DNA of 35,562 nt from Bdellovibrionales bacterium (GTDB taxonomy: Bacteria > Bdellovibrionota > Bdellovibrionia > Bdellovibrionales > JAGQZY01), in NCBI GenBank assembly GCA_020435205.1, contig JAGQZY010000023.1:1-35562 (forward strand), read 5' to 3'. The notes under the pieces are model-generated. The model was given only the letters and a program-made list of their open reading frames with translations. It was not told the DNA's origin and did no database searches. Position 1 is the first letter of the stretch, and each line of letters opens with the position of its first letter. The position numbers were made by a program, and so were the translations under genes. Below, piece after piece: positions 1-35,562 of the stretch.

Positions 1-96
1 AACCACCGGAACCACCCCCGCTTTCAGGTGCACATCGCTGGCCTTTCTTTCTGCCGCTAAACTTAAGATTTCATCAAAGGATACCATTCTCACCAT
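1..96 (-). CDS. PilT/PilB-family pilus ATPase, N-terminal fragment
   Basis: The minus strand is open from an ATG at 96 to the window edge, giving 32 residues that begin MVRMVSFDEILSLAAERKAS and continue DVHLKAGVVPVV. The segment ASDVHLKAG matches the conserved SD(L/I/V)HL stretch near the N-terminus of PilT retraction ATPases and related PilB/GspE proteins, so this is probably a twitching-motility ATPase cut by the window. A second in-frame ATG at 87 is also possible. The gene is transcribed away from pgpA. Only the N-terminus is visible, so PilT, PilU and PilB cannot be told apart, and no Walker motif can be checked. Confidence 0.6.
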   Translation of the reverse strand, partial: MVRMVSFDEILSLAAERKASDVHLKAGVVPVV

Positions 97-212
97 TGTC
101 CTGTGCAAAGCCTGTCCTGTCTAGGATTCGCTGCCTTGCGTTTGTTGGAAAGAGTGAGTTTGCCGCAGGGAGAGCGGTTGACTTTACCGCCCGAGAGGTC
201 AAAAAAGAGAAC

Positions 213-698
213 ATGATTTTGCGTTTTTATGCGGCAGCTTTTGCCACACTTGGTGTGGGCAAAATTCCTAAAGCGCCTGGAACCTTTGGCTCAGCTCTGG
301 CGGTCTTCATATGGTGGCAGCTTTCCCCTCAGCCTTGGCAAAAAGAGTTGGTGTGGTTGCTCCTGGCTTTTATTTTTGGATTTATAGCCACTCAGCTCTA
401 TGAAAAGAACAATCACAAGCATGATCCCAAAGAGGTGGTGGTTGATGAGCTCATTGGCATGTGGATCGCCTTATTTGCTGTGCCGCCCACGATGACAAAT
501 ATGCTTTTCGCATTTCTTTTATTTCGTCTTTTTGATATTTGGAAACCCTTTCCCGTGGGCTGGTTGGATCGCAAGGTTCCAGGGGCATTAGGAACGATCT
601 TAGATGATGTGGCCGCAGGCCTCATCGCCCGCTTTCTTTTGCAACTGCTCATCATGATGGAAGTTTTGGCGACAATGGAGTTCCCATGGAATCTTTAA
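213..698 (+). CDS. pgpA: Phosphatidylglycerophosphatase A
   Basis: A protein of 161 residues, the usual PgpA length. PgpA dephosphorylates phosphatidylglycerol phosphate to phosphatidylglycerol in the inner membrane. Visible hallmarks are GKIPKAPGTFGSALAV near residues 16-31, an acidic VVVDELIGMW stretch in the middle, and LFDIWKPFPVGWLDRK followed by LGTILDDVAAG near the C-terminus, the conserved acidic and arginine-rich blocks of this family. Hydrophobic segments lie between them. The reading frame stays open upstream to 96, but the residues before MILRFYAAAF do not resemble the family, so the ATG at 213 is chosen. It overlaps the next gene by 13 bases, which suggests translational coupling. 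Confidence 0.9.
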   Translation: MILRFYAAAFATLGVGKIPKAPGTFGSALAVFIWWQLSPQPWQKELVWLLLAFIFGFIATQLYEKNNHKHDPKEVVVDELIGMWIALFAVPPTMTNMLFAFLLFRLFDIWKPFPVGWLDRKVPGALGTILDDVAAGLIARFLLQLLIMMEVLATMEFPWNL

Positions 699-1153
699 TG
701 GAAAAGTTGACGACGACGCTCAGAGAGAAAAAGTACAGCCTCTGCGTTGCAGAAAGTTGCACCGGAGGACTCCTTTCCAGCGAGATCACAAAACTCTCAG
801 GAGTTTCGGATGTTTATATGGGTGGTTTCATTACCTATAGTAATCGCATGAAGCGAGAGATCTTAAATGTTCCTGCTGAATTATTAAGCACTCTTGGGGC
901 TGTCAGTCGGCCGGTCGCATTACATATGGCCCGCGGTGCGAAGAACTTGACCAAAACCACTTGGGCTGTGAGCATTACCGGAATAGCCGGTCCGACAGGT
1001 GGGACAGACACCAAACCTGTCGGGACAGTCTGCTTTGCCATCGTTGGCCCTGGTTTTGAATGGACCACTCAAGTGGAATTTTCGGGAAGCCGAACCCAGG
1101 TGCAACAATCCTCTGCAGAGTTCGCCGCCCGCAGTTTATTAGAAATTATATAA
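686..1153 (+). CDS. CinA C-terminal domain protein (nicotinamide-nucleotide amidase type)
   Basis: A protein of 155 residues made only of the CinA C-terminal domain, as in PncC/YgaD, which deamidates NMN to nicotinate mononucleotide. Visible motifs are CVAESCTGGLLSSEIT (residues about 20-35), the GGFITYSNRMK stretch, the GAVSRPVALHMARGA helix, and SITGIAGPTGGTDTKPVGTV (about 96-115), all standard for this domain. The N-terminal MoaB-like CinA domain is absent. The start is supported by GGAG five bases upstream of the ATG. It lies between pgpA and recA, a common arrangement of cinA and recA. The substrate is inferred from the family. The symbol pncC would fit but is not proven. Confidence 0.88.
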   Translation: MESLMEKLTTTLREKKYSLCVAESCTGGLLSSEITKLSGVSDVYMGGFITYSNRMKREILNVPAELLSTLGAVSRPVALHMARGAKNLTKTTWAVSITGIAGPTGGTDTKPVGTVCFAIVGPGFEWTTQVEFSGSRTQVQQSSAEFAARSLLEII

Positions 1154-1178
1154 CTTAAAATCATAATGGGGGTTTTTT

Positions 1179-2297
1179 ATGGAAACATCACGTACAGAAA
1201 AAAATAAAGCTCTCGATCTGGCTGTTTCAGCCATCGAAAAGCAATTTGGAAAAGGCTCAATCATGCGCCTCGGGGAAGAACAAAGCTTGCACGGTGACGT
1301 GCCGGTGATTTCTTCCGGAGCATTAAGCCTCGATATCGGATTGGGGATTGGTGGATATCCTCGCGGAAGAATCATTGAAATTTATGGACCAGAAAGTTCT
1401 GGTAAAACCACCTTGGCTTTAACGGCCATTGCCGAAGCTCAAAAAGCTGGCGGCGTTGCGGCTTTCGTTGATGCTGAGCACGCTTTGGATGTGAACTATG
1501 CTCGCAACTTAGGTGTACGCACTGAAGATCTTTTGATCTCCCAACCCGACACGGGTGAACAAGCTCTTGAGATCACCGAAACGTTGGTTCGTTCAGGAGC
1601 TATTGATATTTTGGTGGTGGACTCTGTGGCCGCTTTGACTCCTAGAGCGGAGATCGAAGGTGACATGGGAGACTCGCACATGGGCTTACAAGCTCGCTTG
1701 ATGTCACAAGCTCTGCGTAAATTAACGGGAGCCATCAATCGCAGCAAAACCACTGTGGTTTTCATTAACCAAATTCGTTTAAAAATTGGTGTGATGTTCG
1801 GAAACCCTGAAACAACGACTGGTGGAAATGCGCTGAAGTTTTATTCTTCTGTTCGCTTGGATGTTCGTCGCATTGGCGCGATCAAATCTGGCGACGAAGT
1901 CATTGGTAACCGCACGGCTGTGAAAGTGGTTAAAAATAAAATGGCGCCTCCGTTTGCTAAAGTCGAATTCGACATTATGTATGGTGAAGGGATTTCCAAA
2001 GAAGGGGACATTCTTGATTTGGGTGTCAAAGAGGATATCGTTGAAAAGTCAGGCTCTTGGTTCAGCTATAATGGTGAGCGCTTAGGTCAAGGTCGCGACA
2101 ATGCGAAAACGTTCTTCAAAGAAAATCCAAAAATTATGGAAGAAGTTCGTCGCAAGGTTTGCGAAGTTCGCGGTATCACTTTTGGTAAAAAGCCAGCCTC
2201 CCCCGAAGCTAAAGAAGCTAAGGCCGAGGAAAAGCCAGCGACTGAAGATAAGAAGGCGGCAAACAAAGGCAAGAAAGCAGCACCAAGACAGCACTGA
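1179..2297 (+). CDS. recA: Recombinase RecA
   Basis: A 372-residue RecA, the ATP-dependent strand-exchange protein that also activates LexA cleavage. It shows the Walker A motif GPESSGKTT (about residue 70), the Walker B region [18 protein letters not shown], loop L1 around [19 protein letters not shown], and loop L2 [20 protein letters not shown]. The core ends near residue 335. The following tail of about 35 residues is Lys/Glu/Ala-rich and ends in a basic stretch, whereas many RecA tails are mainly acidic. GGGGG lies about seven bases before the ATG. A terminator follows 40 bases after the stop. No clear SOS operator was recognised in the 25-base gap upstream. Confidence 0.98.
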
Positions 2298-2336
2298 TCA
2301 AAAGCTTAGAGTTTTTGATTCTATTAGAAATAAAAA

Positions 2337-2362
2337 GCCTGATGATCTCATCAGGCTTTTTT
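2337..2362. terminator. Two-way intrinsic terminator between recA and the TPR gene
   Basis: A perfect inverted repeat, GCCTGATGA-TC-TCATCAGGC (2337-2356), is followed by six T residues on the plus strand and preceded by an A run, so it can also end transcription of the minus-strand gene whose stop codon is at 2366. The stem is nine base pairs at most. Confidence 0.9.
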
Positions 2363-2365
2363 CTT

Positions 2366-3052
2366 TCATAATTCACTGAGTTTCTTTTTTACTTGAATCA
2401 GCTCAGGATTGAGCATCAAGGCCTGTTCGTAAGCCACTTTTGCTTTTTTGATATCACCTAAGGCTAAAAGTGAGTCCCCATAAAACTGAAACACATCAAA
2501 ACTGACATAACCACGTTGTATAGCCTGTTGAAAATTACTAATAGCTTCTTTGTGTTGACCCATATGGGATTGAGCAATAGCAAGATTAGCTAGAGCACGA
2601 AAGTCCCTGGAATCGAGCTCGACAATTCTTGCAAATACGGCAAGACTGCATTGGGTGTTGCCGTAGGTGTTACAATCGGCACCCATCTCCTTCAATTCTT
2701 TTTTATCCATGTGGGGTGGGACTTTGTAATCACCTAGTTCGGCGAGAGCCACACGGTATTTGGGCATCTGCATCTCGTAATAGGTGATCAGTCCAAGACC
2801 GACCACAGAACAAAGAAGAACGCCGATAAACATGGCTTGGCGCTCTTTTCTTTGTTCCCTATTCCCCTTTAACGACCCATTTTCAAGATTGGCACTCACC
2901 CAAGTGAGAACCCATCCAAAGACTCCGGCAGTGATATACAAAGTAAAAAGCTGTGTCGAAACAAAAAAAGGTATCGCCAAGCAGGTTGTGCCAATGAGCA
3001 GAGCCAAATACTTTATCGCGGCCAATACCTTGGTTTCGAAAGCTTCTATCAC
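2366..3052 (-). CDS. Membrane-anchored TPR protein of unknown function
   Basis: A protein of 228 residues. Two long hydrophobic stretches lie near residues 14-50 and one near 74-93, so the N-terminal part is membrane-embedded. The C-terminal half (about residues 130-228) carries tetratricopeptide-like helix pairs, for example FRALANLAIAQSHMGQHKEA and FQFYGDSLLALGDIKKAKVA followed by YEQALMLNP. TPR domains act as protein-binding scaffolds, and the partner cannot be told. The start is a GTG without a clear ribosome site, so the exact N-terminus is uncertain. It faces recA tail to tail across a shared terminator. Confidence 0.75.
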   Translation of the reverse strand: MIEAFETKVLAAIKYLALLIGTTCLAIPFFVSTQLFTLYITAGVFGWVLTWVSANLENGSLKGNREQRKERQAMFIGVLLCSVVGLGLITYYEMQMPKYRVALAELGDYKVPPHMDKKELKEMGADCNTYGNTQCSLAVFARIVELDSRDFRALANLAIAQSHMGQHKEAISNFQQAIQRGYVSFDVFQFYGDSLLALGDIKKAKVAYEQALMLNPELIQVKKKLSEL

Positions 3053-3184
3053 AGAGCAAACAATACCACTGGCTTTTGTAAAACTGAGAGAGAAAAGATT
3101 TCCTGTACAAGATTTCGACGCCCTAACCAGTTGAAATGGCTAAGGCTTTGTCAAAAGCTTAGACGAAGCGACATGAATTTTTAT

Positions 3185-3727
3185 TTAGAAGGTGTAGGCG
3201 CCGTAAGCGGAAGCGCGGGTGAATAACTGCTGGCTGTCGGTTTCAAAAGGGGAGCCAAAAGCAGCGGCGCCTGAATTGGCTAATTGGATTCCCATGCGCC
3301 CACCCAGGGACCACTGTTGCGTAATGGCTCGAGAATATCCAACCATACCTTCCACAGCAAAAAGATCTTCGATGTAAGAGGAGCCGAGGTCGGTGGCATT
3401 AAAGAGTCCATAAGATGCGGAGCCTTGTAGGTAAATGGTGTCGGTGCTTTCCATCAACATGATTCGACCTAAAACTCTCGCCATAAAAATATCAGCACCA
3501 TCAGCATTACCGGTGGGAAGATCACCTTCGACTCCGAGGCGAAGCCAAGAGAACACTCGTGTGGTTAAAGCGGCGCTAATGAACAAAGTGCCACCGCCCA
3601 TGGTGGAATAGGTGAAAGAGGGCTCAAGGCTATAGGGGCTTGGCTTTTCCATGGTGGTGGAAATTTCGCTGGCAGCCATCGCCGAAGCACTAAAAAAACA
3701 AATCATTAAAACGATCAAACGATTCAT
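3185..3727 (-). CDS. Predicted small outer-membrane beta-barrel protein
   Basis: A protein of 180 residues with a signal peptide (MNRLIVLMICFFSASAMAAS, cleavage probably after an Ala near residue 19). The mature part alternates short polar and aromatic or hydrophobic strands and ends with YGAYTF, a C-terminal Phe typical of beta-barrel proteins recognised by BamA. An AAAGGAGA ribosome site sits about five bases before the ATG. I do not recognise the family, and an OmpW- or porin-like function cannot be claimed. The gene is probably monocistronic or cotranscribed with the aspartokinase gene upstream on the minus strand. Confidence 0.65.
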   Translation of the reverse strand: MNRLIVLMICFFSASAMAASEISTTMEKPSPYSLEPSFTYSTMGGGTLFISAALTTRVFSWLRLGVEGDLPTGNADGADIFMARVLGRIMLMESTDTIYLQGSASYGLFNATDLGSSYIEDLFAVEGMVGYSRAITQQWSLGGRMGIQLANSGAAAFGSPFETDSQQLFTRASAYGAYTF

Positions 3728-3809
3728 GTTGTCTCCTTTATATTTTGCAAAACGCTAACACCATAATTTGTGAGCGGACATCATTTTGTAGTGCGACACA
3801 GTACGAAAA

Positions 3810-3870
3810 GTGCCCAGACCCCTTTTGGGCTGGGCTTGATACGGAGTTCCCCGGAAAAGGAACCTGGCAC
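3810..3870. repeat. Palindromic (REP- or terminator-like) element after the aspartokinase gene
   Basis: About 61 bases fold as a three-part structure. The ends GTGCCCAG (3810-3817) and CTGGCAC (3864-3870) are nearly inverted copies. Inside are a hairpin GCCCAG-ACCCCTTTTGGG-CTGGGC (3812-3835, with an inner CCC-TTTT-GGG) and a second hairpin GTTCC-CCGGAAAA-GGAAC (3846-3863). The element ends directly next to the aspartokinase stop codon (3871-3873, read on the minus strand). On the minus strand the first hairpin is followed by ACTTTT, so it may serve as a terminator. The clover-like symmetry resembles REP/BIME elements, but no second copy is present in this window. Confidence 0.5.
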
Positions 3871-4608
3871 CTATTGGACGAGGGTTTTGAGACCCTGGGG
3901 TTTGTGGGCATGTGAGATTTCAAGCGGCATATTTAGCTCTTTAGCCATGCGAGCGGCCTTCACGTGTAAGAAGGGTGCGCCCTGTTCAGTGAGCTCAATG
4001 ATTTCATCCCAACTAACCTCGGGGCGATGAATAGCGTCACCATGGGTGTTGGGATCTTTATCAAAAACCCCTTCTGTATCTTTTTTAAATTCACATTTTG
4101 CACATTGAAAGTGTGAAGCCATGGCAATGGCCGTGGTATCCGATCCCCCTCTACCAAGAGTGGTGACGTCTTTAGTTTTAGGATCAACCCCTTGAAAACC
4201 AGCAATGATCACCACCCTATTTTGTTGGAGGGCCTCGGACACACGAATGGGTTTCACTTCGAGGATGGAGGCATCGCCATGGGTTCCACAAGTCATGATG
4301 CCCGCTTGGCTACCAGTAAAACTAATACAAGGAATATTAAGTTCGTTAAGAGCCAAACCCATGAGAGCCATACTGATCCGCTCGCCAGCGGTCAGAAGCA
4401 TGTCCAGTTCCCGTTGATTGGGATTTTGACTCATTTGGTGAGCCATTTGCATAAGATTATCTGTGGTTTTCCCCATCGCCGAAACAACGAGTAAAAAACG
4501 ATCACCCTTGTGGTAATCAGAACTGATTTGTTTAGCAATAGACTTGATCTTTTCGATGGAGTCCAAACTGCTGCCGCCGTATTTTTGGACTCGAAGATTT
4601 TCGATCAT
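3871..4608 (-). CDS. Aspartokinase catalytic domain without ACT domains
   Basis: A protein of 245 residues that matches the amino-acid kinase fold of aspartokinase, which phosphorylates aspartate at the entry to lysine, methionine and threonine synthesis. Visible motifs are VQKYGGSSL (residues 7-15, phosphate loop), LTAGERISMALM, ISFTGSQAGIMTCGTHGDA, TTLGRGGSDTTAIA (about 149-162) and the KDTEGVFDKDPN nucleotide-binding segment. It stops at about the point where the two regulatory ACT domains begin; usual aspartokinases are about 400 residues or more. The catalytic motifs look intact, so it is either an unregulated short enzyme or a truncated gene. It lies eight bases downstream of the lytic transglycosylase gene, probably in one operon. 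Confidence 0.85.
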   Translation of the reverse strand: MIENLRVQKYGGSSLDSIEKIKSIAKQISSDYHKGDRFLLVVSAMGKTTDNLMQMAHQMSQNPNQRELDMLLTAGERISMALMGLALNELNIPCISFTGSQAGIMTCGTHGDASILEVKPIRVSEALQQNRVVIIAGFQGVDPKTKDVTTLGRGGSDTTAIAMASHFQCAKCEFKKDTEGVFDKDPNTHGDAIHRPEVSWDEIIELTEQGAPFLHVKAARMAKELNMPLEISHAHKPQGLKTLVQ

Positions 4609-4615
4609 AGGTGTC

Positions 4616-5575
4616 TCAAATAGTTTTATTGGTTATTAGCTTGGCGTACTGTTTAACAAGACTTTTAGAACCGACGGGCACTTTTATCAAGTGCTTGTTG
4701 ATTTCACGGGGCACAAAGCCACGGATAAGATCGGGATTAAGGTCTTTTAAGTAGCGCTTTTTAACGCCAATGTACTGGGCTAAATTGTTTAAGTCAGTCC
4801 CGCCGGGCACATAGGTTTCCTCAAATTTATATGGGACTTTATAATTAAGGTCGCGAAATCCATATAAAGCTGGAGACTTGGCAATCAGTGTCGCCGCAAT
4901 GATTTTAGGAACGTAATTAATGGTCTCATTCGGCAAAACCTTCATTTCCGCCATCTCCCAAAAATTGTTGGTTCCATGGCGTTTGATGAGGCGATAAATT
5001 CTATTTTCCCCTGTGTTATAAGATGCTGACACTAAATGCCAGGAGCGAAACATCTTATAAAGGTCTTTTTTGTATTTGATCGCAGCCTTGGTGGCTTTGG
5101 TAAAGTTTCGTCTTTCGTCAATCCACCAATTCACTTTTAAACCATAGCGTCTTGCGGTGGGAGCCACAAATTGCCAAATGCCAACGGCACCGGCCGGGCT
5201 GTGGGCTTGATTGACAAAACCGCTTTCAATCATGGCTACATAAAGCAAATCCTGCGGGAGCTGGTGTTCCTCGAGCTGATTTTGAATATAAGGTGCATAG
5301 CGAGCCGAGCGTTCTAACCAACGCTTAAAGGATGATTTGCCAGTGGTTTGAAAATACTTTATCCATTTGCGAACCTGATGGTTGTAGGTCACTGGGAAGT
5401 CAAAAATAGGTGGGGAAAAGCGTTGTTTTACCGGAGCTAGAGTTTCCCCGTGGCTGCGAAAATCCTGGTCGGGAAAATAGGGTATGCCTTTTCGATTTTT
5501 AATAGCCGCATGAGAATGAGTAGGCAAACAAAAACAAAATACCAAAAGAGCTGTCAGAGAAATCCATTTCATCAT
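4616..5575 (-). CDS. MltD-like membrane-bound or periplasmic lytic transglycosylase
   Basis: A protein of 319 residues with a signal peptide (residues about 1-23, ending THSHAA). The SLT domain covers about 90-230: the catalytic Glu lies in LLYVAMIESGFVNQAHS (near residue 117), followed by PAGAVGIWQFVAPTARRYGL and later VSASYNTGENRI, the three signature blocks of family 1 lytic transglycosylases. The final 60 residues (YVPGGTDLNNLAQYIG onward) look like a LysM-type peptidoglycan-binding module. It should cut glycan strands in the periplasm with formation of 1,6-anhydroMurNAc. It is transcribed away from the flagellar operon. Two adjacent ATGs make the start ambiguous by one codon. Confidence 0.85.
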   Translation of the reverse strand: MMKWISLTALLVFCFCLPTHSHAAIKNRKGIPYFPDQDFRSHGETLAPVKQRFSPPIFDFPVTYNHQVRKWIKYFQTTGKSSFKRWLERSARYAPYIQNQLEEHQLPQDLLYVAMIESGFVNQAHSPAGAVGIWQFVAPTARRYGLKVNWWIDERRNFTKATKAAIKYKKDLYKMFRSWHLVSASYNTGENRIYRLIKRHGTNNFWEMAEMKVLPNETINYVPKIIAATLIAKSPALYGFRDLNYKVPYKFEETYVPGGTDLNNLAQYIGVKKRYLKDLNPDLIRGFVPREINKHLIKVPVGSKSLVKQYAKLITNKTI

Positions 5576-5830
5576 TTTTCCATTATGACTAATTTTTCTT
5601 AAACCGTCGATGATCTTTATGTGGCAAAGATTTGACGTCCATGTCAGTAAAGTGGCATTTCAAATGAAAAAGGTCGACCTTGGTCCAACTGAAAGGTTCA
5701 TTCCGTTGACTCATTCATCCTCGCTCAATTTTCAAATCTTCCATTGCAAACGAGTGTATTTAGATGTGATCTCTCAATCCTATGCAAAGGTAGGGAAAAT
5801 TCATCATCAGTGTTCTAAATTGAAACAAGT

Positions 5831-5844
5831 GGCATAGGCATTGC
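5831..5844 (+). promoter_or_regulatory. Sigma-54 (RpoN) promoter upstream of flgF
   Basis: The sequence GTGGCATAGGCATTGCTTTG contains GG (5831-5832), ten bases, then GC (5843-5844), matching the -24/-12 consensus TGGCAC-N5-TTGC closely (TGGCAT and TTGCT). The start site should fall near 5855-5857, only three to five bases before the flgF ATG at 5860. The preceding 250 bases (5576-5830) hold no convincing gene and could carry enhancer sites for an NtrC-type activator, though I see no specific binding motif. Confidence 0.7.
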
Positions 5845-5859
5845 TTTGCTCTTTATAGT

Positions 5860-6675
5860 ATGAGTACCAAAGGAATATATACAGCCGTTAGTGGAGCCGT
5901 TGCGCACAGTTCAAAGTTGGATACGATAGCCAACAATATTGCTAATGCGAATACTCCGGGCTTTAAAAAAGATCAGCAGCTTTTCAAGGAGTATTTAACG
6001 GCCTATGAGAAGCAACCCGAAGTTCTAGAATCGCCAAAGATTCCGGCTTCGATTGAAAGCTTTTATCCGCTCAACGGGGGAGATAAGTCCTACGTCGATA
6101 CAGCAGGGACATCGACAAGTTTTGCGCAGGGAGCTTTGAAACTGACGGCAAACCCTATGGACCTTGCTATTGAAGGCGATGCCTTTTTTGAAGTGCAAAC
6201 AACAGCGGGCCCTCGCTTCACACGTAATGGCCATTTTACTTTAAATGGTGATGGTGTTGTGGTGAATAAAGAAGGCTTTCCCTTACTGCTAGAAGGGATT
6301 GAGGGCACTCCTGTTGAAGAAAGAATGATTCGCGTGGAGGGCGCAGACCAATTCACAGTCACGGCACGAGGCGATGTTATTGTCGGTGGTCAAAACTATG
6401 GATCCCTTTCCTTGCAAACCGCCACTGAAAAGGATGCTCTCCACAAAGAAGGTGGGTCTCTTTTTACGGTTCGTGAAAATTTTGATAATCAGATTGTAAA
6501 GGCGACAAACTTTAAGGTGCACCAGGGCGCTTTTGAACAGAGTAACGTCAACATTGTAAAAGAAATGACAGATATGATCAATGCCACTCGGGTTTTTGAA
6601 AGTACACAAAAAGCCATACAGGCCTATGATCAAATGAACCAAAAGCTGGCCAATGACGTGCCAAAACTAAGGTAA
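5860..6675 (+). CDS. flgF: Flagellar basal-body rod protein FlgF
   Basis: A protein of 271 residues of the flagellar rod/hook family. The N-terminus GIYTAVSGAVAHSSKLDTIA with NNIANANTPGFKKD is the conserved rod-protein signature, and the C-terminus NVNIVKEMTDMINATRVFES with AIQAYDQMNQKL is the matching terminal helix. The flgF assignment follows from its position immediately before flgG. The start is fixed by the family N-terminus. There is no Shine-Dalgarno sequence before the ATG, and the predicted sigma-54 transcript would have almost no leader. It is the first gene of flgF-G-A-H-I, with a ten-base gap to flgG. Confidence 0.9.
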   Translation: MSTKGIYTAVSGAVAHSSKLDTIANNIANANTPGFKKDQQLFKEYLTAYEKQPEVLESPKIPASIESFYPLNGGDKSYVDTAGTSTSFAQGALKLTANPMDLAIEGDAFFEVQTTAGPRFTRNGHFTLNGDGVVVNKEGFPLLLEGIEGTPVEERMIRVEGADQFTVTARGDVIVGGQNYGSLSLQTATEKDALHKEGGSLFTVRENFDNQIVKATNFKVHQGAFEQSNVNIVKEMTDMINATRVFESTQKAIQAYDQMNQKLANDVPKLR

Positions 6676-6685
6676 CGGAGACACT

Positions 6686-7471
6686 ATGTTAAAAGCACTT
6701 AACACAGCCGCTACAGGAATGCAGGCTCAACAGTCGAATATGGAAGTCATATCGAACAACATGGCCAACGCTTCTACGGTGGGATTCAAAAAAGCTCGAG
6801 CCGAGTTCGAAGATCTGCTGTATCAAAACATGAAGGAGCCAGGGGCGGCCACGGGTTTAAATGCTGTTTCGCCCACGGGAGTGCAAATTGGACTTGGAGT
6901 TAAAAACTCAGCTGTGCAAAGGGATCATGCTGCGGGGTCAGTAAGAATTTCTGATAGCCCTTTTGATTTGATGATTGAGGGTAAAGGTTTTTTTCAAGTT
7001 CAAAACGAAGAGGGTGACATTTTTTATACACGTAATGGTGAGTTCAAGAGAAATGGTGATGGTTTTCTTGTCGACAAAAACGGCAATCTCTTTTACCCAG
7101 AACTTAAGATTCCTGAAGACGCAGCACTGATCAATATCAACTACAAAGGTGAGGTTGAGTTGATCCGTGACCGCATGTCAAAACCAGAAAATATAGGACA
7201 AGTTGAGATTGCGACCTTCATTAACCCGGCCGGATTGAAAGCTCTGGGTAAAAACCTTTTCGCGTCGACTCCAGCGAGTGGTGAACCTCAGCGCGGAACA
7301 CCAGGAGTGGGACACTTTGGTAGTGTAGCCCAAGGCCAGCTGGAAGGTAGCAATGTTAATATTGTAGAGGAGATGGTCAATATGATCACTTCACAACGAA
7401 CTTATGAAACAAACTCAAAAGCCATGCAGGCTGCTGATCAAATGTTACAAACGATTAACAATATAAGGTAA
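6686..7471 (+). CDS. flgG: Flagellar distal rod protein FlgG
   Basis: A protein of 261 residues, the normal FlgG length. FlgG forms the distal rod that passes through the P and L rings. The N-terminus MLKALNTAATGMQAQQSNME with VISNNMANASTVGFKKARAE and the C-terminus EGSNVNIVEEMVNMITSQRT with SKAMQAADQMLQTINN are the family signatures. The internal PTGVQIGLGVK segment and the FFQVQNEEGDIFYTRNGEF block are typical for FlgG. A GGAG ribosome site precedes the ATG. The gap to flgA is only two bases. Confidence 0.96.
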   Translation: MLKALNTAATGMQAQQSNMEVISNNMANASTVGFKKARAEFEDLLYQNMKEPGAATGLNAVSPTGVQIGLGVKNSAVQRDHAAGSVRISDSPFDLMIEGKGFFQVQNEEGDIFYTRNGEFKRNGDGFLVDKNGNLFYPELKIPEDAALININYKGEVELIRDRMSKPENIGQVEIATFINPAGLKALGKNLFASTPASGEPQRGTPGVGHFGSVAQGQLEGSNVNIVEEMVNMITSQRTYETNSKAMQAADQMLQTINNIR

Positions 7472-7473
7472 CT

Positions 7474-8133
7474 ATGGTGAGGATTATTTTAGGGCTTTTT
7501 ATTTTTTCATTGCCAACTCTTCTCGGTGCCGAAGAGGGCTTGGCTATTCAGAAGCAGATTCGTGACGTCATTAGAGAAAAAGTTCATACACAGTGCCCTA
7601 CTTGTCGTGTCGAGATTGAATTTATTGAAAATATTAAAGCCAGTCGAGATGAAGCCATCAAGGAGGTTCATCCCACCCACCTTAAAGGAGAGAGTATTGT
7701 CTCCTATAAACAAGAAGGACAAATTAACAAAATCCCTGTGTCTATTCGTTGGTACGACCAAGTGGTCGTAGCTAAGAATAATATCATTCATGGAAAAACG
7801 ATTGAAGAGAGCGATCTTGCTAAGGTGGAAAAGGACATTACTTTTAATTCCATCGCGTATTTACAAGAGCCGAGTCAAGCGATTGGTATGGTGGGGCGAC
7901 GTCTTTTCCCGCGTGGGCAAATCGTTGATCTTTCTCAACTGAAGAAGCCAAGGCTGATTAAATACGGTCAGCCCGTCAATCTTTCCTTTGCACAAGGGGG
8001 GCTCAGTCTTTCGATGATGGGTCAGGCCCGTGGTGCGGGAGTCGAAGGGGATCGCATTCCCGTTATCATCAATGGGACTAAGAAGAAGGTGATGGCAAAA
8101 ATTTTAAGTAAAAATGAAGTGAGGGTAGAATGA
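7474..8133 (+). CDS. flgA: Flagellar P-ring assembly chaperone FlgA
   Basis: A protein of 219 residues with an export signal (MVRIILGLFIFSLPTLLGAE, cleavage near residue 18). The C-terminal half carries the SAF domain: VVVAKNNIIHGKTIEESDL, then IGMVGRRLFPRGQIVDLSQL, GQPVNLSFAQGGLSLSMMGQ and a final IPVIINGTKKKVMAKILSK with NEVRVE. FlgA assists FlgI polymerisation around the rod in the periplasm. It lies between flgG and flgH, a common order, and its stop overlaps the flgH start by four bases (ATGA). Confidence 0.9.
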   Translation: MVRIILGLFIFSLPTLLGAEEGLAIQKQIRDVIREKVHTQCPTCRVEIEFIENIKASRDEAIKEVHPTHLKGESIVSYKQEGQINKIPVSIRWYDQVVVAKNNIIHGKTIEESDLAKVEKDITFNSIAYLQEPSQAIGMVGRRLFPRGQIVDLSQLKKPRLIKYGQPVNLSFAQGGLSLSMMGQARGAGVEGDRIPVIINGTKKKVMAKILSKNEVRVE

Positions 8134-8837
8134 AAACTGTGATGAGATTTCTAATGGTTGCCTTCATGGCTATTGCCTTCACCGGTTGCGCCAGTTTTGG
8201 TATGCAGATTAAAGAGTTTTTAGGTGGAAGTGTAAAAACAAAAAAATCCAAAAAGGCCGCACCGAAAAGTTATGGGAAAATCGAAAAACGCGAATATAAA
8301 AAAATGAACCATGATCGCTTGCAAGAGCAGGCTGCTCTGGGTCAGCAATCGGGATCTTTATGGGTGGAGCGCGGACAAGGAGCCTATCTGTTTGCACAAA
8401 ACACCAATCGTTTAATTGGTGATCTTGTGAATGTGGAAATTAAGGGGCACCCCAAAGAGCAGATTGAAACCAAGGTGCAAGTGATTCAAAATCTCATTCA
8501 ACGAATTAAAGAGCAAAGAGAGAAACGAATCCTTGCTTCGCAAGCGGCCCAAGCCAAGGCTGATGGGAAAACGGCGCCAAAAGCGGCTCCACCACCACCA
8601 AAGCCCCAGGCGGAGGAACCAACAAAGTTTTCTGTTAAAATGGTGCCCTCAAAAATCGTAGAAATAAATAAAGATGGGAGCTATGTGGTCGAAGGTGATC
8701 AGCCCTTCATGCTAGGTAAGCGCGAATACAAGTTGGTTGTTAAAGGAATTGTGCGTCCAGCAGATTTCGATGATCAAGGGATCAGTGCTGAAATTTTACT
8801 GGATCCTAAATTTGATATTGTAACGGCGAAACGTTAG
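8130..8837 (+). CDS. flgH: Divergent flagellar L-ring lipoprotein FlgH
   Basis: A protein of 235 residues with a lipoprotein signal peptide (MAIAFTGCASFG, lipid-attached Cys near residue 20). It keeps the FlgH pieces GSLWVERGQGAYLFAQNTNR with LIGDLVNVEIKG, and later IVEINKDGSYVVEGDQPFML with LVVKGIVRPADFD and GISAEILLD. Between them, about residues 110-170 are a charged helix followed by a run AAPPPPKPQAEEP, where ordinary FlgH has the beta-rich insert. The usual C-terminal SS-IADARI-YxGxG ending is also altered. Its place between flgA and flgI makes the call firm. It should form the outer-membrane ring of the flagellum. Confidence 0.82.
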   Translation: MKTVMRFLMVAFMAIAFTGCASFGMQIKEFLGGSVKTKKSKKAAPKSYGKIEKREYKKMNHDRLQEQAALGQQSGSLWVERGQGAYLFAQNTNRLIGDLVNVEIKGHPKEQIETKVQVIQNLIQRIKEQREKRILASQAAQAKADGKTAPKAAPPPPKPQAEEPTKFSVKMVPSKIVEINKDGSYVVEGDQPFMLGKREYKLVVKGIVRPADFDDQGISAEILLDPKFDIVTAKR

Positions 8838-8845
8838 GAAGCGAT

Positions 8846-9874
8846 ATGATGAAACTGGGTTTACAAATTCTACTGTCCTTACTCTTGTGTGATGTGGCCT
8901 TTGCCGTTCGTCTCAAAGATGTCGCCAATCTACGCGGAGTGCGCGACAATCAACTCACCGGTTATGGTTTGGTTGTCGGTCTTAAAGGCACCGGTGATTC
9001 CAAAATGGAATTCACTGGTAAAAGTGTGAAACGTATGCTCGACAAAATGGGGATGAAGGTGGCTGGGGAAGAGATCTCCAGTCAAAATGTCGCCGCGGTG
9101 ATTGTTACCGCAACTTTGCCGCCCTTTGCTCGTGCCGGCAACAAGATTGATATTCAAGTGAGTTCGCTCGGCGATGCCGGGAGTTTAAAGGGGGGGACTT
9201 TGTTACAAACTCCTCTGAGGGCTGCCGACAAAAATGTGTATGCCGTGGCAGCAGGTCCTCTTTTAGTGAGTGGTACCCACACCACGGTCGCCTCGTTACC
9301 TAATGGTGGCATGGTTGAAAAAGATATGGATGCTGAATTCGCTCATCGCAAGATGTATCGCTATACTTTAAATAATCCAGATCTCACCACAGCAGCTCGT
9401 ATCGCAAAGACCATTAATATGGATCTGGGCGGAAAGTACGCAACAGCCATCGATCCAGCGACGGTGGATCTCATCGTTCCTTTCACTTGGGAAGGCAAGG
9501 GTGTGGAGCTTTTGTCCGTTATTGAAAGTTTACAAGTTTTTCCAGATATAAAAGCCAAAGTGGTAGTGAATGAAAAAACAGGCACAGTGGTCATGGGAGA
9601 AAATGTGCAAATCGCTAAAGTGGCATTTAGCCACGGAGATTTGACTGTGACTATTGGCGGAAGCCAAAACTCAAGGCGAGGTCCAGCGGCTTTAAATGCG
9701 CCACCACCAAAGATTGAAAAGGTACATATGATTGAAGGAGCCCAGGATACCGTCAGCGTTGGTGAGCTCGTCCAAAGTTTGAATCGCATGGGCGTCTCTC
9801 CAAAAGACTTGATTGTCATTTTACAAAACATCAAAGCTTCCGGGGCTTTACAAGGAGATTTAGAAATTTTGTAA
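8846..9874 (+). CDS. flgI: Flagellar P-ring protein FlgI
   Basis: A protein of 342 residues, close to the usual FlgI length of about 350-370. A signal peptide (MMKLGLQILLSLLLCDVAFA) precedes VRLKDVANLRGVRDNQLTGY, the standard FlgI mature start. Further blocks are GYGLVVGLKGTGDSKMEFT, ISSQNVAAVIVTATLPPFA, GDAGSLKGGTLLQTPLRAAD and a C-terminal region with SVGELVQSLNRMGVSPKDLI and ASGALQGDLEIL. It forms the periplasmic peptidoglycan ring round the rod. It is the last gene before a 216-base non-coding stretch, where the operon is interrupted. Confidence 0.97.
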   Translation: MMKLGLQILLSLLLCDVAFAVRLKDVANLRGVRDNQLTGYGLVVGLKGTGDSKMEFTGKSVKRMLDKMGMKVAGEEISSQNVAAVIVTATLPPFARAGNKIDIQVSSLGDAGSLKGGTLLQTPLRAADKNVYAVAAGPLLVSGTHTTVASLPNGGMVEKDMDAEFAHRKMYRYTLNNPDLTTAARIAKTINMDLGGKYATAIDPATVDLIVPFTWEGKGVELLSVIESLQVFPDIKAKVVVNEKTGTVVMGENVQIAKVAFSHGDLTVTIGGSQNSRRGPAALNAPPPKIEKVHMIEGAQDTVSVGELVQSLNRMGVSPKDLIVILQNIKASGALQGDLEIL

Positions 9875-9902
9875 AACGAAATTTCAAAATAATGCGAAAC
9901 AT

Positions 9903-9908
9903 TATAAA
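9903..9908 (+). promoter_or_regulatory. Candidate -10 element for the flgI-flgJ intergenic RNA
   Basis: TATAAA sits in an A/T-rich stretch (9897-9917), seven to ten bases before the first hairpin of the structured RNA, which is a suitable distance for a start near 9915. No good -35 hexamer is seen at 16-18 bases. The call is therefore weak, and the RNA could instead be cut out of a longer flg transcript. Confidence 0.3.
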
Positions 9909-9914
9909 ATTTTA

Positions 9915-10081
9915 ATTAGGACAACAGGAAGTTGTTCTGGGGGGTGGAAGAAGCGGAGATCGTTACCAAGGAAGGTTCAAGAGTTGAGCAGGGTAGAGGT
10001 CAATACGGCCACCGTTTGGCAAAAGACCTAACTCAGCGGCACAGGAAGTGCCGGTGATCTCGCTTTCCTCCCCGTTTTTTT
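9915..10081 (+). ncRNA. Structured RNA between flgI and flgJ, candidate CsrA-binding sRNA or attenuator
   Basis: About 165 bases with no gene on either strand, folding by eye into several parts. Hairpin A (9918-9938) has an eight-pair stem and the loop AGGAA. A long closing stem pairs 9941-9967 (GGGG, GGAA, AGCG, AGATC, ACC) with 10053-10073 (the complementary run ending CCTCCCC), broken by small bulges, and is followed by seven T residues (10075-10081), so it is also an intrinsic terminator. Inside are a stem around AGGTC (9997-10001)/GACCT (10025-10029), with GCCA-CCGTT-TGGC (10008-10020) inside it, and hairpin D, GGCAC-AGGAA-GTGCC (10038-10052). Hairpins A and D show the same CAGGAAG loop, and 9968-9975 shows AAGGAAGG. 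These match CsrA-type GGA sites. I recognised no known riboswitch, RNase P, tmRNA, 6S or SRP consensus. Confidence 0.75.
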
Positions 10082-10090
10082 CGGCAAGTC

Positions 10091-10783
10091 ATGAAGGTTT
10101 CAAAAAATAAATTTCAAGTTCAACAAGATCCAATGAAAAAATTGGATGATAAGTTGAAGCACGCCGCCAAGCTCTATGAAAAGCAGTTCTTGCGCGAAAT
10201 GATCAAAGCGATGCGGAATTCCGTTTCCCACAGTGATCTTATGAAGCCCTCTATGGCAGAGAATATTTATCGTGAGCAGCTGGATCAGGAGTATGTAGAA
10301 GCTTGGGGAGACCGCGGTGGTGTGGGTTTTGCCGATATGGTTTACAATGAATTAGTAGAAAAATTTTATCCCCAGCTTGGTGGTGCTCATAAACCGAAAC
10401 CGATGCGACCGATTAATCTGAGCGATCGTTACCAGGGGATCAGCCGCTCACTTTCCCACCCGAAAGAGAATAAGCATGTCTTTCATGTGCAAATGGGAGA
10501 GTCCGCACAAAAGAGTTATCTTAATCTTCCTTGGCAGGGAAAATTAGAAAAACAATTTGATTTAGAAAACGGCCAAAAGGTGGCAATGTTTTCTCACCCC
10601 TTTGGTCTAACATCGACTTTTGTATTTAAAGGACAGCTACAGCCTGGACTATTGGACAAATCACTGACTGCTGGGTCCCCATTTGCAGAAATGGCTGGGA
10701 ATTCCCAATCAATCACCTGGCAGGTACAAAGTATGGACTCGCATAAAGCCGCGTCTGTAAAGGAAAATAAGGGATTTCGTTAA
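10091..10783 (+). CDS. flgJ: FlgJ rod-binding protein, without a muramidase domain
   Basis: A protein of 230 residues. Residues about 13-95 are the FlgJ N-terminal rod-cap domain: LKHAAKLYEKQFLREMIKAM, SVSHSDLMKPSMAENIYREQ and DRGGVGFADMVYNELVEK. Residues about 100-230 show no glucosaminidase motifs and are not recognised. FlgJ caps the growing rod in the periplasm; single-domain forms exist in other lineages and use a separate hydrolase. The ATG lies nine bases after the terminator-like U tract of the upstream RNA, and no Shine-Dalgarno is visible. It begins the block flgJ-M-N-K-L-csrA-fliW. Confidence 0.85.
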   Translation: MKVSKNKFQVQQDPMKKLDDKLKHAAKLYEKQFLREMIKAMRNSVSHSDLMKPSMAENIYREQLDQEYVEAWGDRGGVGFADMVYNELVEKFYPQLGGAHKPKPMRPINLSDRYQGISRSLSHPKENKHVFHVQMGESAQKSYLNLPWQGKLEKQFDLENGQKVAMFSHPFGLTSTFVFKGQLQPGLLDKSLTAGSPFAEMAGNSQSITWQVQSMDSHKAASVKENKGFR

Positions 10784-10832
10784 AGAAATTCTTTGCACTA
10801 TGCTAAAATAAAAGGTGACCAAGGAGGGTTGC

Positions 10833-11141
10833 ATGAAAGTCTCAGGTAAAGCCGCGCGTCTGATGCAACAAACGCAAGCACAATCAGATTTAAAAAATCT
10901 GAAATCAAAGAAAATGGATGCGCAGGGCATGTCGAAAATGCCCATGCTTGAATCGGCTCAGGTGAATTTATCTGATCGTGCGCAACAGATTAAACGAGCC
11001 ACAGATATCGCTAGCAATGATTCTGTCGATGAAGCCAAAATCGCAAAGTTTCAAAAACTAATTGATAGCGGAAAATACAATATCGATGCTGAAAAGATTG
11101 CAGATAAACTCGTTGATGAGCATCTAAAGTTTCCTAGCTAA
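10833..11141 (+). CDS. flgM: Anti-sigma-28 factor FlgM
   Basis: A protein of 102 residues. The C-terminal half has the FlgM pattern: VNLSDRAQQIKRATDIA, then IAKFQKLIDSGKYNIDAEKI followed by ADKLVDEHL, the helices that hold sigma-28 (FliA). The N-terminal half is Lys/Gln/Ala-rich and probably unfolded, as in FlgM proteins exported through the hook-basal body. The ATG at 10833 has a strong AAGGAGGG ribosome site six bases upstream. A GTG at 10815 is in frame but lacks support. FlgM should hold FliA inactive until hook completion. Confidence 0.87.
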   Translation: MKVSGKAARLMQQTQAQSDLKNLKSKKMDAQGMSKMPMLESAQVNLSDRAQQIKRATDIASNDSVDEAKIAKFQKLIDSGKYNIDAEKIADKLVDEHLKFPS

Positions 11142-11158
11142 GCTAAGGGGAGTCTGGG

Positions 11159-11662
11159 ATGAAGGCCTACAAAGAATTAGTAACGGCTTTAGATCAATTG
11201 GTGACAGTGTACCGTCACCTTTTGGATGTCGTGCGTAAGGAACACGAAGCTTTGCTCGCGGCAGACCATAAAGAAATTCCGATCATCAATGACAGCAAAG
11301 AAAAAATGTTGCTGAAAATTAGAAAGCTAGACGCGGCTTGGGAAGAGCACGCCAATGAGTTAATGAAGGGGTTAAAAATGGACAACAGCCGCCCTCGACT
11401 CTTGGATATTGCAGCCCAATTTGAGGGGGATGATGCACAGAAGTTACAGCAGCTTCATTCTGTGCTCAATATGCTTGTGCAGAGAATTTCAGAGATCAAT
11501 AAAAAGAATGAAGTGTTGGCAAAAGCGGCACTTTCTCACATTTCAGGAGCGATGGCTTCTATAACAGAAACACTCAATGCCAACCCAACCTATGAGAAGG
11601 GTGGCGATATGAAAGAAAAAGTTGAAGGGGCTTCAGGCCGATTGGTGCAAAGAGAAGCTTAA
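11159..11662 (+). CDS. flgN: FlgN-family export chaperone
   Basis: A protein of 167 residues, almost wholly helical, with coiled-coil-like heptads: LVTALDQLVTVYRHLLDVVR near the N-terminus, LLKIRKLDAAWEEHANELMK in the middle, and LNMLVQRISEINKKNEVLAK followed by ALSHISGAMASI near the end. This is the pattern of FlgN chaperones, which bind the C-termini of the hook-junction proteins FlgK and FlgL before export. The place between flgM and flgK supports the call. GGGGAG precedes the ATG at a slightly long distance. Sequence conservation in this family is low, so position carries much of the weight. Confidence 0.85.
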   Translation: MKAYKELVTALDQLVTVYRHLLDVVRKEHEALLAADHKEIPIINDSKEKMLLKIRKLDAAWEEHANELMKGLKMDNSRPRLLDIAAQFEGDDAQKLQQLHSVLNMLVQRISEINKKNEVLAKAALSHISGAMASITETLNANPTYEKGGDMKEKVEGASGRLVQREA

Positions 11663-11672
11663 AGATTTAAAA

Positions 11673-11706
11673 AGTTGGAGATGGATTTCCAACTAGGGGT
11701 CAAGGA
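11673..11706 (+). promoter_or_regulatory. Candidate CsrA-binding hairpin and start-codon site in the flgK leader
   Basis: AGTTGGA (11673-11679) and TCCAACT (11688-11694) form a perfect seven-pair stem with the loop GATGGATT. The loop contains AUGGAU, an exact ANGGAN motif of CsrA family proteins. A second GGA (11704-11706, in CAAGGATG) overlaps the flgK start codon, 21 bases from the first, with AGGGG as the actual ribosome site between them. A dimer of CsrA bridging the two sites would block ribosome binding. The csrA and fliW genes lie downstream in the same block. Confidence 0.6.
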
Positions 11707-13133
11707 TGAGTGGAATTGGTAGTATGATGGGTGTGGGTCGACGTTCAATGATGAACGCTCAGACTGGTTTACACACGGTCAGCCACAACATTGCCAATAA
11801 AGAAACCGAGGGCTATTCACGTCAGCGCACGGAGACCTATTCCAATGATGCTCAGGGATCCGGTAAGCGTCGCATTGGTATGGGGGCTCGCGCTGCCGTC
11901 GTGCGCAGAATCAATAACCCTTACCTAGAGCGACAACTCGGAAATGAAAAATCAGAATTAGCCACCTCTATGGGGCGGCAACAGGGACTCATGCGCCTTG
12001 AACAAATCTATAATGAACAAACAGTGGAAGGTTTTAACTCTAGCCTCACTAAATTTTTTAATGCTTTTCGCGAGCTTTCGACCAATCCCGAAAGTATGCC
12101 TCGCCGGACTATGGTCAAAGAAGCTGCGCAAACCCTGTCTAATGATTTTCGTAATATTTATGGTCAGTTGCGTGAAGTTGATGGAGATATCAATTCACAA
12201 ATTGAAATTAGTGTGAATGAACTGAATTCACTAATGAATGAAGTGGCCACTCTCAATACCCGCGTGCAAGAGGTAGAGCTTAGCGGTGGTTGGGCCAACG
12301 ACGAAAGGGATCGTCGTGATCTGTTGCTAAAAAAGATGGGCGAGATCGTTGATATCAAATGGGCGGAAGGGGAAGACAGCACGGTGACAGTCTCCACAGC
12401 TCACGACGCTTTGCTCGTGGTGGGTGGAATGGCACAAAGAGTGGAAGCCGTGCGCACGCCAGCTCGCGAAGGTAAGAGTGAAGGGGATGTCGACGTAGTC
12501 TTTTATCATCATGACTATGCAGATCCTTTGCAGTTGACGGAAAGAATCAAAGGGGGGCGCTTGGGGGGGCTCCTCAGTGTGCGCGCCCAAGAGCTCTATG
12601 GGCTAAAAAGAGATATGGATAACTTGGCTTTCACCATTGCTAGTGAAGTCAACGATATGCATAGTGTGGGATTCAACTCATACAATCAAACTGGAATATT
12701 ATTCTTCGATCCTATGGCCACCCAAGATGGAGCCGCTCAAAATATGCGAGTGAATTCGGAAATCATGGTCGATGCAGGTAAGATTTCCGTGGCGCGCGAT
12801 CCAAACCGGCCTGGTGACAACAGGGTTGCCATTGAAATCGCGGAACTTCAATATGGAAAGCCGCTGTTTGATGGTTCCTTAACTTTGGATGAATTTTACA
12901 ATGGCATTGTGGGTGAGCTTGGAATTAAAGCCCAACATGTGAACCACAACGTTGAAGTTCAAGGCAATATTGTCCGCCAACTAGAAAACTTAAGGGAATC
13001 CATGAGTGGTGTGAGCATCGATGAAGAAGCGGCAAAAATGATTGAGCTGCAAAAGCAGTTTGATGCCTCAGCTCGAGTGATTCGAACGGCTGATGAAATT
13101 TTAGATACTGTTATTAATATTAGAAGGTACTAG
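11706..13133 (+). CDS. flgK: Flagellar hook-filament junction protein FlgK
   Basis: A protein of 475 residues, a usual FlgK length. The N-terminus MMNAQTGLHTVSHNIANKET and EGYSRQRTE, and the C-terminus NLRESMSGVSIDEEAAKMIE with LQKQFDASARVIRTADEILD, are the terminal helices shared by FlgK and other axial proteins. The middle carries GFNSSLTKFFNAFRELSTNP and MARGR-free variable domains with TVTVSTAHDALLVVGGMAQR. FlgK is HAP1 and joins the hook to FlgL. AGGGG lies six bases before the ATG, and the leader carries a CsrA-type hairpin. Confidence 0.95.
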   Translation: MSGIGSMMGVGRRSMMNAQTGLHTVSHNIANKETEGYSRQRTETYSNDAQGSGKRRIGMGARAAVVRRINNPYLERQLGNEKSELATSMGRQQGLMRLEQIYNEQTVEGFNSSLTKFFNAFRELSTNPESMPRRTMVKEAAQTLSNDFRNIYGQLREVDGDINSQIEISVNELNSLMNEVATLNTRVQEVELSGGWANDERDRRDLLLKKMGEIVDIKWAEGEDSTVTVSTAHDALLVVGGMAQRVEAVRTPAREGKSEGDVDVVFYHHDYADPLQLTERIKGGRLGGLLSVRAQELYGLKRDMDNLAFTIASEVNDMHSVGFNSYNQTGILFFDPMATQDGAAQNMRVNSEIMVDAGKISVARDPNRPGDNRVAIEIAELQYGKPLFDGSLTLDEFYNGIVGELGIKAQHVNHNVEVQGNIVRQLENLRESMSGVSIDEEAAKMIELQKQFDASARVIRTADEILDTVINIRRY

Positions 13134-13136
13134 TAA

Positions 13137-14186
13137 ATGCGTGTCGCAGATAAAATGAATCACAACCAGGTGATCCACAATTTGAACAAAAACCGCTGGG
13201 AGCTTTCTAAGTTTCAGAACCAAGCGGCAACGCAAAAGAGGATCAATAAACCTTCCGATGACCCTTTGGGTGCCGCTCGTATTCTTGAGACCCGCACCGA
13301 GATGCAAGGTTTTAATCAATTTGAAAAAAACATTGTAGCCACGAAGGGCTTTATTGAGTTTTCTGAACGTTCTCTTGGTGAAATTAATGATCTTTTGATT
13401 CGCGCTAAAGAATTGGCTGTACAACAAGCGAGTGATGGGGCTTCGGGGCCAGAAACTCGCAAGATGGTGGCCATGGAGATTCATCAAATCTTTGAACAGA
13501 TGGTGAATATTGGAAACCGTAAGTTTGGCGACCGCTATCTTTTTGGAGGATATAAAACCTTAAAAGCTCCTTTTGACATGCAAGGCAATTACTACGGTGA
13601 TGATGCTGAGGTGGAAGTCCCTATCGACAAAGATGCCAAAATGGTAATGAATATTCCGGGCAGTAAGGTTTTCCTAGGTAAGCGCATCAACGACCCGGTA
13701 GGGAGTACTAAGGTTCTCGATCCCCAGCTTTTGGAAGATGAGTACCAGCCCGAAGTGGATCCACCGGCTGAGATTCGTGGACCCGCTAGTTTGCAAAATG
13801 CTTTGGTGGAAGATCCAACCGTGAATGACCAGGGCTATTGGGGACCCAATTCCGTTAATATTTTTTCGACCATGAGGGCCCTGGAAGTGGGGCTCAAGGC
13901 CAATGATAAGGCTGTGGTACAAAACTCGCTGGACTTTCTTGATGATGGCCTCAATCAAATTAACTTAGCCCGGGCCGAGCTGGGATCACGGATTTCGGTA
14001 TTAAATACAGGCCTGGAGACCGTGCAAAAGCTTCAGGTCGACGCGAAGATTATGGAGTCCGAGATTGAGGACATCGATATGTATGAATTGGTCAACAATC
14101 TGAACCGAACCCAAAATCAGCTCGAGGCCTCCATGGCCACCTCAGGGAAAATGATTCAATCAAGTCTTCTTGACTTTCTCCGGTAG
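13137..14186 (+). CDS. flgL: Flagellar hook-filament junction protein FlgL
   Basis: A protein of 349 residues related to flagellin. The N-terminus MRVADKMNHNQVIHNLNKNR and KRINKPSDDPLGAARILETR matches FlgL/HAP3, as does the C-terminus LQVDAKIMESEIEDIDMYEL with VNNLNRTQNQLEASMATSGK. The middle block IGNRKFGDRYLFGGYKT is also diagnostic. The gene follows flgK by three bases and lacks a strong ribosome site, which suggests coupling to flgK translation. FlgL forms the second junction ring on which the filament grows. Confidence 0.95.
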   Translation: MRVADKMNHNQVIHNLNKNRWELSKFQNQAATQKRINKPSDDPLGAARILETRTEMQGFNQFEKNIVATKGFIEFSERSLGEINDLLIRAKELAVQQASDGASGPETRKMVAMEIHQIFEQMVNIGNRKFGDRYLFGGYKTLKAPFDMQGNYYGDDAEVEVPIDKDAKMVMNIPGSKVFLGKRINDPVGSTKVLDPQLLEDEYQPEVDPPAEIRGPASLQNALVEDPTVNDQGYWGPNSVNIFSTMRALEVGLKANDKAVVQNSLDFLDDGLNQINLARAELGSRISVLNTGLETVQKLQVDAKIMESEIEDIDMYELVNNLNRTQNQLEASMATSGKMIQSSLLDFLR

Positions 14187-14262
14187 GAAATATAGCTAAA
14201 GCCTTTATTTCTCTTAAGAGATTGACTGAAACTTTGACGAGGATGTTGAAGGAGTTCCCGCA

Positions 14263-14493
14263 ATGCTAGTATTGACTAGGAAACTGGGCGAGAGCATCGC
14301 CATTGACGATCACATTAAAATTCGTGTGGTCCAAATCAAGGGTAAGCAGGTGAGATTGGGCATTGAAGCCCCAAAAGACACCAAAATACACCGTGAAGAG
14401 GTGTATTTATCTATTCAGGATCAAAATAAGGCCTCTACAGAAACGTCTGCAGAAAAAGTGCAAGAAGTGGCTAATCTCCTCAAAAAGAAATAA
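14263..14493 (+). CDS. csrA: Post-transcriptional regulator CsrA
   Basis: A protein of 76 residues. MLVLTRKLGESIAIDDHIKI, the RLGIEAPKDTKIHREEVY block with the RNA-contacting Leu-Thr-Arg at positions 4-6 and the conserved arginine in HREE (about residue 45), are typical of CsrA. The C-terminal tail of about 20 residues ends in a lysine-rich stretch. CsrA dimers bind GGA motifs, mostly in hairpin loops, and usually block translation. GAAGGAG sits about nine bases before the ATG, with another GGA ten bases upstream, so autoregulation is conceivable. The next gene, fliW, encodes its usual antagonist. Confidence 0.96.
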   Translation: MLVLTRKLGESIAIDDHIKIRVVQIKGKQVRLGIEAPKDTKIHREEVYLSIQDQNKASTETSAEKVQEVANLLKKK

Positions 14494-14527
14494 TGCTCCG
14501 CACACATGCGGTGCCTCCAATTAGGGC

Positions 14528-14557
14528 TTGCACTCAGTAAAAGGTCCAGAATAGTAT
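14528..14557 (+). promoter_or_regulatory. Candidate sigma-70 promoter between csrA and fliW
   Basis: TTGCAC (14528-14533), an 18-base spacer and TAGTAT (14552-14557) give a plausible -35/-10 pair with the start near 14564, 45 bases before the fliW ATG. Upstream, CCGCA-CACA-TGCGG (14498-14511) forms a five-pair hairpin but lacks a U tract, so it is unlikely to be a full terminator. Confidence 0.4.
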
Positions 14558-14608
14558 TAAATTAACCGCTCACTGGGGATGTGTTGTCTTAATGACACGG
14601 GGGGGAAA

Positions 14609-15145
14609 ATGGTCGTAAATACTACTCGTTTCGGAACTATCGACATTTCAGAAGAGGATATATTGACCTTTACAGAAGGTTTGCTGGGTTTTAATGACCT
14701 AGAAAAATTTGTATTGCTTGATGATCCCAACGATGAAATTTTTGCTTGGCTACAAAGTTGTGATGAACCCAGCATAGCCTTTCCAGTTTTAGAGCCTGAG
14801 CTTTTTGAAGAAAATTTTAAATTGCGCCTGACCAAAAGTGATCTTCAATCTTTAAAGTCTGAAGATAGCGCTCAGTTGCGCTCTTTTTGCATTATCACCA
14901 TTCCTGAAGATCCCGCACGCATGACGGCTAATCTTAAAGCGCCTGTGGTTGTTAATGTCAGCCAGCGCTTGGCTCGTCAGTGTGTTTTACAGGACAACAA
15001 GCTGGAAATTCGGGAGCCCATTTTTAGTAAGCTTCAACAAAGAGTTGTGCAGCACAACCCTGAAGCTATCAAAAGTCAGGTTTCTGATTGGGGTGTGGCT
15101 GTTCGCCTAAAAGATGGCAAACGAACTCCTGAAGCTGAAATGTAA
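14609..15145 (+). CDS. fliW: Flagellar assembly factor FliW
   Basis: A protein of 178 residues. TRFGTIDISEEDILTFTEGL followed by LGFNDLEKFVLLDD, then FAWLQSCDEPSIAFPVLEPE, FCIITIPEDPARMTANLKAP and VVVNVSQRLARQCVLQDNK, are the FliW signature blocks. In Bacillus and epsilon-proteobacteria FliW binds either CsrA or flagellin, so that secretion of flagellin frees FliW to inhibit CsrA. The ATG at 14609 follows a GGGGGGGAAA ribosome site; the frame is also open from 14579, but the extra ten residues lack support. Pairing with csrA is conserved in many lineages. Confidence 0.95.
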   Translation: MVVNTTRFGTIDISEEDILTFTEGLLGFNDLEKFVLLDDPNDEIFAWLQSCDEPSIAFPVLEPELFEENFKLRLTKSDLQSLKSEDSAQLRSFCIITIPEDPARMTANLKAPVVVNVSQRLARQCVLQDNKLEIREPIFSKLQQRVVQHNPEAIKSQVSDWGVAVRLKDGKRTPEAEM

Positions 15146-15256
15146 TCTATACCCTTCTTAAGATTGACGCTCTGTAATCCTTTCTGGCTTAGGATTCTAG
15201 GTGTTGTGGCCTTCTCCCAAATATAGTATTCCGAGGATTCTAAATCGGGAGGAGAT

Positions 15257-15760
15257 ATGAAATTTCTATTATTAAGCTCGTTACTCTTTTTTGCATTGCC
15301 ATCCTTGGCTGATCAAACACCTATTAACCCACCTATTGATCCGGTGAAACCCCCTTGCACGGTCAATGTGGTTGAGTCCCCATTAAAAGGTGTTGATGCG
15401 ACAGCATTTAACATTGCTTATTGCACTCAGGAGCAAATCAATGAAGGCATTGCTAAGTGGTATCTAGATAGAAGTGGCTATGATTTTGAATGGATTGAAC
15501 GCAGTTCAGGTCACATTAAGATTGCGGTTTCTATGATGCGCAAAGATCATCAAGAAGATGATGGAGATCCTGCTTTTGAGGAAAGCAAGATTGCTAAAAT
15601 TCTCGAGTGGTATTTTAGTGATGAAGCTGCGGTGACAGTTGAAATTGGTGAATACGCTGACAGCTATATGAGCGGGACAGGTATCTTTGAAATGTACTAC
15701 TTCTATACTGCGGATTTAAAAACAATCATTGTCGTTGATAAGTTTGTTTACGCGGAATAG
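15257..15760 (+). CDS. Secreted protein of unknown function
   Basis: A protein of 167 residues with a clear signal peptide (MKFLLLSSLLFFALPSLADQ, cleavage after Ala near residue 18). The mature protein is acidic, with a PPIDPVKPPC segment, two cysteines (PPCTVNV and IAYCTQEQ) that may form a disulfide, and a C-terminal region of beta-strand-like alternation. I do not recognise a family. A strong GGGAGGAG ribosome site precedes the ATG, and CCGA-ggattctaaa-TCGG just before it can form a short hairpin. It follows fliW by 111 bases with no terminator between, so partial readthrough from the flagellar block is possible. Confidence 0.7.
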   Translation: MKFLLLSSLLFFALPSLADQTPINPPIDPVKPPCTVNVVESPLKGVDATAFNIAYCTQEQINEGIAKWYLDRSGYDFEWIERSSGHIKIAVSMMRKDHQEDDGDPAFEESKIAKILEWYFSDEAAVTVEIGEYADSYMSGTGIFEMYYFYTADLKTIIVVDKFVYAE

Positions 15761-15786
15761 GAAAAAGTGAATATTTAATTATTGAA

Positions 15787-15813
15787 AACCCATCTTTTAA
15801 GATGGGTTTTTTT
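15787..15813. terminator. Two-way intrinsic terminator
   Basis: AACCCATCTT-TT-AAGATGGGTT (15787-15808) is a perfect 22-base palindrome flanked by AAAA on the left and a T run to 15813 on the right. It can end the secreted-protein gene on the plus strand and the PQQ-propeller gene on the minus strand, whose stop codon lies inside its T run at 15812-15814. Confidence 0.9.
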
Positions 15814-17080
15814 ATTCAAGAATCACCAAGCCATGATTATCGATGAGGCTAATATAAACACGCTCGCCATGAGCATAGGGAACGCTGGTAAAGCCCCCTG
15901 GTAAATTAATATTGTGTAAAAGTTTGCCAGTCACAGCGTCAAGAACACACAGCTGATAGGATTTGCAACGACTAAAGGCCAACCACTGTCTGGGATCATC
16001 CTTAGAGGCGGTAACAAGCACGCTAAACTGATGGTTGCTGTCGCCATGGTGGAGCCGCCACAAGAACTCACCATTTTCTAAATTGAGACCGGCAATATCA
16101 CCGCGACGAGTGTTGGTGATACCAATGTTGTGACCGGGAACCAATGTGAGGCTAGTTTGGGTGCGGCCACCAAGGAAAGTGGACCAAAGCACGTCACCTG
16201 TAGCAATATCGACAGCGTGATAGTTTTTATCCCAAGAACCAAAGTACATGCGCTTGCCAAGAATAGTGGGTGTTCCCTTAATTTGCCCGCGAAACTGTTT
16301 TTGCCAATGGGTGCTACCATCTTTGACATCAAAACTAAAAAGTCGACCGCTATTAGCACCTACGAGTATGGATCCCGTCTCTTTGTGAAAAGCGGGTGAT
16401 GAATGGGAATGTCCTCCCAGCCATTTGGAGACCCACTGGGTTTGACCGGTGTTGCAGTCTAACCGAGCAACCAAGCCATCAGGATGGGCAGTTTCGCCGG
16501 AAATAAATACGCCACCATCAGCCACCAAAGGAGAAGCTCCAATAAAATCAGCGACGGGGTTCGCCCACAAAAGTTCACCTGACATTTTATCTAAGGCATA
16601 CAAAAAGCCATTGTAAGCACCAATAAAAACTTTTTTGTCGTCAACGGCTGGAGAGCCGTGAATTCCATTGCCTGAGCCGGGGATGTAAAATTCCCAAACT
16701 TTGTTACCGTCGAAATCCATTTTCCAAAACCAGCCGGTGTCGCTGCCCACATAAATTCCGCTATCGTCGGCAACGGGAGAGGATTTGCTAGCGCTATGGA
16801 TGCCAACATTTAATGGGAAGATATGTTTTTTGATTTCCACAGCGGCTCGAGGTTTGGCATCTTTTTGATAACCAACTCTTTCGGCATTGACCCTAAACTG
16901 AGTGTTTGACTCGCAACTTGAATCCACCTTTTTAAAAAGGGTGGCGGGTGCCTTGGGAGGGTGGGGGATGATTTCATAGTACTGATCGCGGATATATAAA
17001 AAATGGGGGTTGGCCAAATAAATGAGGGGAGCCAAGATCAAAGAGAATAGGACCAAACCGAGGGCCACTTTTTTATCCAT
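15812..17080 (-). CDS. PQQ-type beta-propeller protein, exported or membrane-anchored
   Basis: A protein of 422 residues. One hydrophobic segment (VALGLVLFSLILAPLIYLA, residues about 4-22) serves as signal or anchor. The rest is a PQQ-like or BamB-like propeller, with repeated strands such as GIYVGSDTGWFWKMDFDGNK, FIGAYNGFLYALDKMSGELL, RLDCNTGQTQWVS, FSFDVKDGSTHW and YHAVDIATGDVLWSTFLGGR. Such propellers bind PQQ or act as scaffolds in the periplasm; no cofactor-binding claim can be made. The ATG at 17080 is preferred over one at 17095 because GGGGGAG lies six bases upstream and the stop of the preceding gene overlaps it (TAATG). Confidence 0.75.
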   Translation of the reverse strand: MDKKVALGLVLFSLILAPLIYLANPHFLYIRDQYYEIIPHPPKAPATLFKKVDSSCESNTQFRVNAERVGYQKDAKPRAAVEIKKHIFPLNVGIHSASKSSPVADDSGIYVGSDTGWFWKMDFDGNKVWEFYIPGSGNGIHGSPAVDDKKVFIGAYNGFLYALDKMSGELLWANPVADFIGASPLVADGGVFISGETAHPDGLVARLDCNTGQTQWVSKWLGGHSHSSPAFHKETGSILVGANSGRLFSFDVKDGSTHWQKQFRGQIKGTPTILGKRMYFGSWDKNYHAVDIATGDVLWSTFLGGRTQTSLTLVPGHNIGITNTRRGDIAGLNLENGEFLWRLHHGDSNHQFSVLVTASKDDPRQWLAFSRCKSYQLCVLDAVTGKLLHNINLPGGFTSVPYAHGERVYISLIDNHGLVILE

Positions 17081-18303
17081 TAGAATCTCCCCCATCGAGA
17101 GAACTCAGCCCACTGAATATTTTTTTGGGCACAAGCATTTTCAATAAATAAAATGGGTTCATAGTCAGCCTCCGTGGCGCGACGGGAAACCAAAGAAAAG
17201 CTGAGTTTTTCAAAATCGGGATCCTGTTTGTTTTCGCGACACAGCTGGTGCAAGTAGTTGGTAAAAAGAATAGGGTCACATTGAATACGCACTCCCGTCA
17301 CTTCATTAGCACGACGTAAGTGAACCACTTGGCCTTTGCGATGAAGAACAAAGAGCTCTTTGCAGCGAGTGTTGGCGTCAAACATGTTAAGGCTACTTAG
17401 ACGTATGGCTCCTGATTTTGATGGATCAGAAGCAAAGACAAAGGGTAGGGTCTGCATCAGAGTGAAAATGACCAAAACAATATAAATACTTTTATATTCT
17501 TTTCCACTAAAAAATCGAGGCAGACGATCTTCGATTTGGATTTCTCCCTTCCAACTTAGGTACTCATCAATAAGAAAAATGCTTAGCAGGCTGAACATGA
17601 CCATGGGATAGAAGAAGCCGACGATGTGCCAAGAGAAAATATGAAAGGCAATAAATTGAAAGAGAGTTGACCAGCGCAACCACTTGTTGGAGCAAAGTAA
17701 GAAAAAAACCAGAACCAATTCTAGATAAATCACATAGATCAAAGACACCATGAGTAGGTTGCCTCCGATATATGGGGGAGCAATCATCGCCGCAGCACTG
17801 AGCCATTCAATATTAATTTTTAAAGCACCAGCAGCGAAATAAAAGCCAACAATGAGGTATTTAATGGTCCACTTTTTGTGGGGGAGAAATAAAAAGGCCA
17901 AATAGGAGATGTTGGCCATATAGTGATAATTCCCCATGAAATTGTAATTGGAAAGATAAAATACATTCTTATAGACTACGGCCGCAGCGAAAGCCCAATA
18001 GGCTGCTTTGGTAGAGGTCTCTTTCGAGATAAATAAAAAGAAAGCCAGCAGGCCCAGGAAAGCGTAGAAGTATAAAAAAATCGTAAGAATGCTCGGTGAG
18101 AAGACACGGGCAAGGTCACAGTCGATGAAAAAAGGAAAACAAAGGGGCTGTGAGTTGCTCGGACTTAGGCTGGAAACGAAATAGTCTTTGCGATTCCAAA
18201 GTAAAAAACACCACAAGTGAGTGAGGCTTAAAAAGGCGCCAAACCAGCGCATTCCCGGAGAGGCTTCGATTTCCTGAATTTGCTTTTTGAAGTAAGAAAT
18301 CAT
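17080..18303 (-). CDS. HTTM-like (vitamin K gamma-carboxylase-like) integral membrane protein
   Basis: A protein of 407 residues with about seven or eight hydrophobic segments across residues 15-300, then a soluble tail of about 110 residues. The motif ALKINIEWLSAAAMIAPPY and the preceding NISYLAFLFLPHKKW and YNFMGNYHYM resemble the HTTM family (horizontally transferred transmembrane domain), which is related to vitamin K-dependent gamma-carboxylase. The reaction is unknown, and several HTTM catalytic residues cannot be verified by eye. It is the middle gene of a three-gene minus-strand operon, overlapping the upstream gene by four bases and the downstream gene by one. Confidence 0.6.
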   Translation of the reverse strand: MISYFKKQIQEIEASPGMRWFGAFLSLTHLWCFLLWNRKDYFVSSLSPSNSQPLCFPFFIDCDLARVFSPSILTIFLYFYAFLGLLAFFLFISKETSTKAAYWAFAAAVVYKNVFYLSNYNFMGNYHYMANISYLAFLFLPHKKWTIKYLIVGFYFAAGALKINIEWLSAAAMIAPPYIGGNLLMVSLIYVIYLELVLVFFLLCSNKWLRWSTLFQFIAFHIFSWHIVGFFYPMVMFSLLSIFLIDEYLSWKGEIQIEDRLPRFFSGKEYKSIYIVLVIFTLMQTLPFVFASDPSKSGAIRLSSLNMFDANTRCKELFVLHRKGQVVHLRRANEVTGVRIQCDPILFTNYLHQLCRENKQDPDFEKLSFSLVSRRATEADYEPILFIENACAQKNIQWAEFSRWGRF

Positions 18304-18911
18304 TGGTAAACCATTCCCCTCTTGATGGCTTCCTCTTTGGAAAAGGGCAATCGAGTTTGCGCATTGACCTTAGCTCCATCAAATCGAGTAAAAAGCAAAA
18401 AAGTGGATTCTAGATTAGCACCTCTGAGATCGCTGCCGGAGAAATCAGACTGTTGTAGACTGGACCCCCAAAAATTAGCATTTTTTAGGTCACAGTTGAT
18501 AAATGAGCTTTTGCGCAATCTTGCACCGGTAGCATACCAATGCTGAAGATTGGAGTCCTTCCATTGAGCGCCCTGCATTTTTACCCCTCGTAAATCCATA
18601 AAAGGAGCTTGCATATTGATAAATTGGGAATCACGAATTTTACTTTCACGAAGACTGGCATGGTTGAGGCTGACTCCATTAAAAAGTACGCGGTAAAAAC
18701 TAGAAGAAGTCAGATTGATCCCATTGAGCTTCTTGTCAGAGCCAAAATGATCTTGATTGAACAGGCTGTGGGTCTTCATTCCGCACTCACCCAGCCAATT
18801 TGGATTGTATCCAACACGCCCATTTCGCTGGCAAAAGCCATCCTTAAACTCATAACCTAAGTTTTGCCCAGAAGAAGGCCATATCAAAAAAATCAATATT
18901 AAGATCAGCAC
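18300..18911 (-). CDS. Secreted pentapeptide-repeat protein
   Basis: A protein of 203 residues that starts with a GTG and a short hydrophobic signal (MLILILIFLIWPSSGQ). From about residue 65 the sequence is a run of pentapeptide repeats, A(D/N)LXX type, as in LNGINLTSSSFYRVLF, SLNHASLRESKIRDSQF and LKNANFWGSSLQQSDFSGSD followed by LRGANLESTF. These fold into a right-handed beta-helix. Two cysteines near residues 27 and 43 could form a disulfide. The start lacks a clear ribosome site, so the N-terminus is uncertain. It is the first gene of an operon with the HTTM and PQQ proteins. Confidence 0.7.
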   Translation of the reverse strand: MLILILIFLIWPSSGQNLGYEFKDGFCQRNGRVGYNPNWLGECGMKTHSLFNQDHFGSDKKLNGINLTSSSFYRVLFNGVSLNHASLRESKIRDSQFINMQAPFMDLRGVKMQGAQWKDSNLQHWYATGARLRKSSFINCDLKNANFWGSSLQQSDFSGSDLRGANLESTFLLFTRFDGAKVNAQTRLPFSKEEAIKRGMVYQ

Positions 18912-18966
18912 ACTTTATTGTGAAGTTGAGAAGGGCCCAATGGCTAGTAACTGCATGTCAAAAAGT

Positions 18967-19524
18967 TTATTCGGTCGGTGTAATGGCACCCGTCGTGGAG
19001 ATGTAGATTTGGTAACCATCCACCTCTTGTTTAAGGCCTTCGTAAGGGCTACCCAATTGGGTTGTGACAGAGTAACCAGAGGCGTCTTCCATCACGGCTC
19101 CTGCTGAGATGAGCTGGAAAAAGTTTCCGTCTCGCTTTGGAGGATCAAAAAAGATATCGCTACTTAGGCCAATTTCAATGTTGTTAAAAACGATAGTTTT
19201 TACCCCTACAATAATAGCCTTAATGGTACATGTGGATAGTCCCAGTTGATCAGAAGGAGTGCAGGAGTAGTAAGTAATTCCTGAAGAGCCAGTGTTGGCA
19301 AGGCTCAGGTCAGGAGTATGCCCTGTTACCAAGGAGTCATCAGAGTTTCTAAGTTCGATGACGACAACAGCAGCAGTCACACCATCACCAATACCGCGCG
19401 AGTTAGACACCACAGAAGATCGAAGGAAGTCATTCCCTTTTAAGTCTTCTACGGCCACGTCAATCGAACAGTTGGCGAGCAAAACAAGCAGTAGTAGTTT
19501 GTATGCAACGTTCAGCACTCTCAT
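18967..19524 (-). CDS. Predicted lipoprotein with a Big-1-like domain
   Basis: A protein of 185 residues with a lipoprotein signal (YKLLLLVLLANCSIDVAVED; lipid Cys near residue 20). Residues about 45-115 resemble a bacterial Ig-like (Big-1) domain: DGVTAAVVVIELRNSDDSLV, TGHTPDLSLANTGSSGITYY with CTPSDQLGLSTCTIKAIIVG. Two cysteines within that block may be linked. The ATG at 19524 is chosen over an in-frame TTG two codons upstream. It is divergent from the FlgT-like gene at 19664, with 139 bases between them. No function is recognised. Confidence 0.6.
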   Translation of the reverse strand: MRVLNVAYKLLLLVLLANCSIDVAVEDLKGNDFLRSSVVSNSRGIGDGVTAAVVVIELRNSDDSLVTGHTPDLSLANTGSSGITYYSCTPSDQLGLSTCTIKAIIVGVKTIVFNNIEIGLSSDIFFDPPKRDGNFFQLISAGAVMEDASGYSVTTQLGSPYEGLKQEVDGYQIYISTTGAITPTE

Positions 19525-19663
19525 ACTCAACTTATCGGTAAGCCCCCTAAGAACTTTAGACTTTTGTCGCCAGTCTCAAATCGAGATAGGAAAATATTGC
19601 CTATTCTGGACTTCAGGGCATCTCAAACTGATCCGATGAAAGATATGCCAGGAGGGCGTCTCA

Positions 19664-20260
19664 ATGAGTTTCAAGGTAGAGACTATAAAGAAAGGATTAT
19701 CCATGGATTTGGTAAAAATCTGTCTCATTTTGATGGTAGCTCTCATGCAAATGCCAGCCTGGGCCCTTGGTCCAGAAGCCGTAGTGATTGAAGTGAGAAA
19801 AAAGGTCAAATTGCACCCTATGGAGAGAGTCTATGCCGATTACTTCATCCGAGGAGGAAGCACCCTTGGACTGGAGAAGGGAACCATAGTCTCGGTGGTG
19901 CGCCGAGTGCCTGTTCACGACCCCTTTGAAAATGCCTCCGTCGGCGATTTTCGCATTAAGGTGGCTGATATTGAAATCATCCAATCCGATGAAAAAAAGA
20001 GTGTGGGTCGTCTCATCGAAATCGACCGCAGAGAAGCCCGTCCCATGTTAACCTATGACTCAGTCATGATTGGTGATCGCTTGGATCTAGAGAGTTTGCG
20101 TACGAAGACTGCAAATTACGAAGCCCCAGAAAGCGTATTCTCAAAGGCTCGGGTGCCTGCCACAGAAAAGGCAAAACCCGCTCCCCCTGTCGATCAACAA
20201 CCCCTTTCTATGGAAAATCAACAAATGCAGGAGCCTTTGTTGACAAAGCCCATCCGCTAA
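19664..20260 (+). CDS. Exported protein resembling the FlgT C-terminal domain
   Basis: A protein of 198 residues. Residues about 16-35 form a signal (CLILMVALMQMPAWALG). The core VYADYFIRGGSTLGLEKGTI followed by VSVVRRV and then FRIKVADIEIIQSDEKKSVG and RLIEI follows the pattern of FlgT C-terminal and related OB-like modules (Gly-Gly, G-L-x-x-G, then V-x-G-x-I/L-x-V-x-x). The last 60 residues are Pro/Gln-rich and probably unstructured. A strong AGGAGGG lies seven bases before the ATG at 19664; an alternative ATG at 19706 also has AAAGGA upstream and would give a more usual signal length. The FlgT relation is tentative. Confidence 0.5.
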   Translation: MSFKVETIKKGLSMDLVKICLILMVALMQMPAWALGPEAVVIEVRKKVKLHPMERVYADYFIRGGSTLGLEKGTIVSVVRRVPVHDPFENASVGDFRIKVADIEIIQSDEKKSVGRLIEIDRREARPMLTYDSVMIGDRLDLESLRTKTANYEAPESVFSKARVPATEKAKPAPPVDQQPLSMENQQMQEPLLTKPIR

Positions 20261-20277
20261 ACAAAAGATCACCCATC

Positions 20278-21183
20278 ATGGGTGAAAATTTTTGGACCCT
20301 CATCCTGGACGGCGTTCAGGATTTTGAGGAAGATCAAATCAGTCTCTTTTTATTTGAAAATGGTGCCTCGGGTGTACAAGAGAATCTTGTTTTTGAACAA
20401 AAGGACCGCAAGTACCTGCCACAAGTGGTGGAACAATCGGTGAAGCAATTGATGGCTTATTTTGAACAGCTCCCTGCAGAAGGCTTTATTGAAAACTTGC
20501 AAAGCCTCTATCCCAACATCCAAGTGCACTGGCAAGAAAATCCCATCAAAGATTGGCTCAGCGAATGGAAGGCTCAGTGGCAGCCCTTTGCCTTGGTGAC
20601 GGATTTTTGGGTGGTGCCGGATTGGCATAAAGACAGTTTTGATCTCAAAGAGCGCAAGGCCATCTTTATCGAACCAGGAATGGCTTTTGGCACCGGCACC
20701 CACGAAACCACTCAGATTGCCAGTGAACTCATTGTCCAAGCGGTGCAACAGGTTTCCATCCGATCGGCTTTGGATGTGGGAACAGGTTCAGGAATTCTCA
20801 CTTTATTGATGGGCCTGTTAGGGGTCCAAACTTTGGCTGCTTACGACAACGATGAATTTTCTGAAAATGTGTTCTTTGAAAATTTGCAAAAAAACAATGT
20901 GAGCGCCCAGTGGCTCCCTTGTTGGTCAAAAGACTTTGCTGGTAAAACCGATTTGTTAGTCGCCAATATTATCGATGGGGTATTGATTGAATTAAAGCCT
21001 GAATTTCAAAAAGTAAGAAGTCCTTATTTAATTTTTACCGGCATTTTACAAGAGCGAGAGGCGGGTTTTTTAGAGGATATGATCACCCATTGGGATTTAA
21101 AAATTATCCAACGCTTGCAAAAGGGGGAGTGGGTAGGCTTTTTTATGGAAGACCCAAAACACTCCCAAGGTAAAGATTCATGA
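20278..21183 (+). CDS. prmA: Ribosomal protein L11 methyltransferase
   Basis: A protein of 301 residues, the usual PrmA length. The methyltransferase core shows IFIEPGMAFGTGTHETTQIA, the SAM-binding ALDVGTGSGILTLLMGL (about residues 164-180), and the catalytic-region motif DLLVANIIDGVL. PrmA trimethylates lysines on ribosomal protein L11. The N-terminal third (WTLILDGVQDFEEDQISLFL) is the substrate-recognition domain. Its stop overlaps the rsmE start (ATGA), so the two rRNA or ribosome-modifying genes are cotranscribed. No strong ribosome site is seen at its start. Confidence 0.93.
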   Translation: MGENFWTLILDGVQDFEEDQISLFLFENGASGVQENLVFEQKDRKYLPQVVEQSVKQLMAYFEQLPAEGFIENLQSLYPNIQVHWQENPIKDWLSEWKAQWQPFALVTDFWVVPDWHKDSFDLKERKAIFIEPGMAFGTGTHETTQIASELIVQAVQQVSIRSALDVGTGSGILTLLMGLLGVQTLAAYDNDEFSENVFFENLQKNNVSAQWLPCWSKDFAGKTDLLVANIIDGVLIELKPEFQKVRSPYLIFTGILQEREAGFLEDMITHWDLKIIQRLQKGEWVGFFMEDPKHSQGKDS

Positions 21184-21935
21184 GACGCTATTGGTTGCCA
21201 GCAGATTCCCTGCAAGGGGACCAAGTGACTATTGATGGGGATGCCTTCCATCACATTTTTGTGGTTTGCCGCCGCCAGCAGGGGCATCACTTTGAAGTTT
21301 TGCTTCCCAATGGCCAAGCCCTTTTGGTGGAAGTGGAAGAGCTTACCAAAAAGAAAGCCTTTGCAAAAGTTTTAGAAAAGCGACAAATGCCATACTTAAA
21401 AGAGCCCCATATTCATTTGGCGCTATCCCTTCCTAAGTTTTCGACGCTGGAAAAGGTGATTGAAAAATCAGTGGAGTTGGGAGTGCACAGCCTTCACCTC
21501 TTTCATTCTGATTACAGTTTTATGAAGGCCAAACCCGAGGATTTAAAAAAGAAGACCTCCCGTTGGCAAAAAATTGTGATTGGGGCCTGTCAGCAGAGTG
21601 GACGCGGCCAGGCCATGCAGCTAACCGAGATTCGACCTTTAGGTGTCTTACTAGAGGAGTTTCAGTCTCAGGAAAATGCCCAAGGTCTTCTTGCCTACGA
21701 GGGACCCAGCACGCTGGGAGTCCGCCAAGCCTTAGCTAGTGGGCCCAAAGAGAGGGGTTCGGTTTGGCTCTTTGTGGGTGGAGAAGGCGGGTTTTCCGAG
21801 GCTGATATAAAATTATTTAGTAATTACGACCTTTTGCCAGTCTCGCTCGGGGACCAGGTTTTACGAGTTGAAACGGCTTGCGTGACTTTGCTTGGCATTT
21901 TAAAGTATGAACTGGGTCATTTTGAGGGAGGCTAG
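21180..21935 (+). CDS. rsmE: 16S rRNA m3U1498 methyltransferase RsmE
   Basis: A protein of 251 residues of the SPOUT class. The N-terminal PUA-like domain carries DAFHHIFVVCRRQQG. The SPOUT knot motifs are IEKSVELGVHSLHLFHSDY, CQQSGRGQAM, LFVGGEGGFSEADIKLFSNY and VSLGDQVLRVETACVTLLG (about residues 218-236). RsmE methylates U1498 in helix 44 of 16S rRNA. It overlaps prmA by four bases and precedes the RDD gene by three bases, forming a short operon. Confidence 0.95.
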   Translation: MRRYWLPADSLQGDQVTIDGDAFHHIFVVCRRQQGHHFEVLLPNGQALLVEVEELTKKKAFAKVLEKRQMPYLKEPHIHLALSLPKFSTLEKVIEKSVELGVHSLHLFHSDYSFMKAKPEDLKKKTSRWQKIVIGACQQSGRGQAMQLTEIRPLGVLLEEFQSQENAQGLLAYEGPSTLGVRQALASGPKERGSVWLFVGGEGGFSEADIKLFSNYDLLPVSLGDQVLRVETACVTLLGILKYELGHFEGG

Positions 21936-21938
21936 TCC

Positions 21939-22808
21939 ATGGATCTGGAAAATTTTGAGTTTCGCCCCATTACTAAGGGCTTAGGTTTTGACAAAACCAC
22001 CCAAGAACCAAAAAAAGAGACGCGAGCAGCGGCAGCGCCCACGCAGGCGCCCCGACCTCTGACCAGCCCGGCACGCCAGCCTTTGGCGACTCCCAACAAT
22101 CCGACTCCTGTCAGTCGGTCCCTTAAAAAGATGTTGGATTCTTTGCCGCCTTCTATGGACTTTAAAGAAGATAACCAACGGGAGAAGAGTTTTTCTCCAC
22201 CCGTGATTCGACCTGTAAAAACGCCTTCTATGCCTCTAGAGCCACAAATGCCAATGGCTAGTGTCACGACGACTGTCGGCCCTGGCTTTGACATCACTTT
22301 GGATAACAGTTTGTCGCAAGCTTTTCCAAAGGCTGAACTTGAAAAAAGATTTTTCCACCAAACTGTCACTCCCCAGCCACAATTTAAAGAGGTGAGTGCG
22401 AGTTTTGCCTCGGCCATTTTGGATGGGTTGATTATTTTAGGACTATCTTCGCTTTTCGTGGTGGCCTTAGTGGCGATCACGAAAGTGGATCTTATCAGCA
22501 TGGTTCGCAATCATCATATGGGTGGTAAGGTAGCTATGGAGTTGGGACTTTTGTATTTAGGCACCACGCTTTTATACTTTATGTTGGCAAGAGGTTTGTG
22601 GGGATCCACTTTGGGTGACTGGGCTTTTGATGTTCAGTTGGGAACTGAAGAGGAGCGCACTCATATCATGTATCCTTTTCAAGTTTTATTTCGAACCTTT
22701 ATCATCATTGCCACAGGGATTATTCTTATCCCCCTGGTGTCTTTGGGTTTTGGTAAAGATATGGCCTACAATTTTTCTGGCCTTAGACTTTACTGCCGAC
22801 AGTATTAA
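21939..22808 (+). CDS. RDD-family membrane protein with a proline-rich N-terminal region
   Basis: A protein of 289 residues. The first 150 residues are polar and rich in Pro/Ala/Thr, with no recognised fold. From about residue 150, VSASFASAILDGLIILGLSS, AMELGLLYLGTTLLYFMLAR and LWGSTLGDWAFDVQLGTEEE are the RDD signature (Arg/Asp replaced here by Ala/Asp), followed by VLFRTFIIIATGIILIPLVS. Three hydrophobic helices are predicted. RDD proteins are integral membrane proteins, some with transport-related roles, and the role here is unknown. It lies within a tight block, 5 bases before the heptose gene and 3 after rsmE. Confidence 0.75.
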   Translation: MDLENFEFRPITKGLGFDKTTQEPKKETRAAAAPTQAPRPLTSPARQPLATPNNPTPVSRSLKKMLDSLPPSMDFKEDNQREKSFSPPVIRPVKTPSMPLEPQMPMASVTTTVGPGFDITLDNSLSQAFPKAELEKRFFHQTVTPQPQFKEVSASFASAILDGLIILGLSSLFVVALVAITKVDLISMVRNHHMGGKVAMELGLLYLGTTLLYFMLARGLWGSTLGDWAFDVQLGTEEERTHIMYPFQVLFRTFIIIATGIILIPLVSLGFGKDMAYNFSGLRLYCRQY

Positions 22809-22813
22809 TATCC

Positions 22814-23278
22814 ATGCATTGTCAAAGCATCGACCAGCTTCTTAACCAAATCACAAGCATTCGCAAGGGCAAGAGGTTGGTCTTTACCAATGGATGTTTT
22901 GATATTTTACATGCCGGTCATGTGCATTATTTGAATGAAGCTAAATCCTGCGGTGACATTTTAGTGGTGGGCATTAACTCAGACCAAAGTGTTTCTAAGC
23001 TCAAGGGGCCCGAGCGTCCTTTGCAAAATCAAGACGACCGCAGTTTTATTCTTTCCAACCTAAAAGCCGTGGATTTTACCATTCTCTTTTCTGAAGATAC
23101 GCCTTTCAATCTCATTAAAGCTATTGAGCCTGATGTTCTTGTTAAAGGTGGGGATTGGGCTATTGATCAAATTGTGGGTTCTGATATTGTACTTGCCATG
23201 GGTGGTGAGGTGAAATCACTTCAGTTTGTGGAAGGCCGTTCAACGACAAACCTTGTTGAAAAGATCAAAGCTCTTTAA
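22814..23278 (+). CDS. rfaE2: D-glycero-beta-D-manno-heptose 1-phosphate adenylyltransferase
   Basis: A protein of 154 residues that is a single nucleotidyltransferase domain. FTNGCFDILHAGHVHYLNEA (about residues 24-43) contains the HxGH motif, followed by DILVVGINSDQSVSKLKG and later EPDVLVKGGDW and VEGRSTTNLVEKI, the HldE/RfaE C-terminal-domain pattern. It transfers AMP to heptose 1-phosphate for LPS core synthesis. The kinase domain is not fused here, so a separate rfaE1 is expected elsewhere. Its stop overlaps the convergent beta-barrel gene by four bases. Confidence 0.93.
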   Translation: MHCQSIDQLLNQITSIRKGKRLVFTNGCFDILHAGHVHYLNEAKSCGDILVVGINSDQSVSKLKGPERPLQNQDDRSFILSNLKAVDFTILFSEDTPFNLIKAIEPDVLVKGGDWAIDQIVGSDIVLAMGGEVKSLQFVEGRSTTNLVEKIKAL

Positions 23279-24027
23279 AAAAGAAATCCAAACTTGAGGT
23301 TATAGACTTCGTCCTGATATCGATCGATGGACAGGCCAATAAAAATGGGCTTGATATTGTAAGTGGCACCAAAAACGTAGTGAGCACTCCCCACTTTAGC
23401 TCTTTCCTCGCGGCAGGTGTCTGTGACACCTAAACAAGTCGGAGCCGTGGCATCACCACCGGTAAAATCACCGGTTGAAGATACCCAACCGCCACCAAAG
23501 TACATGGAAAAATCGCTAAGCATCATACCAATGGTCAGATCAGCGCCCAAGTTTCGGGTGACAATACCGTTGTCGATGTTGGCGCTTCCTGCATGGCCAA
23601 TCACTGAGAAATTGAGGGGAAAAAACAAAGCCTGATAAAAACTCCAGCGATAGCTTAAGCCATATTTTGAAACCCCGGTGGTTTCATTGAAGGGAATAAA
23701 ATGAAAGAAAATATCGCTATCATTATAAAGCCCTTTTCCAATGGTAAATTTCGGGTAAAAAACTGTGGATGTGGGCGAGCTTGTGTTACCCAGTTTGGAG
23801 ATCTCTTCTACGTCAATAGCTTCAATGGAAAGGCTGACTTCCAAGCCGCCATAGCCCCCCAGAGGATAGGCGTTGGACAAAAATTTATTGCTGGTGCCAA
23901 GGCCTAAGACTTTGAGGGCTCGCACGCGATCATTGGCGTCCAATCCGCGCGGGATTTGAAAATCGGCTGAGGCCTGAAAAGTGAGAAGGGTCAATAACCA
24001 AACCAACATAGAATCCAAGTGTCTCAT
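23275..24027 (-). CDS. Predicted outer-membrane beta-barrel protein of unknown function
   Basis: A protein of 250 residues with a signal peptide (MLVWLLTLLTFQASADF, cleavage near residue 22). The mature part alternates hydrophobic and polar residues with many aromatic residues, and ends in YNLKFGFLF with a C-terminal Phe, as in barrels recognised by BamA. Two cysteines lie in PTCLGVTDTC and may form a loop disulfide. I recognise no family. GGAA lies before the ATG. Its terminus overlaps the rfaE2 gene on the opposite strand, and it is divergent from purD. Confidence 0.6.
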   Translation of the reverse strand: MRHLDSMLVWLLTLLTFQASADFQIPRGLDANDRVRALKVLGLGTSNKFLSNAYPLGGYGGLEVSLSIEAIDVEEISKLGNTSSPTSTVFYPKFTIGKGLYNDSDIFFHFIPFNETTGVSKYGLSYRWSFYQALFFPLNFSVIGHAGSANIDNGIVTRNLGADLTIGMMLSDFSMYFGGGWVSSTGDFTGGDATAPTCLGVTDTCREERAKVGSAHYVFGATYNIKPIFIGLSIDRYQDEVYNLKFGFLF

Positions 24028-24091
24028 AGTTTCCAGTGCCGGTCAGCTCTTTTGGGGGCTTGCACAGGAACACAAAGAATTGGAGCAGCCG

Positions 24092-24120
24092 TTGACCTCT
24101 ACCCACTTTAAGACTAGGCA
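24092..24120 (+). promoter_or_regulatory. Candidate sigma-70 promoter of purD
   Basis: TTGACC (24092-24097), a 17-base spacer and TAGGCA (24115-24120) lie 16 bases before the purD ATG at 24137, which has GAGGTGA as ribosome site. The -35 hexamer is good, the -10 weaker. No PurR site was recognised. Confidence 0.4.
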
Positions 24121-24136
24121 TGGGGTGAGGTGACTT

Positions 24137-25399
24137 ATGAATGTATTAGTCGTTGGCAAGGGTGGCCGAGAACACGCCATTGTACGTGCCCTAAATATAA
24201 GCCCCAGTGTTCAATCCATTCACGCTGTGCCCGGTAACCCCGCTATGGAGAATACCCAGTGTCACGACCTTTCCGTAGCAGACGGCGCTGGCATCGCCAA
24301 GCTTGCCAAAGACAACGACTGTCAATTGGTGATTGTTGGACCTGAAGATCCTCTTGCTGCTGGCCTTGCTGATACCCTTCGCGCTGAGGGTTTATTTGTT
24401 TTTGGTCCTGATCAGGCTGGGGCCCGTTTGGAAGCGAGCAAAGTGGCGGCTAAGGAATTCATGAAAAAGTACTCGGTGCCCACTTCAAACTATCAAAGGG
24501 TGGCGTCGGTGGACGAGGTTGAAAAAGCAATGCCCAACTTCACGCCTCCCTATGTTTTGAAAGCCGATGGCCTTGCTGCTGGTAAGGGAGTGTTCATTTG
24601 CCAAAACCAAGAAGAGTTATTACAAGCGGCCCGGGAGCTCTTTGAGCAAAAGACCTTGGGCTCAGCGGGTGATGAGGCCATTCTTGAACAATTCCAACCC
24701 GGTTATGAAATCAGTTACTTTGTTCTGACCAATGGTGAAGATTTTTGCTCCCTACCTCTCGCTCAAGATCACAAGCGTTTACGAGACAACGACCAGGGGC
24801 CAAATACTGGGGGTATGGGAACGGTCGCTCCAATGCGGATTCCCGCTGTCATGGAAGATCAAATTTTACAAGAAGTCGTCAAGCCCACAGTGCAAGGTCT
24901 TAAACGGGAAGGCTTTGTATACCGTGGAGTTGTCTTTATTGGATTAATGATCACCGATCAGGGGCCCAAAGTGATTGAGTACAATATTCGCTTTGGCGAT
25001 CCAGAAACTCAAGTGCTTTTGCCGTTGATGAGCGGCGACTGGGGTGAGGCTTTTTTAAAAATTGCCAAAGGTGCGATCCCAAAACTCACTTGGAGTTCAG
25101 AAGCTGCCGCTTGCGTGGTGATTGCTGCTGAAAACTATCCAGGATCCCCTGTGAAGGGTGTAGCTATTCAAGGTGAGCCCTTGGCTAGCGGTGACAATCA
25201 ATACTTCCTTCACGCTGGGACAGCTCTGAGTCATGATACTTGGGTTACAGCCGGTGGGCGGGTGCTCAACGCCATTGGTCGGGGTTCCCATTTAAAAGAA
25301 GCCATTGAGCGTGCCTACGATCAAGCCAAAAAAGTGAGCTGGCCTGGCATGCAACTGAGATCTGATATTGGAAAAAAAGCTCTTAAGATTACCAGTTAA
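24137..25399 (+). CDS. purD: Phosphoribosylamine-glycine ligase
   Basis: A protein of 420 residues, the usual length. MNVLVVGKGGREHAIVRALN and HAVPGNPAM mark the N-terminal domain. The ATP-grasp core shows YVLKADGLAAGKGVFICQNQ (about residues 137-156), EQFQPGYEISYFVLTNG, QDHKRLRDNDQGPNTGGMG and IEYNIRFGDPETQVLLPL. PurD joins glycine to phosphoribosylamine in the second step of purine synthesis. It is not next to purH in this window. Its last 11 bases overlap the end of the convergent secreted-protein gene. Confidence 0.97.
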   Translation: MNVLVVGKGGREHAIVRALNISPSVQSIHAVPGNPAMENTQCHDLSVADGAGIAKLAKDNDCQLVIVGPEDPLAAGLADTLRAEGLFVFGPDQAGARLEASKVAAKEFMKKYSVPTSNYQRVASVDEVEKAMPNFTPPYVLKADGLAAGKGVFICQNQEELLQAARELFEQKTLGSAGDEAILEQFQPGYEISYFVLTNGEDFCSLPLAQDHKRLRDNDQGPNTGGMGTVAPMRIPAVMEDQILQEVVKPTVQGLKREGFVYRGVVFIGLMITDQGPKVIEYNIRFGDPETQVLLPLMSGDWGEAFLKIAKGAIPKLTWSSEAAACVVIAAENYPGSPVKGVAIQGEPLASGDNQYFLHAGTALSHDTWVTAGGRVLNAIGRGSHLKEAIERAYDQAKKVSWPGMQLRSDIGKKALKITS

Positions 25400-25997
25400 C
25401 TTGGAAGTTAACCATTTGTTGAGTGCCTTGAGACTGGCTCTTGTGAGAAAGAGCAATCTTAGAATTTTCAGAAAGCTTTTCTTCGATGACAACATTGAGA
25501 GCGCCTTCGTTGCCAAGATACTCAACTCGTGAGTCCACTAAACCTTTGTAGCTAAGCTTAGCTCGACCTTGGAGAGCTTGAACTTGGAAATCGATTTTGT
25601 GTTCAATGGCTTTATTTTGGCCCGGTTTTTTTTCACCTTTAATAGCCATTCCCATTTTAGTGTTTTGTTGAACAGAAGAAACTGTTTTTCCAAAAACACT
25701 TTTTTGCATGAAATGTGACTTCATTAATGAGGAAGCTGTCTTGCTAAAAATCTTTTGTTTCATCAAATCAGCATTACCGTCGGCGCTTTTATCCAGAGGA
25801 ATCACTTTCTTAAGATCGTCAGAAGAAATGATTTGTCGACCTTGTACAGAGTGGTGTGCGCTCAAATCAAGCTCATGAGTCGATTGAGCCTTTTCTGCTT
25901 GGGGAGCGAAATTCTTGCTGCGAAAAGCAATACTAGCCTGGGCCTGGAAGGCTCCTAGGAAAATCACTAAAATGGCTAGTTTGGCTAAGATTTTCAT
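25389..25997 (-). CDS. Secreted protein of unknown function
   Basis: A protein of 202 residues with a signal peptide (MKILAKLAILVIFLGAFQAQ, cleavage after ASA near residue 23). The mature part is Lys/Gln/Ser-rich, with a C-terminal stretch of beta-like repeats (VEYLGNEGALNVVIEEKLS and KIALSHKSQSQGTQQMVNFQ) ending in VNW. An AAGGGAG ribosome site supports the second of two tandem ATGs (25997); the frame is open to 26075, but the extra residues look non-coding. No family is recognised. Confidence 0.65.
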   Translation of the reverse strand: MKILAKLAILVIFLGAFQAQASIAFRSKNFAPQAEKAQSTHELDLSAHHSVQGRQIISSDDLKKVIPLDKSADGNADLMKQKIFSKTASSLMKSHFMQKSVFGKTVSSVQQNTKMGMAIKGEKKPGQNKAIEHKIDFQVQALQGRAKLSYKGLVDSRVEYLGNEGALNVVIEEKLSENSKIALSHKSQSQGTQQMVNFQVNW

Positions 25998-26228
25998 CAT
26001 TTCTCCCTTTATGCCTTTATACTGAGCAAGAAGTGGGCCAGGAAGGCTCCATTTCTTTGCATTTGGTCGTATCAAGGTGGGTAAGAATTCCTACAAAATT
26101 GACAGCTGTCGGGATGCTAGCAAAGTTTTCCCATAAACGTTTCATATTGAGACAGGATCATCTCAAATGTACTTTAGAAGGGGCTTTGCTGGCTTGACTT
26201 TTGATTCATCCACGGGAAATTTAGGGCT

Positions 26229-26873
26229 ATGAAGTACTGGATTTTTGATTTCGATGGAACTTTAGTCAACACGGAGGGCTTTTTTGACCAATGCTTTGGC
26301 TATGCCCTTGAACCCTTTGGCCATAAAATTGATTCATCTTACATTGAGACGATTCGGCACGTTCATCCCTTAAATATCTTTGACGGTCTTCTTGGTAAAA
26401 ATGATGCCCAAATTGCCCTCAAGCGCTTAGCAGAGAAAGGTGAAGAAGTGGCTGATCATATGAAACCCTTTGCTGGTATTGAGGAGGTTTTAAAAACACT
26501 CAGTTCTGAAAATGTGGGTTTAGCTATTTGGACAGGCCGAGACGCCGCTTCTGCACGAAAAATTTTACAAAAGACCAACTTAGATAATTACTTTGAAATG
26601 TTGATCAGCGGAACTTGCGTAGAGAATAACAAACCCAATCAAGAAGGACTTTTGCGAATTGTCCGATCTTTTGGTGGCCCGCAGGATCACCATGTTATGG
26701 TTGGAGACCATCACCATGACGTCGAGCCGGCTAAAGAGATGGGATGTGTCAGTGTCCACGCACGCTGGAAGGACAACCCTCATGAGCTGCCAGAGCACAT
26801 AAAAGCAGACCACCAATTTGATTCGGTGGCCGCTTTCCATGAATGGATTTTGAAACAGTTAAAAGACGACTAA
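26229..26873 (+). CDS. HAD-family phosphatase, phosphoglycolate-phosphatase-like
   Basis: A protein of 214 residues. Motif I is IFDFDGTLVNTEGFFDQCFG (nucleophile Asp near residue 8), motif II is LAIWTGRDAAS (Thr), motif III has Lys in ENNKPNQEGL, and motif IV is VMVGDHHHDVEPAKEMG. These are the four haloacid dehalogenase blocks. The helical cap between residues 20 and 80 is of the C1 type. The substrate is not determined. No good ribosome site precedes the ATG. Its end overlaps the response regulator gene on the other strand by four bases. Confidence 0.85.
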   Translation: MKYWIFDFDGTLVNTEGFFDQCFGYALEPFGHKIDSSYIETIRHVHPLNIFDGLLGKNDAQIALKRLAEKGEEVADHMKPFAGIEEVLKTLSSENVGLAIWTGRDAASARKILQKTNLDNYFEMLISGTCVENNKPNQEGLLRIVRSFGGPQDHHVMVGDHHHDVEPAKEMGCVSVHARWKDNPHELPEHIKADHQFDSVAAFHEWILKQLKDD

Positions 26874-28270
26874 ATAGAAACTTCGTCTTGGCGAAGTCCC
26901 TTTTTCTTTATTTTTTCCACAAGCGTGGTTCGATTGAGACGAAGGAGGATAGCCGCTTGGTTGCGATTCCATCCAGTTTTATTGAGAGCATTAAGAATCA
27001 ACTGGTTTTCATAAGCGGAAACCGCTGAGTTGAAATCGATGCCATCATCGGGAATATCTTCCGGGAGATGATTGAAATATTGCGAAGTTTGATTTTCATC
27101 AAAATGAGAAGGGATATCAGACAGTTCAATCATGCCCTCTTTTTTAAGAATACTGACCCTTTCTACAAAGTTTTCTAGCTCACGGATGTTGCCGGGCCAA
27201 CTGTAATTGGAGAGGCGATCCAAGGCGAGAGGATGAATGCCAGTGATATGGTTTCCTTTGGTACTATTAAACTTGTGAATGAAATGTTGAAAGAGCAAAG
27301 GAATGTCGCTCTTGCGTTCGCGCAGAGCAGGAATCTTAATAGGGATGACATTCAGTCTGTAAAAAAGATCTTCGCGAAAACGTCCCTCTTTCACGGCCTT
27401 GGTGAGATCAATATTGGTGGCAGCTATGATTCTGACATCCGATTCGATAGTTTTAGCACTGCCAACGGGTTCAAAACGCTTTTCTTGTAAAACCCTCAAA
27501 AGTTTGACTTGCAGATTCGGACTCAAGTCTCCAATTTCATCAAGGAAAAGGGTTCCTTGGTTAGCCAGTTCAAAACGCCCCTGACGGTTACTGATGGCAC
27601 CAGTAAAAGCACCTTTAACATGGCCAAATAGTTCGCTTTCAAGAAGTTCACTAGGGATGGCACCACAGTTGATGGGAATGAAGGGCTTATTATTGCGACC
27701 AGAATTATAGTGAATCGCTTTAGCAATAAGTTCTTTACCAGTTCCACTTTCCCCGGTGACCAAAATTGTGGAGTCCGTGTCGGCCACTTTCTCAATCATG
27801 GAGAGAACCTTTTGAATGGCTTCCGAGTTTCCAATAATATTGTCAAATTGATAGCGGTTTTGTAGTTGATTCTTAAGTTCATGGTTTTCAAAAACAAGTT
27901 TTTTGTGAGATAGGGCCTTCTCAGCTAGAGAAACAAGTTCCTCAATATTAAAAGGTTTTGTCATGAAATGATAGGCGCCCATCTTGGTAGCCTTGACGGC
28001 AACATCGATGCTGGCAAAACCTGTAAGTACGATCACGGGAATATCGTTGTACTTTTGTTTGAGAGTGCTTAATAGTTCTATTCCATCGCCGTCAGGAAGC
28101 TTAACATCAACAATAGCCAATTCCATTTCGGAATTGGAGGTGATCACGGATTCGGCCTCTTTAATATTGGCCGTTGTAATCACTTTATAATTGCGGCGAG
28201 AAAAGATTCTGAAAAGGGCGGCTCTTAATGTGGGCTCATCATCGACAACTAGAATCTTTGGGCTGATCAT
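26870..28270 (-). CDS. Sigma-54-dependent response regulator (NtrC family)
   Basis: A protein of 466 residues. Residues 1-120 are a receiver with ILVVDDEPTLRAALFRIFS, the phosphoacceptor Asp in LAIVDVKLPDGDG, and VIVLTGFASIDVAVKATKM. The AAA+ domain (about 140-375) shows Walker A TGESGTGKE, the sigma-54-contact GAFTGA motif, GTLFLDEIGDLSPNLQVKLL and RVLQEKRFEPVGS. The C-terminal Fis-type helix-turn-helix is NALNKTGWNRNQAAILLRLN with RTTLVEKIKKKG. It should activate sigma-54 promoters, possibly including the one before flgF. GGAAGGAAG supports the ATG at 28270. Confidence 0.93.
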   Translation of the reverse strand: MISPKILVVDDEPTLRAALFRIFSRRNYKVITTANIKEAESVITSNSEMELAIVDVKLPDGDGIELLSTLKQKYNDIPVIVLTGFASIDVAVKATKMGAYHFMTKPFNIEELVSLAEKALSHKKLVFENHELKNQLQNRYQFDNIIGNSEAIQKVLSMIEKVADTDSTILVTGESGTGKELIAKAIHYNSGRNNKPFIPINCGAIPSELLESELFGHVKGAFTGAISNRQGRFELANQGTLFLDEIGDLSPNLQVKLLRVLQEKRFEPVGSAKTIESDVRIIAATNIDLTKAVKEGRFREDLFYRLNVIPIKIPALRERKSDIPLLFQHFIHKFNSTKGNHITGIHPLALDRLSNYSWPGNIRELENFVERVSILKKEGMIELSDIPSHFDENQTSQYFNHLPEDIPDDGIDFNSAVSAYENQLILNALNKTGWNRNQAAILLRLNRTTLVEKIKKKGLRQDEVSI

Positions 28271-28292
28271 GGACTTCCTTCCGTGGATGGTT

Positions 28293-28311
28293 CTGTTCAA
28301 TCGTTGAACAG
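28293..28311. promoter_or_regulatory. Perfect dyad in the response regulator leader
   Basis: CTGTTCAA-TCG-TTGAACAG is an exact eight-base inverted repeat, 23 bases upstream of the response regulator start codon on the minus strand. It lies downstream of the predicted transcription start. It may be an operator or an RNA hairpin. No second copy is present in the window. Confidence 0.5.
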
Positions 28312-28332
28312 TTGCGCGTTCTGCTTAATTTC

Positions 28333-28361
28333 AGACTAGGTGAACATTTTGACAGTGTCAA
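28333..28361 (-). promoter_or_regulatory. Candidate sigma-70 promoter of the response regulator gene
   Basis: On the minus strand TTGACA (28361-28356), a 17-base spacer and TAGTCT (28338-28333) form a promoter with a perfect -35. The -35 is embedded in the palindrome TTGACA-C-TGTCAA (28349-28361), so a dimeric protein could bind across it. It lies between the kinase stop and the regulator start, so the regulator can be transcribed separately. Confidence 0.5.
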
Positions 28362-28371
28362 TTTTTTGAGG

Positions 28372-30264
28372 TCAGTGAGTCACTTCTTTGGACTGCACTT
28401 CTGGCCTGGGAAAGCGGACCTTGAAGCTTAAAAATCCCTCATTATCCGTACTTACCTCAATTCGCCCTTTGTGCTCCTTGACTATTTGTAAGGCTAGCGT
28501 GAGTCCTAAGCCGGGGTTGGTCTCGGGGTCTTTGGTCGTAAAGAGGGGGTCAAAAATTTTGTGTTTTATTGTTTCGTCAACACCAAGACCGTTGTCACGA
28601 ATTTCAATTTCGACGGCCTCGCTAGACTCCCGTAGAGTGAGGAAGATTAACCCCTGAAAGCCTTTACGATCCCGTCTCTTCTCCAGCAATGATTCTTGGG
28701 CGTTTTGCAAGATATTTCGAATGGCATGAGCAAGCAGATTAAAGCGTCCCAAGTAAGGAACTTCTTTTTGTTGATGATCAAATTGAATTTGAATTCCAAT
28801 GGCTCTTGTTTTGAGTTCAGTAATCTTAATGGCTTGTTCAACGACCTCAACAAGGTTAATAATTTCAGGATCTTTTTGATAAGCTTTCCGTGAGAAGCCT
28901 AAAAGGTTCTGCACAATCGTCTTACACTTTTGCACGCCTTTTTCAATTTCCAAAATATCTTTAAAATAGTCTTCATTGCCAGTCAGATCCATTTGCATAA
29001 GCTGAATAAAATTTAACATGCCACCAATAGGATTGTTAAGTTCGTGAGCGATGCTGCTGCTAATGGTCCCTAGTTCTGCCATTTTAGCAGTTTCTATAAC
29101 CTGTCTTTGCAAATTGAGATCTTGAGTGATGTCTCGATACATTTGAAAGTAAAGATCCTGACTGCCATCGCCGAGATTGTTGCTATAGACATCAAAGACT
29201 TCAGAGTTTGCGCCGGGAGATGGGTTGCGAAGTTGAAACAGCTGTCCTCGTTGGCACCCCTCACAAGGTTTGTCTCGCCGAAAAAGAACTCCATAACACT
29301 TTTGTCCAAGATGACTCGATTCACTTTCCCCAATTTTATTAATAAAGCTCGAGTTGACTCGAAGAATATTATAGTCCTTGTCAGTCAGGCAAATGGGGTC
29401 AGAGATGGCGTCAAATGTAGCTTCCCACTGGCGCTTGAGTTCTTGGCTATGTTGATACTCAAAGGTTCTCTTGATCGACAATGAAACAGCTTCAGCCACT
29501 TGCCCTAAGAATTTTTTTGTGGATGGTGAAAAAGACTTTTCTGAGGCAGAGAAAAAATAAAGATGACCAAAATCTTCTTTGCCAGATTTCAAGGTTACTT
29601 TGTAATGATTGACGGCGTCGGTGCGCTCGTGAACATTGCTTTGCGAAGGGCGACGAATATTCACCCAAGCAATGGAGAATTCATCTTTAAGGGCGCTGGT
29701 GAGTCCCATTTCAATTTCACTAATGGAGTGCGCACGGTAAATTTGTACCAGAGTTTTTTTCAAAATATTTAATCTCTTTTCGGCGGAAGCATTTTTTTTG
29801 CGTGACTGTTCAAGCTGTTGCTGTCGTTCCTCCACGGACCTCTCCAGCTGAATGGTTAAACGCTTAAGCTCCTCGTTTTTTTCATTGACGAGTTCGGCTA
29901 ATTTTTCAGACTGCTCTAACTCGTAGTAGTGGCTAAAACCTTCTTGAAAGCAGTCTTGTAATTCGTCCTTGTCAGCAAAGGATCGAATGCGGAAGGGGTG
30001 CAGCAGATTATGGATTTCTGCTAATTGCAGAGCGTCCAGGTCATGGTGGAGAATGATAATTTGTTTCCTTGGATTTTTTCGTTTTTCCTTAAGTAAAAGA
30101 GTGATCAGCTCTTTGTAGTTGCCGGGGCGGCAGTGCACGCCTAGCACGGACGGGTTTGAGGATTCCAGGTACTGGGCTGCTGAGCTAAAATCCACTGTGT
30201 CGATACCGGCTTCTGCTAGGCCAATATCGGCGTTGGTGATCATGACCGCATTGGAAATTAGCAT
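28372..30264 (-). CDS. Soluble hybrid sensor histidine kinase with a pseudo-receiver and PAS domain
   Basis: A protein of about 630 residues. Residues 1-110 resemble a receiver fold, but the expected phosphoacceptor position reads GVHCRPGN, without Asp. A coiled coil (about 105-165, ESVEERQQQLEQSRKKN-like) follows, then a GAF-like region (165-285) and a PAS domain (about 290-405) with a cysteine cluster KCYGVLFRRDKPCEGCQRGQ. The kinase core has the H box SSSIAHELNNPIGGMLNFIQ, N box NILQNAQESL, DNGLGVDE and FTTKDPETNPGLGLTLALQI. No membrane segment is seen, so it is cytoplasmic. The start is uncertain (ATG 30264; TTG 30309 also possible). It probably pairs with the regulator downstream. Confidence 0.85.
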   Translation of the reverse strand: MLISNAVMITNADIGLAEAGIDTVDFSSAAQYLESSNPSVLGVHCRPGNYKELITLLLKEKRKNPRKQIIILHHDLDALQLAEIHNLLHPFRIRSFADKDELQDCFQEGFSHYYELEQSEKLAELVNEKNEELKRLTIQLERSVEERQQQLEQSRKKNASAEKRLNILKKTLVQIYRAHSISEIEMGLTSALKDEFSIAWVNIRRPSQSNVHERTDAVNHYKVTLKSGKEDFGHLYFFSASEKSFSPSTKKFLGQVAEAVSLSIKRTFEYQHSQELKRQWEATFDAISDPICLTDKDYNILRVNSSFINKIGESESSHLGQKCYGVLFRRDKPCEGCQRGQLFQLRNPSPGANSEVFDVYSNNLGDGSQDLYFQMYRDITQDLNLQRQVIETAKMAELGTISSSIAHELNNPIGGMLNFIQLMQMDLTGNEDYFKDILEIEKGVQKCKTIVQNLLGFSRKAYQKDPEIINLVEVVEQAIKITELKTRAIGIQIQFDHQQKEVPYLGRFNLLAHAIRNILQNAQESLLEKRRDRKGFQGLIFLTLRESSEAVEIEIRDNGLGVDETIKHKIFDPLFTTKDPETNPGLGLTLALQIVKEHKGRIEVSTDNEGFLSFKVRFPRPEVQSKEVTH

Positions 30265-30386
30265 GTTTGGCCCGCCCGGGTCTGCAGGGAGGGGTGTCTC
30301 TGGCGCCAATAAGAAAAACCCATGCTTTTATGCTGACATAGAGGATGTGTATTTTCAACAACACAACCCCCCTTGGGCGGGGCACA

Positions 30387-30415
30387 GGTTGCTTTTTCCC
30401 CTCCTAGACATTAAA
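30387..30415 (+). promoter_or_regulatory. Candidate sigma-70 promoter of glmU-glmS
   Basis: TTGCTT (30387-30392), 17 bases and TAAAAC (30410-30415) lie 27 bases before the glmU ATG. Both hexamers are moderate. The region upstream, 30310-30386, separates glmU from the divergent histidine kinase gene and holds a short C/G-rich stretch but no recognised site. Confidence 0.35.
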
Positions 30416-30441
30416 ACCTGGCCTTTGCCCAAGGAGTGAAA

Positions 30442-31812
30442 ATGGCTGAGCTTTCCGCAATCGTCCTCGCCGCAGGAAAAGGCACTCGCATGAAGAGCCC
30501 ATTACCCAAAGTTTTACATCCGGTGGCTGGTGTGCCCATGATTCAGCGGGTCCTCCGTGCTGCCAAAAATTGTGATGTGCAAGAGTTGAGAGTGGTGGTG
30601 GGTTATGGTGAAGCCCTTATCCGCCAGCTGCTGGAACCTCAAGGTGTGATTTGCTGCAAACAGCAAGAGCAAAAGGGAACTGCCGATGCTGTAGCTGCTG
30701 CGGACCCAGCTTCCATGAGTGAACACATTTTGATTGTGAATGGTGACCACCCCTTATTGACCGGGCGTCAACTCAAGAAATGTTATGAGCAATTTGTTGC
30801 TAACAACTGTGCCTTGGCGGTGGTGACAGCGTGTTTGGAAAAGCCAGCCTCATTGGGTCGAATTGTTCGGCACCAAGGAGAGATTAAAGCCATTGTCGAG
30901 GTTAAAGACGCTTCTGCGGCCACTCTCGAGATCAACGAAGTGAACACGGGCATCTATTTTGCCAAACGAGAAACTATCGAAGCCTATTTGCCACAAATCA
31001 AGCCCCATAACCAACAGAAAGAATATTACTTCACGGATATGGTTTCCCTTTGTTTAGAGAGCGGCGAAAAGGTTATGGCCATTGAAGGAGAGCCAGCGAT
31101 GGCTTTTGGGGTCAACAGCCAAAGAGAGCTGGCCCTTGCTGGCAAGGCTCTTTTTCGCGAAAAGGCCTTTCAGCTGATGGATGATGGTGTAGTGATCATT
31201 GATCCAGAAAACACCTACATTGAGGAGACTGTACAAGTGGGTGAGGGCAGCGTGATTTATCCTGGTACTTATCTAAAAGGAAGCACGCGTTTAGATTCGT
31301 TCTGTGTGGTCGAACCGAACTGTTTTATTCAAGACAGTGTTGTTGGTCAAAGTGTCCAAGTGCGCATGGGTTCCCACCTGGAAAAAGCCAAGGTTGATAA
31401 AAATGTTGTCCTTGGTCCCTATGCACGGCTGCGGCCCGATACCGAAATTGGTGAGGGAGCTCGTATAGGTAACTTTGTCGAAATGAAAAAAGTGAAGTTT
31501 GGCGCAGGATCAAAGGCGAACCATTTGGCCTACCTTGGAGATGCTGAAGTGGGGACGAACACCAATATTGGCTGTGGTGTCATCACATGTAACTATGCTG
31601 CGGACAAAAAGAAATACAAAACCAAAATTGGCAATGATGTTTTTGTCGGAAGTGATAGTCAGTTGGTGGCTCCTGTTGAAGTGGGCGACTCTTCTATCGT
31701 AGCCTCGGGATCGACCCTTACTAAAAATGTTCCTGAGGGTGCGTTGGCGATTGCTCGATCTCGTCAAGAAAACAAAGAAGGCTATGCCGAAAAATTTAGA
31801 GGAAAAGATTAA
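30442..31812 (+). CDS. glmU: Bifunctional GlcNAc-1-P uridylyltransferase / GlcN-1-P acetyltransferase
   Basis: A protein of 456 residues, full length. The uridylyltransferase domain shows VLAAGKGTRMKSPLPKVLHP (about residues 8-27), QEQKGTADAVAAADPAS, IVNGDHPLL and IVEVKDASAATLEINEVNTG. The left-handed beta-helix domain shows GPYARLRPDTEIGEGARIGN, FVEMKKVKFGAGSKANHLAY and LGDAEVGTNTNIGCGVITCN. It makes UDP-GlcNAc for peptidoglycan and LPS. AAGGAG lies five bases before the ATG at 30442; a GTG two codons upstream overlaps that site. It overlaps glmS by one base (TAATG), so both steps of amino-sugar supply are coupled. Confidence 0.97.
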   Translation: MAELSAIVLAAGKGTRMKSPLPKVLHPVAGVPMIQRVLRAAKNCDVQELRVVVGYGEALIRQLLEPQGVICCKQQEQKGTADAVAAADPASMSEHILIVNGDHPLLTGRQLKKCYEQFVANNCALAVVTACLEKPASLGRIVRHQGEIKAIVEVKDASAATLEINEVNTGIYFAKRETIEAYLPQIKPHNQQKEYYFTDMVSLCLESGEKVMAIEGEPAMAFGVNSQRELALAGKALFREKAFQLMDDGVVIIDPENTYIEETVQVGEGSVIYPGTYLKGSTRLDSFCVVEPNCFIQDSVVGQSVQVRMGSHLEKAKVDKNVVLGPYARLRPDTEIGEGARIGNFVEMKKVKFGAGSKANHLAYLGDAEVGTNTNIGCGVITCNYAADKKKYKTKIGNDVFVGSDSQLVAPVEVGDSSIVASGSTLTKNVPEGALAIARSRQENKEGYAEKFRGKD

Positions 31813-33665
31813 TGTGCGGAATCGTTGGTTACGTTGGCAATAAGTCTCCCAAAGATGTTTTGCTCGAAGGCTTAAAAAAGTTGGAATATCGTGGTTATGA
31901 TAGTGCGGGTGTTGCTATTCTCAACGGTGATCGCTTTGATGTTTACCGAGCCGAGGGTAAGCTTTCTGCCCTGAGTGAGAAACTGGCTCCGGTCCGATTT
32001 AGTGGCCGCATTGGTATTGGTCACACGCGTTGGGCCACCCATGGTATGCCCACCGAGTTCAATGCGCATCCCCATAAAGTGAAGGGCATTAGCCTGGTAC
32101 AAAATGGAATTATTGAAAACTATGCAGAACTTAAAGAAGAGCTCCTTGAAAAAGGGGTGAAGTTTTCCTCGGAAACTGACACGGAAGTGGTGGCCCACCT
32201 CATTGCTTTGCAAATGGATGACAGTCATGATTTGGTGGCAGCCATTCAAAGTGTTATTCCAAAGCTGCGTGGGGCCTACGCTATGCTTGTGGTCAGCGAG
32301 AGCGAGCCAGAGACGATTGTTGCTTTCAAGGCCGGCCCGCCCTTAATTTTAGGTGTAGGCGAAGGTGAAATCCTTTTGGCGAGTGACGTTCAGGCTTTTA
32401 TTGATCACACCAACAAAGCTGTTTATTTAGATGATTTTGAAATCGTCAAAGTGAAAGGTGCCCATTATGAGGTTTTTTCTCTCGATGGCATAACTCTTAA
32501 AAAACCGGTGGTGGCACTCGACCTTGCCTCTGAAAAATCAGACAAAAAGGGATTTAAGCACTATATGCTCAAGGAAATCTATGAGCAACCGCGAGCGGTC
32601 GCTAATGCTCTCACTCCGTATGTAGATATTGAAAATAAAAGACTCTCTTTTGATTCTTTAGGCATGCAGGGAGCACCCACTCCCAAAGAGCACTTGCAGG
32701 CTCTTGCCAACTGCAAACGCATCTATATTGTAGCCTGTGGGACCAGTTTCTATGCTGGGCTCTACGGCAAATATTTAATTGAACCTATTGCAGGTGTGGC
32801 CGTCGATGTGGATATTGCTAGTGAGTTCCGTTATAGAGATCCAGTTCTTGAAAAAAATGCTGTCGCTATTTTTGTTTCACAAAGCGGGGAGACCGCCGAC
32901 ACCTTGGCCGCTCTCCGCTTAGCGAAAGAAAAGGGGCTGACTTGTCTGAGCATTTGCAATACGAAAGCCTCCACCATCGATCGTGAAGCGGACCTGCATC
33001 TATACATGAACTCGGGTCTTGAAGTGGGTGTTGCCAGTACAAAAGCGTTTATAAGCACTCTTTCCTTATTTAATCTTCTCGCCTTGTACTTAGCACAGAG
33101 CAAAGATTTGTTAACGGAGGAAGAGGAAACTCGTTTGGTCGATGGTCTGCTGGCTTTGCCAAGCCTCATGGAAGCCTGCCTGGCTTACGACACATACTTC
33201 AAAGAAGCCGCTCAAGAATTAACAAATTATAAGGGCTTTCTCTACCTCGGCCGTGGCCATAGTTACCCCATTGCGCTCGAAGGGGCTCTTAAACTCAAAG
33301 AACTCGCCTACCGGCATGCTGAAGGCTATGCAGCTGGAGAGATGAAACATGGTCCTCTTGCCTTGATTGATCAAGGCATGCTCATTATTGTGATTTGTCC
33401 TCGCGATAAGTTTTATGAAAAAACAGTGAGCAACCTTGAAGAAGCCAAAGCCCGTGGTGGGGTGGTTTTTTCCATAGGCTCAGGCGATGATAAACAGCTC
33501 AAGTCCATTAGTAAGCACTACTTGGGCATTCCGGAAGCACCTTGGATGACCAGTGGTATTTTATCTGTGATTCCAGTGCAGCTCCTAGCCTATCATCTAG
33601 CCGATGCGCTTGGGCATGATGTGGATCAACCACGAAATCTCGCCAAGTCGGTAACTGTTGAATAA
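31812..33665 (+). CDS. glmS: Glutamine-fructose-6-phosphate aminotransferase (isomerizing)
   Basis: A protein of 617 residues, the usual length. The N-terminal glutaminase domain begins at Cys2 (MCGIVGYVGNKSPKDVLLEG) and includes EYRGYDSAGVAI, GIGHTRWATHGMPTEFNAHP and VQNGIIENY. The two SIS sugar-isomerase domains show YIVACGTSFYAGLYGKYLIE, AIFVSQSGETADTLAALRLA and GRGHSYPIALEGALKLKELA. The C-terminus DQPRNLAKSVTVE is the canonical ending. GlmS makes glucosamine 6-phosphate. No glmS ribozyme is possible upstream, because the gene overlaps glmU. Confidence 0.98.
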   Translation: MCGIVGYVGNKSPKDVLLEGLKKLEYRGYDSAGVAILNGDRFDVYRAEGKLSALSEKLAPVRFSGRIGIGHTRWATHGMPTEFNAHPHKVKGISLVQNGIIENYAELKEELLEKGVKFSSETDTEVVAHLIALQMDDSHDLVAAIQSVIPKLRGAYAMLVVSESEPETIVAFKAGPPLILGVGEGEILLASDVQAFIDHTNKAVYLDDFEIVKVKGAHYEVFSLDGITLKKPVVALDLASEKSDKKGFKHYMLKEIYEQPRAVANALTPYVDIENKRLSFDSLGMQGAPTPKEHLQALANCKRIYIVACGTSFYAGLYGKYLIEPIAGVAVDVDIASEFRYRDPVLEKNAVAIFVSQSGETADTLAALRLAKEKGLTCLSICNTKASTIDREADLHLYMNSGLEVGVASTKAFISTLSLFNLLALYLAQSKDLLTEEEETRLVDGLLALPSLMEACLAYDTYFKEAAQELTNYKGFLYLGRGHSYPIALEGALKLKELAYRHAEGYAAGEMKHGPLALIDQGMLIIVICPRDKFYEKTVSNLEEAKARGGVVFSIGSGDDKQLKSISKHYLGIPEAPWMTSGILSVIPVQLLAYHLADALGHDVDQPRNLAKSVTVE

Positions 33666-33700
33666 TTCAACTCTTTAGTCAAACTTTCCGATAAGCCACT

Positions 33701-34159
33701 GTGAAGAACTTAGCTGTGGTTTTTGCTCTTTTTTTTATGTTTGCTTTTCCTCCTGTGGCCGAGGCTGGAATTTTTCCTTTTTTAAAGTGTACAGAAGGAA
33801 GTAAAGAAAAGCCTGGAACTTGTAAGCTATGTTTGGCGTCGTCAACATCGGGGGCAAATCCTATTTGTTCCCAGCAATATCAATATGAAAATAAAAATGG
33901 CGGGCGCAGTCCTGAAATCGCGAATATTGCTAAAGAGTTAACCGATGACTTTTCAAACAAGCTTGTTGAAATTAAGGAGCTTCCAAAACCCGGTTTCAAA
34001 GTGGAAGAGTTCTATAAGCAGTACACCAAGTACGATTGTGATCAAGGAAACTCTCAGCTGGACTTTATTGATAAGCAAATCGAATTCTTAACTTGGAAAC
34101 GCAAGCAGATTGCCGCTTCCCTGGGGCAAAAAAGTTGTCGACTGCCAGCCTCTAAATAG
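33701..34159 (+). CDS. Secreted cysteine-rich protein of unknown function
   Basis: A protein of 152 residues starting with GTG, 35 bases after glmS. The signal peptide is MKNLAVVFALFFMFAFPPVA with cleavage near AEA-G (residue 23). The mature part contains six cysteines, including CKLC (TCKLCLAS), which suggests three disulfides in the periplasm or outside the cell. The C-terminal half (LDFIDKQIEFLTWKRKQIAA) is helical. No family is recognised. Its end overlaps trmFO on the opposite strand by eight bases. Confidence 0.65.
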   Translation: MKNLAVVFALFFMFAFPPVAEAGIFPFLKCTEGSKEKPGTCKLCLASSTSGANPICSQQYQYENKNGGRSPEIANIAKELTDDFSNKLVEIKELPKPGFKVEEFYKQYTKYDCDQGNSQLDFIDKQIEFLTWKRKQIAASLGQKSCRLPASK

Positions 34160-35537
34160 ATTTTAAATCTTCAGCCATTTTTTCGATAAATTTCTTTGAT
34201 TCCAAATGCGCTGGGTTTTCCAGAATCCAAGACTGAAAAGATTGCCTCGCTCTCTCCACCACAAGATCTCGTTTTTGTCGCTTACCCACTTTTTTGGGTA
34301 AGTCTAATGGTGGGAAAAGTCCGAAATTAATATTGGTGGGTTGAAAGTCATCTTTGATTTCACCGGTAAGAGCGTAAAGTAAGGAACCAAGGGCCGTTTC
34401 CCTTGGCGGTGGTAGCTTGGTGTTGTGATTAACAAAATCATCCACAAATCGAGCCACCATCATTCCTATGCATGTACTTTCAAAATAACCTTCGACACCT
34501 GTGATTTGCCCAGCAAAAAACAAGGACGGGTCGTTTTGGCTCGATAAATTCGAGTTCAACTTTTTAGTGGAGTTAATAAACATATTGCGGTGGATACTAC
34601 CCAGTTTTAAAAAATGAGCTTCTTCTAGACCCGGAATCATTGAAAAAATTCGCTTTTGTTCGGGGTATTTCATTTTCGTTTGAAAACCAACCATATTGTA
34701 AGAGGTGCCGGCACGATTTTCTTTGCGCAATTGAACAATAGCATAAAATTTTTCACCAGAAACGGGGTGGGTCAGTCCTTTGGGTGAAAGAGGACCAAAG
34801 CGAGGGGTTTGATCTCCTCGGCACACCATCTCCTCGATGGGCATGCAGCCCTCAAAGAAAGGGGTGTCTTTTTCGAAATCTTTCGCTTCAACTGTGTCAG
34901 CATTTTTAATTTCCTCAATTAGATTTTCGTATTGTTCTTTATTGAGGGGACAATTGATGTAGTCTCCAGTGCCTTTGCCATAGCGGTCACCAATCCAAGC
35001 CACGTCCATGTTGATGCTATCGGCTTCAATGATTGGAGCAATCGCATCAAAAAAATATAGAAAGCGATCGCCAAAATGCTCAAGTAGAGACTGAGCCAAA
35101 GGTTCCGAGGTGAGGGGGCCTGTGGCAATAATCGCAGGCCTTGGTAAATCATCAAGGTTGGTGATTTCCTCTTCTTGAATTTCGATATTTGGATTTTGTT
35201 TGAGCTGTTGAGTGAGGTGCTCAGAAAACTTTTCTCGATCGATACCGAGGGCCTGACCAGCAGGGACTCTGTGAATTCCAGCGGCCTGTAAGACCTGCGA
35301 TCCTAGCTTTTCAGCCTCCCACTTGAGCTGCCCAGGGGCGGCATGATGGGCCACACTCCCAAAGGAGTTTGAGCAAACGAGTTCGGCATAGCTTCCGGTT
35401 TTATGGGCAGGAGTCATTTTTTTTGGCCTCATCTCGAAGAGTTGGACTCTATGTCCCATTTCAGCAAGCTGTAAGGCCGCCTCAGAGCCAGCAAGCCCTG
35501 CTCCCACAATGGAAATTGTCTGTTGAGGCTCTAGCAT
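34152..35537 (-). CDS. trmFO: Folate-dependent tRNA U54 methyltransferase TrmFO
   Basis: A protein of 461 residues. The FAD-binding motif SIVGAGLAGSEAALQLAEMG (about residues 9-28) is followed by LVCSNSFGSVA, GRHAAPG-like VAHHAAPGQLKWEAEKLGSQ and AGQALGIDREKFSEHLTQQL, the TrmFO (formerly Gid) pattern. Later blocks are FYAIVQLRKENRAGTSYNMV and FFAGQITGVEGYFESTCIGM. It uses methylene-tetrahydrofolate and FAD to make ribothymidine at position 54 of tRNA. GGGAG sits about ten bases before the ATG. The last 25 bases of the window carry a stop codon in another frame that may end a preceding gene on the minus strand. Confidence 0.95.
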   Translation of the reverse strand: MLEPQQTISIVGAGLAGSEAALQLAEMGHRVQLFEMRPKKMTPAHKTGSYAELVCSNSFGSVAHHAAPGQLKWEAEKLGSQVLQAAGIHRVPAGQALGIDREKFSEHLTQQLKQNPNIEIQEEEITNLDDLPRPAIIATGPLTSEPLAQSLLEHFGDRFLYFFDAIAPIIEADSINMDVAWIGDRYGKGTGDYINCPLNKEQYENLIEEIKNADTVEAKDFEKDTPFFEGCMPIEEMVCRGDQTPRFGPLSPKGLTHPVSGEKFYAIVQLRKENRAGTSYNMVGFQTKMKYPEQKRIFSMIPGLEEAHFLKLGSIHRNMFINSTKKLNSNLSSQNDPSLFFAGQITGVEGYFESTCIGMMVARFVDDFVNHNTKLPPPRETALGSLLYALTGEIKDDFQPTNINFGLFPPLDLPKKVGKRQKRDLVVERARQSFQSWILENPAHLESKKFIEKMAEDLKSI

Positions 35538-35562
35538 GCTATATAACTCCCATGTCTGACCG

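Follow-up and report, generated by a model that had tools for sequence, protein, structure and literature searches.

The 216-nt gap between flgI and flgJ in the flagellar operon of a Bdellovibrionales bacterium holds a structured RNA that is the orthologue of APsRNA1, a small RNA of Bdellovibrio bacteriovorus HD100, and that is very probably a CsrA-sequestering sRNA of the Csr/Rsm type, here in bacteria with a CsrA of the FliW-regulated type, the same operon carrying fliW farther downstream, although no binding data exist. We assign a probability of roughly 0.75 to the reading that the gap RNA is an APsRNA1-type sRNA that sequesters CsrA beside FliW, the binding and the titration of CsrA both being inferred. 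This CsrA-sponge reading and the spread of the RNA through its class are new; the transcript itself was already on record. The DNA analyzed (the window) comprises positions 1–35,562 of the forward strand of contig JAGQZY010000023.1 (assembly GCA_020435205.1), and the features of the window given below all lie on its + strand.

The gap, bounded by the flgI stop at 9874 and the flgJ start at 10091, had been placed within a flagellar gene block by the original prediction, and the gene coordinates and Pfam identities of its neighbors bear this out. The gene for the P-ring protein, flgI (8846–9874; Pfam FlgI, E = 3.5e-109), is the 5′ neighbor of the RNA, and flgJ (10091–10783; Pfam Rod-binding, E = 2.6e-11) is the first gene past its terminator. 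The order of the operon includes flgG, flgA, flgH, flgI, the RNA, flgJ, flgM, flgN, flgK, flgL, csrA, and fliW, with csrA (14263–14493; PF02599, 90.3 bits) and fliW (14579–15145; Pfam FliW, E = 3e-37) lying, as had been claimed, ∼4 kb downstream in the same block.

The multibranched fold proposed for this gap was upheld: the MFE of the window RNA (9909–10081) is −66 kcal/mol compared with −50.1 ± 3.8 kcal/mol in dinucleotide shuffles (z = −4.24), and none of 200 shuffles was equally stable. The match of the covariance model R1 (see below) to the window extends over the same 9909–10081 at full model length with 82.9 bits, a score that is not independent because the window sequence is among the 51 used to build R1. 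In the MFE fold, hairpin H1 (9916–9940; arms 9916–9925 and 9931–9940, loop AGGAA at 9926–9930) forms CsrA-type site 1 and is followed by the 5′ strand of the closing stem (9941–9962), whose 3′ strand lies at 10055–10073 and which is also supported by covariation. These two elements had been drawn at 9918–9938 and at 9941–9967 with 10053–10073, respectively, and both were recovered within a few bases. A third GGA near 9968–9975 had been assigned to an open junction; the motif is present (AAGGAA, 9968–9973) but forms the loop of a 3-bp ACC/GGU hairpin, H2 (ACC[AAGGAA]GGU, 9965–9976), which is CsrA-type site 2 and which, together with the UUCAAGAG right after it, is the most conserved sequence block of the RNA. 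The inner arm (9983–10037) is the counterpart of the hairpins H3 and H4 found in other species, and both GGA sites are lost from it here (CAGGGU stands at H3). Hairpin H5 (GGCAC[AGGAA]GUGCC, 10038–10052), a further CsrA-type site, has its loop AGGAA at 10043–10047, as had been seen by eye. The seven T residues noted after the closing stem are likewise in place at 10075–10081 and constitute the U-run, which makes up an intrinsic terminator together with that stem, as judged from the sequence and from the 3′ end of the HD100 RNA in the homologous U-run; a simple terminator scan missed this terminator because the stem is multibranched. The window copy has 3 GGA in hairpin loops compared with 0.7 in shuffles, 1 of 40 of which reached 3. 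The observation of a structured RNA is confirmed as more than chance.

The window RNA matched no Rfam family at the gathering score, and sub-gathering matches to the L13 leader, IRES_Pesti, and STnc230 were judged to be chance. Similarly, the Rfam models of CsrB, CsrC, RsmX, RsmY, and RsmZ did not match the window RNA (E ≤ 10) or seven orthologues (E ≤ 1). The earlier statement that the RNA resembles nothing known thus holds for Rfam but not for the literature, in which the orthologue figures as the unexplained APsRNA1. In HD100, APsRNA1 occupies 499,375–499,581 (+; 207 nt), has a mapped start site (Karunker et al. 2013, PMC3627812), and reaches 50,451 RPKM in attack phase compared with 3,181 RPKM in growth phase; that paper found no FliA promoter, proposed no function, made no family or CsrA link, and reported no homologues outside B. 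bacteriovorus (PMC3627812). Our text searches of the literature revealed no further paper on APsRNA1 and none tying Bdellovibrio sRNAs to CsrA.

The R1 match in the HD100 genome (G031:499374–499585) coincides with APsRNA1, and, as a check of the coordinates, the c-di-GMP-I riboswitch of that genome was located at 1,073,868–1,073,951 (minus), on the strand reported for merRNA and within its reported interval. The mapped start of APsRNA1 lies 5 nt 5′ of H1 and its mapped end falls within the U-run; because these ends fit the boundaries of the RNA, the orthologue is indeed made as an RNA from a start of its own. The original prediction would have been refuted by the lack of a transcript of this size; for the HD100 orthologue such a transcript, with fitting ends, is on record (PMC3627812). 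The window RNA shares the locus and boundaries of APsRNA1 and meets the criteria of its orthologue group (flgI-flgJ synteny, an R1 match, and the five-hairpin plan). Whereas APsRNA1 as published had no function, the present analysis shows an RNA that is composed of GGA hairpins and occurs across the class. Transcription as a separate RNA with its own start and terminator, one feature of the Csr/Rsm type, is supported for HD100 by published data and for the window by sequence only. In HD100 (locus L125, about 295–326), a further hairpin carrying a T-run (AAAAAAGGTACATCCGTACCTTTTTC) lies between the APsRNA1 terminator and flgJ.

The first blastn search detected the RNA between flgI and flgJ in the sister species as well and the 16-mer AAGGAAGGTTCAAGAG in the corresponding gap of other families; the remaining matches of plain blastn against relatives were mostly chance 15–25-mers, only the same-genus match and those of AAGGAAGGTTCAAGAG being real. 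In viral contigs, a 16-mer scan picked up 23 matches, which were taken as chance without individual inspection. We chose 80 regions 3′ of flgI by FlgI positions and read them together with the earlier loci: nearly all flgI-flgJ gaps were ∼200–370 nt long (a few were longer) and contained many GGA hairpins. The covariance model R1, made from a MAFFT alignment of 51 orthologues (A2), revealed the RNA in 111 of the 141 genomes of the order (E ≤ 0.1), with one strong match each, a count that includes a few doubtful weakest matches. R1 matches adjoin flgI wherever both are listed on one contig, and three genomes of another order in the class, which were absent from the training alignment, matched between flgI and flgJ with E values of 3e-22 to 5e-29. 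Matches weaker than ∼1e-5 were unreliable (that in G007 falls within a coding frame), and we grouped with them the weak match in G122 and partial matches in G083 and G259. The two adjoining partial matches in G083 (C7:414925–415114; E = 0.002 and 0.08) lie away from flgI and are possibly a second GGA-rich RNA or chance. A contig titled 'MAG: Streptomyces griseus' (CALQIT020000063.1, L178) carries a Bdellovibrio-type RNA and apparently stems from a mislabelled bin.

We found csrA in 132 of the 141 genomes of the order, including 103/103 near-complete ones; because every near-complete genome has csrA, its co-occurrence with the RNA is uninformative and was dropped as evidence. The genomes of the order without FlgI have csrA but gave no credible RNA in the R1 search. 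Therefore, the RNA tracks the flagellar operon and not csrA as such, and CsrA has no general need of it. In the FlgI-less genomes of family f4 (e.g. G056, G113, G117, G119, and G132–G134), csrA is kept, with several lower CsrA scores; because it is kept there without flagellar operon or RNA, CsrA must serve non-flagellar duties in these bacteria. Two genomes of genus g10, which belongs to family f8 (G040, locus L135, and G091, locus L136), have flgI abutting flgJ, and the RNA was found nowhere else in them although csrA is present, which is a natural loss of the RNA. Other members of the genus (L108, L119, and L134) have a strongly diverged copy.

Outside the class, R1 gave one weak match only, and a restriction of the RNA to the class, as inferred from R1 alone, was rejected when the reading of gaps and a second model, R2, revealed a diverged form. 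This form has conserved CCAGGAAACAG, GCUAGGAUGGUGGG, and GGCAUGGAAGCC in the flgI-flgJ gap of other families, and R2 matched it in 47 genomes (families f20, f22, f24, f26, and f27), directly 3′ of flgI wherever a FlgI position was listed. Common descent of the two forms appears likely from the sequences, although it is not proven, because they share the same site and a similar core and because R1 gives matches in the sense direction with values down to 3.5e-5. Family f12, with many genomes, gave no convincing match by R1 or R2; the few flgI-flgJ gaps of this family that were read are short (about 46–105 nt). Across loci L201–L220 (f20, f22, f26, and f27), the flgI-flgJ gap contains a GGA-rich diverged RNA; a strong hairpin spans the flgJ start region in L220, L210, L213, and L219, and a hairpin with a U-run comes after the diverged RNA in L201, L203, L202, and L206.

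A lack of covariation across homologous flgI-flgJ gaps would have counted against the original prediction; in A2, however, covariation was strong. The hairpin plan had 82.8% paired cells compared with 73.0% after shuffling of the 3′ letters and 38–52% after sliding of the partners, and both sides of a pair had changed in 254 cells compared with 107 in the shuffled and 38–116 in the slid controls. Double changes occurred in 31 of the 44 pairs of the plan, among them 11/11 in H1, 5/5 in H4, and 3/4 in H5, where 99% of pair cells were paired. Because the sequences are related, these figures are not probabilities, but the slid control, in which the relatedness is preserved, scores far lower. As a single member served to draw the structure, its paired-cell score is somewhat favored. 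GGA is conserved at the homologous hairpin loops in 49 (H1), 48 (H2), 48 (H3), 42 (H4), and 50 (H5) of the 51 orthologues, and in 24 of them at a further, sixth position within the closing stem (column 57); MFE hairpin loops contain 3.8 GGA per RNA compared with 0.69 in shuffles. Several conserved, above-chance GGA hairpin loops, a second feature of the Csr/Rsm type, are thus present, although the window copy keeps only three of the five, at H1, H2, and H5, and is without the H3 and H4 sites. In control analyses, APsRNA1 had 4 GGA loops compared with 0.62 in shuffles (0 of 60 reached 4), whereas the other seven published attack-phase (AP) sRNAs of HD100 had no GGA-loop excess (six had none, and merRNA had 3, which 15 of 60 shuffles reached).

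CsrA binds GGA motifs, preferably in hairpin loops, and its high-affinity sites take forms such as the SELEX consensus RUACARGGAUGU and the CsrB repeat CAGGAUG. The typical GGA loops of the orthologues (CAUGGAUG, CAAGGAUUG, and GCAGGAUGC) have the same form. Because the loops are conserved and the stems covary, the GGA loops appear to be held fixed while the stems change in a compensated way, a pattern that a CsrA ligand with several sites would be expected to show; this inference is made without binding data. CsrB/CsrC and RsmX/RsmY/RsmZ of the Gammaproteobacteria are likewise free-standing, terminator-ended sRNAs with several GGA hairpin loops, and the number of sites (3–7) is comparable to that of the small Rsm RNAs. 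The window RNA differs from them in having no Rfam match and in sitting in a flagellar operon; moreover, their hosts are without FliW (PMC7652899), whereas the hosts of the window RNA have FliW and a FliW-type CsrA. The flaA mRNA leader of C. jejuni (PMC4894983) is likewise flagellar, carries GGA stem-loops, and titrates CsrA in a bacterium that has FliW, but it belongs to a coding mRNA and has two stem-loops, whereas the window-type RNA is non-coding and separate, has up to five, and ends at its own terminator. The merRNA of B. bacteriovorus, also abundant in attack phase and a proposed sponge (for c-di-GMP), differs from APsRNA1 in locus, ligand, and structure and has no GGA-loop excess.

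Alignment to solved CsrA/RsmE revealed that the window CsrA keeps L4 and R44, and a host CsrA with intact RNA-binding residues, a third feature of the Csr/Rsm type, is therefore present. The N55 and the C-terminal extension of the window CsrA are features associated with control by FliW (PMC13407953) and place the protein in the FliW-regulated type. Gammaproteobacteria are without FliW (PMC7652899), and in this respect their Csr system differs from the present one, in which FliW is present. Csr sRNAs and FliW have been reported to be anti-correlated, and their joint action on CsrA is undetermined in any species (PMC7652899, PMC4894983). Flagellin is a likely target of CsrA in the window's genome because one flagellin leader (L190/L191, G000:C101) has the plan of CsrA-repressed flagellin leaders, with a GGA-loop hairpin (GCAUCA-AAGGAUA-UGAUGC) 5′ of a Shine-Dalgarno sequence, AAGGAGGA, that contains GGA.

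Transcription of the gammaproteobacterial Csr sRNAs is activated by BarA-UvrY/GacA. In the window, a consensus scan yielded a −10-like element, TAAAAT, at 9905–9910 (1 match compared with 0.7 expected, weak alone), and the RNA is predicted to start at ∼9916. Most readable orthologues have a TA(A/G/C)(A/G)AT element ∼29–33 nt 5′ of the H1 GGA (25 nt in the window), and the mapped HD100 start at 499,375 lies 6 nt past an element of this type. An inverted repeat, TGTTTCGNANTGAAACA, is found 5′ of the −10 element in many orthologues (f8 and f10; e.g. L114 at about 60–80, L106, and L072); it is analogous in place to the GacA box and is a candidate site for an unknown activator of the sRNA. In some relatives, TTTTGACA replaces this repeat, and members of family f10 (L072, L073, L067, L076, and L078) have an extra conserved CTGGCCTCGACCGCGAAAGTGTTTCGA 5′ of the promoter region.

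We posit that the flgI-flgJ gap would encode a small RNA of ∼170–210 nt, made from its own start inside the flagellar operon and ending at an intrinsic terminator, as published for HD100 and inferred for the window. Its GGA hairpin loops, up to five and in the window three, would bind and sequester CsrA dimers, so that in the swimming attack phase the abundant RNA would draw off CsrA and the targets of CsrA, probably flagellin and other attack-phase mRNAs, would be released. The RNA would work in this way beside FliW, a second (protein) CsrA antagonist of the same operon. Against a sponge stand the absence of CsrA binding or genetic data, a window transcript that has not been observed and a window copy with only three of five sites, the flagellum-less genomes that keep csrA without the RNA, and the persistent location of the RNA between flgI and flgJ, close to flgJ, which exceeds what a free sRNA needs.

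The last two points bear on the strongest rival explanation, which we consider unlikely overall: that the RNA is a conditional terminator or leader of flgJ-flgM-flgN-flgK-flgL-csrA-fliW, with CsrA on the nascent RNA altering read-through and hence autoregulating the operon half that includes csrA, and with the short RNA as a by-product. Not only is the flgI-RNA-flgJ synteny fixed in nearly all orthologues, but the U-run lies a median of 32 nt from flgJ (<45 nt in 31 of 49 and 9 nt in the window), often leaving no room for a promoter, and the downstream genes, including csrA, therefore probably use read-through or upstream promoters. A 3′ hairpin also spans the flgJ start region in G305, G315, G316, and G322, of other families, and the FlgI-less genomes are without the RNA, yet csrA stays. 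However, against an attenuator stand the separate mapped start and abundant short form in HD100, the five redundant GGA loops, which exceed what it needs, a terminator that uses the closing stem only and not H1, H2, H4, or H5, and the further hairpin and T-run that precede flgJ in HD100. The roles of attenuator and sponge are compatible, and an extra cis role is not excluded because the terminator lies so short a distance before flgJ.

The conservation of CAGGAAAC and of the segment after H2 (GGUUCAAGAG) beyond GGA indicates that something else is also selected, and because UUCAAGAG and CAGGAAAC are conserved in this way, a structured sRNA unrelated to CsrA, serving another RNA-binding protein or base pairing via UUCAAGAG or CAGGAAAC, still remains possible. 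We regard it as improbable, and more so than the attenuator, as the invariant element in five separate covarying hairpins is the loop GGA, a recognized hallmark of CsrA sites, and nearly all of these genomes carry csrA. A chance fold or an ordinary flgI terminator without regulatory function would fit the position at the end of flgI and the U-run but hardly the fold (z = −4.2), the excess of double changes over the shuffled (254 compared with 107 cells) and slid (38–116) controls, the finding of one significant match each in most of the order's genomes and beyond them in a second order, or the primary 5′ end mapped in HD100; in practice, it is refuted by the published start site together with the conservation.

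Sequestration of CsrA by the gap RNA thus remains the preferred reading, and the original prediction is supported in its principal form, albeit without binding data. A wider proposal, which we put forward only tentatively and think rather doubtful as a whole, is a double-antagonist circuit in which FliW and the sponge RNA would control CsrA from one operon, the terminator would also gate the csrA-fliW half, so that the RNA would act in trans and in cis, and the diverged form would be its counterpart in other families of the phylum. Known Csr sponge RNAs come essentially from Gammaproteobacteria; here, a candidate is found in FliW-containing bacteria, and FliW and the candidate sponge occur together across a class of predators and their relatives, encoded within ∼5 kb of each other. 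Overall, the CsrA-sponge reading would assign a function to an attack-phase sRNA published without one, and the RNA may offer a post-transcriptional handle on the switch between attack and growth in Bdellovibrio.
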